The notes beneath the pieces are model-generated. The model was not told where the DNA came from. It searched no databases and saw only the letters and a program-made list of their open reading frames with translations. From contig JAUREJ010000001.1 in NCBI GenBank assembly GCA_030827475.1, positions 61,906 to 125,905 of the forward strand: a DNA stretch of 64,000 nucleotides, written 5' to 3'. How positions within the stretch are numbered: the first letter of the stretch is position 1; each line of letters starts with the position of its first letter. Below, piece by piece: positions 1 to 64,000 of the stretch. The stretch is from Candidatus Poseidonia sp. (lineage in GTDB: Archaea; Thermoplasmatota; Poseidoniia; Poseidoniales; Poseidoniaceae). A program made the translations under genes and the position numbers.

Positions 1-2
1 TG

Positions 3-416
3 GTCACCCAGCTCGAGGGTCTCATCGACCGAATTGCACTGATGCACCGCGGTCAATTGTTGGATGAAGGTCCGCTTGAGGAAGTTGAAAGACGGCTTGA
101 TTTGGAAGGAAGGTATCAACTCCGAGGCAAAGGCGATTTGCGTTCCACCAAGGTGCTTGAGGAACTTGGAAACGACGTGCTGTCATGGGAACAAGACGAT
201 GAAACATGGACGGTGATTTTGCGAGGTGACCATCACAACGCCCTGAAAATTGGCCTTGACTCAGGCCTTGAAGTCATGTCTTGGGCTCCTTTAAGACCCA
301 ACCTCGTTGAATGGCTCTGTGCTGCAACCGGGATGAGTTTTGACGACATCAGCCTCGAAGTTTCGTCTTCAGCGATGCTTCCCCTTCAAACAATGGAGGT
401 GAACGAAGATGAGTGA
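3..416 (+). CDS. ABC transporter ATP-binding protein, C-terminal part (5' end outside window)
   Basis: Frame is open to the window edge (VTQLEGLIDRIALMHRGQLLDEGPLEEV...), resembling the region after the H-loop of ABC ATPases; overlaps the downstream permease start by 8 nt. Confidence 0.8.
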   Translation, partial: VTQLEGLIDRIALMHRGQLLDEGPLEEVERRLDLEGRYQLRGKGDLRSTKVLEELGNDVLSWEQDDETWTVILRGDHHNALKIGLDSGLEVMSWAPLRPNLVEWLCAATGMSFDDISLEVSSSAMLPLQTMEVNEDE

Positions 417-1239
417 CCTTCGCAGGGTGTTGAGGGTCGCCCGACGTATCCGGATCGACCGGCTGGCGAACATTCGATTGAAAGTGATGCTGCCGATTTT
501 ACTCCTTTTCCTGCCGGGATTGGCATGGGGTTTTTCAGACCCGAACATCGTCTTGCCGGGCGGTCACCAACCGGACACCGCCATGGAAGTGCTCTTCTAC
601 GCCTCCCTCGGGGTGGTTTTCGGAGCAACCATGTGCGCCGTCTTGATGGCGTTTGACGGTGTGAGTAAAGACCGAGCCAGCGGGATGCTTGAGGTCCAGT
701 TGGCTCAACCCATGCCTCGGGCCCATCAAGCAGCGGCCCTCATCATCGGCCATGCCCAAGCCATTCTCTTGCCAGTTTATGCGCTGCTTTTGATCACGGT
801 CGTGGTCGTCAATCACCGAATGGACGCATGGCCGTCCTTGACCGAGATGCTCGTCTACGCTGTATCAACCGGCCTCATCGTCCTGTGGTACACCCTCTTT
901 GCCCTCCTCGCTTCGACGACAGCAAGGGAACAAGGAACGGCCGTCGCCTTTGGCGTCGGCGTTTGGTTCTTCTTTACTTTCCTTTGGGCACTGATCACCT
1001 CAATGGTCGCCTACGCTTCGGGTGTATCGGTTGGGGAAGCGAACGACCCGGCGTGGGTCGCTCTGGAAGGGATGTTGGATTTGCTTTCACCCAACGGCGT
1101 CTATCACCACCTCTTGGAAACCCAACTCCCAACGGTGGATAGGGGCGTAGCGGCTTGGCAGTCATGGCTTGCTGCCTTGCTATGGACGGTGCTGCCCTGG
1201 TGGGCCCTCCACCGCAGGATGGAACGGCTTGTCCCTTGA
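409..1239 (+). CDS. ABC-2 type transporter permease
   Basis: 276 aa, multiple TM segments, directly follows the ABC ATPase. Confidence 0.8.
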   Translation: MSDLRRVLRVARRIRIDRLANIRLKVMLPILLLFLPGLAWGFSDPNIVLPGGHQPDTAMEVLFYASLGVVFGATMCAVLMAFDGVSKDRASGMLEVQLAQPMPRAHQAAALIIGHAQAILLPVYALLLITVVVVNHRMDAWPSLTEMLVYAVSTGLIVLWYTLFALLASTTAREQGTAVAFGVGVWFFFTFLWALITSMVAYASGVSVGEANDPAWVALEGMLDLLSPNGVYHHLLETQLPTVDRGVAAWQSWLAALLWTVLPWWALHRRMERLVP

Positions 1240-1258
1240 CGGCAACAGGCAATTGTTC

Positions 1259-3238
1259 ATGAAGGCGAAAGGTCAGCCAGCACACATGGCTCGCCCGCAG
1301 CAACTGACCGTCCTCGCCTCGCTCTGCCTCGTCCTGGTGATGCTCTCGGTGGTTTTCAGCCCGCTGACCTCATCGCTTGATTCAACCTCAACCGTCGCTC
1401 CAACCGAGGGACGACAGGACGGTCTTGACGTGGATTGCAGCGGCTACTCCTTTGAAGATCTCTTCGAATACGACTTTGCACTCTTTGAACTTGACATCTT
1501 GGACGACTGGGCCACCGGTGACTTGTACGCGAATGCGTGGGTAAACGGCTCGAACTCACCCATCGTCCGCGACAACCTGGACGGCTTGTTCGAGGGCTTG
1601 CCGGGTGGCGATAACGATTGGATCAGCACGGACGAGCGAGACGCCGTCCGCAGCATCGGGCCAAAGTGCATTGCGGACATGGAGACGCGCCTCGGTATGC
1701 GAGAGGGCATCCCCCATTCGGGCGGTGTTGATTGGAACGATTTCGAATTCGTTGAGGACGGTATCGGTTTGGACGAGGTCAACTTGGTTCCTGAAAACCA
1801 TCCCGACGCTCGTTCATGCACCAACTTCGGTGCGGCAGCCGATTGCAAAGAAGTTCCAACTTCAACCACCGACGACATGGAAATCGCCCTCGAAGTGGCG
1901 GATGGCAAATCCAACAATGTTCGGTGGGACCAATTGCCCAACAGCGGCGTTTCAAACTTCACCCTCGCCATGAACATCACCAACATGAGCAATGCTGCCC
2001 TCCGGGTGACCTTCCCTGTGCTTCAAGGGCTGCGCATGTATGATTTCCGTGTAACGGACAATGCACCCGACAGCGGTCAAACCTGCGACCACATCAACCC
2101 ACCTTCGTCCACCTACCTGGGCGACGGTTCGCTTCAGGTGACCCAGCTCGTCGCCTTTGACCGAACACAGTGGGACCTTCAGTGCAACATGTTCATGGAT
2201 TTCACAACCGAGGAACCGGCGACCAACGACGTCCCCGCTTGGACAGCCACGGTACCTTCCAACGGAACGAAGATACCAACTTCCGGTGAAGGAACTTGGC
2301 CGTTTGCCACCGCTGCGGTCGGCAACGCCTGGGCGACCGATGAGAACGGTTGGGCTCTGCAGTGCACCTTTGACGAAGCAGGTTGGAGCGTCACGAACAA
2401 CGTGTTGGGCGACTTTTTCGTCACCCAGCCCGCAAGCTCAACGATGGTAACAGCCACCTGCCACGCCGTTGACCCCTTGGGCGCAACCGATGAAAACGAT
2501 TCTCGCACATGGGTCTTTGGAACGCTGTTCACCTCAACGGCAACCCTGAGCGAAGACGGCAGTAGCGTGGTGATGAGCGTTACCTCCGCTGGACTCGTTG
2601 ATGAATTCATCTTCTCAGCTCGTGCGCTGCAAGGCGAGGCGATGGGCGCCCCCGGCGAGACCGTCACCGTCAGCGGCACGATGGCGACCGAAGTCAGCGT
2701 TTCTCTTGACAACATCCGCCCTGGCGCCTTTGGATTCAAAACCGAGGCGCAGGCCACGAGCATGCTCGCCTTTTCCTCTGAATATGACCTCGGCTTGGTG
2801 AAGCCCAACACGCCGCCAGTGGTGCAAATAGCCACAAATTTCAACGGGGAAAACGCAACTTGGGACGAAGGGCAACTGCAATTCTCCATGAACGGTTTGG
2901 TTTCGGACCCTGATCTCGAAGCGGTCACCATGCGATTGACGATTTGCGGAAGCGATTACCAAGGTTTCACCATCGACGGCATCAACTGGAACGTTGATGT
3001 TTCCACCGCCGTTTGCATGGCGTATGGCCTCACAGATTACGATGTGGTGATCACCGCAACGGACGAATCTGGGGGCACGACCCAAGTGATGGTCGGGATC
3101 AACTCGCCCGTGGTCGACGATACGCCGGTCGCTCCCGCTCCGAGTGAACCTGAAACCGCTCTGCCTGCTGCAAGCCTGCTCTCGGTGCTCGGGGTCCTCG
3201 GTGCCGCCGTGCTGGTCCGCCGCAAACCCGATGCTTAA
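1259..3238 (+). CDS. Secreted/surface protein with C-terminal TM anchor (CTERM-like tail)
   Basis: Signal-like N-terminus from ATG 1259 (MKAKGQPAHMARPQQLTVLASLCLVLVMLSVV); C-terminus ALPAASLLSVLGVLGAAVLVRRKPDA; upstream part of the ORF overlaps the permease gene so the internal start is preferred. Confidence 0.7.
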   Translation: MKAKGQPAHMARPQQLTVLASLCLVLVMLSVVFSPLTSSLDSTSTVAPTEGRQDGLDVDCSGYSFEDLFEYDFALFELDILDDWATGDLYANAWVNGSNSPIVRDNLDGLFEGLPGGDNDWISTDERDAVRSIGPKCIADMETRLGMREGIPHSGGVDWNDFEFVEDGIGLDEVNLVPENHPDARSCTNFGAAADCKEVPTSTTDDMEIALEVADGKSNNVRWDQLPNSGVSNFTLAMNITNMSNAALRVTFPVLQGLRMYDFRVTDNAPDSGQTCDHINPPSSTYLGDGSLQVTQLVAFDRTQWDLQCNMFMDFTTEEPATNDVPAWTATVPSNGTKIPTSGEGTWPFATAAVGNAWATDENGWALQCTFDEAGWSVTNNVLGDFFVTQPASSTMVTATCHAVDPLGATDENDSRTWVFGTLFTSTATLSEDGSSVVMSVTSAGLVDEFIFSARALQGEAMGAPGETVTVSGTMATEVSVSLDNIRPGAFGFKTEAQATSMLAFSSEYDLGLVKPNTPPVVQIATNFNGENATWDEGQLQFSMNGLVSDPDLEAVTMRLTICGSDYQGFTIDGINWNVDVSTAVCMAYGLTDYDVVITATDESGGTTQVMVGINSPVVDDTPVAPAPSEPETALPAASLLSVLGVLGAAVLVRRKPDA

Positions 3239-3286
3239 ACCGACACAACCAAAAGGCAATGGTAGCAGGAATCAGCAGGCCTCACC

Positions 3287-4525
3287 ATGTTTTCAGGTAC
3301 CGTTGAATCAAAAAGCCACGAAGGGGGCTTGCTGGTTCACTTTGAGGGCTCTTCTCCTTCGTTGAACGCCATCATGGTTCGCAGCGACGATGGCACCTAC
3401 ATCGGCAAGGTGGACGGGGTGCTCGGAAGCACGGAACACGCTTTGGCTCATATCGCTCACATTGACCGTTCGCTTGACATGGAGGAACTCATTGGCGTCC
3501 AGGTGACGGTCCGGGCAAAAAAACAGCGGGAAGACCGTTCACGAAACGAAGGACGTTTTAGCGACCGAAACCGAAACGACCGAAGTTCGGGCGGTCGTTG
3601 GGAGCGAAACGATGGAGGTTCCGACCACCAGCGGCACAACGGAAGGTCCAGCGACCGAAACCATCGCAGCGGGCGTTCAGACCAACAACCATTCAACGAT
3701 GATTGGGATTGCCCCAAATGCAACAACTCGAACTTCGCTCGGCGGACGGAGTGCAATCGCTGTCAGGCGACTCGCCCTCAAGGCGACGGGAGACAGCAAG
3801 GTGGATTCCAACGCCGAGACGACCGCCGAGACGACCGAAGAGGCGGATTCCAACGCCGCGATGACCGCCGAGACGGACGGTCCCAAGGGGGTAACAACAA
3901 CTCGAACGACTGGACATGCCCTGCATGCAACAACTCAAATTTCTCGTTCAGAAACACCTGCAACCGGTGCGAAGCAGCTCGCCCTGCGGGCGGTGTCGAT
4001 AGAGGGGGTCGCAACGACCGAGGCGGTTACCAACGTCGAAATGACCGTCGTGAAGGGGGATATCGCAACAACCAACGAAACGACCAATCCAGAGACGGGC
4101 GTCAGCAGAACGGCAATTTCAACACCAACGATTGGACCTGTGCTGCATGCAACAACTCAAATTTCTCGTTTAGAAACGCCTGCAACCGATGTGAGGCACC
4201 TCGCCCTGGAGGCGGTGGTGGCGGCGGTCGCAGCGACGGAAGAAGCCGAGGTCGCAGCGACGGAGACCGACGAGACTTCCGTAGAAACGATCGAGATGGT
4301 GGCTTCCAACGCCGAGACGACCGTTCCAACGGTGGTGATGACCGGCCACAGCGAAGAAACGACCGAGGTGGTGGCTTCCAACGCCGAGACGACCGACGCT
4401 CGTCTTCCGACGGGGCTTACCGGCGGTCAAGGGGAAAACGCTCTGGCCACACACACAACCAACCTCCCCGTGACTTCCGGGACGGCGCCCCACCACGGAG
4501 ATATGAGCGAAAAACAGACGAATGA
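3287..4525 (+). CDS. Gar1-like H/ACA RNP protein fused to three RanBP2-type zinc fingers and an RG/RD-rich tail
   Basis: N-term GTVESKSHEGGLLVHF..PSLNAIMV..YIGKVDGVLG..EELIGVQVTVR resembles the Gar1 fold; three W-x-C-x2-C-x3-N-x6-C-x2-C fingers; many RGG/RRDD/RNDR repeats. Confidence 0.75.
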   Translation: MFSGTVESKSHEGGLLVHFEGSSPSLNAIMVRSDDGTYIGKVDGVLGSTEHALAHIAHIDRSLDMEELIGVQVTVRAKKQREDRSRNEGRFSDRNRNDRSSGGRWERNDGGSDHQRHNGRSSDRNHRSGRSDQQPFNDDWDCPKCNNSNFARRTECNRCQATRPQGDGRQQGGFQRRDDRRDDRRGGFQRRDDRRDGRSQGGNNNSNDWTCPACNNSNFSFRNTCNRCEAARPAGGVDRGGRNDRGGYQRRNDRREGGYRNNQRNDQSRDGRQQNGNFNTNDWTCAACNNSNFSFRNACNRCEAPRPGGGGGGGRSDGRSRGRSDGDRRDFRRNDRDGGFQRRDDRSNGGDDRPQRRNDRGGGFQRRDDRRSSSDGAYRRSRGKRSGHTHNQPPRDFRDGAPPRRYERKTDE

Positions 4526-4534
4526 GGCGGTACC

Positions 4535-5563
4535 ATGACTGCGGAGTCGCATTACCTCAACGCTCTCGAGGCTTTGGAAAACGGCGACCGTGTTCAAGCA
4601 AAAGCCGAGGCAAAAAAAGCAACACAACTCGATGAAGACCACCTTGAAGCGTGGTCGGTCTACGTTGAGGCTTGCCTACCACCAGGTGGCGTCTCCCCGA
4701 CGATGAACGAGGCAGCAAGCGCCCTCTCCGGAACCAAACGCATCGTCGCTGCAGACCCCAGTCGTCTTGACATGTGGATGCGTGGGGGGCGTCTGCTCGC
4801 TGATGATTTAGGAATGCTTCACGACGCACTTCATTGGTGGCAGCGATGCCGAGACCATCTCCCCGATGAGGTGACGCCGGTGGTTGAAATGGCTTCCATT
4901 CTCGCCGATATGGGAGAATACGCTCTGGCTCAAGAGCGCCTGCAAGCCATCCTCAACGACAACATGGATGTCGGCATCACCCAATTTCGAAAAATTAACG
5001 GCCTGCTCCAGCTGGTCAAAACGGCTGCAACTCAGGACCGAACCGAAATCTTCCGCCCCTACGAGAAGCATCACGACGGATGGGCCGCTATTCGGCTCAA
5101 AATGCGGAAACCACCGCTTTCGGAGTCCTTCATTTTCCTCGTTACGGCCGTTCCCGTGCTTCTTTTGCTCGTTCTCCTCTTGGGCCGTTACAGCGCACCG
5201 ACTTGGTCGGCCGTCTGTTTGAACACGCTCGTCATTCTGATCGTCATCATGGTGCTCATGCGAAACGCCAAGCGTTGGTTCCAAGTGTTCAACCGACCCG
5301 CATTTAATCTGTTAAGGGCCATGAATTTCGAGGCCGCCACGGGCTTTGTGGTGATGGACGAAGACATCCGAACATCGGTGCTTTACATGTACATCATGCA
5401 AAGAAAACCTCGTTCGTGGCAGGAACGCATGCTCAAAATCATTGACAAAGGGAAGCCTCTGCCCAACAATTGGCGACTTCGCATGCCCGATTTCACCTCG
5501 CATCTTGACGGGGACGACGGTGAAACAGCAAGCCACGAAACCTTCTGGTCAGAAGAAGAGTGA
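4535..5563 (+). CDS. TPR-like membrane protein of unknown function
   Basis: 342 aa; helical-repeat-like N-terminus (LNALEALENGDRVQAKAEAKKATQLDEDHLEAW) then two TM helices. Confidence 0.65.
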   Translation: MTAESHYLNALEALENGDRVQAKAEAKKATQLDEDHLEAWSVYVEACLPPGGVSPTMNEAASALSGTKRIVAADPSRLDMWMRGGRLLADDLGMLHDALHWWQRCRDHLPDEVTPVVEMASILADMGEYALAQERLQAILNDNMDVGITQFRKINGLLQLVKTAATQDRTEIFRPYEKHHDGWAAIRLKMRKPPLSESFIFLVTAVPVLLLLVLLLGRYSAPTWSAVCLNTLVILIVIMVLMRNAKRWFQVFNRPAFNLLRAMNFEAATGFVVMDEDIRTSVLYMYIMQRKPRSWQERMLKIIDKGKPLPNNWRLRMPDFTSHLDGDDGETASHETFWSEEE

Positions 5564-5859
5564 ACCGTTGTTCTTGGGTCCTTTCCAACATCGATGGGCC
5601 TTCCCCAATGAACGGGAGCCATCTGTTGAAACTGATGGTACAAGGCGGTCAGAGGCAGAGGAAGGATACGCTGGGTCTTCAGACCCCGCCCCTTTGCTGC
5701 GAGGCAGACGCTCGCTGCGTCGCGCAAACATCCAAGGTTCTCCTCCGGTGACCATCCACCGAGGCTTGGTGCGAAGCAACGTCGTCTGGCAACCTTACAA
5801 CATGGGCACGCTACGCGGTCGCCCGGGGGCGTTCAGGGTCAAACCCTTCTCGACCGGTC

Positions 5860-8800
5860 CTATTGCAGGGATTGCGCGTACTGAATCGCATATTGCTGCG
5901 CATAAGCCGCTGCCGTTGCAGCATCGTAACCCTGCCCCACAAACTGGTTGTAGTATTGCTCGTAAACCGCTTGATCGTAACCAGCGGCTGGTTGTGCTGC
6001 GGCTGGTTGTGCTGCGGCTGGTTGTGCTGCGGCTTGGCCGACGTACTGTGCGGCGAACGCACGAGCCGTTTCTTCGGGGTAACCCTGTGCAATCAGTTGC
6101 TGGACGTATTGTTCGGTCGGATCAAGGGCGTCAGCGCCGAAGGCACCTTCCATGCCGGAGAAGACGTCTTCCTTTTCACCGCCCTTTCGCATGAACATCA
6201 CCGATCCACCGATAATCACGAGCAGGAGGACGATGCCCCCGATGAGAATCATCGGGTCAAGGCCGGATTCCGTTGCGTCTCCACCATCGTTCGTCTTGGT
6301 GTTGTCCTTCCATTCGCCGGTGACGGGGTCGTATTCCCACGCACCGCTCCACTGGCAGTCGCCGTTTTCATCGAGGATGAACTCGCCTCCGGCAGCTTCC
6401 GCTTCTGGGTTTGGTTCAAGGCCTTGACAAGCAGGCAAATTCAACTCGATCCACTTGATTGTCACCCAGCGTTCGTTGGGGGAGGATCCTTCGTAGTACT
6501 TGATGTACACACGCTGTGTTGTGGACTTGTTCGTATAGAAGCCTTCAATGTTCAGTGTGATCTCAAAGCGGTCGTTGTCGCCCATGGCGTCGCTCTTCCC
6601 GTACAATCCTCGGGTGCTCATGTTAAACTTCATGACCGGGGAAGCGGAGAAATCCTCCTCAAAGAAGGCTGCTTCCACATACACTTCACTCGTTTCTGCA
6701 CCGGAGAGGACCGTTCCAGCGATGGTGATGGTGTCCTGGTCGTACTTGGACTCGTTCACTGCGGTGTCCCACTGAATCACGGGTTCCTCATCTCCGAAGC
6801 CCTCGGGAACAACCACGAAGTACATCCGGTGTTTTTCCGAGAACTTACCGGCGCTGTCGTAAACGACCAATTCCATACGGATTTGGTTCTTGGTGGTGCC
6901 CGTTGAATCCACAGTCACGTTCTGGAACTTGTACGACCACAAGCCGCCGCTCGCAGCACTTTGGGTGAAGGTGTGCCCGTCGAGATCGAAGGTGTCGTCG
7001 CCGTAGGGAGCGTCGAACAGAACCTTCCACTCATAGGTCTCAATGCCGTTGCCGTCAAGTGCATCAGCGTCGGAGGAATTGCTGGCGTCAAAGTGGATGA
7101 CCAATTCTGCATCCTCGCCTTCACCCTGTAAGGTGATTTGGTAAACGTCCCATTCGGCGTTCGACACCGTCTTCGTGCCGGTGAACTCAACGTTTTCTTC
7201 GTAATCCGTACGGATGTCAATCGTGGCGTCGGCCTCAGGACGGAACTCATCGGCGTAGACATCGTTGGTCTCAACGGTCACGTCGATGATACGAGCATGG
7301 CCAGCATCGTCATGGAGCATCAGCGTGATGTCCCACTGTTCACCTTGAGCACAGCCGGTCTGAGAAGCCAAATCCGCCTTACAGAAGGTCATGCTTGGTG
7401 CTGCATCGGTGCTGTGACCGGTCACACCGTTAGCGAGACTGGAGCCGTCCCAGTTGGTCGGACCGTCGATGATCCAATCCGTGTGGAGGGTTTCGGTGGT
7501 CGTCGTGGTGAAACCGAACTCAAGCGTAGCATCGCTCTTCATGTAGCGCAATGCGTAGTTACCGGTACTCGGGTCAATGCTGGGCACTTCACCGTTGATG
7601 GTGAGGTCAAGCCCGTTGCCCAAGGTGCCGAAACCGTCAGGGTACGGCGTGACTTGGTGCTGAAGCAGGTTGCCCAGCAGCGGGAAGGTCGTGCTGTCAG
7701 CGCGCTCAGAGTGCGTAGCGACGTCGATGGTGGAGATGATCATGCCGCCGGAGAAGTAACTACACACTCCAAGAACCGTGTCTTGGATGTCTTCTGAAGA
7801 ACGGATGAGACGCTGGAAGTAACCGCCGTCTTCCATGTAACCGTCGCAGGTCTCAGGGACATTGTTGGTGCTCACGGATTTCGTGTTCAAGACGGCCTGT
7901 GCGACACCGGAACTCGCATCAAAGCCCTGGAAGGCGTTGACATCGATGTTGTCCATGATGGGGTGGTACGGGTCGGCCAAGTCCATGGTCGAGTACGTCA
8001 CCTGAGTCTCTGCCGTGTCTCGGCTTTGGACGTCCAAGCCAAAGGGCAGACGACCGGAGAGGCCTTGGTCAAGTCCGTAGATTTGGCTTCCAAGTGGGCC
8101 GAGGTGAGCCTGAACCGTGCCTCCAGCGGACATGAAGTTCTCGAGAACCGTTCGTCGGGCGGGTTCGCCAAGATACTGGTAGTATCCGTCACCGCCAAAT
8201 TGCGTGTCCTTGGCGACGAGTTGTTCCTGCCAAGGGAGGACGATCTTGTCGTAGTGGGTGAACCATCCTGCGTCAAAGTAGGTGCTCCAGTCGTTGATTT
8301 CGTACTGGGTGTAGGTCATGTTGAGAATGGCCAGGTCTTCTTTGATGGCCGAGGTGCGCGAAGAGGTGTCCGAAAGGATAGCGACGTCAACGCGATCGGC
8401 GAAGGAAGCGTGGAAGTAGCGAACGTTGCCCGTTTCACTGCCGTCGGAAAGACGGCCGTAGAAGCTGATGTTGTAGGTGTGTCCGTCAAGCCAGCCATTC
8501 CAGGGAGTGAAGGTCACGTCGGTGCGCTCTTGGCTTTGAAGGGACACCGCTGGTCCAGAGTCAACCAAGTGGGCTTGGCTGCCATCGGCCATGTCGGTGA
8601 CTTCCATGTAGAAGATGTAGTCACCTCCCAGCACACCGTTTGTCGCCTGGATGTCCCACGAGTGGGTCAAGGCGGCGTCAATGGGCAAGACGCACTCCAG
8701 CGTTTGGTCAGAGTGGCAGGTCAAGGTGTTCGGTTTCCCGATGGAGATGTCAACGGATTCCACGTTGAAGATCACGCGCTCAATGTTATTTGCTGTGGAC

Positions 8801-11800
8801 AATTCGTTGTCGTTAAACCAAGGCTTTCCGACCGTGGTGTTATCGAAGACCGTCTTGATGTCCAATCGATAGACACCTGAGACGAACTCGTGGCTGGCGA
8901 TGGTGGTCAAGGCTGCTTCCTCGGCGTCAACGTTCGTTCGAGAAGTGGAGTAGGTGGCGTCCTGGACGAAGGTGTATTCTTGGAGTGAGATGTTGTTGAA
9001 GCCAACACCCTTGAATCCATCGTTGATGCCGTTGCGTCCGTCATCGTCGGATTGGAATTCAAAGTGAACATCAACCATCGAGCCTTGCAGAGACATGCAT
9101 TCTGCGCGCCACTGCGTGGAGTCGGAGGACGAGCGGTTGAGGACGTACAGGTGCGTGAGGTCAATGCTCGTGGTCTTGACCAATTCTTCAGAGTTGAAGA
9201 AGACGTTGTAGTTGCCCGAGCCGTCGGTGTTGGCAGGATCGCCAATAAATTGCAATTCGGTTCGGTCAATGGATTCGGTGGCGTTCACGATACCGTTGCC
9301 GTCGTCGTCGTTCTGGCAGGTTCCATCTTCGTTGTAGTCGTTCCATTGGGCGTAGACAAGACCGGTGTAGTTTGTGCCGTCTTTGTCGTAATCAACGGTC
9401 ATGACAGCGTAGTCGCTGGGGTCAATGTTCCCGTTCTGGTCGATGGTGTAGAAGGTGTCAGCGTAGTACTCAAAGTTCAGGGAGACGAAGTCACCGCCCA
9501 TGTTCGTCAGGTCGATGTTGGGGATGGTGAGGGTCTCGTTTGCCCAAGCGTCGTCGTATCCGTTGGTGCCGGTGTCACAGGGGTGGCCGAACCAGTAGGC
9601 GTTGTTGTTGAAGATCTTGGTCGAACACGAGTTTTCGTTGTAAATAGCACCCTTTGGTTGCTGGTTTTCTTCGTATCGGTAACCCTGCGTACCACCCTCA
9701 AAACTCTCCACGCAGATGGCGGAAGGCGTTCCGCAGTACACATCGGAGGGCGTAGCGGAGTACACCGTCGCTTCAATGTCAAAGTCAACGGGGGTGTTGC
9801 CGAAATTGTTGGTGGTCACGCCGATATCAAAGATGCCCTCGGCGTAAAGGCCGCCGGGCTTGAAGAACTCAATCGATTCAACCGTCGGGTCGTAGAGATT
9901 GAACGGTGTCACATAACCAACGGCGTCGTCGTTGATGGCCTGTTGGTCCCAAGCATTGTTGGAGATGGTTGCGGAAATTCGGTAGGTGGTGTCGTTCAGC
10001 AGGTTTGCCGTGATTGAGGTGGTGTATTCCTGGCCGGGCTGAAGGTTACTCAGCGGGCCGATGGTGGTGGTTTGGGTTTGAGGGTTGGGCAAGAAGGCCG
10101 TGTTTTGCTTCCAGATGGTCAAGTTGTCCACAGCAAATCCGTCACGTCCGCTCCAACGACTCTCGTTGTCGTTGGCGGTTGAACCCTCAAAGCCGGTTCG
10201 GAAGCGGAAGCGGATGTCAACGGTCTGGTCGGCCCATGGCGAGAGGTCAAACGCACCAAGATCCTCCTCGGTGAAGTTGTCCCAGCCGTAGTAGGTGCCG
10301 GGGGAGAAGAGACCGTAGTAGACGATGTTCTCTGGAGCAGCCCCCCAAGAGTTGATCTTGAACATGCGGTCGTTGTCAAACCCGCCCCACATCGATGCGC
10401 CCGAGGCACATGCGCCCTGCACGGCGGCGAGTTGCGGACAGCCGATGAGGCTCCAGCCTGTTTCGTCGCTTCCGACCTCGATGATGGCAAGATCGTCCCA
10501 GACATCGCCGACAATAAAGCCGGTTCCGTCGGAGTTTCCGAGGGCACCAAGTCCCAGATGACGGAAGAGTTCGACGCTCATGAAGGCGCGGTCGGCACCC
10601 GTGAGGTCAACATCGGTGAGCACCATGGCATCGTCCCAGTTTTTGCCGTAACCCGTCCAAGTATCACCGCTGCCGTTGGTCTTGGTTTCACCGGCCCACA
10701 TGAAGTCGGTTGGGTTGATGTAATTGGCTGAAACATTTGGGTCGTTGTTTCCGGTCGAAGCCCCCACGGATTGGTTGGTTTGGAGGTGCCACTTGGTGAG
10801 GCCGTCAACGTATTCTTCGTAGGCCCATGAACAGCCGGTTCCGCAACCGGTCTTCACTTCGGGAGAATCCCAGTCGTTGGCGTACACCGTGGTGTTCGTG
10901 GAATTGGCTTCGTCTACGATTTTCAAAACGACGTCAAGGTCGGCCGTTTGTCCGTTGAGCGTGTCCATTCCGGTGTTGGTGACCGTCACGTTGACGGTAC
11001 GGGTTCCTTCACCGACGACACCAAAGAATCGGTCGGTGGGGCTGATCTCCAAATCCGTCACGGCCAAATCTTTGTTGTCCATTTCGACCACGGTGAGGGT
11101 GTCGTATTGACCCGCCCAGCCGAAGTTGTCTCGCCATCCGCCAAAGGCGTAGTTCGTGTGGCCCACGACCAAATCTGGAGCTGACGACGGACCGCCTTGG
11201 AGCTGTCCAATCGCCACGGCTGACGGGCGTCGGCCGGCTGGATAAGAAAGCGGACTCACGTGGTTTCCGTTGCCGTCGGAAAGGGTCACCTGAACGGTGG
11301 TTGGGAAAGAGAGGAAGAAGCTCGAGGTGCTTCCACCAGCGGAGTCGGTGGTGTTGAGTTGGTAAGCAATGGTGGGGTTCACGAAGTCGGGTTCGCCGTC
11401 GCCGTTGAGATCTTCAACCTCAATGGCCCACGAAATGTAGGGGCCGAAATAGGCCATCTTGGCATTTCCAAAGGCCCCCTGAGCCGTAGTTTGCTTGTAC
11501 GACACGTTTTCGAGGTTGCCGTCCATCACAGCGATGGTGTCGATGTAGCCGCTTGAGCCAACATCGGCAATGGCGAAATCCTCGGTGGAGGGGACGCCCA
11601 TGTTGACCACGTGCGTGTTGGCTTGGTTGGTTCCGTAGGCGTACGTTGCTGGGTAGTTTTGGGTGAGACAGTCGAATTCAATGATCGTGATGTTGTCGTC
11701 GTTACCGGGGTTGGTGACTTGGCCGGTGGCATAATCCAGACCTTCGCTTCGCAGAAGGAAGATATCGTCGTCGGTTGTTGATGCAGCCCCGTTGCACCCA

Positions 11801-12534
11801 AAGGCAGGGTTGGTCTCTCCCCAATCACCGACTTCGATGCTTCGGTAGGTGTTTTGTTGTGCCGAGCCAAGGTTCGTGACGAAACCTTGCGTGGAGGAGG
11901 AGATGGGTCCCTTGTAGGTCACCACTCGCTGGGTGGTAATATCAGCGAGCAAATCAAGGACATACACGTCGTCGTCTCCGTCTTGGTCTGCATCGCCGAC
12001 AGCGAGGTCCCAGACCCAAAAGTGAGTGAATCGTGCTCCGATGGACCAGTCACGGTTTGAACATCCACCGTTCTCGAGGATCGTGACGTTGCCAGGTTCG
12101 CCAGCGGGTTGCCCTTGGTCGTTGGTTTTGAAGGGGTTATTTTTCTGGTAGATGACGATGTCAACCGCATTGTCGCCGGTGAATTCACCAACTTCCACGA
12201 ATTCAACGTTGGCAAACTCATCCCAGTCTGCGTTGCGGCTTTGGTTGCCTGCCACCCAAATGTCTTGACGGTCGTTGAAATTGCCCAGGCCGTCGTTGTA
12301 CAGGATGGTCATGGTGTGGGTTCCGTCGGTAGCAACAGCCATGTCGTTGTGCCCATCGCAATCAAAATCGCCGATAGCGACGTCCATGGGGTCGCGGTTG
12401 GTGGTGTATGTTCGTGCGACGGAGGCACTTGCGGTGGTTGCGAGCGCAGCCGTGGTGCTGAGCACCATCAAGACGGTGAGGAAAAGACTGCGCATTCGGG
12501 CTTTAGAGAGGTCGTTTTGGGCAAGCATAGACAT
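5860..12534 (-). CDS. Giant cell-surface protein (FG-GAP/VCBS-like N-terminus, single C-terminal TM, QGY-repeat cytosolic tail)
   Basis: Long ORF; likely start ATG at 12534 (MSMLAQNDLSKARMRSLFLTVLMVLSTTAALATTASA); FG-GAP-like AIGDFDCDGHNDMAVATDG..TILYNDGLGNF; TM ILIGGIVLLLVIIGGSVMFM near the C-terminus. Confidence 0.85.
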   Translation of the reverse strand: MSMLAQNDLSKARMRSLFLTVLMVLSTTAALATTASASVARTYTTNRDPMDVAIGDFDCDGHNDMAVATDGTHTMTILYNDGLGNFNDRQDIWVAGNQSRNADWDEFANVEFVEVGEFTGDNAVDIVIYQKNNPFKTNDQGQPAGEPGNVTILENGGCSNRDWSIGARFTHFWVWDLAVGDADQDGDDDVYVLDLLADITTQRVVTYKGPISSSTQGFVTNLGSAQQNTYRSIEVGDWGETNPAFGCNGAASTTDDDIFLLRSEGLDYATGQVTNPGNDDNITIIEFDCLTQNYPATYAYGTNQANTHVVNMGVPSTEDFAIADVGSSGYIDTIAVMDGNLENVSYKQTTAQGAFGNAKMAYFGPYISWAIEVEDLNGDGEPDFVNPTIAYQLNTTDSAGGSTSSFFLSFPTTVQVTLSDGNGNHVSPLSYPAGRRPSAVAIGQLQGGPSSAPDLVVGHTNYAFGGWRDNFGWAGQYDTLTVVEMDNKDLAVTDLEISPTDRFFGVVGEGTRTVNVTVTNTGMDTLNGQTADLDVVLKIVDEANSTNTTVYANDWDSPEVKTGCGTGCSWAYEEYVDGLTKWHLQTNQSVGASTGNNDPNVSANYINPTDFMWAGETKTNGSGDTWTGYGKNWDDAMVLTDVDLTGADRAFMSVELFRHLGLGALGNSDGTGFIVGDVWDDLAIIEVGSDETGWSLIGCPQLAAVQGACASGASMWGGFDNDRMFKINSWGAAPENIVYYGLFSPGTYYGWDNFTEEDLGAFDLSPWADQTVDIRFRFRTGFEGSTANDNESRWSGRDGFAVDNLTIWKQNTAFLPNPQTQTTTIGPLSNLQPGQEYTTSITANLLNDTTYRISATISNNAWDQQAINDDAVGYVTPFNLYDPTVESIEFFKPGGLYAEGIFDIGVTTNNFGNTPVDFDIEATVYSATPSDVYCGTPSAICVESFEGGTQGYRYEENQQPKGAIYNENSCSTKIFNNNAYWFGHPCDTGTNGYDDAWANETLTIPNIDLTNMGGDFVSLNFEYYADTFYTIDQNGNIDPSDYAVMTVDYDKDGTNYTGLVYAQWNDYNEDGTCQNDDDGNGIVNATESIDRTELQFIGDPANTDGSGNYNVFFNSEELVKTTSIDLTHLYVLNRSSSDSTQWRAECMSLQGSMVDVHFEFQSDDDGRNGINDGFKGVGFNNISLQEYTFVQDATYSTSRTNVDAEEAALTTIASHEFVSGVYRLDIKTVFDNTTVGKPWFNDNELSTANNIERVIFNVESVDISIGKPNTLTCHSDQTLECVLPIDAALTHSWDIQATNGVLGGDYIFYMEVTDMADGSQAHLVDSGPAVSLQSQERTDVTFTPWNGWLDGHTYNISFYGRLSDGSETGNVRYFHASFADRVDVAILSDTSSRTSAIKEDLAILNMTYTQYEINDWSTYFDAGWFTHYDKIVLPWQEQLVAKDTQFGGDGYYQYLGEPARRTVLENFMSAGGTVQAHLGPLGSQIYGLDQGLSGRLPFGLDVQSRDTAETQVTYSTMDLADPYHPIMDNIDVNAFQGFDASSGVAQAVLNTKSVSTNNVPETCDGYMEDGGYFQRLIRSSEDIQDTVLGVCSYFSGGMIISTIDVATHSERADSTTFPLLGNLLQHQVTPYPDGFGTLGNGLDLTINGEVPSIDPSTGNYALRYMKSDATLEFGFTTTTTETLHTDWIIDGPTNWDGSSLANGVTGHSTDAAPSMTFCKADLASQTGCAQGEQWDITLMLHDDAGHARIIDVTVETNDVYADEFRPEADATIDIRTDYEENVEFTGTKTVSNAEWDVYQITLQGEGEDAELVIHFDASNSSDADALDGNGIETYEWKVLFDAPYGDDTFDLDGHTFTQSAASGGLWSYKFQNVTVDSTGTTKNQIRMELVVYDSAGKFSEKHRMYFVVVPEGFGDEEPVIQWDTAVNESKYDQDTITIAGTVLSGAETSEVYVEAAFFEEDFSASPVMKFNMSTRGLYGKSDAMGDNDRFEITLNIEGFYTNKSTTQRVYIKYYEGSSPNERWVTIKWIELNLPACQGLEPNPEAEAAGGEFILDENGDCQWSGAWEYDPVTGEWKDNTKTNDGGDATESGLDPMILIGGIVLLLVIIGGSVMFMRKGGEKEDVFSGMEGAFGADALDPTEQYVQQLIAQGYPEETARAFAAQYVGQAAAQPAAAQPAAAQPAAGYDQAVYEQYYNQFVGQGYDAATAAAYAQQYAIQYAQSLQ
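5987..6034. repeat. In-gene tandem repeat of ~15 bp (ggctggttgtgctgc), encoding AAQPAAAQPAAAQP
   Basis: Direct reading of the sequence. Confidence 0.8.
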
Positions 12535-12656
12535 CACTTGTCTCGGCGAGGCCTTGTTGCAATATAATGCCTTTGCAAAGCAGTTCATGATTTGGCATCC
12601 AGCGTCCCGTTTTTTGTAAAAAGGGAGGCGTTTTTCGCCCAAATTGAACCCCAGGT

Positions 12657-13355
12657 TCAGAATCGTCCAACGAGCCATTTTGGAGCAGGGCCCCATCCAA
12701 CGGCATCGCCGCCATGGATTTTCACAAGCTTCCCAGCAGCAAAAAGGGACTGAAGCCAGACCTCAAGCGATGTGCCCTCCCGGCCACCCAGTTTACTGCT
12801 GGCGATTTCTTCGATATCTTCGGTGCTGAGCCCGCTCATTCCGTGGTCGCGAACCACAAGTTGGAGAAGTTCCCTCAACCAGGCCTCAGCAAGCGGATCA
12901 ACGCTGGTTGCGCTTGAGACGGGTTGTGGGGGTTCGATATCTTCGAGCATGGCCATGAGTTCAACCGCATCAGGTCGTTCAGCTGGTTCAAGCCCGACCT
13001 CCGCCAGTTTGACTTTCAAATCCAGTTCCCCGATGGGGCGGCGGACGACAGGAATTCGTCCGGGGTCCGGCTCTGGACCCATATCAAGCGGTTTGGAAGA
13101 TTCTGGGGCATCGTCCTCTTGGGGCCCCGGCTCCTCTTTCTGGCGCTTCCGGGTCACGCTCGAGAGGTTGGTTGCCTTGACTTCAGTTCCTACAGGCATG
13201 GTCCATCCAACGCCGGAGAGACCGAGTTCGGAGATGTGCTCTTCAACCCAAGATGCCTCGCCTTCGATGACAACGTTGAGGTCATGGTCGTCCGAGCGGA
13301 ATCGGTAACGTACCTTTCCACGGAACTCCGCCATCAGTCTCTCGGCAGAACACAT
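12657..13355 (-). CDS. Conserved hypothetical protein
   Basis: Internal starts (MCSAERLMAEFRGKVRYRF) avoid overlap with the aconitase gene ending at 13375. Confidence 0.55.
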   Translation of the reverse strand: MCSAERLMAEFRGKVRYRFRSDDHDLNVVIEGEASWVEEHISELGLSGVGWTMPVGTEVKATNLSSVTRKRQKEEPGPQEDDAPESSKPLDMGPEPDPGRIPVVRRPIGELDLKVKLAEVGLEPAERPDAVELMAMLEDIEPPQPVSSATSVDPLAEAWLRELLQLVVRDHGMSGLSTEDIEEIASSKLGGREGTSLEVWLQSLFAAGKLVKIHGGDAVGWGPAPKWLVGRF

Positions 13356-13374
13356 GGACTTGAATCTGCTGGCA

Positions 13375-16044
13375 TCATGCAACGGGCTTGGCAAGTTCAC
13401 GGAGAACGGTGTGGAGAATGCCTCCGTTTCGATAGTATTCAACCTCGACCGGCGTGTCCAACCTGACTTGAGCCTCAAAGGTGGTCTCCGTTCCGTCGGG
13501 TGCGGTTGCGGCCACGGTTACCCACTCAAGCGGCTTGACCCCGTCGGAGAGCGGGATGCTGAAGGATTCGCTTCCGGACAGGCCAAGCGTTTCATGAGTT
13601 GTGCCCTCCTTGAACGTTAAGGGCAGCACGCCCATGCCGACGAGGTTGGAGCGGTGAATGCGTTCAAACGAGGTCGCGATGACGGCTTTCACACCCAAGA
13701 GATAGGTGCCTTTCGCGGCCCAGTCCCGCGACGATCCCGTGCCGTATTGGCTTCCTGCGAGAACGATCTTCGGTGCTTTGATTTGGGCTGCATCGTATAC
13801 GGACATCACCTCGCCGGACTCGTGGTTCAGGGCAAAACCACCCTCCGTTCCCGGCGCCATTTGATTTCGAATACGGACGTTGGCGAACGTTCCTCGCATC
13901 ATGATTTCGTGATTCCCACGACGACTCCCAAAGGAGTTGAAGTCACCGGGCTGGACGCCCCGCTCGGTAAGCCATCCACCCGCAGGCCCGTCGGCAGGGA
14001 AAGACCCAGCAGGCGAGATGTGGTCGGTGGTGATGGAATCGCCGAGTTTCAACAAGACTTTAGCGCCCTCAATGGCTTGGATGGGAGCGGGTTGGGCAGA
14101 CAATCCCGAAAAGAAAGTAGGCAAGCGGATGTAGGTGGAGGCTTCGTCCCAAGGATATAGCGGAGAGGCTTCTGCAGGGATGCTGTTCCATCGAGGTTCA
14201 TTCATGGCGTCTGCGTAACGTTGCCGGAACATGTCAGGCGTGATCACTTGCATGGCCTCATGAAGCTCCTCATCCGTTGGCCACACATCGGCGAGCATGA
14301 CGGGCTGGCCTTCGCTGTCATGGCCCAAAGGCTCTGAGGTCAAATCCATGTCGAGATTGCCGGCGATGGCGTAAGCGACCACCAGAGGAGGGCTCGCCAA
14401 GTACGATGCCTTGACTTTCCCGTGGACGCGACCCTCAAAGTTCCGATTGCCTGAGAGAACGGAGCCGACGATGAGCCCAGCTTCGTCGATGGCGGCTTCA
14501 ATCGGTGCATCAAGAGGGCCCGAGTTCCCGATGCACGTTGTGCAGCCGTAACCAACCGTATGGAAGCCCATGGCGTTCAAGTCATCTTGCAGACCCGTGG
14601 CTTCGTAGTATTCCGTCACCACACGGCTGCCCGGAGCGAGGGAGGTGCGCACCCAAGGTTTGACCTTGAGACCACGCTGGCGGGCCTTTCGAGCCAGCAA
14701 ACCTGCGGTAAGCATCACGCCGGGATTGGAGGTGTTTGTGCAGGAGGTGATGGCAGCGATGACCACATCGCCGTGATTGAGATCAAACATTTCCCCGTTC
14801 ATTTCGACGATGGCGCCTTTGGAAAGGTCCTCCTTGGCGAGCCCGTGGCCATGGTGGCCGAGTTCGTGCGTGAGGCTCTCAACAAAATGGGATTTCATGT
14901 TGTGAAGGTCAACGCGGTCTTGCGGTCGCTTCGGACCTGCAAGGGCGGGAACGACCTCGTCGAGATTCAACTCAAGGACAGTGGTGTAGGCTTTTTCTTC
15001 CGCTCCTTCAGCGTACCAAAGTCCCTGGGCTTTGGCGTAGGCCTCGACACCGGCAATCGCCCCTTCGTCACGCCCTGTGAGCCTGAGGTATTCAACGGTG
15101 CGTTCATCGACGGGGAAGAATCCACACGTGGCGCCATACTCCGGCGCCATGTTGGCGATGGTGGCACGGTCAGCAAGGGACAACGCCTTCATCCCGGGTC
15201 CGAAGAATTCAACGAATTTTCCGACCACACCGTGATGCCGCAGCATCTCAACGATGCGCAAAGTCATGTCCGTGGCCGTAACGCTGGGGTTGAGGGCCCC
15301 TGTCAAGCGGACACCAACAACATCAGGGGCCAGCATGTAGATGGGTTGACCGAGCATGACCGCTTCGGCCTCAATTCCACCAACCCCCCAGCCGAGCACG
15401 CCCAACCCGTTGACCATCGTCGTGTGGGAATCGGTTCCGACCAGCGTGTCGGCGAGCCAGACGCCTTCTTCTTGACGCGCCACGGTGGCCAAAAATTCGA
15501 GGTTCACTTGGTGGACGATGCCGCGTGAAGGAGGGACGGCTTGGAAGTTTGCAAGCGATTGTTGGCCCCACTTGAGGAAAGTGTAGCGCTCCATGTTGCG
15601 ATGGTATTCAATATCGAGGTTCATGTCGAGCGCATCGCTGTGGGCTCCTGAAATGTCGACTTGAACGGAGTGGTCAATGACCAGATCGACGGGCACTTGG
15701 GGGTTGACCTTCTTAGGGTCGCCACCCATTTCCACCATTGCGTCCCTCAAAGCGGCCAAGTCAACCACGGCAGGCACACCGGTGAAGTCTTGCAAAATCA
15801 CGCGAGACGGGCGGAAAGGAATCTCGGTGCGCTCGCCGTCGGGTGTCCACGCAGCAATCCGTTTGATGTCGTCTTCGGTGATCAGAAAGCCGTCGTTGCC
15901 CCGAAGCGCACCCTCAAGCAAAATCCGAACGGAGTATGGGAGGTGGTCGATGTGTATGCCGGCGGCATCCAGAGCATCAAGCGCAAAATAGTCGCCACCA
16001 ACATCGAGGGTTCGTCGGGCTTGAAAGGGGTCCAGCGTCGCCAT
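13375..16044 (-). CDS. acnA: Aconitate hydratase
   Basis: 889 aa with AcnA/IRP motifs: [85 protein letters not shown]. Confidence 0.95.
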
Positions 16045-16122
16045 GATTCGTGGGAAAACCCACCCGTCTATGAAGAAAACCCCCTTGCCGTTTCACCCCA
16101 ACCGGGCGAAGTCGCTTCACCT

Positions 16123-17133
16123 TCACCAGAATTGGTACCAAGGCGTTGTTTCTGAGCCCACGAAGGTGGCCTTCACCAGCTTGACGTCCTGCACCGGCTT
16201 GTCGTTGGCGCCGGTATCGGTGTGGGAGATCGCGGTGACGAGGTCGCAGCCTTCGGTCACCTTACCGAACACCGTGTGGACACCGTCAAGCCAGTTTGGA
16301 CCGTTTCCGTTGTTGCTGTCTTCTGGAATCAGGAAGAATTGGCTGCCACCGGTGTTGGGGGCGCTGGTTTTCGCCATGGAGATGGTGCACACTTCGTGAA
16401 GCAGGCCGTTGCCGGCTTCGTCCGGAACGGTGTAGAGGGTCTGGTCGCAATCCGCCTCTGCTGCACTGTTCCCGTTGCAGTAGCCAAACCACTTGGCTGC
16501 ATGGCCGCCGGTCCCGTCTCCTTTGGTGAAATCGCCGCCTTGTATCATGAAGTCATCGATGACCCGGTGAAAGATGGTGTCGTCGTAACGACCCTGTTCA
16601 ACGAGGAGTTTGAAGTTCTCAACGTGAACGGGGGCGTCGTCAGGATACAGTTCAATGGTGATGACGCCCGTTGAACCGCTGCCCCACGACATCTCAAGTT
16701 GCACGATGTCGGTGGTCGTGTCGGTTTGGTTGGCGAGGTTGATGCCAGCGAGCACCAAAACGCCAGCGAGGAAGATGGCGACGATACCGGCGGGCGTTGG
16801 CGTGCCATCGTTGAGCAAACGAGGGAAGTTGGTCTCGCTGATGCGCTTGTCCTGCATCTCGTTGAGCAGGTCGTTGTAGAGGCTGCCCGCCTTTTTGTCC
16901 CGAGGGTTCTTTTTGGTCGCTTCGCGAAGCAAGGAGGCGGCCTTTCTGTACGTGCCTCGGTTGTGTCCGTTCTTTGCTTCAACCCATGTGGCATGACCGG
17001 CCAAGCGTAGCGTGGTGGCCTCCGAACCATCGGGGTCGGTCTCTCGAAGAATCTTGAGCGCCGCATCGCCTTTTCCTTTGGCGATGGCCTTCTCGGCTTT
17101 GTCCCAAGCCGTTGACAATTTGTCGTCCGCCAT
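16123..17133 (-). CDS. Membrane-anchored cyclophilin-type peptidyl-prolyl cis-trans isomerase
   Basis: Cyclophilin motifs FHRVIDDFMIQGGDF, SMAKTSAPNTGGSQFFL, HTVFGKV after a TM segment (GIVAIFLAGVLVLAGINLA). Confidence 0.88.
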   Translation of the reverse strand: MADDKLSTAWDKAEKAIAKGKGDAALKILRETDPDGSEATTLRLAGHATWVEAKNGHNRGTYRKAASLLREATKKNPRDKKAGSLYNDLLNEMQDKRISETNFPRLLNDGTPTPAGIVAIFLAGVLVLAGINLANQTDTTTDIVQLEMSWGSGSTGVITIELYPDDAPVHVENFKLLVEQGRYDDTIFHRVIDDFMIQGGDFTKGDGTGGHAAKWFGYCNGNSAAEADCDQTLYTVPDEAGNGLLHEVCTISMAKTSAPNTGGSQFFLIPEDSNNGNGPNWLDGVHTVFGKVTEGCDLVTAISHTDTGANDKPVQDVKLVKATFVGSETTPWYQFW

Positions 17134-17289
17134 GAAAAGCCCAAGCAAAGTTTGGTTTTGAGCCCTGCCCTTCCAACCTCAGCCGGAGGCACCAGCAGAA
17201 CGAAGTGGAGTGAATGGGGGGGCAACATGTTGAAAGGGTGCATGCGAACCCCAACCGGTAAGGACGCACCTACCGTTCCTGAAAAGAGG

Positions 17290-19089
17290 ATGTTTTGTAT
17301 GGGCACCATCATCAACGACTTCACCATCAACATCGCTACTGCGAACGGAACGGGGTCGCAATCCGCCAACCTCATTCTCTTGCAATCGCTCTTTGAAATG
17401 GGCGTCCCCGTGAGCGGGAAGAACCTCTTTCCGTCCAACATTTCTGGCCTCCCAACATGGTACATCGTTCGCCTCTCGGACAAAGGCTACCAAGCACCCG
17501 GCGACCGAACCCACATCCAAGTTCTCGTCAATCCAGCAACATGGGACGAGGACCTCGCAGCCCTTGAGCCGGGTTCCGTCGTCATCTGGAACAGCGACAC
17601 GAAAGGGATGACCGTGGAACGAGACGATGTTGTGTCCTACCCGGTTCCAATGAGCACCTTGGCCCGGAAGATCAACCCCAAAATCGCAAAACTCGTCACC
17701 AACATCATCTACGTGGGTGTTCTTGCTGAATTGCTCGGCATCGACCAAACCTGTTTGGAGGCGGCGGTCTCCAAGCAGTTCAAAGGCAAGGCATCGGCTG
17801 TTGAACTCAACATCACGGCGCTCGGTCTTGGAAGGGAACACTGCAGGGAGGAGTTGACCAAGGAGGACCCCTATGCGGTCGAGGCAAGGGAAGTCAAGAA
17901 GCCTCAGTTTTTCATCGAAGGCAATGAAGCAGCCGCTCTTGGCGCTCATTACGGCGGTGTGCAACTTTTGGCTTGGTACCCCATCACGCCCTCCTCTTCG
18001 CTTGCTGAAGGCATCATCAACTACATTCCACGCCTGCGAACCGACGATGATGGAAAGGCCACGATGGCCGTCATCCAAGCCGAGGACGAACTCGCTGCTG
18101 CCGGCATGGTGCTCGGTGCAGGTTGGGCCGGCGGACGAGGCATGACCGCAACCTCCGGTCCGGGCATCTCCCTGATGCAGGAATTCATCGGGTTGGCGTA
18201 TTTCGCCGAAGTCCCCTCGGTCTTTTGGGATGTGACTCGGGTCGGGCCCTCAACGGGGCTACCAACCCGAACCCAACAATCCGACATCGCCATGCTCTAC
18301 GAGGGCAGTCACGGCGACACCCAACACATCGTGCTCATTCCAGGAACGGTTGAAGAGTGCTTTGAATTCGGCTGGCGTGCATTTGACTACGCTGAGCGCT
18401 TCCAAACGCCCGTTTTCGGCATGAGCGACCTCGATTTGGGGATGAACCGCTGGGCGTGCGGCGGCTTCACCTATCCGGACGTTCCCATGGACCGCGGAAA
18501 AGTTGTTCGTGAACAAGACGTGTTTGATGCCTTCGAAACCTTCGGACGCTACCTTGATGTGGACGGCGATGGCATTCCATACCGCACCCTTCCGGGTTCA
18601 GGCATGGCCCCGATTCTCTATCGAGGTACCGGTCACAACCCCATGGGCGTGTATTCGGAAAAGCCAGAGGACTACTACAACCTCATGCAACGCCTGCGAA
18701 TGAAGATTGACGGCGCTCGTGACGCCCTCCCCGCACCGGTATTGCGTGAGGAGGCTGAATGCGAAGTGGGCATCGTCTTCTTGGGAAGCATGGAAAATTC
18801 CATCCAAGAAATCGACGACATCCTCGAAGAAACCGGCTTGAAGGTCAGCCAGTGCCGTGTTCGTGCTCTGCCCTTCCATTCAGAAGTTGAATCCTTCATT
18901 CGCCGTCATGAAACCGTCATCGTTCTTGAGATCAACCGAGATGGACAACTCTACGGCATTCTGCGCCGAGAGCTCCCCAACGATTTGGTCACCAAGGTTC
19001 ATTCCGTAGCGTACTCCGACGGTATGCCACCTCGCGCTCGCATCTACGCCGAACGCATCAAGGCAACCCTTGAGGAGGTGAAACAATGA
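17290..19089 (+). CDS. 2-oxoacid:ferredoxin oxidoreductase, fused gamma-alpha subunit
   Basis: Gamma-domain start (INDFTINIATANGTGSQSANLILLQSLF) then alpha domain (YPITPSSSLAEGI, QAEDELAAAGMVLGAGWAGGRGMTATSGPGISLM). Confidence 0.92.
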   Translation: MFCMGTIINDFTINIATANGTGSQSANLILLQSLFEMGVPVSGKNLFPSNISGLPTWYIVRLSDKGYQAPGDRTHIQVLVNPATWDEDLAALEPGSVVIWNSDTKGMTVERDDVVSYPVPMSTLARKINPKIAKLVTNIIYVGVLAELLGIDQTCLEAAVSKQFKGKASAVELNITALGLGREHCREELTKEDPYAVEAREVKKPQFFIEGNEAAALGAHYGGVQLLAWYPITPSSSLAEGIINYIPRLRTDDDGKATMAVIQAEDELAAAGMVLGAGWAGGRGMTATSGPGISLMQEFIGLAYFAEVPSVFWDVTRVGPSTGLPTRTQQSDIAMLYEGSHGDTQHIVLIPGTVEECFEFGWRAFDYAERFQTPVFGMSDLDLGMNRWACGGFTYPDVPMDRGKVVREQDVFDAFETFGRYLDVDGDGIPYRTLPGSGMAPILYRGTGHNPMGVYSEKPEDYYNLMQRLRMKIDGARDALPAPVLREEAECEVGIVFLGSMENSIQEIDDILEETGLKVSQCRVRALPFHSEVESFIRRHETVIVLEINRDGQLYGILRRELPNDLVTKVHSVAYSDGMPPRARIYAERIKATLEEVKQ

Positions 19090-20132
19090 GCGAAGAGCCT
19101 GCACGAGCCATCAAGCTCAACGTCATCAACGAACCAAAGGACAGTTACACCGGCGGTCCATCCTCGCTCTGCCCTGGCTGCGGCCACGACCAGATTTCAA
19201 CCGTCATCATCAACGCTGCTTGGGAGAACGGCATCGAGCCTCACCGCATCGCAAAGATGTCGGGCATCGGGTGTTCTTCGAAAACACCGGCATACTACCT
19301 CGGGCAATCGCACGGTTTCAACACCGTCCACGGCCGAATGCCCTCCGTCACCACCGGGGCCTACGCTGTGAACAAGGACCTCCTCTACCTCGGAGTTTCC
19401 GGTGATGGTGATTCAGCATCCATCGGCATCGGCCAATTGATTCACGCCATCCGCCGAAACGTGGACATGGTCTACATCATCGAAAACAACGGCGTGTACG
19501 GGTTGACCAAGGGCCAGTATTCGGCGACCGCTGACATCGGCTCGAAGAAAAAGAAGGGCCCTACAAACGAAACCCAGCCCATCGATCTCTGTGCGTTGGC
19601 CATCAACTTGGGATGCACCTTTGTCGCCCGCTCTTTCTCGGGTTCAAAGAAACAACTCACCTCGTTGATCAAAGCGGCGATGTCGCACAAAGGCTTCGCC
19701 CTGATCGACGTCATTTCACCGTGCGTGACCTTCAACAACAACGATGAATCCATGCGTTCTTACAGTTATGTCAAGGAAAACGAGGTCACCTTGCACATGG
19801 CAGATTACATCCCCCACTTCAACCCGGTCGAAGAAATCGAAGTTCCTGAAGGTCACTTCAAGGACATCACGCTGCACGACGGGTCTACGATTCGTCTCGA
19901 AACCATCTCGGAAGAACACGACCCGGGCGATGCCATGGCGGCCCTCAGCGCACTCCACGCTGCAGAGTCCGACGGGAAGCACGTGACCGGGTTGCTCTAT
20001 TTCGACGCTTCAAAGCCATCGCTCGTCGAAGACCTGGGGTTGGTGGACGAGGCTCTGCTCGACGTTCCCGATGAGGTTTTGCGTCCGAATCAAGCCTCTC
20101 TTGACGCCTTGAATGCCGAATTTTTGTCCTGA
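19086..20132 (+). CDS. 2-oxoacid:ferredoxin oxidoreductase, beta subunit
   Basis: LCPGCGH, GIGCSSKTPAY, SGDGDSASIGIGQLIHAIRRN (TPP-binding); 4-bp overlap with the alpha gene. Confidence 0.93.
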   Translation: MSEEPARAIKLNVINEPKDSYTGGPSSLCPGCGHDQISTVIINAAWENGIEPHRIAKMSGIGCSSKTPAYYLGQSHGFNTVHGRMPSVTTGAYAVNKDLLYLGVSGDGDSASIGIGQLIHAIRRNVDMVYIIENNGVYGLTKGQYSATADIGSKKKKGPTNETQPIDLCALAINLGCTFVARSFSGSKKQLTSLIKAAMSHKGFALIDVISPCVTFNNNDESMRSYSYVKENEVTLHMADYIPHFNPVEEIEVPEGHFKDITLHDGSTIRLETISEEHDPGDAMAALSALHAAESDGKHVTGLLYFDASKPSLVEDLGLVDEALLDVPDEVLRPNQASLDALNAEFLS

Positions 20133-20150
20133 TGGGGGGGTTCTTACCAT

Positions 20151-20163
20151 CCCCTTATAGGGG
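20151..20163 (+). promoter_or_regulatory. Candidate TATA-type promoter within a near-palindrome (CCCCTTATAGGGG)
   Basis: About 25-30 nt upstream of the 20185 start codon, in the short gap after the beta-subunit gene. Confidence 0.35.
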
Positions 20164-20184
20164 AGCAGGTCAAGAAGGAAAGGT

Positions 20185-21075
20185 ATGGTTGAACCCGTGA
20201 CCACAGTAACCAGCGTTGGTCTCGGCTCCGCAGGTTTGTACATTTTCGGGCGTTATTGGAAACGACGGAACACCCGGCTAAGAGCTCTTGCACTCGCTGA
20301 AAAATACAGCACCAAGACACGCATTGGCGCCCATCAAGGTCGAATGCGTCTGCTGGTCAATTTGCCGCAGGTAGGAGAAGTACCGACAAACGAGCAAACT
20401 GCGTGGCGAGAGCGTGAAGAGCGACGGAACCGGAACATCATGGAACTTGATCTCATCCACCCCGTTTCCGAAATCGACGCACCTGGGGACGAGGAGGACC
20501 AAGCGCCAAACGACGAGGAACGCCTTTTGGAACTGGACGCGCGTTCATCTTGGATCGAATCCAACGAACCGCCGATGAATCAACACGCTGCCTTGGTCGC
20601 AGAAGAACAACTCGGCAGCGGTGTCGTCGTTGCAGAAAATAGCGATGAAGAACTCGAGGTGAACATCGACGAGCGCCTTGAGCGTGAAGGCGGGTCATCA
20701 GGGGTGGTTCAAATCTCGCTGGCATGGGACGATTACAACGATTTGGACTTGCACGTGTTTTGTCCATCGGGTGAGCGCATCTACTTCAACAACAAAAAAA
20801 GCGATTGCGGCGGTGATTTGGATGTTGATATGAACGTTCGACCGGTCTCGAACACGCCGGTGGAAAACGTCGTTTGGAAGGAACAAGCCCCGTTGGGTCC
20901 ATACAAAATCGGCGTCCACTTCTACAAACATCACAAAAAGGGACGAACGAAGCGAACCTGCTCCTACCGTCTTCGCGTCGTCACGCACGGACGCAGCAGG
21001 GAATACATTGGGAAAATCAAGTACGGCGAGGCCATGCAAATGGTCACGTCTTTCTCCCTAGAAGAGGCTCCCTAA
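20185..21075 (+). CDS. Membrane protein with C-terminal YfaP/DUF2135-like domain
   Basis: Short N-terminal hydrophobic segment; SLAWDDYNDLDLHVFCPSGERIYFNNKKSDCGGDLDVDMNV..PVENVVWKEQAPLGPYKIGVHFYKHH. Confidence 0.65.
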   Translation: MVEPVTTVTSVGLGSAGLYIFGRYWKRRNTRLRALALAEKYSTKTRIGAHQGRMRLLVNLPQVGEVPTNEQTAWREREERRNRNIMELDLIHPVSEIDAPGDEEDQAPNDEERLLELDARSSWIESNEPPMNQHAALVAEEQLGSGVVVAENSDEELEVNIDERLEREGGSSGVVQISLAWDDYNDLDLHVFCPSGERIYFNNKKSDCGGDLDVDMNVRPVSNTPVENVVWKEQAPLGPYKIGVHFYKHHKKGRTKRTCSYRLRVVTHGRSREYIGKIKYGEAMQMVTSFSLEEAP

Positions 21076-21821
21076 TCGAGATGGTTTGAAGCCACCCAAA
21101 GGGCGGCTCCGAGGGGCCCGGCATCGTTCGCCAGCGTGGCCCTCACGAGTCCGGCCCGGGTGGTCAACAGAGGGGTGAGGGTGGACCAGTGTTCGGTGAT
21201 CCCTCCGCTGACTACAACGAGGTCGGGACGAATTCGGCCCTCGAGGAAAGAAAGTCCCTCCTGAAAGCGTTCTGACCACGCCTGAAGCGTGAGGTTTTCG
21301 GCTTGACGAACTTGCCCGGACAGATGCTCTTCGAGCACCCCCTCACGGGAGGGATGAGGCAGCCGTCCGTATTCTAAATTGGGCACCAAAACCCCGTTCT
21401 GATGGACGGTGGTTCCAAGCCCCGTACCCACCGTGAGGGTCAACACGCAAGCATGATCGCCGTGGCTTGCACCAAAGCGTCGCTCACCCTCGGCGGCAGC
21501 GTCGGCGTCGTTCAGCATGGAAAACTGACCGCCGTGAAAAGGCGAAAGAGCCGCTTCCACATCCACCTCGCACCAAGCCCTTCCGAGGTTGGGGGCCGTT
21601 TGGATGAGGTTGTTCACAACCGCACCCGGAAATCCAAGACCGATTGGCCCGTTCCAACCCAGGCCCTCCAGCGCTTCACCGATCTGAAGAAGCACATCGT
21701 CAGGGTGAAGGGAAGCACGGTGTTGAAAGGACAGAAGAGGACCTGTCCGCTGTCCCGTAGCGATGTCGTACACCCCGACGCGGAACCCGCTTCCGCCGAG
21801 GTCAATCCCCACCGCTTTCAC
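21072..21821 (-). CDS. ROK-family / polyphosphate-glucokinase-like sugar kinase
   Basis: GTG start at 21821 (VKAVGIDLGGSGFRVGVYD); phosphate-binding motif plus LTLTVGTGLGTTVHQNG. Confidence 0.75.
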   Translation of the reverse strand: MKAVGIDLGGSGFRVGVYDIATGQRTGPLLSFQHRASLHPDDVLLQIGEALEGLGWNGPIGLGFPGAVVNNLIQTAPNLGRAWCEVDVEAALSPFHGGQFSMLNDADAAAEGERRFGASHGDHACVLTLTVGTGLGTTVHQNGVLVPNLEYGRLPHPSREGVLEEHLSGQVRQAENLTLQAWSERFQEGLSFLEGRIRPDLVVVSGGITEHWSTLTPLLTTRAGLVRATLANDAGPLGAALWVASNHLD

Positions 21822-21825
21822 GGCA

Positions 21826-22533
21826 TCACCTCTTGGCGGCGATTGCCTGCAAAATGGCCTCCACCAGCGGAGGAAAGGTCTCACCGTGATGATGGGGGGA
21901 GACGACGTCGGCTGCTGCCTGTACCTCCTCGAACGCCCCCCCAACCGCAACGGACCAACCCGCCGAGGCGAACATGGAAAGATCGTTGGGTGCATCGCCC
22001 ACAGCCAAGGCATCGCTAAGCACCCACCCCATGCGTCCGAACAACGCCTCCAGCCCTTGCCCTTTGCTCAAACAGGGGTCCATGAGGTGGATGGCAAAAC
22101 CGGTCCGGACAACGCTCAAATCAACCCATGCGCTGGTTGCAAGCTCGCTTTCAATGGCATGAAGGTCTTCGTCTGGGTGCAAACACCACTCGCTTTCTCT
22201 CCACGTATTGGTGGCGATGCCCGAGCTGTCAAGTCCCGGTATTCGCGAAGCCAGCCATTCCGCTGCTTCTTTGGCTGACCGGCCAGATGCTCGAATCACC
22301 GGCTCGTTCCATTCGGGGTGCCAGAGAACCCCGCCGTTTTCGCAACACATCGGTCCGCTCAAACCGATGAAGCGCCACAGCCCGTAGGCCACCGGGCGCA
22401 CGTTTCCGGTAGCGAGAACCACCGGCACCCCGTGCGCTTCAAGGGAACGCAAGGCCTCGACTGCGGCGAGGGAGAGGACCTTGTTGCCGTCGGTTACGGT
22501 TCCGTCAATGTCGATGACGACCACCTTGGGCAT
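21826..22533 (-). CDS. HAD-superfamily phosphatase, archaeal phosphoglycolate phosphatase-like
   Basis: MPKVVVIDIDGTVTDGNK, VLATGNVRPVAYGLWRFIGLSGPMCCENGG, ALAVGDAPNDLSMFASAGWSVAVGGA. Confidence 0.82.
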   Translation of the reverse strand: MPKVVVIDIDGTVTDGNKVLSLAAVEALRSLEAHGVPVVLATGNVRPVAYGLWRFIGLSGPMCCENGGVLWHPEWNEPVIRASGRSAKEAAEWLASRIPGLDSSGIATNTWRESEWCLHPDEDLHAIESELATSAWVDLSVVRTGFAIHLMDPCLSKGQGLEALFGRMGWVLSDALAVGDAPNDLSMFASAGWSVAVGGAFEEVQAAADVVSPHHHGETFPPLVEAILQAIAAKR

Positions 22534-22656
22534 CCATCCATCGGGGAGCCACTGCATAACGCGGGTGAGTTGACGGACGAGGATGAACATTCGCCTTCAG
22601 GTGATTTGAACCGATAAAGTGCGAGGATTGATGAACACCCAACATCACCCCGAGGC

Positions 22657-25344
22657 ATGGGAAGGGGCAATGAGGACGAGTTCTTCCTCTCCCTTGAAGA
22701 CGATGTCATCGTTGACATTCCTGCACACGAGCCATCCCCTGCACTCGCCCCTGTGGTCCTCAATGAAGAGGATCCCCTCGAGGTCTTCGTGGCAGAACGA
22801 GTGGACACCACCGTCCTCACCGAACCCACCGGCACCTACAACGTCAGTTGGCCGTTGTTGGGCATGGATTGCCCCGATTGTGCCTCCAAAGCCATGGGGG
22901 CTTTGCGGCACATGAAACAGGTCACAACATCCAACGTATCGGCCACATCGGCCGAAGTGAGTTTGGAAGTAAATCTCGAAGAAGGTCCCCTCTCCGAGGT
23001 TTCTTCGGTGCTTCGCTCCCTCGGTCATGCGCCCGATGTGGAGCATCACGAACTCGTGGGTGTTCGCGCCAAAGCCGTGGCCGAACGAAACGGGGTACCT
23101 CTTGCACAGTTGGAGCGGGTCGTTCGGAGGCAGCCCGGCATTCTCGATGCTGAAGTTTCGGACGACGACCGTATTCTCGTTCAGTTGGTCGCCAGTTCAG
23201 AGCAAGACCTGATTGAGGCACGAAACCGAGCACTGGAGCACATGATTGGATCAAAGCCGTCCTTCGCTGCTGCGACCTCGAATCGACTCCGTCCCGACCA
23301 ATGGCGGCTTATCGGAGGCGGTATCGCCCTTCCCGTGCTTGCGCTGGTGATGCTCGCCGAACTGCTCGGATACCACGGTTGGTTGATTCCGGTTTTGGCT
23401 TTGCCCGGCGTTTTGATCGGTGGACTTCAAATGTTCAAAGAGGCGATCGCCTCGCTTCGAAACCTGCAAATGGGCTTCCAAGTCTTGACCAGTCTTGCCG
23501 TCCTTGGTGCTGGAATCTTGGGGATGTGGGAAGAAGCCCTCATCGTCACCATTCTGGTTGCTTTCACCGCCCACCTTGAAGGCGACGCCCTGCTCAAAGC
23601 GCGAGAGGCGATGCAAGGCGGACTTGACCGCCTGCCCCGAACTGCGAGGAAAATCAACGACCCTCAAGCGAAATGCCTTACCCCCGAGATGACGATTTCT
23701 ACGCCCGGAGCGGGCATCAAACTCCCCATGGCCGGTGGCCTCCTGATGGCCTCGCCGGTGCAAACTGGACCCGAAACCGAAACCGTTCCCATCGATTTAA
23801 TTCGCCCGGGGGACCGAATCGAAATCCGTAGCGGAGAACTCATCCCCGCCGATGGGCGCATCCTCGAAGGGAAAGGTGCCCTCAACAAAGCCCCCCTCAC
23901 CGGTGAATCTGTACCCGTGGATGTTCAGCCCGGCGATGTCATCGAAGCGGGTTTGGTGTTGGCCAGAGGCCCGGTGATTTGCGAGGTTTTGGCCGTTGGC
24001 GATGCAACCCGGCTCTCCGGCCTCATCGACGCGGTTCACGCCTTCCGAGAGGCGCCGCCTCGCCTTCACAGCGGCATTGAAAAATTCACGGCGGTTTGGG
24101 TTCCGATGGTGCTTTTCGGAGCGTTTGCCGTGTGGTATTTCATGTTCCCCGACAATTGGAAAATCATTCTCCTTCTCTGGGTGGTTTCGTGCCCCTGCGC
24201 TCTTCTTTTAGCCACCCCTGTCCCTCACGCAGCGGCCCTGTCGAACGCAGCACAGCGCGGTGTTATCGTTCGAGGAGGTGACGCTCTCGAGCGCATGGCC
24301 CGCGTGAATCATGTTCTCTTGGACAAAACCGGCACCTTGACATCTGGACGGCCAACGGTGGGCGAAGTCGTTCTTGGGAAAAACCGCCGAATGGAGGCTG
24401 CGCTCAAGCTGATGATGGGGCTTGAGGCCCGTTCCTCTCACCCATACGCCTTGGCCGTGATGGACCACTGTGCTGATCACAACCTCACCGCCTCGAGCAT
24501 CACCAACCTCCAAGACGTCGATGCAGGGATTCAAGGCACCCACGCTGGAAGTCATGTGGCGTTTCTCCGCCCAGACAAAGCCGCCTCAATGGGCATCGAG
24601 GTGGAAAAGAAACTTCAGGACGCGTTTTCACACGCCACCAAAGAAGGTCACGGCGCCAGCCTTTTGGCCAAAGACGGGCAAGCGGTGGCGCTTGTCACCT
24701 TCATCCACGACGACACACGAGACGGCTCTGCTGCGCTCATTCAATCCCTCAATCAACGCTCCATCAACGTCGAAATCTTGTCGGGTGACCACCAAAACGC
24801 GGTCTCAGAATTCGCTCGCTCGGTGGGCTTGGCAGAGAGCGCCGCCCACGGAGGTCTGAGTCCTGAAGACAAGGTCAAGTGGGTTAAAGCACGCTCTTCA
24901 TCGCACGTCACGATGATGGTCGGGGACGGGTTCAACGATGCTGCAGCCCTTGCCGTTGCAGACGTTGGGGTTGCTGTTGGGACGGGGGAAACGGTCAACT
25001 TGGAAGCGGCCGACATCTTGATTCCTGGCGACGACCCGAGAATGCTCACCGAAATGATCGACCTTGCAAGGCAGGCTCAGCGAACCTTGATGCAAAATCT
25101 GTTTTTCTCCGTGGCGATCACCGTCACGCTCGTCATCGCCGTCATCCAGCAATGGTACGACCAACTTTGGGTCGGCGTCCTGATTCATGAAGCATCGGTC
25201 ATCTTGGTGATTCTGAACGGAGCAAGATTGGCGCAAAACGGTCAAGCAATCTCGCTTTTGAAAGAAACCCTTCGCACGATGGTCAGTGACACAAGAACCG
25301 CATTTGCTTCGTTCCGTGCACGATATTTACCGACCAAGGCGTGA
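22657..25344 (+). CDS. Heavy-metal translocating P1B-type ATPase
   Basis: HMA-like motif GMDCPDCASKAMGAL; SCPCALLLATP; DKTGTLTSGRP; GDGFNDAAALAVADVGVAVGTG. Confidence 0.93.
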   Translation: MGRGNEDEFFLSLEDDVIVDIPAHEPSPALAPVVLNEEDPLEVFVAERVDTTVLTEPTGTYNVSWPLLGMDCPDCASKAMGALRHMKQVTTSNVSATSAEVSLEVNLEEGPLSEVSSVLRSLGHAPDVEHHELVGVRAKAVAERNGVPLAQLERVVRRQPGILDAEVSDDDRILVQLVASSEQDLIEARNRALEHMIGSKPSFAAATSNRLRPDQWRLIGGGIALPVLALVMLAELLGYHGWLIPVLALPGVLIGGLQMFKEAIASLRNLQMGFQVLTSLAVLGAGILGMWEEALIVTILVAFTAHLEGDALLKAREAMQGGLDRLPRTARKINDPQAKCLTPEMTISTPGAGIKLPMAGGLLMASPVQTGPETETVPIDLIRPGDRIEIRSGELIPADGRILEGKGALNKAPLTGESVPVDVQPGDVIEAGLVLARGPVICEVLAVGDATRLSGLIDAVHAFREAPPRLHSGIEKFTAVWVPMVLFGAFAVWYFMFPDNWKIILLLWVVSCPCALLLATPVPHAAALSNAAQRGVIVRGGDALERMARVNHVLLDKTGTLTSGRPTVGEVVLGKNRRMEAALKLMMGLEARSSHPYALAVMDHCADHNLTASSITNLQDVDAGIQGTHAGSHVAFLRPDKAASMGIEVEKKLQDAFSHATKEGHGASLLAKDGQAVALVTFIHDDTRDGSAALIQSLNQRSINVEILSGDHQNAVSEFARSVGLAESAAHGGLSPEDKVKWVKARSSSHVTMMVGDGFNDAAALAVADVGVAVGTGETVNLEAADILIPGDDPRMLTEMIDLARQAQRTLMQNLFFSVAITVTLVIAVIQQWYDQLWVGVLIHEASVILVILNGARLAQNGQAISLLKETLRTMVSDTRTAFASFRARYLPTKA

Positions 25345-25411
25345 GCCTCCACAATTCGGACAAAGGGACATCTTCAAACCCTAAGCACCCCTCATCAACA
25401 TTGGTGGGCGA

Positions 25412-25915
25412 ATGGGACGAGTACGAGGCGACCCCATCACCACGGCACTCGCCCACCCGACGCGACGCAAAGCCTACATCGCCTTGTCGGGTACCGAGGA
25501 AATGAGCACCGTTCAACTTCAAGAGGCGGTGGGTGTCGACCGGTACAACCTCTACCACCATCTGAAGAAACTCGCTTCGCTCGAGCTCGTTGAAAACCAC
25601 CGTGATGAAGGGCGAGCCCGATGGTGGTGCGTCAACAAGCGGGTTGATTTGCCCGAACTGCTCAACGTCACCACGCATCACCCTGCTCCAGGACCCGCTC
25701 CACAAGCCACTTCGCCTAGCGTGACGGCAACCCTTGCAACCTTGGCGGTTGACGAGCAGGGACGAGATGTGATCGTGTTGAACCTCGAAGGTTCACGGGA
25801 CCAGGTCAGCGCCAAGCAACTCATCGTACGCCTTTCCGAGGAGTTTGGACTCACGCTCGCCGTGCCTTGGAATTTCATTCCCGAACAACTTGTCCTCTAT
25901 TCCAAAAAGAAGTGA
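25412..25915 (+). CDS. ArsR-like winged-helix transcriptional regulator
   Basis: HPTRRKAYIALSGTEEMSTVQLQEAVGVDRYNLYHHLKKLASLELVENHRDEGRARWW. Confidence 0.75.
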   Translation: MGRVRGDPITTALAHPTRRKAYIALSGTEEMSTVQLQEAVGVDRYNLYHHLKKLASLELVENHRDEGRARWWCVNKRVDLPELLNVTTHHPAPGPAPQATSPSVTATLATLAVDEQGRDVIVLNLEGSRDQVSAKQLIVRLSEEFGLTLAVPWNFIPEQLVLYSKKK

Positions 25916-25921
25916 TGCCCG

Positions 25922-26314
25922 ATGACGGAAGAGTTGTCTGTGGAGTCAAAGGTTGCGCCGCCGGTGCTGTCCTGTCCCAAATGTCAGGGCATGCTCCCGT
26001 TGGGCCTGGGCGAATTGACCTGCCAACTTTGCGAGGCTCGGGTTCGCGTTGATCACCCTGTCACGCGCCGCAAATGGAAGGAGGAGAAGCTCTCCTGTCC
26101 GTCATGTTCGAAGGTTTTGGTCGCTGGGGTGGACGAACGTCCCGCTCAACTCAAGTGCGGCATGTGTGAATGCTTTTTCACGCTCGAAGCCCAAACGCCT
26201 CGAGTGGAACTGTCCTGCCCGGGGTGCGAGCGCAACCTTCGCATGAAGCGCCGACCCGGAAAAAGGGACATCACCTGTCCGGCTTGCGAAACCGAATTCG
26301 TGGTTCGGTTTTGA
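25922..26314 (+). CDS. Multi-zinc-ribbon protein
   Basis: Repeated CPKC/CQLC, CPSC/CGMC, CPGC/CPAC pairs in 130 aa. Confidence 0.75.
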   Translation: MTEELSVESKVAPPVLSCPKCQGMLPLGLGELTCQLCEARVRVDHPVTRRKWKEEKLSCPSCSKVLVAGVDERPAQLKCGMCECFFTLEAQTPRVELSCPGCERNLRMKRRPGKRDITCPACETEFVVRF

Positions 26315-26421
26315 CCCGTTCCGAGGCTCAGAGAAGGGTGAAAAAGCGCCCGATTCGGCCGATTGTTCGTCGCGCTCCTTATCTATGAAGAGAAGCCCAT
26401 GAAGAAGTGGATGGGATTCCG

Positions 26422-29064
26422 ATGAGCACGAGCGAAAGCCATGACGGTGATGGTCCAAATGCCCCCCGGGAGGGTATGGACATCGGCGACAGGGTGACCT
26501 TGGCATCCCTACGCTCTCAGTTCACCTCAGCCGGCACGACGACGCTTGATGAGGCCGTTGGAACACAAGCCCGATTCCGACAGGAAGAGCGACTCCGAGC
26601 CGATTTGAGGCGGGAACGCCGGCTCCGTCAGCAGGCCATCACCGAAAGAGTGAACGCCATGAAAGCAAACATCGCCAAGGATTTGGCGACGCAGCACGAA
26701 CTTACGCTCGATGCGCTTGAACGAGATTTGCGCACCGCCATGGAAGCAGAACTCGAAACCATGGAACGAGACGCCCTCGCTCAGGAGGAGGACCGGGTTC
26801 GCCACGAACTGGACCTTCGACTACAACGCCAGGTGAGTACGCTTCACGAACAACATGGCGTTGAGCAACACCGTCGGATCGAAGAACGAAAGGAGGAAAT
26901 CAAAGCCTCCATCGAGACCCAACTTCACGAGGAATACGAACGTCGTCTCACCATTCAGCAAGAACGCTTGCGGCTGGAGTACAATCGTGAACTCCAGGAA
27001 CGGCTCCGGAGCATTGAAGCAAACCTCGAGCAGGAGATGGAGCAGCGATTTGAGGAAATGGAGCGTCATGAAATTTCTCGCCTTGAGGAAGGCCACCAAG
27101 CCTTGTTGGCCGAGCGCGAGGAACAACTTCGCCGAGGCATCCGCACCCGTCTTGAACAGCAACTGCGTCAGCGACTCAAGCAACGGGAAGCACGCTTGAA
27201 GGTGGAGTTTGAACGTCGTAGCCTTCGCCTTGAAGAGGACATCGCTCAGCAGTTGCAAGAGGAAATCGAATCTCAATTGCGACGCGAAACCGACCACATG
27301 GAAGACCGTATGCGGGAAGATGTGGAACTGGCCATCGCCAAGCGAAGGGATGAACTCCGGATTCAAATTGAACAGCAACTCAACGAACAACAGGCCGATC
27401 GGCTTGCCGAACGAAAAGGACGCTTGAAGGCGCGTTACGACCTAACGTTCAACAAGGCCATCGACGACATCTCGCGAAGTCTGCAGGCGGAAATCGAAAC
27501 CGAGCTTGAGCACCGGATGGAACATGATTTCAACGCGTACCGTCATGCCAGGGAAGCCGAGATGCAGAACCGCCTTTCCCGCTACCGCTACGAACGTGAG
27601 GCCGAATTGCGAGAGCAACTCGAAGCCCAATATTCAGCCAACAAAGCCGATTGGAGTGAACGCCTTGACCTCGAGTTCCAATCCCGCGAGGCCGCTGCCC
27701 GGAAAGCCATCATGTCGGAGGTTGATGCTCAACTTCGAAACGAACGCCTCACGCACGAAACCGACCTCGATCTGCTCAAGGAAGAAACAACCCTTGAACT
27801 CGAAGTGGAGATGGAAGAACGCCTCCAAGAATTCAAAACTCGCAAGGAAAACGAGGTGGCGACTCAACTGGAGCGCCAACTCGACAAGCGAGAAGAGATC
27901 ATGCGCAACAAGGCGCTCATCGATGTGCGCAAACGAGAGGCCCAGATTCGGGCGGAAATCGAAGCCCAACTTGGCCTGAAGCGTGCTGAAATCCGTGACC
28001 GGTTGAAAGGGCTCGCCGAAAAAATGGAATCCTTCAAGGAAATGGCCGAGGAAAAGATGCGCGAGGCCGTCACCTCACAGATTCAAGGCGAAATCGAGGC
28101 CGACGAAGGCGAATTGCGGGCACGAGAACAGGAGTATTCGACCCTTCAATCCACCGACACCCGAGCCGAAAAGCGTCAGAAGTGGATGCAGTCCATCTCC
28201 GGTCAAACCCCCGCAGCCTTTGGTGCAGGCGCCATGGACCCGACAGCACTTGGTGCACGGCCAGATGGGCTCGGAGCAGCTGCTGGTCGCCCACTACGTG
28301 GCTTGATGGGGCAACAAGCGCAAGAGGAACCGCGCCTCGGACTCGGCGGTATGCGAGCCCCGATGACCACAGCAAAGCCCCTCATCGGCCAAACAGTCGC
28401 GCCCCCAATGCGAAACGTTCGACAACCTCTGGCCCAACCGGTTTTGCCGGAACCCGTTCGGACCGTTCGGCAACCCATCGGTGCCCCAGGATTGGTCCCT
28501 CAAGAAGACCAAGCGATGGAGGAAGCTGTTGAAGAAGAGCTCCCTGTGGAGGAAGAAACGAGCGACCTGTCGGCCTCGGCGCCCCTTGATTCCGAAACCC
28601 TCGAAGCACAAGTCTTTGACGAAGCGGAACTCGTTGAAACCGAGATCCAAGCCTCCGAAGAAGGTGCAGAAGATCTGGCCGAAGTCGTCCAAGAGACGAT
28701 CCTCGAAACCGAAACGGAGGATCTCGACCTTGAGATGGAAGAACTCGCCTCCGAAGCCGTGCTTGAAGAAATGGACGCTGAACCAAGCGAGACAGAAACG
28801 AAAGCGATGGCACGACCCGCAGCCTTGCTCAAGCCCATTCGAGGCGTCATGAAGCCGCTTGTTGAGGAGGAAGTCCGAACCGCCGTCTTGACACCTGTCG
28901 GCCACATGCTCATGCCCGCCACGGAACGTGGCTCGCCGCCGCCAGCGACGGCAGGTCGGCCAGCCACGGCCACCTTGCGGCCCGTCCGAGGAAAACTCAC
29001 GCCCGTGACCAAGCCGGCAGCCAAAGTGCTCAAGCCGGAAAACGAAGGCGACGAGGACGAGTGA
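26422..29064 (+). CDS. Giant charged coiled-coil protein with Pro-rich C-terminal low-complexity region
   Basis: ~560 aa continuous E/R/Q/L heptad-like helix, then PVR/RGLMG/KPIRG motifs; start MSTSESHDGDG preferred over 26407. Confidence 0.75.
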   Translation: MSTSESHDGDGPNAPREGMDIGDRVTLASLRSQFTSAGTTTLDEAVGTQARFRQEERLRADLRRERRLRQQAITERVNAMKANIAKDLATQHELTLDALERDLRTAMEAELETMERDALAQEEDRVRHELDLRLQRQVSTLHEQHGVEQHRRIEERKEEIKASIETQLHEEYERRLTIQQERLRLEYNRELQERLRSIEANLEQEMEQRFEEMERHEISRLEEGHQALLAEREEQLRRGIRTRLEQQLRQRLKQREARLKVEFERRSLRLEEDIAQQLQEEIESQLRRETDHMEDRMREDVELAIAKRRDELRIQIEQQLNEQQADRLAERKGRLKARYDLTFNKAIDDISRSLQAEIETELEHRMEHDFNAYRHAREAEMQNRLSRYRYEREAELREQLEAQYSANKADWSERLDLEFQSREAAARKAIMSEVDAQLRNERLTHETDLDLLKEETTLELEVEMEERLQEFKTRKENEVATQLERQLDKREEIMRNKALIDVRKREAQIRAEIEAQLGLKRAEIRDRLKGLAEKMESFKEMAEEKMREAVTSQIQGEIEADEGELRAREQEYSTLQSTDTRAEKRQKWMQSISGQTPAAFGAGAMDPTALGARPDGLGAAAGRPLRGLMGQQAQEEPRLGLGGMRAPMTTAKPLIGQTVAPPMRNVRQPLAQPVLPEPVRTVRQPIGAPGLVPQEDQAMEEAVEEELPVEEETSDLSASAPLDSETLEAQVFDEAELVETEIQASEEGAEDLAEVVQETILETETEDLDLEMEELASEAVLEEMDAEPSETETKAMARPAALLKPIRGVMKPLVEEEVRTAVLTPVGHMLMPATERGSPPPATAGRPATATLRPVRGKLTPVTKPAAKVLKPENEGDEDE

Positions 29065-29114
29065 CATCACAGGAAAGCGTCTTCTTCATATCTACCGAAG
29101 ACCTCGCTGGACCC

Positions 29115-31559
29115 ATGAACCGTCTTCTCACGTTGTCGGTTGTTTTTCTGCTCACAGCGCAAGTCACGGTGGCCGTTTCAGCAACACCGGACATCTCAAC
29201 CCTTACGGATGCGGGTCAAACCGATGAATTGGGCGCCCCTATGGTGCTCTGGACGAAGTTGAACGACGGGAGTATTCTCACGGTCACCGACCAAGGAAAC
29301 GTCAGCAAGAACACCTTGAGCAACAACGGCACCCTTTCCCTTCAGTGGTCGGTCTTGCTCGATGTAGATGCCAACAAGGCTCGGATTGACGGCGCTCAAG
29401 AACTTGTCACCGTCGCCCACCAAACCGGCGTTATCGTGGTCCAGATGACCACCCAATCCGTGTACCGTAACCTCTCAACACCTGACCCCGTCAACGACGC
29501 CGTCTACGACCAAGAGGGATACCTCTGGCTCATGTACTCTGCCGGAAAACGTCGTGCTGACCGTTACGACGCCGTCGGTTTCACGGGCATCAGCAGCACC
29601 ACCGTGCAGGCGGGCATTTCCGCTTTTGAAATCCTGCACGACGGTCGCATCGCCATCGCTTCCTACGACAAGAAAATCTACGTCCATGCCACTGACGGAA
29701 CGCTCACCAACACCCTCACGGAACCGAGCGCCATCGTCTCGACCCTGTTCTCGGTCGACAACGAGACCATGCTCGCAGGGACGACCGGCGGTACGGCCTA
29801 CAAGTACAGCACGGAATCATGGAACGTTGCGACCCAATCCCTTGGGCACACCAAGCAAACCACCTACCTCGCCTACGCCAACGCTTACTACATCGTTGGA
29901 GCAAAGCAAGGGAAGGTCACTTTCCTCGATGAAACCAACTTCAGCGTCGTTGAAAATTTTGAAGCATCCGGCGAAATCGTGGGCCTTTCGATGGCTTTCA
30001 ACGGTCCCTTTTACGCTGCTGGAAACACGCTCAGCAGCACCAAAATCACGTATTTTGACCTCGACTCCGACGGGGACCTTGTCAACGACCGGAACGATCC
30101 ATTTCCCAACGACGCAACGCAAAATGCCGACGCCGACGGGGACGGGTACGGAGACAACCCTGACGGCAACCAGCCGGACGCCTTCCCAAACGACGAAACA
30201 CAGTGGAAAGACACCGACGAGGACGGGTACGGAGACAACGTCGCAGGCAACAACCCCGATGTGTTTCCCAACAACCCAGATCAATGGTCCGATGCTGACG
30301 GCGACGGATACGGAGACAACAGCAACGGCCAAGACGGGGATGTGTTTCCTTCAGAATCCAGCCAATGGTCCGATACAGACCGCGACGGCTACGGCGACAA
30401 TCCAGACGGGTACAAGCCCGATGCTTGCCCAACCGTGAACGCCTTCTCCACCGCCGACCGGTACGGCTGCCCCGACAGCGACCTCGACGGTTATTCCAAC
30501 CCGGATGAAAACTGGTCCGTTGAGGACGGAGCGGATGCATTGCCCTCGAACCCGAGCCAATGGTTGGACGGGGATGGAGATGGGTACGGAGACGCTGCTG
30601 ACGGCGAAGAACCGGACGCCTGCCCTTGGGAATTTGGAACTTCACGAAAAGCCGTGAGCATTGACGCCAACGCTACCATGGGTTACGTAGCCGTGCCCTC
30701 CTTTGGCTGCAAAGATGATGACGGCGACGGATGGGTCGATCGAACCGAATCGCCGCTGATGGACATTGACCCCGACGAACATTTTGATGGCGACGGGGAC
30801 GGCGTCGGCTCAAACGAAGATTATGACGATACCCGTCCGTTTATTCAAACCGAACAAGACCATTGTTTGAACGATAAGAACGACACCTCCGAAGGCTGTC
30901 TCGGTTGGAACAACCCCGCCTACCAAGCCTACCTCAAGACCCTTGATGAAGGAGAGACCGTCTTGGGTTTCTTCGCTTGGAACACCTCCTTGCAAGACGC
31001 CCCACAGGGCGATACGCCCTTGAACGTGGATGGCGAAGTTTTGAGTCAAGTGGTGACGGTCGGTTTGGTCGCCTTCATCGGACTCACGGCGGTGATTTTG
31101 GTCGTCGCTTACCTCATCAACAAGCGAAAAATTACAACCACCTCGAAGGAATACGGTGGAATCAACCCAGCCCTCTCCTCCAACGCCTCAAAAGAAGCCC
31201 TCGAGGGGCGAGGTGGGTTATCAGCCGCCGGCGGCGTCATCTCCGACGCCTCATGGGACGACGATGTCGCCCAACTCAACTTTGATGAAAACGAAGCGGA
31301 CGGTTTCGCCGACATGGACCTCAAGTCGACAGTCGAGGTGACGAACACCGCGAGCATAACTTATGAGGAAGAGAGCATGGAAGCCATCGCAGGCTTGCCC
31401 ACACCCGCTCAATCAACGGAGGCGAAAGAAGAATCTCCATCTCAAGCCATGCCTGCCGAAGCACCTCCGCTGCCCGAAGGCGGCTTGCCTGACGGTTGGA
31501 CGATGGATCAGTGGCGCTGGTACGGGCACGAATGGTTGGCCAAGTACGGGAAAAATTAG
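29115..31559 (+). CDS. Surface protein with thrombospondin type 3-like Ca-binding repeats and C-terminal TM
   Basis: Signal-like MNRLLTLSVVFLLTAQVTVAVSA; repeats DADGDGYGDNPDGNQPDAFPNDETQWKDTDEDGYGDN; TM VVTVGLVAFIGLTAVILVVAYLI; tail GWTMDQWRWYGHEWLAKYGKN. Confidence 0.82.
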   Translation: MNRLLTLSVVFLLTAQVTVAVSATPDISTLTDAGQTDELGAPMVLWTKLNDGSILTVTDQGNVSKNTLSNNGTLSLQWSVLLDVDANKARIDGAQELVTVAHQTGVIVVQMTTQSVYRNLSTPDPVNDAVYDQEGYLWLMYSAGKRRADRYDAVGFTGISSTTVQAGISAFEILHDGRIAIASYDKKIYVHATDGTLTNTLTEPSAIVSTLFSVDNETMLAGTTGGTAYKYSTESWNVATQSLGHTKQTTYLAYANAYYIVGAKQGKVTFLDETNFSVVENFEASGEIVGLSMAFNGPFYAAGNTLSSTKITYFDLDSDGDLVNDRNDPFPNDATQNADADGDGYGDNPDGNQPDAFPNDETQWKDTDEDGYGDNVAGNNPDVFPNNPDQWSDADGDGYGDNSNGQDGDVFPSESSQWSDTDRDGYGDNPDGYKPDACPTVNAFSTADRYGCPDSDLDGYSNPDENWSVEDGADALPSNPSQWLDGDGDGYGDAADGEEPDACPWEFGTSRKAVSIDANATMGYVAVPSFGCKDDDGDGWVDRTESPLMDIDPDEHFDGDGDGVGSNEDYDDTRPFIQTEQDHCLNDKNDTSEGCLGWNNPAYQAYLKTLDEGETVLGFFAWNTSLQDAPQGDTPLNVDGEVLSQVVTVGLVAFIGLTAVILVVAYLINKRKITTTSKEYGGINPALSSNASKEALEGRGGLSAAGGVISDASWDDDVAQLNFDENEADGFADMDLKSTVEVTNTASITYEEESMEAIAGLPTPAQSTEAKEESPSQAMPAEAPPLPEGGLPDGWTMDQWRWYGHEWLAKYGKN

Positions 31560-31810
31560 ACCCAAACGATTGGAAGGCTTGCCTTGAGCGCTCCAAGCTC
31601 CACGCCGCTGTAGAGCGGTTGACCGTCGACTTTGCAGGTGTTCATGACCAACCAAAGAAAACTGTTCCAAGCGGTGGCATCGGCGAACAATTCGACCTTG
31701 CCTTGGATGGCCGCCAACAGGAGCACGGCCTGCTCGGTTTCATCGCTGCACAAGGCCTTGACCAGGTCCTTGGCGTTCAAACGGTAACCGGGTGGTCGCC
31801 ACGACATCAT
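31556..31810 (-). CDS. Small hypothetical protein (partner of the upstream RHH-like gene)
   Basis: 84 aa ORF a few nt downstream of the 80-aa ORF; convergent 4-nt overlap with the + strand gene. Confidence 0.45.
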   Translation of the reverse strand: MMSWRPPGYRLNAKDLVKALCSDETEQAVLLLAAIQGKVELFADATAWNSFLWLVMNTCKVDGQPLYSGVELGALKASLPIVWV

Positions 31811-31816
31811 GGGGCA

Positions 31817-32059
31817 TCAAACCTGGAAGGGGGAGAGATTCAAGCGTTCCGCAAGGTGTTCTACATCCACGTCGACGGCCAGCTTCATTCGTTCACGCAG
31901 CGTGTCGATTTCACCCTTCATTTTGAGCATCTTGTGCGTGCGTACCATTTCGGCCAACAGGTCGTTCACGGACTTGTGCCCGCTTGTTGTTCGCAAGGTG
32001 TTCAATTGCCTGCGAATCTCGTAACTCACGCTCACGGAGGTCATTCCTTCTGCGGTCAT
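31817..32059 (-). CDS. Small RHH/VapB-antitoxin-like DNA-binding protein
   Basis: MTSVSVSYEIRRQLNTLRTTSGHKSVNDLLAEMV: short beta strand then helix-turn-helix pattern seen in ribbon-helix-helix proteins. Confidence 0.5.
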   Translation of the reverse strand: MTAEGMTSVSVSYEIRRQLNTLRTTSGHKSVNDLLAEMVRTHKMLKMKGEIDTLRERMKLAVDVDVEHLAERLNLSPFQV

Positions 32060-32165
32060 GGTTCTACCCGGTCAGCGTTTGAATTGGGCCCATACTTAAC
32101 CCATGCGAACAGAAGGGGCTCTCGTAGAGCGGTTTTGGAAGGTGAAAAAAAAGGCCAAGCGGTGT

Positions 32166-33125
32166 TCAGCGAATGTTGCGTTCCATGCGCAAACGAGACT
32201 CTTCGGTAACACCGAACTCCCTGCGAATCTCCTGAACACGCTGATGCACTTCCTTCGCCAGAGTCCAATATTCAAGACTGCCCGCACCTGCACCTGAATT
32301 TGTGGGCTTGTTGAGAAGGACCGTGGGTGCTCCGCTCCAAGGTGCTTCGGCTACCTTGGCCAATCGTCGGACGGTGGTGTTGAACAATTTGTTCGGCATT
32401 TTCTTGTTGACTTGATCGCACACGTAGGTGCTCAACTTCGAACGCCCGTCGACCATGGTCATGACGATCCCGAAGATTTTCAAATTCCGGTTGATGCGTC
32501 GCTGAATCATCTTGATGGAGTTCATCAGCATGCTGAAGCCTTCCAAGGCGTAGTATTCTGCTTGGACGGGCACCATCACCCAATTTGCAGCACACATGGC
32601 ATTGATGGACAACAAACCCAACGAAGGGGGCGTATCGATGATGATGTAGTCAAATTCATCGACAATGGGCATCAGCGCTTCTTGGAGTCGGGTTTCACGC
32701 CCGATTTTATGGCTGAGTTCAATCTCAGCACCCGAGAGGTGGATATCGCTAGGAAGAATCCAGAGGTGGCCTGCGTCAATGGATTCGGGAACTTTCTTGC
32801 CTCCGTTCCGATTGCTCCAAGCGTCCTGCATGGCCTTCGTGATCTCCTCGGGAGGGATGAGGTACTCCTCCATCAACGGAAGGTCTTCACCGGTATCGTT
32901 TGTGAGCAAATCGTACACGGTTTTTTTGATTTTTTTCTTCTCAAGACCGAACGATGTGGCGCAGTTTCCTTGCGGGTCCAAGTCCACCAGCAACACCTTT
33001 GCGGGGGGCAGCCCTTGTCGGCGCGAACCTTTCGCAAGGGCAGCGGCCATGTTGACGGCCGTTGTCGTCTTCGCACAACCGCCCTTTTGATTGGCAACGG
33101 CGATGACCATCTTGTATGGATTCAT
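32166..33125 (-). CDS. ParA/Soj/SegA-family ATPase
   Basis: Deviant Walker A VAVANQKGGCAKTTTAVNMAAALA; DLDPQGNCATSFG; YIIIDTPPSLGLLSINAM. Confidence 0.92.
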   Translation of the reverse strand: MNPYKMVIAVANQKGGCAKTTTAVNMAAALAKGSRRQGLPPAKVLLVDLDPQGNCATSFGLEKKKIKKTVYDLLTNDTGEDLPLMEEYLIPPEEITKAMQDAWSNRNGGKKVPESIDAGHLWILPSDIHLSGAEIELSHKIGRETRLQEALMPIVDEFDYIIIDTPPSLGLLSINAMCAANWVMVPVQAEYYALEGFSMLMNSIKMIQRRINRNLKIFGIVMTMVDGRSKLSTYVCDQVNKKMPNKLFNTTVRRLAKVAEAPWSGAPTVLLNKPTNSGAGAGSLEYWTLAKEVHQRVQEIRREFGVTEESRLRMERNIR

Positions 33126-33195
33126 CTTGGTTCACCCCCTGCATACAGCCCACGGAGGACCTCCCCTTTCAATGCGAGCCTTGGGGGCCATGACA

Positions 33196-34197
33196 TCAGG
33201 CGGGTTGAATCACAGGAACGGGAACTTCAGAGAGGATTTTCCGGACGATGTGCATGCCCGTGATGCCTCGAATCTTGGCTTCGGGCTTCATGTTGATGCG
33301 GTGGGAGATGATCTGCAAGGCGATGCCTTTGATGTCGTCTGGAATCACGTAATTTCGACCGGCGACGGCGGCGGCGGCTCGGCCGGTCTTGAACAAAGCC
33401 TGGCTGGCACGAGGCGATGCCCCGTTGATGACGCGGTGATCTTCCCGGGTTCGCTGAACGATTTCGATGATGTAGGAAAGAATCGCAGGATCGACATGAA
33501 CCGTCTCAAGCGCTTTTTGCATGGCGACGACTTTCTTAGGAGAGGTGACTTGTTCCACGATGTGTTCATCTTGGCCCCGCAACTTTCGACGGGCCAAGAT
33601 GGCCTTCTCCTCAGCACGGTCGGGATAGCCCATGCTCATTTTCATCAGGAAACGGTCCATTTGTGCTTCGGGGAGCGGGTACGTTCCTTCCTGTTCGATA
33701 GGGTTCTGCGTGGCCAAAACGACGAAGGGAGCCGGAAGTTTGTGCGTGATACCTTCAATGGTCACCTGCTTTTCTTCCATGGCCTCAAGCAGAGCGGCTT
33801 GGGTCTTGGGCGGGGCACGGTTGATCTCGTCAGCGAGCAAAATGTTGGAGAACAACGGACCTGCACGGAGCTTGAACTCCCCTGACTTTTGGTCGTACAT
33901 GTAGGTCCCCATGATGTCTGAAGGCAGAAGGTCTGGGGTGAATTGGACGCGCTTGAATTTGCAGCCCAAGGCCCGAGCGAAGGTGTTGGCAAGGAGGGTT
34001 TTCGCCAAACCAGGGAAATCCTCAAGCAACATGTTTCCGTTCGAGAGAATCCCGACCGTCACGCGGCGAAGGTTCTCGTTCTTCCCGATGATGACTTTGC
34101 TCACCTCGTTCATGAGGCTGTTGGAGATTGCAGAAACGGTCGCAATCAAATCTTGGGTGCGGGCACCCCCTGCTCCACCTTGCATGCTTGCTTCCAT
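33196..34197 (-). CDS. MoxR-family AAA ATPase
   Basis: GNMLLEDFPGLAKTLLANTFARAL, ILLADEINRAPPKTQAALLEAMEEKQVT, VLATQNPIEQEGTYPLPEAQMDRF. Confidence 0.93.
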   Translation of the reverse strand: MEASMQGGAGGARTQDLIATVSAISNSLMNEVSKVIIGKNENLRRVTVGILSNGNMLLEDFPGLAKTLLANTFARALGCKFKRVQFTPDLLPSDIMGTYMYDQKSGEFKLRAGPLFSNILLADEINRAPPKTQAALLEAMEEKQVTIEGITHKLPAPFVVLATQNPIEQEGTYPLPEAQMDRFLMKMSMGYPDRAEEKAILARRKLRGQDEHIVEQVTSPKKVVAMQKALETVHVDPAILSYIIEIVQRTREDHRVINGASPRASQALFKTGRAAAAVAGRNYVIPDDIKGIALQIISHRINMKPEAKIRGITGMHIVRKILSEVPVPVIQPA

Positions 34198-34299
34198 GAC
34201 AAACCCTCGTTCTTAAATCAAGACTTTTTCCTTTCTTATATCAATGTGCGCGCTTCATCCTTCATGAAATGCTCAAGGAAAAGGAACTGTGGGCCTCGA

Positions 34300-36237
34300 T
34301 TATCGGCCCCAAAAATGGTTTTCTTTTCGGTGGAGAGCAACGATATCGTCGAGAATTTCTTCCTCGATCGGTGAAAGGTCGAGTTTTCTTAGACGCTTGA
34401 CATGTCGCTCAGGAACATCGACATAGAATTCGTCCAGTTCTTCGATGTGGCGTCCGACCGTTGGGCCTTGGACCGCCACCGCCACCTCGTCGCCCTGCAT
34501 GGCTTCCTTGACGTCTTCAGACGCCCGAGTTCGAAGGCTCTTGATCTGCCCAACCGGCGTCCCGTCCAGTTTCATCAGGCGTTGGCCAACATGGACCCGC
34601 CCGCCGAGGACGCGCATGCCAACGATGGCAGGGCCTTTTGCTCTGAACGTGTGGTCTTTGAGGTAGAGAACGCGCCCGGGGTAGACCAACGATTCACGCT
34701 GCTCCTCTTCGATGGCCGCTTTGGTTTCCTCCTGCCATGCCTCAAAGGCATCCATGATGTGGTAGATGATGGGCCCGGAGATGAATTTCACCTCGGCGTC
34801 ATCGTCATCCAAGCGTTCAGCAACATCGGTGGTGATGGCCTTGGTGGAAAAACCAAGGATGACTTTCTGGAGTGGATCCGTGGCCGTACTCGCCATCAAG
34901 AGGTCCTTTTTGTTCACGGGTCCGACGGTGGCTTGCCGGACGGGAATGTTGCGCTGATGCAACTCAAAGGCCAGCGCCTCCAGTCCCCCGACCGTATCGG
35001 CCTTGATCACCACGCCGTTCCGGTCTTCTTCTGCTCCACGGCACGCCCCTTGAGCGGTGTGCTGAAGGAATGCGGACCGAGCAAAGATCTCGTTGCATGA
35101 CGAACACATCACGGGCATGCTGTTGAAAATATCCCTCCATTCTTCGCGGATGGATTCCTCGGCAGCAGCGGCCTCTTCGGGGGTGTTGGCAAGGTGCAAC
35201 GTTGTTCCGGCAATGGTTTGCTCGAGGTTGGGTGCGACGACCTTGACCCCACATGCTGCCTCAACATTGGTGAAGTTGACCCAACGCTTCCCGGCGTCAC
35301 GCATTTCGGCCATGCCTTGCGGACGCTTGAGCCCCTTGATGTGGGTCGTAAACGGACCGTCTTGACCGGCGAGCATGACGGTGTCGCCCACTTTGAGTTC
35401 GCCACGGTACAGAATAACGTCAACGGTTTTCCCCATACCAACTTCATCCCGCATCTCGAGAACCGTTCCTTGAGCCGAACCGAGGGTGTCGGTCAACCGG
35501 TCTTCGAGGAAGCGTTCTGCAAGACCGACGGTGACGGCAAGAAGGTCCTGAAGACCCTCGCCATGCTTGGCCGACATGGGGACCAGCGCTACGTTTTGAC
35601 GAAAGTCACGGATTCGGTCGTAGCGTTCGAGGTTGAACCCGTGCTCGGAAAACTGGCCGATGATTTTCCAATAGCGGTCCTCAAACAAAGCACGCACGTC
35701 TTCCCGCTGCTCGCGAAACGATTCAACGAACGAGCGCCCTCGCTCGCACCGCCAGCCGTGAAGCCGGTCGACCTTGTTTCCAGCGATGACAAAGGGCGTG
35801 CGGGTTTCTTTGAGGATGTTCAACGACTCAACGGTTTGCGGCTGCAAGCCCTCCATGATGTCAATGACAAGAACGGCGATATCTGCCACCGAACCGCCTC
35901 GATTTCGCAGCGATGCGAAGGAATGGTGACCGGGCGTATCAATAAACAACAGACCTGGCGATTTGAATTGCTTCCCACCCATCATGGCCGCACAGGTTTC
36001 GTTGAGTACATCCGCTGGCACCTCGGTGGCGCCGATATGTTGGGTGATGCCACCGGCTTCTCGGTCCATGACACTGGCTTGACGTTGGCTCCCAATGGAG
36101 CGAACCATATCGAGAAGACTCGTTTTTCCATGGTCAACGTGCCCGAGCACGGAGACGATGGGTTGCCGGTTGTGGCCCCGCGCAACAACCTCTTCGCTGT
36201 CTTCATCAGCAGCCGGGAGGGGGTCTTCTTCGGACAT
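34300..36237 (-). CDS. infB: Translation initiation factor aIF5B (IF-2-like)
   Basis: VSVLGHVDHGKTSLLD, GGITQHIGATEVP, LLFIDTPGHHSFASLRNRGGSVADIAVLVIDIMEG, NKVDRLHGW. Confidence 0.95.
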   Translation of the reverse strand: MSEEDPLPAADEDSEEVVARGHNRQPIVSVLGHVDHGKTSLLDMVRSIGSQRQASVMDREAGGITQHIGATEVPADVLNETCAAMMGGKQFKSPGLLFIDTPGHHSFASLRNRGGSVADIAVLVIDIMEGLQPQTVESLNILKETRTPFVIAGNKVDRLHGWRCERGRSFVESFREQREDVRALFEDRYWKIIGQFSEHGFNLERYDRIRDFRQNVALVPMSAKHGEGLQDLLAVTVGLAERFLEDRLTDTLGSAQGTVLEMRDEVGMGKTVDVILYRGELKVGDTVMLAGQDGPFTTHIKGLKRPQGMAEMRDAGKRWVNFTNVEAACGVKVVAPNLEQTIAGTTLHLANTPEEAAAAEESIREEWRDIFNSMPVMCSSCNEIFARSAFLQHTAQGACRGAEEDRNGVVIKADTVGGLEALAFELHQRNIPVRQATVGPVNKKDLLMASTATDPLQKVILGFSTKAITTDVAERLDDDDAEVKFISGPIIYHIMDAFEAWQEETKAAIEEEQRESLVYPGRVLYLKDHTFRAKGPAIVGMRVLGGRVHVGQRLMKLDGTPVGQIKSLRTRASEDVKEAMQGDEVAVAVQGPTVGRHIEELDEFYVDVPERHVKRLRKLDLSPIEEEILDDIVALHRKENHFWGR

Positions 36238-36269
36238 GGTTTCACCTCAAGGTCGAGGTGGCGAAGATT

Positions 36270-36716
36270 TCACTCGTACACCCACGCGCCCAAGGTGTTT
36301 TCCCAGGACATCAAGCCCTCTGGGAACCAGAGGCCGAGTTCAAATTCTGCAGTTTCGGGTGCGTCCGAGCCGTGAATCATGTTGAATCCCATGTCCATGC
36401 CGAAATCGCCACGGATGGTACCGGGTTCTGCCTGACGTCCGTTGGTTGCGCCGATGAGTTTTCGGGCAACTGAAATCGCTTCAACACCCTCCCAAGCCAT
36501 GCAAACGACGGGCCCGGAGGTGACGAATTTGATCAAGCCGGGGAAGAAGGGTCGTTCCTTGTGAACATCGTAGTGTGCTCGGGCGATTTCTTCGCTGGGC
36601 ACCATGGATTTGAGGCCAACCAGTTTCAAGCCTTTTCGCTCAAAACGGCCAAGAATTTCGCTTACAAGTCCTCGTTGGACGCCATCAGGTTTAATCATCA
36701 CGTAGGTCGTTTCCAT
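36270..36716 (-). CDS. ndk: Nucleoside diphosphate kinase
   Basis: [67 protein letters not shown]. Confidence 0.95.
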
Positions 36717-36785
36717 GGTGTTCACCACGTTGACCCAAAAGTGACCCGTTTAAGGGGGTTGCTATGTGTTTGGCGTGAACCGAAT

Positions 36786-36977
36786 TCACTGAATGCCGCC
36801 CTTCACGTAATGACGGGTCCACTTGACCTTGCGTGCATTTCGCTTGAGCTGGAGCTGGTTCTTGCGAGCCTTGCTGTTCTTGAACCACAAGACGCTGCCG
36901 TCTTTTCGCACGAACATCATGCCGGTACCGGGTTCAATTTCTTCGCCTGTGAAGTTGCAAATACGTCGTTCTGGCAT
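36786..36977 (-). CDS. rpl24e: Ribosomal protein L24e
   Basis: CNFTGEEIEPGTGMMFVRKDGSVLWFKNSKARKN. Confidence 0.9.
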   Translation of the reverse strand: MPERRICNFTGEEIEPGTGMMFVRKDGSVLWFKNSKARKNQLQLKRNARKVKWTRHYVKGGIQ

Positions 36978-36983
36978 AAGGCA

Positions 36984-37208
36984 TCACCGTGCGTTGAGTT
37001 TGCGGGCTTCTCGACCCGTGTCCTTGAGCATCAAAATATCACCGACTCGAACGGGACCGACCACGTTTCGGCTGATGATTCGACCAACGTCACGGGGGTT
37101 AGGAGCGTCGTTGACACGGACCTTGACCTGTGTGGCCTCGCCCGTCATTCCGGTTCGCCCGACGATTTCGACCACTTCTGCTGGCCATCCACCAAGTTCT
37201 TCGCTCAT
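36984..37208 (-). CDS. rps28e: Ribosomal protein S28e
   Basis: [62 protein letters not shown]. Confidence 0.93.
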
Positions 37209-37225
37209 TGTTCATCAACTCGGAT

Positions 37226-37597
37226 TCACTTCTTGAGGCCCTTGATGGCCTCAACAACATCGTGGAATTTCTCTTGAGCGCCTTTGGTGATTTCCATCAC
37301 GGCCACCGAAGCAGCGGAGGTGCCTTTTGGAAGACCTGCGCCTTGGGCGAGGAACTCTTGGCTCGGCACATAGCCGTAGGGGATGTCTTTCTCTTCACAG
37401 ATCAAGGGGATGTGAGCGAGAAGTTCGGGAGGGTTCACGTCTTCAGCGAGAATGATGAACTGAGCCGTACCGCGCTCGGCGGCCTTGGTCACTTCGTTGC
37501 TGCCTTTCTTGACTCGACCGTTCTTGTTCAGGTCAAGCATGGCATAAATCTCGTTCACGACGTCTTCTGGGGTTTCAAATTGCACATGTACACTCAT
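37226..37597 (-). CDS. rpl7ae: Ribosomal protein L7Ae
   Basis: KKGSNEVTKAAERGTAQFIILAEDVNPPELLAHIPLICEEKDIPYGYVPSQEFLAQGAGL; start at MSVHVQF. Confidence 0.95.
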   Translation of the reverse strand: MSVHVQFETPEDVVNEIYAMLDLNKNGRVKKGSNEVTKAAERGTAQFIILAEDVNPPELLAHIPLICEEKDIPYGYVPSQEFLAQGAGLPKGTSAASVAVMEITKGAQEKFHDVVEAIKGLKK

Positions 37598-37731
37598 TGG
37601 AATCTCTCCTTCCTCATGATAGGGGCAGGCAACCGCAGGACCACGCGCATATAAACGCAACGGAACGGTTTCAGCACCAGCTCCTCTGCGATTCAGCAGA
37701 CAGATGCTATGCAGTCGTCGTTTTCTCCGCC

Positions 37732-38736
37732 TTATAGTGAGAGTTGTTCCAGGACGTGGTGAACACCTCGAGCCAACGCCGGACCCCCCGAAATGACGTC
37801 ACGTGCATTGGCCAGCGAGCCCGTTGCATGGACACCATCAACGTAACGAAGGAGACGAGCGATGGCCCCGCCGGTAAACAAGCCGTGACAACATGCAGCA
37901 TGGACTTCGACTGCGCCTTGACTTCGGAGCGCGTCGGCTGCTCTGCAGATGGTGCCACCCGTTGCGATCATGTCGTCGACGATTGCCACCGACTTCCCAG
38001 CGACGTCCAAATCCTTGGCTTGGTGAACGATGGTGTGGGCATCGATCCGCGTCTTTTCTAAATACGAAAATTCGCAACCAATTTGTTGAGCAACCTGGGA
38101 TGCCCGCTCAATGGCTCCTTTGTCAGGAGAGAGGATGAAGTCGGGATTGACGGTTTCCTTCAGATGGCGGGCCAGCTCGGGCATGGCTGAAGTGAACGCC
38201 ACTGGAACGGACAGGTGCTCGAGCACGGCGGGCGCATGCAAGTCGAGAACCACCAGCGCATCGCAACGGGAAGTCAACATTTCCGCGATTGCACGGGCAG
38301 AAACCGACTCCCCCGGTTTGAAACGCTTGTCTTGCCGGGAATAACCAAAATATGGGACGGCCAAAATAACGCCCTTTCCGGTGTCAGGTAGGGTCTTGGG
38401 GCCGATGTTCCGCAAATTTTGCAAATCACCTTTTCGGACGTCCCGAATGGCATCCAGCATGAGAAGGGTTTCAACGATGCCCGAATCGGGAAAGGTGTTG
38501 GAAACCAAGACCACGGGTTCCGAGCGGATTGCTTCAATGACTTCGCTTGGAATGCGAATATAGCCCTCCGTATCCGGGAAACGTCGGGTTTCGAGGTCGT
38601 GGTGCGCCCAACCAAGCGTCTCGGCAAGTTGTTTGGCCAGTGGCCCCGAATTGCTTCCGGATACAACGACCATGCCATCCCCTTGGCCGAGGCTGGTGGC
38701 TGGACCTTCATGTTCTTTGCGAGCCGCTTGAGACAC
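37732..38736 (-). CDS. prs: Ribose-phosphate pyrophosphokinase
   Basis: VPYFGYSRQDKRFKPGESVSARAIAEML, VDDMIATGGTICRAADALR. Confidence 0.9.
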   Translation of the reverse strand: MSQAARKEHEGPATSLGQGDGMVVVSGSNSGPLAKQLAETLGWAHHDLETRRFPDTEGYIRIPSEVIEAIRSEPVVLVSNTFPDSGIVETLLMLDAIRDVRKGDLQNLRNIGPKTLPDTGKGVILAVPYFGYSRQDKRFKPGESVSARAIAEMLTSRCDALVVLDLHAPAVLEHLSVPVAFTSAMPELARHLKETVNPDFILSPDKGAIERASQVAQQIGCEFSYLEKTRIDAHTIVHQAKDLDVAGKSVAIVDDMIATGGTICRAADALRSQGAVEVHAACCHGLFTGGAIARLLRYVDGVHATGSLANARDVISGGPALARGVHHVLEQLSL

Positions 38737-38739
38737 GAA

Positions 38740-38816
38740 TGGTGCGCGAGGCAGGACTTGAACCTGCGACCTCCCGGTTATCAGCCGGGTGCTCTAACCG
38801 ACTAAGCCACCCGCGC
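38740..38816 (-). tRNA. tRNA-Ile (anticodon GAU), CCA encoded in the DNA
   Basis: Reverse complement gcgcgggtggcttagtcggttagagcacccggctgataaccgggaggtcgcaggttcaagtcctgcctcgcgcacca folds as a cloverleaf; anticodon loop ctGATaa; 3' CCA = 38740-38742. Confidence 0.95.
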
Positions 38817-38890
38817 AAGGGTAAACCGGCCGACAAAACCCCCCGTCATAAGCATGACGGAGTTTGCGACACGTCACCGGGGTGACGCAC

Positions 38891-39475
38891 TCACTCTTCT
38901 TCCATGCAGTTCACGGTGATGTACGAGGGCAACTGCAAGACCTTCTCAAAGGTTCGAGACAGCACAACTTCGTCCAGTCGCTCACGGGTCCGCGCCAACG
39001 CACTGATGGGAATTCGAATTTCGGATTCGACCCCAAACTGTGATTGAATGCGCATTCGGGTCGAGACAACGACGCCCTTGTAGGTCCGCTTCACTCGGAA
39101 AAGGCCGGTGATGACACCGATTTCCTCGCCTTGGTTGTCCAGGACTGCGCGATCCAACATTTCGTCGGGCGCGTACAACTTTTCATCAATGCGAACGGTG
39201 TTACGCCAGCGGCGTTGCAGTTCTCGCATGGATTTCGACAACTTGACGGTGCCGTCGCCTTGGATGCTGTGCACGAGTTCTTTGGGCAGCGGCGCCAGTT
39301 CGGCGGGCTTGCGCATGAATTCGTCAGCGACGTCTGGTACCACTTGAATTCGCATGGATTTCACACGCGCTTCGTTTGGGTGGTGCCGTTCGCCCACAAT
39401 CGTCCCTACTTTCGTTCCGTTGACATACACGTCGCGCTGAAGCAACTCTTGGATGTCATAATCTGTGTTTTTCAT
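38891..39475 (-). CDS. PRC-barrel-like domain protein
   Basis: Two beta-rich segments RDVYVNGTKVGTIVG..KSMRIQVVPD and DRAVLDNQGEEIGVITGLFRVKRTYKGVVVSTRMRI resembling PRC-barrel patterns. Confidence 0.55.
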   Translation of the reverse strand: MKNTDYDIQELLQRDVYVNGTKVGTIVGERHHPNEARVKSMRIQVVPDVADEFMRKPAELAPLPKELVHSIQGDGTVKLSKSMRELQRRWRNTVRIDEKLYAPDEMLDRAVLDNQGEEIGVITGLFRVKRTYKGVVVSTRMRIQSQFGVESEIRIPISALARTRERLDEVVLSRTFEKVLQLPSYITVNCMEEE

Positions 39476-39540
39476 TTCCCATCTCTCCTTGCCGTTTTGA
39501 TTCGGCTTATCGACAGGTCTTCCTCGGCACCTAATATATT

Positions 39541-39720
39541 CTTCGCCAATAAAAATATCATTTCCAATTACATTTGACGCATAATTGTATGCTCAACTAA
39601 TTGAATTATAGAAAATAATTTGTTTTTCAATGTCGCATAATGCAGAAATTTTCAATACAAATAACCAGCATTATACATCCAGTAAAAAAAGGATAACCAA
39701 TTGAAACAAAGCGAAACATG
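39541..39720. other. AT-rich intergenic island
   Basis: Hand count 50 G+C in 180 nt (~28%), clearly below the surrounding coding DNA; lies between divergent genes. Confidence 0.85.
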
Positions 39721-39769
39721 ATCGCTCGAGGCTTGTGATGTGGGTTTCATCTTCAGTTTCAATTTTCTT

Positions 39770-39801
39770 CTTTTTCCAATTGCAGAATCAACTTCTCGAG
39801 G
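39770..39801 (-). repeat. CAAYTG element copy H (divergent, intergenic)
   Basis: CTTTTTCCAATTGCAGAATCAACTTCTCGAGG; aligns without gaps to copy A at about 23/32 positions. Confidence 0.5.
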
Positions 39802-39865
39802 TTTTTTCAGGCGCTCGTTTAGGTCAAGCAAAACACCATGAGGGGGCGGCTGTGCTCTTGACAGC

Positions 39866-40636
39866 ATGGGCATTCATGCAGCCGTGGTTGATCCGTTCAA
39901 CCCTCTCATGAGCGCCGTCATTGAACGAGGGATGCTCTCAGGCCATCGATTCCATGTCCCCAGAACCATGGAGGAAACCGCCCACGACCGGTTTGAAACG
40001 TCGTTGAAGGCGTGCCCAGACGGTCTTCAACCGTGGTCCGACCTCCCCCCTGATGCGGTTTGGCTTTTGGATGAGCGCGACCATGATGCCCCCGAGGGAG
40101 CGGCGATTGTCCGTTTTTATCTGGACCCTGACACGCCGAAGAGCGGTAAGAGCGGATGTGAGGTGACGATCCATGACTGTCTGCCACCAGCACGATCATC
40201 GAAAAGATGGGCCATGTTTGACGGATGGGTCAAAGGGACCGAACTGCAGAAGGCGGGTGGGTTTTGGTGCAGTCTGCACGACGTCGCTGCTGCGATTGTT
40301 CGAGCATTACCGTTTTTGAAAGCCGCCGAGGGCGAATTTGATATCGCCGGGCGCAGGTATTGGACGGCGGACGATACGCATCGAGAGTTCATGGCTCTGG
40401 CCCAGCGTTCAACAGCAGGAAAAAGTGGCGATTTCAGGTTGGACCACCTCGCTCAACCTGACGACCTCCCGGTGGCTGCCGTTGATGTCCGCACCGTTTC
40501 ACCAGGGCCCGAGCGACCACCAATCGGTGCGTTTCACCGTTTCTTGGAGAAGCACACCGGCGAAGGATGGCGCCCGATCATGCCGCTACGTCAAAGCCTG
40601 ATGCTCGTCTTGGCGGAACTTCTGGAAGAGAACTAA
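39866..40636 (+). CDS. Hypothetical protein
   Basis: 256 aa ORF in a slot with no competing annotation; no motif I can name with confidence. Confidence 0.5.
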   Translation: MGIHAAVVDPFNPLMSAVIERGMLSGHRFHVPRTMEETAHDRFETSLKACPDGLQPWSDLPPDAVWLLDERDHDAPEGAAIVRFYLDPDTPKSGKSGCEVTIHDCLPPARSSKRWAMFDGWVKGTELQKAGGFWCSLHDVAAAIVRALPFLKAAEGEFDIAGRRYWTADDTHREFMALAQRSTAGKSGDFRLDHLAQPDDLPVAAVDVRTVSPGPERPPIGAFHRFLEKHTGEGWRPIMPLRQSLMLVLAELLEEN

Positions 40637-41694
40637 GCTGCATTGCTGAAAAGATCGGCACCGAGCAGGGGCAAAAGCAGACTTGCATCGCCTTCGACGC
40701 AAACATGAGGTGCTTCAGGCCTCATCTTACCCCACGAGATGGCTTCTCGCAAACGAGCCCCCGAAAGACTGCCATCGTGCTCGGGTGCCGTGGTGATGTA
40801 AACCGCGCTGTCCAGCCCTCCCCGATATTGGTTCCACCAAATGACGTGATGCTTTGAGATGCCACCGCCGACCATCAAGGCGTTGGACGTACCGACGTCC
40901 CAGGTCAAATCGCTCATCACCTGTTCATCGGCAAGCGTGTCAAGGTGGAAATCGCGATGCTTCTGACGGAACATGAAGAGCTGCGCCCCGATGGAGCCGT
41001 CGGTGATACCGGGAATGCAGACCGGAATCTTGTGCTTTGCTGCCCAGTAAATCAGGGTGTCAGGGGTGCCAATCCGCCGCCCCAATTCCCAAACAAGATG
41101 GATGGACCCAAAGCCGAGCCAAGCATCTGCGCCCGTTTTGTCGGTTGATGCGAGTCGATCCTTGTAGATGTCCTCAAGCACCGGCATGAGGACCGCTTCG
41201 AGGATTTCCCCGTACGAAGCGTTCGGCACGATCACGTTGCCTAGACGCATCAATGCATGCTCGCCAAGTTCGACATCGTCCAAGTCGAATGACCCGTGGT
41301 AGTAGTTCTTGTACGCCCGGGCGATGTCGTGGTCAAGCGTTCCGCAGGTGGTGGAAACGACGTTGAACATGCGGCGTTTGAGCGCTTCAACAAAGAAACC
41401 TCGTGTCCCCGTTGCGCAAAGGCAGGCCGGGAACGACAACCAGTTGGCGACTTGAGTGACATCGCCGTCCACGTTTTGGATGGCGGCGTTCATGTCGGCG
41501 AGGATGCTCCGTGCCTCGGCAAATTTGGTCGCAGTAAAACCTCCAGCTCTGCTCATTTGGTCAATGAGGGCCCGAGGCGAAGTGGCTTTCGAGAAGTCGT
41601 AATCCACCACAGGCTCATCAAAGGCATTCGGGTCCACCGCCATGCCCCAACCTCGGGGCCTTGCTTCATGAAGATGTGCCTGCAGAGGCTTCAA
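40633..41694 (-). CDS. Deoxyhypusine synthase-like protein
   Basis: Segments such as LIYWAAKHKIPVCIPGITDGSIGAQLFMF, GTSNALMVGGGISKHHVIWWNQYRGGLDSAVYITTAPEHDGSLSGARLREAISWGKMRPEA match the DHS family. Confidence 0.88.
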   Translation of the reverse strand: MKPLQAHLHEARPRGWGMAVDPNAFDEPVVDYDFSKATSPRALIDQMSRAGGFTATKFAEARSILADMNAAIQNVDGDVTQVANWLSFPACLCATGTRGFFVEALKRRMFNVVSTTCGTLDHDIARAYKNYYHGSFDLDDVELGEHALMRLGNVIVPNASYGEILEAVLMPVLEDIYKDRLASTDKTGADAWLGFGSIHLVWELGRRIGTPDTLIYWAAKHKIPVCIPGITDGSIGAQLFMFRQKHRDFHLDTLADEQVMSDLTWDVGTSNALMVGGGISKHHVIWWNQYRGGLDSAVYITTAPEHDGSLSGARLREAISWGKMRPEAPHVCVEGDASLLLPLLGADLFSNAA

Positions 41695-44132
41695 TCGTTC
41701 CAGCGTTCCAATTCATGCAAACGGTCCCTCAAACGAGCGGCTTGCTCGAAATCAAGATCTTTCGCGGCTTCTTGCATCGCTTGGCGGAGTTCTTCCATCA
41801 GCGCGCTCCGCTCTTCAGGCGATAACGTGCTCTCGAGGTCGTCGGGTTCATCATATGTCAATTGGGATTTTGAATCTTCAATTGGTTTCTTCTCGCTTGA
41901 TGCCCAGGCTCCCGCCCCCAAATGGAGTCGTTGGGCCCAATCGCCGTCTCGACGACCGCCTTTCTTTGCGATGAGGCGGCGTTTTCCATCCCCGGTTGTG
42001 GTCGTTCCTGAAATCAACGCATCCTCGGTCTCGCCCATGACCGGCAAGGCCTTGACGATGGTTGTGGGGACGATGCCCAAAGCCTCGTTATTGGCTTGCT
42101 GGCGTTGACGACGCTCGAGGGTCTGACGGATGGCCGCTTCCATGGCCGGTGAAAAGCCATCGGCGTAAAGCAAGACTTTGCCGTGTTCATTCCGTGCGGC
42201 ACGTCCCATCGTTTGCAGGAGACTTCGTTCGTTGCGAAGGAAACCCTGGCGGTCCGCATCAAAAATGGCCACCAAGCTCACCTCGGGAATGTCAAGACCC
42301 TCACGAAGCAAATTGATGCCCACAATAACGTCGATGTGGCCGTGACGCAGAGCGTTGATGATTTCCGTACGCTCAATGGTGTCGATTTCGGAGTGAAGAT
42401 GGTGTGCTTTGACTCCCATTCGATTGAGATAAGCAGCAACCTCTTCGGCGAACTTGATGGTCATGACCGTGACCAAAACCCGCTCCTGACGTTTGATGCG
42501 GGCATTGATCTCCGTGAGCAGGTCATTGACCTGTCCGGCCGTGGGCCGAACCTCAATTTCAGGATCCAGCAAACCCGTGGGCCGCAATTCCATTTTGGCA
42601 ATCCCTTGGATGCTTTGCAGCATATCGTACATCGATTCGGCCTCAGGGTGTTTTTTCGTGAGGTCGGCCGAGCCAGCGCCACCCCCCGCCGGCACATGAA
42701 GGAGGCCGTTGGGAATGGATTGACCCGTCACCTCGCACAGGTGGCGCAACTCCCGTTCGCCGGGCGTTGCTGAAACATAGACCATTTGAGGCACCAGCGA
42801 TTGGAATTCAGGGAGTTTGAGTGGACGGTTGTCAGCAGCCGTCGGCAAGCGGAAACCGTGCTCGATAAGGCTGTCTTTTCTCGCTTTATCGCCATGATAC
42901 ATACCACCGACCTGGGGAAGGCTGACGTGGGATTCGTCCATGATCACGAGAAATTTTGAGGGATCGCCATGGAATTGGTTGGCACAGGCTGAGAAGAAAT
43001 CCAGAAGGCAGTACGGCCGCTGGCCGGGTGTGCGCCCGTCGAAGTGCAAGGAATAATTCTCCACCGATTGACAATGGCCAATTTCCCGAAGCATCTCCAA
43101 GTCGTATTCGGTCTTCTGTTCCAGACGGTACCTCTCGAGTTCCTTGCCCTGTTGAGCAAACCATTTTGAACGGGCGTTCAATTCGGTTTCAATCGATTCC
43201 AAAGCAGCTTCAAAGCGCTCCGGACTGGTCATGAAGAACTCTTTGGGATGAATCCATGCCTCTTCGAGGTTATCGAGCGCTTCCCAAGTAACGGGGTCGC
43301 AGATCTGTATGCTGATGATGCCGTCAAAGTCAAACACGATTCGCAAAGGGTCGTCTCGACTCGGCATCCAAACATCCACCACCTCGCCACGGACACGGCA
43401 TTCCCCTCGCTTCAGGTCGGAGGTTGTGCGACGGTACTGGAGTTCAATGAGTTCGCGGAGCAGATCGCTCGTTTCAATGGCCTGCCCGACATGGCAGCGC
43501 AAATGGTACTCGAGGAAGGTTTCTGGAGGATTCAGCCCGTAAATGCACGAAACCGAGGACACGACCACGCAATCCGGACGGGAAACGAGCGAAGCCACGG
43601 CGGCAAAACGCTCCTGTTCAATGCGTTCGTTGATGCTCAATTCTTTGTCGATGTACAAATCCCGCTTGGCGAGGTAGGCTTCGGGCTGATAATAGTCGTA
43701 ATGCGACACAAAATATTCCACCGCATTTTGCGGAAAATACCCCACCATTTCCTGGTGCAATTGGCGTGCAAGGGTCTTGTTATGGCTCATGATGAGGGTG
43801 GGGATGTTGAGGTGCTGGATAACGTGAGCCATGGCGAAGGTCTTGCCGCTTCCCGTCACACCGAGCAAAACGCACCGCTCTTGTCCATTTTCCAATTGGG
43901 AAATCAATTTTTCAATTGCTTTTGGTTGGTCTCCAGCCGGATCGAACTCGGCATGAAGCCGAAACCGTTTCACGTCGGGGCGAAGGGAATCGAGAGCCGC
44001 GCCTTCCAACGCCTTGGACAGGTCAAACGGGTTGCGTAGGCTCAAATCAACCTCGAGAAGGGCCTGGTCGGCAGCGGCCTCAAAGGTCCCTTCGTCGTCC
44101 CATTCGTTCACCATGAGGTCACCAACATCCAT
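41691..44132 (-). CDS. uvrB: UvrABC system protein B
   Basis: LLGVTGSGKTFAMAHVI, YFPQNAVEYFVSHYDYYQPEAY, MDESHVSLPQVGGMYHGD, INLLREGLDIPEVSLVAIFDADRQGFLRNERSLLQTMGRAARN, C-terminal UVR motif. Confidence 0.97.
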   Translation of the reverse strand: MDVGDLMVNEWDDEGTFEAAADQALLEVDLSLRNPFDLSKALEGAALDSLRPDVKRFRLHAEFDPAGDQPKAIEKLISQLENGQERCVLLGVTGSGKTFAMAHVIQHLNIPTLIMSHNKTLARQLHQEMVGYFPQNAVEYFVSHYDYYQPEAYLAKRDLYIDKELSINERIEQERFAAVASLVSRPDCVVVSSVSCIYGLNPPETFLEYHLRCHVGQAIETSDLLRELIELQYRRTTSDLKRGECRVRGEVVDVWMPSRDDPLRIVFDFDGIISIQICDPVTWEALDNLEEAWIHPKEFFMTSPERFEAALESIETELNARSKWFAQQGKELERYRLEQKTEYDLEMLREIGHCQSVENYSLHFDGRTPGQRPYCLLDFFSACANQFHGDPSKFLVIMDESHVSLPQVGGMYHGDKARKDSLIEHGFRLPTAADNRPLKLPEFQSLVPQMVYVSATPGERELRHLCEVTGQSIPNGLLHVPAGGGAGSADLTKKHPEAESMYDMLQSIQGIAKMELRPTGLLDPEIEVRPTAGQVNDLLTEINARIKRQERVLVTVMTIKFAEEVAAYLNRMGVKAHHLHSEIDTIERTEIINALRHGHIDVIVGINLLREGLDIPEVSLVAIFDADRQGFLRNERSLLQTMGRAARNEHGKVLLYADGFSPAMEAAIRQTLERRQRQQANNEALGIVPTTIVKALPVMGETEDALISGTTTTGDGKRRLIAKKGGRRDGDWAQRLHLGAGAWASSEKKPIEDSKSQLTYDEPDDLESTLSPEERSALMEELRQAMQEAAKDLDFEQAARLRDRLHELERWND
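41852..41885 (-). repeat. CAAYTG element copy G (inside uvrB)
   Basis: CATATGTCAATTGGGATTTTGAATCTTCAATTGG; boxes at 41859 and 41879, 20-bp spacing. Confidence 0.6.
43886..43919 (-). repeat. CAAYTG element copy A (inside uvrB)
   Basis: CATTTTCCAATTGGGAAATCAATTTTTCAATTGC; boxes at 43893 and 43913, 20-bp spacing; 28/34 identical to the reverse complement of copy C. Confidence 0.75.
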
Positions 44133-44138
44133 TGAACT

Positions 44139-44870
44139 TCAGGGGAGATAAAGTCCCCCGTTGACATGGAGAATGGCCCCCGTGATGTACGATGAATCGG
44201 GCCCCACCAAGAACGAAACCGTGGAGGCCATGTCTTCGGGCGACCCCACCCGTTGCAAGGGGACTTCGTTCTCTCGTTGAGCCCGCTTTTCAGGTGAATC
44301 ACCGGCGAGAAGATCGGTATCGACGTAGCCGGGGGCAAGGATGTTCACGCGCTTCCCCTCGGGACCCACAGACTGGGCGAGTGAACGAGCCCACGTTGAA
44401 AGTGCGGCCTTGGAGGCTGCGTAATCTGCACCGTGTGGCGAACCTCGGGTGCCCAATTGTGAACCAACGACCACCATTCTCGCTTTCTGTGTTAAATGCG
44501 GCTGAACCGCCTTCCAAACGGCAACAGCGCCCTCAAAATTGGTTTTCATCGTCGCCGTGAGGTCTTCAAGCGTCATCGCCGAGCCCTGAACCCGGTTGTA
44601 AACGCCGTGATTGAGTATCAAAACGTCCACACCCCGCTCCATCCACGGGTGTTGGCCCAAAAGACCAACTTCTCCGCTGTCTGCACAGTCCACCTTGACT
44701 GCAAGCGCATCATCTCCCCGTTCACGAATGGCGTCGACCACCATCTCCGCCGGCTTTGAGGAGCGGTTGTACGTCAGCAGAACATCGTACCCATCGGCGG
44801 CCAACCGGTCGGCAATGGCCGCACCGATGCCGCGTCCACCACCGGTCACAAGGGCTACGGGACGGCTCAT
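44139..44870 (-). CDS. SDR-family oxidoreductase (FabG-like)
   Basis: ALVTGGGRGIGAAIADRLA, LNHGVYN, GADYAASKAALSTWARSLAQ, ITGAILHVNGGLY. Confidence 0.9.
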   Translation of the reverse strand: MSRPVALVTGGGRGIGAAIADRLAADGYDVLLTYNRSSKPAEMVVDAIRERGDDALAVKVDCADSGEVGLLGQHPWMERGVDVLILNHGVYNRVQGSAMTLEDLTATMKTNFEGAVAVWKAVQPHLTQKARMVVVGSQLGTRGSPHGADYAASKAALSTWARSLAQSVGPEGKRVNILAPGYVDTDLLAGDSPEKRAQRENEVPLQRVGSPEDMASTVSFLVGPDSSYITGAILHVNGGLYLP

Positions 44871-44914
44871 GGAACGGGGTGGTCTTCATTGTTCATGAAA
44901 CCATGTGAATGCAT

Positions 44915-45301
44915 TCACACTTCATCTCGGAGGAATTGCGCTAAGTGCGGAGGTTGCCATCCCTCGGGTTTGAGCACCTTGCCGTCATCTCGCCGGATGA
45001 CCTTCCCGTCAACCAGTTTCGCCATGTTGGAGCGGTGAACTTCGTTGAAGGCATCGTCGTAAATGTCCTGCATGCCGTGGTTGATGATGGTCCCTGCCAG
45101 AATGTAGCCGATGTCGGCGAGGGCATCCAGCACCTCAACCAAATCCCCAGCACGAGCTGCCTCGGCGTATTCCTGCACTTCTTCGGTGAGGAGTTTGATT
45201 CGAAGCTCGATCAGTTCGTCAGGGCCAAGCCCCGGCGTGTCAAGTTTGGGGATCTCAAAGGCCCGGTTGAATTCAAGCAGAGAAGCGACGATGGGGTTCA
45301 T
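44915..45301 (-). CDS. MazG/PRA-PH-like nucleotide pyrophosphohydrolase
   Basis: ELRIKLLTEEVQEYAEAARAGDLVEVLDALADIGYILAGTIINHG (EExxE..D..D all-alpha NTP-PPase pattern). Confidence 0.75.
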   Translation of the reverse strand: MNPIVASLLEFNRAFEIPKLDTPGLGPDELIELRIKLLTEEVQEYAEAARAGDLVEVLDALADIGYILAGTIINHGMQDIYDDAFNEVHRSNMAKLVDGKVIRRDDGKVLKPEGWQPPHLAQFLRDEV

Positions 45302-45367
45302 GATGGCGGTTTCCCAAGTCGGCTCAAGAACCTTCCACCGCTCGACCTACGCTTCGAGGAGAGGGGT

Positions 45368-46285
45368 TCAATCGAGCGCTGAACCCGCCGGTTCCGTGGA
45401 GAAGCCGAGAAAAAGGGAGGCGAGGAGCACCCATCCGGTGAGCATGGAGACGCGAAACAGCACCGTTTGGAAGTCGGAAAATCGGTCCATTCCCAGCACG
45501 ACAACGATGTTTGCCAGCGCCATCACGCCAGCGGCGACGAGGAACCAGATGGGGTCCATCGGATTGGCGACAGCAAAACAGGCGAACCAAAGCAACGACA
45601 GCACAACGGTGGTACGGGTTGTTGCGTCATCCCCGAATGTTGAGGGAAAGGAATGGATGCCTTGCTCACGGTCGCTCTCCACATCCATGCGGGCGTAATT
45701 GATGTCAAAGGCGGCAATCCAGAGCGCGACCCCAATGGAAATCGGCAGGATGGTCGGCGCCCACAAGAACTCGGTTCGCCCGGGAAGCAGGCCGGTGATG
45801 GCCCCCCAGCCGTGGACATCGGCCGCAATCGCCACCCAAGCACCGGCAGGTGCGAGACCGAGGCACAACCCGAGCCAGAAATGGCACCCCCACGTAAACC
45901 GCTTCATGTACGGATAGATGACAAAGGTGAGCACGGGCAACCAGGCCATCATCAGGGCCACCACGTTCAGCATGCCGGCACTCAGCAGCAACATGGCCAA
46001 GAAGCCGGCCGCAAGGCCCCAAGCCGTCCGCATGCTCATGCTGCCAGAGGCGAGGTGTCGTCCCTGCGTACGAGGGTTGGCGGCGTCGATGTCCCGGTCA
46101 ATGATACGATTGAGCGCCATCGCAAGCCCACGAGCTCCAACTGCCGCCAAAAGAATCCAAAGGAGGTCGATGCCGCTCCCGGCGCCAAACTGGCGAACGG
46201 CGATCATGTACCCCATCAAAACAAAAGGAAGGGAGAACAGCGTGTGTTCAATTTTGATGAAGGACAGGACTTGCTTGACGTCCAT
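45368..46285 (-). CDS. UbiA-family prenyltransferase
   Basis: ALNRIIDRDIDAANPRTQGRHLASG and INYARMDVESDREQGIHSFPSTFG (two Asp-rich motifs), many TM helices. Confidence 0.9.
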   Translation of the reverse strand: MDVKQVLSFIKIEHTLFSLPFVLMGYMIAVRQFGAGSGIDLLWILLAAVGARGLAMALNRIIDRDIDAANPRTQGRHLASGSMSMRTAWGLAAGFLAMLLLSAGMLNVVALMMAWLPVLTFVIYPYMKRFTWGCHFWLGLCLGLAPAGAWVAIAADVHGWGAITGLLPGRTEFLWAPTILPISIGVALWIAAFDINYARMDVESDREQGIHSFPSTFGDDATTRTTVVLSLLWFACFAVANPMDPIWFLVAAGVMALANIVVVLGMDRFSDFQTVLFRVSMLTGWVLLASLFLGFSTEPAGSALD

Positions 46286-48294
46286 CACCCGGGGCCCCCA
46301 AAGGAAAGGTGGGGCGGCCATTCGTATTTCTTGAGTTCGGGGTGGGAGGCGACCTTCGCCAGTGTTTCATCGTCGTGAAGGGTGACGGCAGGCCATCTGC
46401 GGACGCCGTGCTCCTCGGAAGGAATGGGCGTGGTGGCATCCCAACAAAGACGGTCACGACCCTCGTCAAAGGTCAGACCTCGGCCCACATCAAATCGCGC
46501 TGTGAGTTGCCAGAGCAGGCGGCGCCGAGCCTTGGTGTGCGTCATGTCAAGATCGTCGTTGGTGATGAACAACCACCGAAGTGTTTTATCAGAGTCCAGT
46601 TGCCAAATTGAATTCCTCAATTGAAGAATATGCCGGATTCGCTCCTCTTCAAGTTCGTCGTTGCCCTCGTGAACCCCCGTTAAGGGACTTGGCGTCCCCT
46701 CCACGGCGGTTGAGACCACCAACATGTTGTCCCGGAGCATCCTCGCCTGCCGAACACCCGGGAGAGCACCAACCGCCTCGACGTGACGGAAGGGTTCGGG
46801 AGATGCGATGCCCTGTCGCCAAGCCGGCGTGGGTTGATTGTACGAACCCTCCAGAGGTTCGTCGGGTGACCGTGGGTCGGTTGGGACGATCGTCGTGGCA
46901 TCGATGAGAAGTTTGTCGTGGACGTTCTCGAACGGTGAAGCAGCTTCAAGCGCATCGGCGACCATGCCCGGCAAAACCACCACATCTTCACTGATTTCGA
47001 CCTTGTCGTTGAGCGCATCGAGGAAGGCTTCGAGGTCCTTCGGGTTCTGCTCAGGGTCAACAGCCACGATGACCTTCAGGAACATCATCTGTCCGGCTCC
47101 AAGCAGCCCCAACGCCGTTTTACGTCCTTGTCGCGGATAGCGTTGTTTCGAAGCGACGATGGCCAGGTTGTGAAATCCAGTTTCCAACGGTAAATGGACG
47201 CTTTTGACATCCCGGTGCTGGAACTGGAGCACCGGGGAAAACTGACGCCCGATGGCCTCCCCCAAGAACCCGTCTTCCATCGGTGGAAGGCCGACGATGG
47301 TGGCGGGCAAAATCGCATCTTTCCTGCACGTGATGGCCGTGACGTGCAAGACGGGGTATTGTCCGGTCAACGAGTAGAAACCGTAATGGTCGCCAAAGGG
47401 CCCTTCCAGTTTGGTTTCGGTAGGGTCGCAATACCCTTCGATGATGATGTCAGCTTCCGCAGGAACCCACAAATCCTGTGTAAGCGCTTTGGTGATCGGG
47501 AGCGATTTCTGGCCGAGGATGCCAGCGAACTGGTATTCCGAGAGATTGTCGGGCAGTGGAGAAATGGCCGAAAAGATGAGTTCGGGCGGACCACCGATGC
47601 AGACAGCAACGGGCATGCGTTCGCCCTTGGCGGCATGCTCTGCGCCATGCTTGTGAATCTGCCAGTGCAGGCCGAGTTCGGTTTTGTTGTGAACTTGGGC
47701 CCGGTACATTCCCAAGTTGTGTTCACCGGAAGCGTCCTTGGTCACGACGAGAGGGAGCGTCACGAAATGACCGCCGTCCATTGGCCAGGTCTTTGGGATG
47801 GGGAGTTTTGTCAAGTCGTTGTCCAACCGAACTCGCTGTCCTTTTCCCTTCCGGACTTTTTTGGGCGGCATGGCAAGAGCGTCTCGAAGCAAGGGCAAAC
47901 CCTTCCACGGCTTCCGCATGTAGAGGCCGATGTCGGGTTTCATCATCGCCACCATGCGGTCACCGATTTCCGTTTCGTGGGTGGCGCCGAGTGCTCGCAA
48001 GGTGCGGTCGTGACTGCCGAAGGCGTTCATGAGCAACGGGATGGAAGAAACGGTTCCGTCAGCCAAACGAGGTTGTTCAAACAGCACGGCCGGACCGTCG
48101 TTCTTCACCAGCAAATCAGCGATGGCTCCGGCTTCATGGACAACGTCGACTGGCCGGTCGATGCGAAGGAGTTCTCCTCGCTCTTCCAGGTGGTCAACCC
48201 ACCGCCTCAACGTCCTCCAAGCCACGGTCTCCCGTGGGGCTTCTCGCCTTTGAACCTCCGTATCTCCGCCAAAGTCCCGCGACTGGAGGCGCAT
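46285..48294 (-). CDS. UbiD-family decarboxylase
   Basis: 669 aa; EADIIIEGYCDPTETKLEGPFGDHYGFYSLTGQYPVLHVTAITCRKDAILPATIVGLPPMED. Confidence 0.9.
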   Translation of the reverse strand: MRLQSRDFGGDTEVQRREAPRETVAWRTLRRWVDHLEERGELLRIDRPVDVVHEAGAIADLLVKNDGPAVLFEQPRLADGTVSSIPLLMNAFGSHDRTLRALGATHETEIGDRMVAMMKPDIGLYMRKPWKGLPLLRDALAMPPKKVRKGKGQRVRLDNDLTKLPIPKTWPMDGGHFVTLPLVVTKDASGEHNLGMYRAQVHNKTELGLHWQIHKHGAEHAAKGERMPVAVCIGGPPELIFSAISPLPDNLSEYQFAGILGQKSLPITKALTQDLWVPAEADIIIEGYCDPTETKLEGPFGDHYGFYSLTGQYPVLHVTAITCRKDAILPATIVGLPPMEDGFLGEAIGRQFSPVLQFQHRDVKSVHLPLETGFHNLAIVASKQRYPRQGRKTALGLLGAGQMMFLKVIVAVDPEQNPKDLEAFLDALNDKVEISEDVVVLPGMVADALEAASPFENVHDKLLIDATTIVPTDPRSPDEPLEGSYNQPTPAWRQGIASPEPFRHVEAVGALPGVRQARMLRDNMLVVSTAVEGTPSPLTGVHEGNDELEEERIRHILQLRNSIWQLDSDKTLRWLFITNDDLDMTHTKARRRLLWQLTARFDVGRGLTFDEGRDRLCWDATTPIPSEEHGVRRWPAVTLHDDETLAKVASHPELKKYEWPPHLSFGGPG
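46597..46623 (-). repeat. CAAYTG element copy F (inside ubiD)
   Basis: Minus strand CAATTGAGGAATTCAATTTGGCAACTG against copy C CAATTGAAAAATCAATTTCTCAACTG (one indel, four mismatches). Confidence 0.6.
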
Positions 48295-48355
48295 GCGGTT
48301 TGACCGTGTTCTTCATGGGCTACCGCAATCCAGTTGAGACCGGAGGCGGACAGAA

Positions 48356-49576
48356 GTGTACGACGTTGTGGTCATCGGTGCTGGACCGGGCGGCGGATCG
48401 GCTGCGCTGCATGCAGCACGCGCAGGGCTGTCCACCCTCATCCTGGAAGCCGACCCGGAAATCGGCACGCCCGTCCACTGCGGCGAGTGCCTCTCCGAAT
48501 TGGCCGTGCAAAATCTCGGATTGACGCTGCCCGACCACGTGAAAGCCTTGGATGTCAAAGGCATCCGCGTGATTTTCCCCGACGGAACCGATAAGTTGCT
48601 CACCGAAGAAGGCTATGTTCTCGAAAAACATCTGTTTGAGCGCTGGCTGGCGGACGAGGCCGTTGCAAAGGGAGCGGAATTGAAACTCCATCATCGCGTC
48701 ACAAAGATGGAGCGAATTTACAGTGAAGAAAATCAATTTTCCAATTGGAGAATTGACGGTCGAGGCGATGAATTTCCGCTCGAGTGCCGAGCCGTCATCG
48801 ATGCTTCGGGAGTCACAGGGGCAGCAGCCAAATTGCTTGGGATGGGCGGCGAAGTGGAGGTCATTGCAGGCTTTCAATACGAAATGCACGACGTCCCCAA
48901 CGATGGATATTTGGACTTTTATCTCTGGCCAAAATACTCGCCTCACGGCTATGTTTGGATGATTCCAAAGGAAGGTGGCCGCGCCAACGTTGGTTTGGTC
49001 ACGACCGACAAAAAGGGAGCCATCAAGTACCTTGAGTCCTTCATTGAGGACACGTACTTGGCCAAGAAGCCCACGGCCAACCCTCCATGGCGAGAAGAGG
49101 GGATCAAAGTTCGCCCCTTTGGAGGCACCATTCCGATATCGGGACCCCGGAGCACGACCGTTGACGAAGGAATTCTTCTCGTCGGTGATGCGGCAGGCTT
49201 CACCTCGCCGTTGTTTGAGGGCGGAACCCACCTGGCCCTGTGGTCGGGACGGGAAGCAGCCCAAACCCTCGCCAAGGCTCTCGCAGAAAACGACCTCTCG
49301 AAAAACCGGCTCATGAGTTACGAAAAAGCATGGAAGAAACGCTTCCCGCCCTATCATAAGATATTGAAGGGGAAAACCGCACTCTACGACCTCACGGACG
49401 ATGAGATGTCCGCCATGGCGAGATGTCTGCCGAAAGAACTGGGTAACATGAGCCCGCTTGACAAGGCCTTTATCGGGTTGAAAATCTTGGTTCGAAAGCC
49501 CATGCTGTTCACCAAACGCGTGATTGCCGTGCTCCTCTCCTTCGGCTACTCACGAGCGAAATTCTTCGGCTGGTAG
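48356..49576 (+). CDS. Geranylgeranyl reductase family protein
   Basis: GTG start; DVVVIGAGPGGGSAALHAARAG, CGECLSE, LVGDAAGFTSPLFEGGTHLALWSGREAA. Confidence 0.9.
   Translation: MYDVVVIGAGPGGGSAALHAARAGLSTLILEADPEIGTPVHCGECLSELAVQNLGLTLPDHVKALDVKGIRVIFPDGTDKLLTEEGYVLEKHLFERWLADEAVAKGAELKLHHRVTKMERIYSEENQFSNWRIDGRGDEFPLECRAVIDASGVTGAAAKLLGMGGEVEVIAGFQYEMHDVPNDGYLDFYLWPKYSPHGYVWMIPKEGGRANVGLVTTDKKGAIKYLESFIEDTYLAKKPTANPPWREEGIKVRPFGGTIPISGPRSTTVDEGILLVGDAAGFTSPLFEGGTHLALWSGREAAQTLAKALAENDLSKNRLMSYEKAWKKRFPPYHKILKGKTALYDLTDDEMSAMARCLPKELGNMSPLDKAFIGLKILVRKPMLFTKRVIAVLLSFGYSRAKFFGW
48721..48756 (-). repeat. CAAYTG element copy E (inside GGR gene), includes a 24-bp near-palindrome
   Basis: TCAATTTTCCAATTGGAGAATTGA (48733-48756) is palindromic except for one symmetric pair; minus strand CAATTGGAAAATTGATTT matches copy A at 17/18. 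Confidence 0.6.
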
Positions 49577-49610
49577 TCGGCAATCTTGCCTCAGCCGATG
49601 AGCAAAGGCC

Positions 49611-52175
49611 TTGAGGGACGGCCACCGCCCTGCCATCATGTGGGGACTCACCATGTGGTTGGCCCTCGGGTCCGCAGCATGGTTGCTTTGGAAACCAACC
49701 ACCCACGAAACCTCTCCTCGGCTCTCCCTGCTGTTGCATGCGACGTTGGCCTTGCCGTTCGCCACGCTTGCTGCCCTGTTTCTGGTCAACAACACCTCGG
49801 TGCTCCACGTGGCTGCATTCGGCGGGGAGGCGCTTCCGCTCAAGTACCGATTTGCGGCAACGTGGGCTGCCCGCGAAGGCCCCTTGTTGATGTGGATCGG
49901 TTGGATGGCGTTGTTGGCGTGGTGGTGGCGGGGCCCCCTTGCCGGCGAAGCGACGACGGAGGGCAACCAAGCCCAACGCTGGCGACTTCGCAGCATCCAT
50001 TTGATGAGCCTCACCTTGCTTTTGGTAGGGTTTTCGCTCGACCCGTTCAAGGCAACACCGCCGTTCTTCACCGGAGCTGGGTTGAATCCCTTGCTTCAAA
50101 CGGACTTGATGGTGATTCATCCCCCCCTGATCTTCCTCGCCTATTCGTTTTGCTTGCACCTTACTGCCGTTGCGTTCGCCGCTGCTTACACGAATCAAAA
50201 CGATGGGTTGGGCGAACGAATGCTTCGAATCGCCCGACCGGGCCTCTTCGTTGCAACCCTCGGCATCGGCTTGGGTGGGCTGTGGGCTTACCTCATCCTC
50301 GATTGGGGCGGCTATTGGGCATGGGACCCGGTTGAAACCGGCTCGTTCTTGCCCTGGTTGGCCTTGGTGATGCTGGTTCACCTGCGAACACGACCCGGCA
50401 AGGTCGACAGCCGTGTTTGGGTCGGTGCGGGCATCGTGACCGGCATGCTGGCCCTCTTCGCCACAACCGTCACCAGGGCAGGCGGAGTTTGGGCGTCCTC
50501 CGTTCACACCTTCGTAACGTCCGACAGCAGCACGCCCCCGGACGACGTCTTTGGCCGCTTGATGGTGCTGCGGGGCGACGCTGCGGCGACCGAGGTGATG
50601 ACCTATGTCGTTTGGATGTTCATGCTCATCGGGTGCTGGCTTGCTATCGCACGGCGCCCTGCCGACGACAAACCCTTGCCTCGAGCCTCAGCATGGGCGG
50701 CAACATTACCTGCTTGGACGGCAGGAATTGGGAGCCTTTTCCTCACCTCCAGCGACGGGGCTTGGATGGCCTGGACGACCGTGCCCCAGATCGTTTTCGT
50801 GACGGTTCTGGTCGTCCCCTTGTTGCTCGTTCGTCCCTTCGCACCCCCAGCGGAGAAGGACAGAAAGCTTCCGTGGACCTACCACGGATGGTTGCCTCTC
50901 CCCCTCGATGCGGTGTTCCCGTTGGTGGTTTTTGCCTTGACCTCCGACGTGTTCATCACCGCAGCCATGGCGGTCCTTTTCGCCCCACTCTACCGTTCAA
51001 AGGACGCTCTTTCAGCATGGCCTTGGGCCGCAGGTGGCGTGATGTTGGGCCTTGCCTTGGCGTGGTCGCAACTGCTCTCAATCGCTGTTGCGGGCGTCGT
51101 CCTGCTCATGTTCGTCTTGCCCTGGCTTGTCGCACCGCAAAACGACGAACGAAACCCGCTTGATGTTCGGGAACGAAAAGGCCAGCAAATCGTCGCTCTC
51201 TGGTCCAGCGTGATTCTTGTCAGTCTCTATCTGGTCCTGTCGTGGGTGCTGCTCTTAGCGAGCATTGACGCGGTGAATTTTGAGGCCCACGAACTCTACG
51301 GTGCTCCTTTCCTCGCAGGACTGGGCGCTTCCCTCTTCCTCTACGCCCGTCGCCACGACAAAGCTTCGACCAATCTGCTTCTGTTGGCGGGAGCCGGTGC
51401 GCTCTCTGTTGCTGGATTTGTGTTCGCTCCAAATGCGTTCGGAAGCGACTCCGAAACCATGGTATCGGAGCATTTGACGCGTGGGCATCTCGTTTGGATG
51501 ACCTTCCCTTTGCTCGCCTTGGCCACCGCTCCCATCGGCAGAGAAGTTGTGCGGAACGTTCAGACCGCTCGCAAAAAGGGCACCTGGAAACGCATTCCGC
51601 TTGGGGCACACGTGGTCCACTTGGGGCTGCTGCTTCTTCTGCTGGGACATCTGTCCACCACGGTTCTCGTGGACCGAGGGGATGCAGCCCACCGAATTTC
51701 CTTGGTCAAAGACGAGGTCATCATCCATGATGGGTTTGGCTTTGTCTTTGAAGAGCTCGTTTTGGAGAGCGAGAACTTGGAGGTCGGTGACGGCTTCATT
51801 GGTGTTCAAATCGGCATTTTTGCCGTGGAGAATGGCGATGTTGGTGAGCGTATCGGAGAGGTCTTGCCCGGCACCCTCAGGTTTGACAATCAAGGCACGC
51901 CGAGGTCGGAAGTGGACACCCTCACCCGAGCGACCGGCGACTTGGTGTTCATCTTTGACGGAAGTCAAGCGGGCGGCCTCATGGCCAGCGCACAAGGCGG
52001 TTCGTTGTCCGATGTTGAGGTTGTCCGGGTGACGATTTACAACCTCCCACATTCTCATGTTGTTTGGCTTGGTTGGGGCATGATGATGCTCGGTATGCTC
52101 GCCGTTGCTTGGACAGGGATGAAGAGGGACAACGGAATGCAACCCGGTGGCGAATCTCAACACGAAGAAGAATAA
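49611..52175 (+). CDS. ccmF: Cytochrome c-type biogenesis protein CcmF-like (heme lyase)
   Basis: WAAREGPLLMWIGWMALLAWWW, LNPLLQTDLMVIHPPLIFLAY, WGGYWAWDPVETGSFLPWLALVMLVH (WWD-like motif); a start at 49638 is also plausible. Confidence 0.88.
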   Translation: MRDGHRPAIMWGLTMWLALGSAAWLLWKPTTHETSPRLSLLLHATLALPFATLAALFLVNNTSVLHVAAFGGEALPLKYRFAATWAAREGPLLMWIGWMALLAWWWRGPLAGEATTEGNQAQRWRLRSIHLMSLTLLLVGFSLDPFKATPPFFTGAGLNPLLQTDLMVIHPPLIFLAYSFCLHLTAVAFAAAYTNQNDGLGERMLRIARPGLFVATLGIGLGGLWAYLILDWGGYWAWDPVETGSFLPWLALVMLVHLRTRPGKVDSRVWVGAGIVTGMLALFATTVTRAGGVWASSVHTFVTSDSSTPPDDVFGRLMVLRGDAAATEVMTYVVWMFMLIGCWLAIARRPADDKPLPRASAWAATLPAWTAGIGSLFLTSSDGAWMAWTTVPQIVFVTVLVVPLLLVRPFAPPAEKDRKLPWTYHGWLPLPLDAVFPLVVFALTSDVFITAAMAVLFAPLYRSKDALSAWPWAAGGVMLGLALAWSQLLSIAVAGVVLLMFVLPWLVAPQNDERNPLDVRERKGQQIVALWSSVILVSLYLVLSWVLLLASIDAVNFEAHELYGAPFLAGLGASLFLYARRHDKASTNLLLLAGAGALSVAGFVFAPNAFGSDSETMVSEHLTRGHLVWMTFPLLALATAPIGREVVRNVQTARKKGTWKRIPLGAHVVHLGLLLLLLGHLSTTVLVDRGDAAHRISLVKDEVIIHDGFGFVFEELVLESENLEVGDGFIGVQIGIFAVENGDVGERIGEVLPGTLRFDNQGTPRSEVDTLTRATGDLVFIFDGSQAGGLMASAQGGSLSDVEVVRVTIYNLPHSHVVWLGWGMMMLGMLAVAWTGMKRDNGMQPGGESQHEEE

Positions 52176-52238
52176 CTCCGGCCAATGGGATTATGAAGGG
52201 GGGGCCGGTCGCCGAATCATCCCCTTGGAGGCAAGGCT

Positions 52239-53105
52239 ATGGAAGAAGGAACAATTGTCCACGTTGATTATGAATTGTACAACGGCGAAAACGGCGACCT
52301 GATCGAGACGACTCGAGAAGCCATCGCCAAGCAGCACGAAACCCACCAAGAAGGGCGCACGTATTCGCCCATGGTTTGCGTTGTCGGAAGCGGCAACCTC
52401 ATCCCCGGATTCGAGGCAGCCCTCGCCGACGCCAAGGCAAACAAGGAAATCGAGGTCGTCATTGAACCCGCAGACGCCTACGGCGAGAAAGACCCGCAAC
52501 AAATCGAGACCATCAGCATTGACAAATTGGTCCGCGCTGTTCAAGACCCCAATTCGCTCTACATCGGAGCCCCCGTCAACATTGGCGGACGTCAGGGTTA
52601 CCTCTCGTACCTGGCTGCCGGCCGTGCTCGAATTGACTACAACCACCCCATGGCCGGGAAGACGCTGAAGTATTCCTTCAAGATCGTCAAGGTCGTTGAG
52701 GGCAAAGAGGAGCAAGTCACGGCCCTCTTGGAGTCCAACACCGGTCACAGCGATTTTGGCGTGAGCTTCGACGGCGACGACCTCAACATCGTTTTGCCCC
52801 AAACCATGCTCTTTGACACCAACGCTGCGATGATGAAGTTCCGGCTTGTTACGGTGATTCGAGATGCAGTTGAGTGCGGTAAGGTCTCGTTCATCGAAGT
52901 TCACGAACCCCGTGGATTTGGCGTGAATGACCATGACCACGACCATGACCACGATCATGACCACGATCATGACCACGATCACGGCGAAGACCTCTCCAAA
53001 CTCTCTGTCGCTGAGTTGAAGGAGCGGTTGAATGCTGCAGGTCTGCCCGTTGGTGGGAAGAAAGCGGACCTCGTCGCTCGCCTTTCAGCCTCAGAAGAAG
53101 AGTGA
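52239..53105 (+). CDS. FKBP-type (SlyD-like) peptidyl-prolyl isomerase with (DH)n tract and C-terminal SAP domain
   Basis: HVDYELYNGENGDLIETT, GSGNLIPGFEAAL, DAYGEKDP, DYNHPMAGKTLKYSFKIVKV; NDHDHDHDHDHDHDHDHDHG; LSKLSVAELKERLNAAGLPVGGKKADLVARLSA. Confidence 0.88.
   Translation: MEEGTIVHVDYELYNGENGDLIETTREAIAKQHETHQEGRTYSPMVCVVGSGNLIPGFEAALADAKANKEIEVVIEPADAYGEKDPQQIETISIDKLVRAVQDPNSLYIGAPVNIGGRQGYLSYLAAGRARIDYNHPMAGKTLKYSFKIVKVVEGKEEQVTALLESNTGHSDFGVSFDGDDLNIVLPQTMLFDTNAAMMKFRLVTVIRDAVECGKVSFIEVHEPRGFGVNDHDHDHDHDHDHDHDHDHGEDLSKLSVAELKERLNAAGLPVGGKKADLVARLSASEEE
52929..52983 (+). repeat. In-gene tandem repeat (catgaccacgat units) encoding poly-(His-Asp)
   Basis: Direct reading of the sequence. 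Confidence 0.9.
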
Positions 53106-53154
53106 ACGGCGCAAAACCGATAGAGAGGCGACCTTTGGTCTGCCTTGCTGAGGG

Positions 53155-54543
53155 GTGACGACAGTGGAAGAAGGCTATCCCTCGCAATCCTTGCACTCCC
53201 CCCCGTTGCCCGACGACGTGTACACCACGGCGGAAAAGGCCGTAATTTGGGCTGCTCTTGCTCTCGCTCTCGGCCTCCTTGCTGGCTTGATGCTTGCGTT
53301 TGACACCGTTTGGACGGAAACCCTACGCCCCATCATTTGGGAGCCGGTGGTCAAAGATGCTGGTGCGGCAGGGGACGCCGGATACACACCGCAAAACACC
53401 GCCATCTACACCCTGAGCATGCTCGGTTCGGTGGTTTTGCTCCAGGCCTTGTTCAGAAAATGGAAACTTCCCTCCGACGAGCGCATGACGCTGGCGCTGA
53501 TCGCTTGGGTCTGCCTTGCTCCGGTGCTTCGCGTGCTCGAGGACGCCGATTTTTTCTCATCATCGCAGGACGTGCTGTTCATTTCTCCCATCATCCACCT
53601 CCACCTCGCCGGCTGGTTGGTGGTCGTTGCCACCGTAAGCCATGTCGTCGCCGGCCGGCTTGACGACCTGACCTCCGATCTTGCTGAAGAGCGAAAGAAA
53701 ACCCTGCTTCTTGGCACCCTTTTTGCGCTCTTGATGGCCCACTGGTGGTGGTTGTACAGACCGGCGTACGCAAGCCATGAAGGACTGGAGTTTGCCGTTG
53801 GAACCTTTGGATTGGCCATCGCATCGGCGGTGTTGGTGGCCACCGTGGTCCAAACCCGAGGCTGGCCGGCACTCACCCGAGGCATGGTGACCTTTGCCAA
53901 CGCCGCCGTGACCCTCGGCTTGGCGCATTGGATTCAATTTGCCCTGACGCCCTGGGCCCAGGAAAGTGGGAGGATGTCCGGCGACATCACCCTTTGGCCA
54001 GCATTGGTGGTGCTGGGCTTACCTGCACTCGTGTGTGTATTCCTGTACCGTGCGGGGAAAGACGACGCCCTACAACTCCGGTTGACCGGCTTCACGCCTG
54101 GCGTGCTGCCGCCCGAAATCGGTATCAAGCAATGGGAGGAAGAAAAAGAGGCCTGGGCTGACCACCCCGTGGAATTCTTGTCAAACAAAGCACTTCTTGC
54201 CCATCCCATGGTGCTCGGCATGGTCTTCGGCCAATTGTGCGACGGGTTTGCCACGATGATGGGCATCGACATGTTCGGATACGGCGAAAAGCACCCGGTA
54301 AGCGACAGCGTCATCCAATTTGGCGGAACCGTCAACGATGCGCTCGGCATTGGTTGGGGCGAGGGGGCCTGGCTTTTCGCCCTCGTCAAGGCCGCCCTCG
54401 TTGGCCTCATCGTCTGGTTGTTCGTCCAGATGCGGGTCGAGCATCGCCAGCAACACTTCCGTTTGCTCATCGTTCTCGCCGTGCTTATCGTTGGTTTAGC
54501 GCCGGGTCTGCGAGACATCGGGCGGTTGATGCTCGGTGTTTGA
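53155..54543 (+). CDS. DUF63-like polytopic membrane protein
   Basis: GTG start; ~10 hydrophobic segments; family assignment from general resemblance only. Confidence 0.6.
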   Translation: MTTVEEGYPSQSLHSPPLPDDVYTTAEKAVIWAALALALGLLAGLMLAFDTVWTETLRPIIWEPVVKDAGAAGDAGYTPQNTAIYTLSMLGSVVLLQALFRKWKLPSDERMTLALIAWVCLAPVLRVLEDADFFSSSQDVLFISPIIHLHLAGWLVVVATVSHVVAGRLDDLTSDLAEERKKTLLLGTLFALLMAHWWWLYRPAYASHEGLEFAVGTFGLAIASAVLVATVVQTRGWPALTRGMVTFANAAVTLGLAHWIQFALTPWAQESGRMSGDITLWPALVVLGLPALVCVFLYRAGKDDALQLRLTGFTPGVLPPEIGIKQWEEEKEAWADHPVEFLSNKALLAHPMVLGMVFGQLCDGFATMMGIDMFGYGEKHPVSDSVIQFGGTVNDALGIGWGEGAWLFALVKAALVGLIVWLFVQMRVEHRQQHFRLLIVLAVLIVGLAPGLRDIGRLMLGV

Positions 54544-54610
54544 GCGCCGCAACAACGACTTCGCATGGAATTAAGTGCATGCGTGCATTGGGCCGAATGG
54601 AGGGCTGAAG

Positions 54611-56221
54611 ATGGACAGGCTACCCACGAGCATCAACCCTGCCGACCCCGAGTTTGCATCGCGTAAAGCGGCCAACCTCGCCCTGCTCAAGACCTTGAGA
54701 GAGCGGTTGGACGTCGCCTCAAAGGGCGGAGGGGGCAAGTATGTCGAACGGCACCGATCGCGGGGCAAACACTTGGCTCGGGAACGCATTGAACGCATCA
54801 TCGACCCCGGCACGGCGTTTCTCGAATTGTCTCCGCTTGCAGCCTTCGGCCTGTACGACGGGCGAGCGCACTCTGCCGGCATCGTGACGGGCATCGGTAT
54901 GGTTCACGGCCGAGAATGCCTGTTCGTCGCCAACGACGCCACCGTGAAGGGCGGGTCATATTACCCCATGACGGTCAAGAAGCACATTCGAGCCCAAACG
55001 ATTGCTCACGAGAACCACCTGCCATGCATTTACCTCGTTGATTCCGGGGGGGCTTTCTTGCCCATGCAAGACGAAGTGTTTCCCGATATCGGCCATTTTG
55101 GCCGGATTTTCCGAAACCAGGCTCGCATGTCGGGAGACGGTATTCCACAAGTTGCGGCCGTTCTGGGTTCCTGCACGGCGGGTGGCGCCTACGTCCCCGC
55201 CATGTCCGATGAATCCATCATCGTGAAGGGGAACGGAACCATCTTCCTCGCAGGGCCCCCGCTGGTCAAGGCAGCGACCGGCGAAGAGGTCACCGCGGAG
55301 GAGCTCGGCGGCGCAGATGTTCACACCGCTCAGTCCGGTGTGGCCGACCATTTCGCCGAAGACGAGGACGAAGCGTTGCGCATGGTGCGGAACGTCGTGG
55401 AAAACCTCGGACCGGTCTCAAAAGCACCGGCCGCCTTGCAAGAACCGGAAGCACCGGCGCACGATGTTGAGGACTTGCTCGGTCTGATCCCCGAAGACAA
55501 CCGAACACCGGTCGACGTTCGGGAACTCATCGCTCGCGTGGTGGACGGGTCGCGATTCCACGAATTCAAATCCCGTTACGGGACGACCTTGGTGTGCGGT
55601 TTTGCCCACATTCACGGGCACAAAGTGGGCATCGTGGCCAACAACGGTATCCTCTTTTCCGAATCGAGCCAAAAAGGAGCTCATTTCGTTGAATTGTGCG
55701 GACAGCGCGGGGTCCCGCTCGTGTTCCTTCAGAACATCACTGGGTTCATGGTCGGCAAGGACTACGAAGCCGGCGGAATCGCCAAAGACGGCGCAAAACT
55801 GGTCACGGCGGTCTCCTGCGTGAACGTTCCGAAATTCACGGTCATCGTCGGCGGTTCACACGGCGCCGGTAATTACGGCATGTGCGGTCGTGCCTACGAC
55901 CCGCGCTTCCTCTTCATGTGGCCAAACAGCCGAATCTCCGTGATGGGAGGGCCACAGGCTGCCGATGTGTTGGCCACCGTCAAGCAAGACCAAAGGGCCC
56001 GAGAGGGATTGCCGCCTTTGGAGGGTGAAGCGCTGGAAGCGTTCCGTCAACCCATCCTTGACAAATATGAAACCGAAGGAAGTCCATACTATTCGACCGC
56101 CCGACTGTGGGACGACGGCATCATCGACCCCCGAGATACACGGGACGTCTTGGGTTTGTGCCTCGCAGCGGCTCGCAATGCACCTCTGCCCGACCACCGC
56201 TACGGCATTTTCAGAATGTGA
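54611..56221 (+). CDS. Acyl-CoA carboxylase carboxyltransferase (methylcrotonyl-CoA carboxylase beta-like)
   Basis: [88 protein letters not shown]. Confidence 0.92.
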
Positions 56222-56253
56222 TTTTTCAACTGTAGATTTAATTTTTCAATTGA
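56220..56253 (-). repeat. CAAYTG element copy D (mostly intergenic, MCC-beta / ECH)
   Basis: GATTTTTCAACTGTAGATTTAATTTTTCAATTGA; boxes at 56227 and 56247, 20-bp spacing; 25/34 identical to copy A. Confidence 0.7.
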
Positions 56254-56263
56254 GGTTTTCAAC

Positions 56264-57127
56264 ATGATAACAATGGACACCCCGCCCGAAACCTCGCTGG
56301 TCAGCCTCACCGTCGCCGGCGACCAGGCCCACCTGACCTTGAACCGCCCCGAGAAATTCAACGCCCTCAACGTCGCCATGATCAACGAAATCATCGAGGT
56401 GTTGGCGTGGACGGCTGAGCGAAGCGCCGGGCGTCAAGATGCGCTCTTCGACGCAGCAGGAAACCCCTTTCTCCGAGTGCTGGTGTTACGCGGCGATGGG
56501 AAGCATTTCTGCGCAGGCGCTGACATCAACATGATGCGCGACGCAGGCGCCAACACACCCGAAGAAAACCGTGCGGATTCGGAACGACTCGACCGCCTCT
56601 TCAATGGCCTTTGGGCGCATCCTTGTTTCACCGTCGCCGCCGTTCAAGGCGTCGCACTCGGCGGCGGAGCAGGTTTGGTTGCCTGTTGCGACTATGTCGT
56701 GGGAACGGCCAACCTCCGCCTTGCGCTGTCCGAAGGAAAACTCGGCATCTTGCCTGCGGTCATCGGCCCGTACGTCTACCGTCGCCTTGGCTCCGCTGCC
56801 TTCCGGAGGTTGGCGATGCAAGCCAGCCGAATCGGTGCCGAGGAAGCATTGCGCATCGGCTTCAGCGAGCAGATCGTTGAAACTCAGGATGAACTCGAAC
56901 CTGCGATAGAAGCCATCGTCAACGAGGTGTTGACAACCGGCCCTTCTGCCGTCGCCCTCGCCAAAGAACTCACCTTGGGCTTTGACCGGTGGACGGATTC
57001 GGACGAAGCCCTTCGCCAATGGACCCTTGACTTCACCAGCAGAATGCGTGGCTCAAAAGAAGGCCAAGAGGGGTTGTCCTCGTTTCTTGAGAAACGACCT
57101 GCAAACTGGAAGCCGGCTGACGAATGA
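56264..57127 (+). CDS. Enoyl-CoA hydratase/isomerase family (methylglutaconyl-CoA hydratase candidate)
   Basis: LNRPEKFNALNVAMINEI, GDGKHFCAGADINMM, VQGVALGGGAGLVACCDYVVG. Confidence 0.88.
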   Translation: MITMDTPPETSLVSLTVAGDQAHLTLNRPEKFNALNVAMINEIIEVLAWTAERSAGRQDALFDAAGNPFLRVLVLRGDGKHFCAGADINMMRDAGANTPEENRADSERLDRLFNGLWAHPCFTVAAVQGVALGGGAGLVACCDYVVGTANLRLALSEGKLGILPAVIGPYVYRRLGSAAFRRLAMQASRIGAEEALRIGFSEQIVETQDELEPAIEAIVNEVLTTGPSAVALAKELTLGFDRWTDSDEALRQWTLDFTSRMRGSKEGQEGLSSFLEKRPANWKPADE

Positions 57128-58644
57128 AAGGAGGGATGAGCATCAACGTCTTGGTGGCCAACCGTGGAGAAATCGCTTGTCGTGTTCTCCGCGCCTGCAA
57201 AGAAGCGGGCATCGGCACCGTGGCGGTATGCGCTCCCAACGACGAGGGAAGTCTGTTCACGGAACTTGCCGACCGCGTGGTGGTGTTGCAAGGCGACACC
57301 ATCGCCACAACATATCTCGATCAAGCCCAAATCATTGAGGCGGCCCGGTCAACGGGTGCAACCGCCGTTCATCCGGGATTTGGCTTCCTCTCCGAACGAG
57401 CGGATTTTGCTCGAGCGGTGAGCGAGGCCGGTTTGATTTGGATTGGGCCCTCCCCTGAAGCGATCGAAAAAATGGGCGACAAGATGACGGCGCGCCAGAC
57501 GATGCGAGCGGCGGGCGTACCGGTGATTCCGGGCGAAGAAGTGGAGGAAACCGACGAAACTGACGCCCTCCAGGCTCTTCGGGAAGCCGCCAACCGCGTG
57601 GGGTACCCGCTCTTGCTCAAGGCCTCCAGCGGTGGAGGCGGAAAAGGCATGCGGGCGGTTCATGACCCTGCGGAGTTTGAGCAGGCTGCGTTGGGTGCCC
57701 GACGAGAAGCCGTGGCGGCTTTTGGCGACGGGCGCATTTACATCGAGCGTTTGCTTTCAGGCTCAAAACACGTCGAAATACAGGTGCTTGCCGACAGCCA
57801 CGGACGAACGATCCACCTCGGTGAACGAGAATGCAGTGTCCAACGGCGCCATCAAAAGGTGTTCGAAGAAGCCCCCGGACCAACCATGACCCCTGCGCTT
57901 CGAGAAGCGATGGGGTCTGCAGCGGTGGCAGCAGCCCAAGCCGTTGACTATGTTGGTGCAGGTACGGTTGAGTTTTTGTTGGCTCCAACGGGAGAGTTCT
58001 TCTTTCTGGAGATGAACACCCGCATTCAAGTTGAACACCCGGTCACCGAACTGGTGACCGGCGTTGATATCGTTCGTGAACAACTCCGCATTGCCAAAGG
58101 TGAACCGATGGCCTGCGGTGACCTCATGATACGGGGCCATGCCATCGAGGTGCGGCTCTACGCGGAAGACGCCGCCAACGGCTTCCTCCCTTCCATTGGG
58201 CCGCTGTTGGTCTTCCGCCCCCCCGAAGGCCCCGGTCTTCGATTGGACACGGGCGTGAGGGAGGGCGATGAGGTGACTCCGAATTACGACCCGATGTTGG
58301 CGAAGCTCATCGTGTGGGCTCCATCACGAGAAGAAGCCCTGCAGAAAATGCGACGAGCATTGGACGAGTTCGTCGTCCTCGGCACCACCACCAACATTCG
58401 CTTTTTGCGGGAGTTGTGCGACGTGGCTGAGGTGGTTTCAGGCAACACCACGACCACCACCATCGACGATGTCTGGCCCCACGGTTGGACCCCGCAGGTG
58501 GACGAAACGCTCCTTTCCGCATCGCTCTTGGCCGCATCGGCTGCGGAGTCTCTTGGCCTCAACCGTCAATCAACGCGAGGTGCTTCCGGGGACCTGAGCG
58601 ATGGACTCAACCCCTTCCAAACGATTTCGAGGAGGTTTCCATGA
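57124..58644 (+). CDS. Biotin carboxylase subunit (MCC alpha-like, without fused BCCP)
   Basis: VLVANRGEIACRVLRACKEAGIGTVAV, KASSGGGGKGMRAV, FLEMNTRIQVEHPVTELVTGVDIV. Confidence 0.93.
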   Translation: MKGGMSINVLVANRGEIACRVLRACKEAGIGTVAVCAPNDEGSLFTELADRVVVLQGDTIATTYLDQAQIIEAARSTGATAVHPGFGFLSERADFARAVSEAGLIWIGPSPEAIEKMGDKMTARQTMRAAGVPVIPGEEVEETDETDALQALREAANRVGYPLLLKASSGGGGKGMRAVHDPAEFEQAALGARREAVAAFGDGRIYIERLLSGSKHVEIQVLADSHGRTIHLGERECSVQRRHQKVFEEAPGPTMTPALREAMGSAAVAAAQAVDYVGAGTVEFLLAPTGEFFFLEMNTRIQVEHPVTELVTGVDIVREQLRIAKGEPMACGDLMIRGHAIEVRLYAEDAANGFLPSIGPLLVFRPPEGPGLRLDTGVREGDEVTPNYDPMLAKLIVWAPSREEALQKMRRALDEFVVLGTTTNIRFLRELCDVAEVVSGNTTTTTIDDVWPHGWTPQVDETLLSASLLAASAAESLGLNRQSTRGASGDLSDGLNPFQTISRRFP

Positions 58645-59108
58645 TGCAACATCGCTATGTTGGCCCAGAAGAACCCGTCGAGGTCAACTTGACCAAACAG
58701 GGCGATGCTTGGACACACGACGGGCATCGCTTGGAACTTCACGGTGAACGCTTGAAAATCACCTTGGCTGACGGGACGGTTCACCTTGCTCACGCTGCGA
58801 AAACAGGCGATGTTTGGTGGGTTCACCTCAACGGCCACACTTTCCGCTGGGAACGGATGGAACCCGGGGCCACCTCAAGCGGGCATGATGGTGGGCTTGC
58901 TGCACCCATGCCCGGCAAAGTGCTGGAGGTGCTGGTTGACGTCGGTCAATCGGTGACCGCAGGCGATGCCCTCATGGTCCTGGAGGCGATGAAAATGGAA
59001 CACCGAATCGTTGCGACGAGCGGCGGCGTGGTCACGGCCGTGCATTTTCAAGCGAACGATCAAGTCGCTCAAGGAGCGGCTCTCCTCAGCATTGAAGAAA
59101 GCAATTGA
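58641..59108 (+). CDS. Biotin carboxyl carrier protein (stand-alone)
   Basis: APMPGKVLEVLVDVGQSVTAGDALMVLEAMKMEHRI. Confidence 0.92.
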   Translation: MMQHRYVGPEEPVEVNLTKQGDAWTHDGHRLELHGERLKITLADGTVHLAHAAKTGDVWWVHLNGHTFRWERMEPGATSSGHDGGLAAPMPGKVLEVLVDVGQSVTAGDALMVLEAMKMEHRIVATSGGVVTAVHFQANDQVAQGAALLSIEESN

Positions 59109-59134
59109 AAAATCAATTTCTCAACTGGGAAGTG
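59101..59134 (+). repeat. CAAYTG element copy C (BCCP stop / upstream of RND gene)
   Basis: GCAATTGAAAAATCAATTTCTCAACTGGGAAGTG; boxes at 59102 and 59122, 20-bp spacing. Confidence 0.75.
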
Positions 59135-59194
59135 ATTCATAAAAAAAGGCGTAGGAAAACAGGCGGTTATAAGCAAAGAGAATGTGCGAAATTC

Positions 59195-61996
59195 ATGCGA
59201 AATCCTTTCATGACACTCACCGACTGGAGCGTTCACCGTCCAAAGCAGGCCCTCACCGTCGTTCTTCTCGCCATGTTCGTGCTCGCCTCGGGGGGCATGC
59301 ACCTTGAATTCGACAACAGCGAGGACGGGTTCTTCCCCGACGACCCGAGCGTTGACCTGCTCAACGAGGTCGAAAGCGAGTACAGGGCCAACATCGATTT
59401 CATCCGGGTGATCAACGAGATCGACGAAGGCGATTTACTCGCCTCCGAGACGTGGGCTCGCCTCGCCACGATTGAGGCCATGATGCTCAACGACACTCAA
59501 TTCGCCCCGCACCATTACCCCCTCTTCGGCACCCAAGCGAACAACGGCCCAGCCGGTCACGCCATGCAATGGCTGGCCTTGCAGGATGGGTTCACCGCCG
59601 ACCCTTGGATCGGCCAGCTCCAACTTGCGGTCGTTGGCGTTTTGACAGCCGACGACGACAACCTCACCGCCGCTCTGACCACGTTGAGCGAGGCCGCATT
59701 GCTCGTTCCTGCCGTTGAACCGGTAACCGCCGAGCGCTTGCATGCTTGGGAGGTTGGCGAACCCGCCTCGTGGTTGCCTCGCCTCGATACCGGAACAAAC
59801 CTCTCCAACGATTTGGGTGCGATCATGGGCCAATTAGAGGGCGTTTCAACCGGCCGAACACCCGCTCAGGTCGGACAAATCATGGCCGTGACCGGCCCGC
59901 TTCAAGGCCAACTCGGACCGCTGATGGGGTTGCAATCTGTGGATTTCAAAGAAGCCATCCTCTCAAGTCTGCCCACCGAAGACGCTGAAGACCCCTGGAA
60001 CAGCGACGGTCCGGTTTTGGTCACCCTTGCGGTTTCAAGCGAGCCCGTGGATTACGGGTACGAAATCATCGGGGACGTTCAGGCCGACCTCGCCCTCTGG
60101 GCCGAAGCCCTGCAAGATGACCTTGCTGCTGCGACCGGAGACGACACCCTTCGGACGTTTTCTTTTGCACAATTTGCCGAAAACTCCAACGCCACCATCG
60201 GAAAAGAAATCGGCATTCTGACAAGCGCCGCGCTGGTGCTTTTGGGCGTCATTCTTTGGTTCAATTTCCGCAGCCTTCGGGACACCGCCTACGTGCTCGT
60301 TTTGACGGTGATCGCCATCGTTGCCACCTACGGATTGTCCGGATGGTTGCAATTTGCAGGCGTGAACATGACGTTCAACGCGGCGATGAATTCCATCCCC
60401 GTCCTTTTGCTGGCCATCGGGGTGGATTACGGGCTCCACGTGGTCTTGAGAATCCGTGAGGAGTTGAAGGAAGAAGAAACACGCAATCCGCAAGGACGAA
60501 TCACCCTTCGTGACTTTGACCGCGCCTCACGCCAACGCGCCGTACGCCAAGGGACCACACTCACGTCGATCGCATTGCTTATCGCCATCACCACCGACGT
60601 TGTTGGTTTCCTTTCGTTCCGATTGTCGTCTCTGGCCTTCCTCCAGGTCTTCGGAACGGTCATCGCCATCGGTTTGTTGCTCATCTATTTGCTCAGCATC
60701 TCCGCCCTCCCCGCACTCATGCTCATGGTGCCCAACAAGCGGTTACCGTTGGCCAAGGCCAGCAAGGTCACGGTGGGGCCCCTGTCCACCAAACTGGGCG
60801 ACCTCTCCCAACGACCGGCGCTGGTGGGGGTTCTCGCCGTCGCCCTGCTGATTCCCATGATCGGGGGCTTCCAGCAACTGGACGTTGCCTTTGAACAGCG
60901 TGACCAACTTGACGATAGCGTACCGGTGGTGCAGGATTTCTTGCTCATCAGTGACGGTTTCGGCACCAGTCGCTCACCGCTTTATGTCGTTCTCGATGGC
61001 GAGGTGTTGAGTCCAGAGGGCAGAGAAGCGTGGCAGCTCGCCGCAACGATGCTCTCGACACGTGACGATGTCAGCGGTGTGCCCAACGGCGTGTGGGACG
61101 TTCTCGAGCAGGCTCGCTTGCAAGACGAGGTGCTTGACGGGATGATGCTTGGCATCGAAAGCGGTGATGCGCAGGCGTGGGATGACTTGCTGTCATGGTC
61201 GCTTGAAAACACAACGGGCGTTGAGGCAACGAAGAGTCTGCTCGCCCGTGACGGTGAACAAACCGTTCTGTCCTTCCAAGCTGACACCCTCGATTGGGCA
61301 TCAACGGTTGACTTGGCAGAGAGCATTGAGGCGGCCTTGGATGGTCTTGAAGACGACATTGGCGGCGAATTCACGCTTCGTTTGAGCGGGCGCAGCCTCA
61401 TCAACGCCCAGACCACTTCGGACGTGGCCTCGGCTTCGGTCCAATCCACGGCCATCGTCGCTGTCGTGATTTTGTTCATGCTGGTGGGCATCCACTCCGC
61501 CCGAAACAACAGCCTTTCCGAAGGTGTTCAGCGAGGATTCGTCTCGTGGGTTCCGCTGATGATGGTCGTGGTTTGGGTCTACGGCCTCATGGGATACACC
61601 GGCTACAACATCAACTCCCAAACGGTCACCATCGGCGCACTCTCGCTTGGACTGGGCGTTGATTATGCCGTTCACTTCACCACTCGACTGGAAGAGGAAG
61701 CGGAACACGCACCGTTTGCCCTCCCTCAGGAATGGGTGGCTCGTTCCACCGCCACCACCGGACGCGCCATGGCCGGTGCAGCCCTCACCACCGCCGGAGG
61801 TTTTGCGGTGCTCAACCTCTCCGCCTTGCTTCCCTTGCGCTTGTTCGGACAAGCCTTCGTCGTGGCCATCACGTTGGCTTTGCTCTCCAGCCTGCTGATC
61901 CTCCCCGCTCTGTATTCGCCCTTCTTGAAACGGACCGCAGCCGCAGCCGCAGCAAAGGCCGAGCATGGACACACAGCTCACGGTGAGAGCGAATGA
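59195..61996 (+). CDS. MMPL/RND-superfamily exporter
   Basis: Two clusters of TM helices around large loops; PVLLLAIGVDYGLHVVLRIREEL and LSLGLGVDYAVHFTTRLEEE; start at MRNPFMTLTDWSV preferred over 59105. Confidence 0.88.
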   Translation: MRNPFMTLTDWSVHRPKQALTVVLLAMFVLASGGMHLEFDNSEDGFFPDDPSVDLLNEVESEYRANIDFIRVINEIDEGDLLASETWARLATIEAMMLNDTQFAPHHYPLFGTQANNGPAGHAMQWLALQDGFTADPWIGQLQLAVVGVLTADDDNLTAALTTLSEAALLVPAVEPVTAERLHAWEVGEPASWLPRLDTGTNLSNDLGAIMGQLEGVSTGRTPAQVGQIMAVTGPLQGQLGPLMGLQSVDFKEAILSSLPTEDAEDPWNSDGPVLVTLAVSSEPVDYGYEIIGDVQADLALWAEALQDDLAAATGDDTLRTFSFAQFAENSNATIGKEIGILTSAALVLLGVILWFNFRSLRDTAYVLVLTVIAIVATYGLSGWLQFAGVNMTFNAAMNSIPVLLLAIGVDYGLHVVLRIREELKEEETRNPQGRITLRDFDRASRQRAVRQGTTLTSIALLIAITTDVVGFLSFRLSSLAFLQVFGTVIAIGLLLIYLLSISALPALMLMVPNKRLPLAKASKVTVGPLSTKLGDLSQRPALVGVLAVALLIPMIGGFQQLDVAFEQRDQLDDSVPVVQDFLLISDGFGTSRSPLYVVLDGEVLSPEGREAWQLAATMLSTRDDVSGVPNGVWDVLEQARLQDEVLDGMMLGIESGDAQAWDDLLSWSLENTTGVEATKSLLARDGEQTVLSFQADTLDWASTVDLAESIEAALDGLEDDIGGEFTLRLSGRSLINAQTTSDVASASVQSTAIVAVVILFMLVGIHSARNNSLSEGVQRGFVSWVPLMMVVVWVYGLMGYTGYNINSQTVTIGALSLGLGVDYAVHFTTRLEEEAEHAPFALPQEWVARSTATTGRAMAGAALTTAGGFAVLNLSALLPLRLFGQAFVVAITLALLSSLLILPALYSPFLKRTAAAAAAKAEHGHTAHGESE

Positions 61997-62535
61997 AGCG
62001 GCGAACGCTGTATTGGGGCTCCATGCTCGTTGGCCCGCTCATCCTCGCTTCTTATTGGCGAGGCGTCAATGCCGTTGACGACCCGCTGGTGTACTGGGGC
62101 GACGTGCCTGCATCCATGCAATCCTTCATCGTCCCCTGGATGTTCGTCGCGGCAACCGGCTATTTGCTGATGTGGCACCGGTTTTTCTTTGCTTGGAGCG
62201 AAGACGACGTCGCCTCCCTTCATTGGCCTTGGAGGGACGACGATGGGCGAGGTGTGCAACGGCTGGCTGGACTCTATGCTGCGTTTTTGCTGACTTCACT
62301 GGTTTGGATTGACCTCACGAGAATGTACATTGAAGCCCCGAGCGCCCTCGGTGCTGCGGCCGTGGTCGTTGTGTTGTGGATCGCAGGGTTGGCCTCGGTG
62401 GGCTTCGGCGTTTTGGTGTGGTCGTCTCGTGACCGCCTGGAGGGTTCGCGTTGGGCCTTGGCTGGATGCGTGATGTTGTCCATTCAGTGCACCTGGTGGG
62501 ACGCCATCTACTGGGTTACCTCGTTTGGGTGGTAA
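61993..62535 (+). CDS. Small polytopic membrane protein
   Basis: 180 aa, several TM helices, 4-bp overlap with the RND gene. Confidence 0.6.
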   Translation: MKRRTLYWGSMLVGPLILASYWRGVNAVDDPLVYWGDVPASMQSFIVPWMFVAATGYLLMWHRFFFAWSEDDVASLHWPWRDDDGRGVQRLAGLYAAFLLTSLVWIDLTRMYIEAPSALGAAAVVVVLWIAGLASVGFGVLVWSSRDRLEGSRWALAGCVMLSIQCTWWDAIYWVTSFGW

Positions 62536-62574
62536 GAACAGGCGTTCAAATACACCACAGGGGGATTTCACGCC

Positions 62575-63192
62575 ATGAACAACAGGGGGTTTCTCGTGGT
62601 GATGACCGGTTTGCTCTTGCTCGCGGGATGCACGGCTGCGCCGTTGGACCAAGTCGACGAGGTTGAGGAAGACGTTGTCCTCACGCCCGTTCCCGCAACC
62701 CTCTCCTTTTCTGCTCCGACCTTTGACCGAGACGTTGACCGAGGGGCGACCCACGACCTGCGAGCCAGTTTTGACGGCCCTGTGCTGCTGCTTTGGGTGG
62801 CGGCGGGTTGCAGCGGGTGTCATGATTGGACCGGTCTCATCGCGGAGGAGTTGGAGGCGGGGAACATCAGCAACACCACCAACATCATCTCCGTGCATCG
62901 TTATCCTGCGTTTGAATCAACCGAATCGGTGGGTGAACGCTACGGCAACAACAGCAGCGCCACCTACACGCCGTGGCCTCTGCTCTTGCCGGATGAATCC
63001 ACGACCGTCATCGATGCCTCCACAGGGCGCATGACGGATGTGGGCCTCTACCGCGCCTTCCAGCAACCCGTGACGCCGACGTTGCAGGTCTTGGATGAGA
63101 CGGGCCGGTTGGTGTGGACCTCCAAGACATATTGGGCCAACAGCACCGTTTTGGAGGAAGCCTTGAACATCATGAACACGGGGTCGGCTTGA
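62575..63192 (+). CDS. Lipoprotein with thioredoxin-like fold
   Basis: Lipobox-like LLLLAGCTAAP; VLLLWVAAGCSGCHDWTGLIAEEL (CxxC). Confidence 0.7.
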   Translation: MNNRGFLVVMTGLLLLAGCTAAPLDQVDEVEEDVVLTPVPATLSFSAPTFDRDVDRGATHDLRASFDGPVLLLWVAAGCSGCHDWTGLIAEELEAGNISNTTNIISVHRYPAFESTESVGERYGNNSSATYTPWPLLLPDESTTVIDASTGRMTDVGLYRAFQQPVTPTLQVLDETGRLVWTSKTYWANSTVLEEALNIMNTGSA

Positions 63193-63193
63193 C

Positions 63194-63652
63194 ATGGTCG
63201 CCCTGATCGACGTTCTCTTCTGGTTCTCCAGCCTCTACATTCTCCCCTTTTGGCTCATGATGTGGTTTGCACCCGCCCATGAACGAACGGCGGCACTCCT
63301 GCGCAATGAATGGGTCTACTTGGCCCCGCTTGCTGCGGCCTACACGCTCGCCGTGTTGCCCAACCTCGTGGACATCTTGGTGCTGCTTGGAAGCGACATG
63401 CCCACACCGGAAATCGTGGTCAGCCTGTTTGATGACCGAGAAGTGATCCTCATCGGTTGGTTGCATTACTTGGCCTTCGACCTCTTTGTTGGCCGATGGA
63501 CGTGGCAGCGTTTGATGGCCACCAACCAACCAATCTATGTCTCGTTCCCCGTGCTGCTGTTTTCAATGATGGTGGCTCCGCTTGGGGCTCTTCTCGGACT
63601 CGTCGTGACGAAGGACATCGGCACAACGACAACGTCTCCTGCCGCGGATTGA
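63194..63652 (+). CDS. ABA4-like (DUF4281) membrane protein
   Basis: FWLMMWFAPAHERTAALL, WLHYLAFDLFVGRWTWQRL, PVLLFSMMVAPLGALLGLVV match the ABA4-like pattern. Confidence 0.75.
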   Translation: MVALIDVLFWFSSLYILPFWLMMWFAPAHERTAALLRNEWVYLAPLAAAYTLAVLPNLVDILVLLGSDMPTPEIVVSLFDDREVILIGWLHYLAFDLFVGRWTWQRLMATNQPIYVSFPVLLFSMMVAPLGALLGLVVTKDIGTTTTSPAAD

Positions 63653-63670
63653 GGGTTGGTCACCCAACTC
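63651..63670 (+). terminator. Hairpin immediately after the ABA4-like stop codon (possible 3' end signal)
   Basis: GAGGGTTGGTCACCCAACTC: GTTGG/CCAAC stem with 4-nt loop plus outer pairs. Confidence 0.3.
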
Positions 63671-63809
63671 GTGAAATTCAGTGAGGAATCAGACCGTAGC
63701 GAGTGATTCGACCCACTGCGAGCCCTCTGATTGGGCCAAAACGAATCAGTGGGTTTGTGCTGTAACCGTATAATTCCTAAACCGAATCACCCAATCATGT
63801 TTCGGATTA

Positions 63810-63995
63810 TCATGACAACCTACTCTTGGAAGAGCCACAGCTTTTCCTTTCCGGATGATTAGCTACACCGCATATCTGGCAAATTTTGTTATTCGGAACC
63901 GTTTCATCTTCTTGGGGGCCAGTGAGTGATTTGACAACCCCTGCCACTATGACCACGACCAAAAAAGCACCACAAATTGGAACGAAGAAAAACAC
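63810..63995 (-). CDS. Small membrane protein with C-terminal zinc-ribbon-like CxxC
   Basis: 61 aa: TM FFFVPICGAFLVVVIVAGVV; KICQICGVANHPERKSC. Confidence 0.4.
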   Translation of the reverse strand: MFFFVPICGAFLVVVIVAGVVKSLTGPQEDETVPNNKICQICGVANHPERKSCGSSKSRLS

Positions 63996-64000
63996 AGCGT

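Follow-up and report, generated by a model that had tools for sequence, protein, structure and literature searches.

The joining of an FKBP-type folding enzyme to a histidine-rich acidic tail and a C-terminal SAP domain raises the question of what a SAP domain does on such an enzyme, and whether the metal-ligand tract is part of its function. The gene in question lies at 52239..53105 on the plus strand, as do all features described below unless stated otherwise, of a 64,000-nucleotide stretch of DNA from Candidatus Poseidonia sp. (the window), whose source genome is identified by its relatives as Candidatus Poseidoniales (Marine Group II), close to Poseidonia. It is a complete gene coding for 288 aa, and its orthologues align from the identical start. 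An earlier note, made from the sequence alone, had described the product as a SlyD-like FKBP fused to about nine Asp-His pairs and a SAP domain, and had suggested domain searches for FKBP_C and SAP. Both domains were found above the curated Pfam cut-offs, FKBP_C at residues 3-88 (E 5e-9, 36.8 bits vs a cut-off of 21.1) and SAP at residues 251-282 (52989..53084; E 1.1e-10, 41.3 bits vs 23.9), which bears out the fusion. The tract contains exactly nine DH pairs (residues 231-248; 52929..52982) within an acidic linker of predicted disorder, and its DNA is a 12-bp tandem unit CATGACCACGAT repeated 4.2 times (52932-52981). The same domain order was found in full-length orthologues from dozens of independently assembled genomes, and a chimeric assembly or mis-assembly was rejected on these grounds. 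An antisense ORF at 52191-52982 is in all likelihood spurious, a by-product of codon composition. Elsewhere in the window, an ORF of 2278 aa occupies positions 5860-12696 of the minus strand.

With regard to the enzyme itself, the FKBP assignment stood, but the SlyD label proved too loose, the core being of the FKBP26 type. The best relative of solved structure was FKBP26 from M. jannaschii (MjFKBP26), retrieved by phmmer over residues 2-224 with an E value of 2.3e-27 and 30% identity, whereas the matches to SlyD proteins were weaker (E 6e-12 to 7e-7). A Foldseek search with the predicted model of the protein also returned 3prb in first place (E 7e-25, 226-228 columns, TMt 0.80-0.84), and the curated SlyD model PRK10737 gave a score of 38 against a cut-off of 174. 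The FKBP domain together with its insert-in-flap region spans residues ~3-154 (52245..52700), with phmmer matches to 3prb, 3pr9 and 1ix5 and a pLDDT of about 90 in the AlphaFold2 model. The insert-in-flap typical of the FKBP26 family was aligned throughout with 3prb and 3pr9, and a Pfam FKBP26_IF match below cut-off (52563..52652; E 0.0017) falls inside the MjFKBP26 alignment. Residues ~155-224 (52701..52910) correspond to the FKBP26-type C-terminal chaperone/dimer domain, as indicated by phmmer and Foldseek, although the Pfam FKBP26_C match remained below cut-off (E 0.0015). The parts listed in the triple-fusion layout of the earlier note were thus all present, but this domain had been overlooked and the layout was incomplete. 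In SlyD the metal-binding tail comes straight after the FKBP fold, whereas here the extra C-terminal domain lies between them; the SlyD assignment was rejected because the FKBP26 match was far better and covered more residues. On sequence and predicted structure, the product of 52239-53105 is a long-type archaeal FKBP26, and the whole protein consists of four folded parts and a linker. In an alignment read by eye, the catalytic Asp of FKBP12 (D37) corresponds to Glu23 and F36 to Ile22, so the isomerase activity may be weak.

The predicted structure was also informative on the C-terminal end. In the AlphaFold2 model, built from ten sequences (that of the window and relatives), the core was confident, residues 226-248 had a pLDDT below 50, and a helical unit at residues 252-287 was again confident (pLDDT ~85). 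Within this unit, predicted helices at 257-266 and 275-287 form a helix-loop-helix with the two helices and connecting loop of the PF02037 family, which together with the Pfam score supports the claim that the C-terminus folds as a SAP domain. The pN/pS value of the SAP (0.118) was close to that of the core (0.124) in a set of 28 genus-level sequences/species, indicating that the domain is maintained by purifying selection. The SAP was present in every orthologue read in the window's genus (28 genomes), as well as in the members read of genera g3, g16 and g18 and, in family f2, of g14; it was missing in g2, g4, g5, g6, g17, g19, g20 and the other f2 genera read. The net charge of the SAP is only +1, flanked by a linker of -8 and a C-terminus of -3, a situation unfavourable to nucleic-acid binding. 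A terminal Glu-Glu-Glu (53094..53102 in the window) was found in 59 of 65 SAP-bearing orthologues and in all 39 SAP-less ones, so that a conserved acidic end follows the SAP. The product of the upstream gene, a CcmF-like protein, likewise ends in EEE.

Much less constancy was observed in the histidine tract. Only 13 of 62 SAP-bearing orthologues had at least four His in the linker, the remaining 49 having fewer than four and a D/E-rich linker instead. The number of DH repeats was nine in the window, ten in a sister sequence at 98% identity and six in another relative. A DH tract was also found without any SAP (L046), from which it follows that metal binding and the SAP need not go together, and HVHDENC motifs occurred in other SAP-less proteins (L055, L056, L075, L076). 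Cys-rich tails with CxxxxC spacing were observed in SAP-less FKBP26 orthologues of other genera (L211, L213, L230, L231) and are possibly another metal site, while nearly all FKBP tails of family f2 are short and end in EEE. As judged from these orthologues, metal-ligand tails evolve repeatedly and independently of the SAP, and (DH)n is a dispensable stretch of the tail that differs between species. These data bear on the proposal that the protein is a DNA-directed isomerase resembling nuclear FKBPs, in which metal bound to (DH)n would switch nucleic-acid binding by the SAP. The coexistence of both elements in one protein speaks for such a device, and eukaryotic SAP domains are often DNA-binding; on the other side, no domain beyond the FKBP fold is shared with FKBP25 or NPL-FKBPs, and the independent variation of the His tract and the SAP from species to species means that a built-in switch cannot be the function that is conserved. 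We rejected the metal switch in that role and consider the model as a whole very improbable. What stands of the proposed coupling of prolyl isomerization and metal sensing to DNA or RNA is the union of a folding-enzyme core with a SAP; metal sensing as a built-in design does not, with the His tract confined to a minority, variable in length, mostly replaced by D/E linkers and also present without a SAP.

The gene neighbourhood suggests a different use for such tails. The FKBP gene is preceded by a CcmF/NrfE-like heme lyase of cytochrome c assembly (49611..52175; Pfam Cytochrom_C_asm, 1.4e-22) and followed by a DUF63 membrane protein (53155..54543; Pfam DUF63). CcmF was found upstream of FKBP26 in nearly every Poseidoniales locus read, SAP-less ones included, and DUF63 downstream in nearly all f1 loci and in part of those of f2. 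The main rival of a nucleic-acid role is a SlyD-like metallochaperone serving CcmF-dependent cytochrome maturation, whose core would fold clients and whose tail would store or deliver metal in concert with the adjacent CcmF, the SAP being secondary. The nearly order-wide adjacency fits this reading, as do tails that are independently rich in metal ligands, whether (DH)n with or without SAP, HVHDENC or CxxxxC in type, and the tail of E. coli SlyD binds Ni, although many SlyD proteins have no such tail (PMC11198818). Against it, most orthologues have neither His nor Cys in the tail, and the retention of the SAP is left unexplained. Moreover, the catalytic side of CcmF is extracellular, and the FKBP has no evident signal peptide. 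We regard the metallochaperone as rather unlikely on balance, but the conserved synteny with CcmF, and not with ribosomal genes, does count against a tether to the translation machinery, the reading developed below.

The origin of the FKBP SAP was addressed by comparing orthologues. That the compared FKBP genes are orthologues is indicated by their shared neighbours, by alignment over the full length and by a tree of the core, which broadly tracks family and genus, with g1 and g16 intermixed and g14 staying within f2. The SAPs of these orthologues share a sequence type of their own, LKER[LC]KAAGLPVGGKK, and the FKBP SAP of f2 genus g14 showed a median identity of 93% to those of f1, although the cores are only ~50-54% identical. 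By comparison, the g14 FKBP SAP matched the SAPs of its own eS1 and eL32 ribosomal proteins at 21 and 18 of 30 residues, respectively, and that of the window matched its own at 19 and 16 of 30. The resemblance of the g14 domain to the f1 FKBP SAPs speaks against a separate capture in every lineage from eS1 or eL32, and the FKBP SAP was probably not acquired anew from a ribosomal gene each time. An ancestral SAP with repeated losses and a transfer of the tail are both possible origins, 30 residues being insufficient to choose between them.

That these archaea also have SAP-tagged ribosomal proteins throughout their class is, in our opinion, a more surprising result than the FKBP-SAP fusion. Profile searches, on which the whole census rests, identified seven SAP domains in the source genome. 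One is N-terminal on eL32, one C-terminal on eS1 and one internal to Pus10; the FKBP and an M28-like peptidase carry one each, and two other proteins account for the rest. SAP domains were detected in 59 of 59 Poseidoniales genomes searched and in none of 14 control genomes. The C-terminal SAP of eS1 was found in 30 of 30 Poseidoniales genomes (L110-L139; one is a fragment at a contig end), and the N-terminal SAP of eL32 was in frame in 28 of 30 (L140-L169), the two exceptions being a gene cut by a contig end and a frameshifted one whose SAP lies immediately upstream in a different frame. The sister family f3 has C-terminal SAPs on eS1 and uL24 (L174, L181 for uL24). In these ribosomal proteins the linker that bears the SAP is long and acidic. 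Across a phylum-wide sample, any SAP was found in 37 of 37 Poseidoniia vs 14 of 108 other genomes, where the hosts mostly belonged to one family of ~330-aa proteins and, among those read, included no ribosomal or FKBP hosts. SAP domains thus mark the class Poseidoniia. As to further hosts, in the tRNA pseudouridine synthase Pus10 the SAP is inserted within the C-terminal region (L005, L190), and several membrane-associated proteins carry a terminal SAP (L004, L006, L179, L187, L188, L189, L193), namely the M28-like peptidase, a subtilase, a terminal-oxidase-like protein and unknowns; by simple topology reasoning, these terminal SAPs would face the cytosol. Coiled-coil proteins are also among the Poseidoniia hosts.

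Taken with the sequence evidence, this context leads us to favour, at somewhat less than an even chance, an FKBP26 folding chaperone/isomerase that is tethered by its SAP near nucleic acid, most likely RNA of the translation machinery. The SAP at the end of the disordered acidic tail would keep the folding enzyme tethered close to nucleic acid, and translation-machinery or ribosomal RNA would be the likeliest site because the same organisms bear SAPs on the acidic linkers of eS1 and eL32. If the protein is dimeric like MjFKBP26, each molecule would present two SAP arms. The (DH)n stretch would be an expanded piece of linker that probably chelates Ni, Zn or Co where present, as an added function and not a core one. 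Nucleic-acid binding, the RNA or ribosome target, dimerization, isomerase activity and metal binding are all properties that we infer for the FKBP26-SAP protein. Two further observations weigh against the tether. Many Poseidoniales lack a SAP on FKBP26, and the tag is not confined to translation, since membrane proteases and an oxidase have SAP tails as well. The same observations would fit a mobile helical module that is favoured in this lineage and has nothing to do with nucleic acid here, serving in protein-protein contact or as a solubility or stability cap: its hosts in Poseidoniia are diverse (membrane proteases, an oxidase subunit, coiled-coil proteins), and its presence on the FKBP changes from genus to genus. 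However, the FKBP-specific SAP sequence is conserved across families, purifying selection on it is as strong as on the core, and two ribosomal proteins retain their SAP near-universally, which makes such a module improbable in our estimation.

A broader version of the tether, which we put forward as a doubtful extension, would consider the Poseidoniia SAP as a general cytosolic address tag on eS1, eL32/uL24, Pus10, FKBP26 and, on what is presumed to be their inner side, membrane proteins. It would draw ribosomes, the chaperone and membrane-bound enzymes onto nucleic acid, either the nucleoid or mRNA, and would organise transcription, translation and folding as coupled processes in a cell devoid of nucleus. 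Both bacteria (trigger factor) and eukaryotes possess chaperones that work on the ribosome; to our knowledge, a link of FKBP chaperones to nucleic acid is unexplored in archaea. In the open-licence literature we found no paper describing an FKBP-SAP protein in archaea, or SAP domains in Marine Group II/Poseidoniales or in archaeal ribosomal proteins, and no earlier test of such an organising device was found in the literature searched. None of the domains is new, and the FKBP-SAP fusion represents a variant within an established family. Should SAPs indeed tether ribosomes and a chaperone to nucleic acid, this would be a device of cellular organisation in highly abundant marine archaea, and each piece of the proposed system is small enough for assay.

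Comparison with known systems places the window protein closest to M. jannaschii FKBP26 (3prb/3prd), with which it shares the FKBP, insert-in-flap and C-terminal domains over residues 2-224 and the same predicted fold; MjFKBP26 has neither SAP nor DH tract, and the window protein adds residues 225-288. Bacterial SlyD has in common with it the FKBP plus insert-in-flap organisation and a C-terminal tail rich in metal ligands, but lacks the FKBP26 C-terminal domain and the SAP, and the tract of the window protein differs in being a regular (DH)9 that is missing from most of its own orthologues. The SAP itself is the same 32-residue helix-loop-helix motif as in Tho1, SAF/Hcc-1, MKL1 and the N-terminal relatives of bacterial Ku and Rho (phmmer matches 2kvu, 2do1, 1zrj and 1h1j); those known hosts are nuclear or repair proteins, whereas here the host is a folding enzyme. 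The nuclear FKBPs to which the protein had been likened, FKBP25 (FKBP3) and Fpr4/AtFKBP53, also join a prolyl isomerase to a nucleic-acid- or chromatin-binding part, but the likeness is a functional analogy only. Their binding domains are unrelated and N-terminal, and they lack the insert-in-flap and the FKBP26 C-terminal domain; in the window protein FKBP26 covers residues 1-224, and no Pfam match to a BTHB or nucleoplasmin-like N-terminal domain was obtained. FKBP25 nevertheless associates with RNA and pre-60S ribosomes, a eukaryotic precedent for an FKBP at that site (PMC4496705). A better context is provided by the SAP-tagged eS1, eL32 and uL24 of Poseidoniia, which differ from the FKBP in their ribosomal nature and in the sequence type of their SAP, but share with it the same design, in which an acidic linker joins the SAP to one end of a conserved core.
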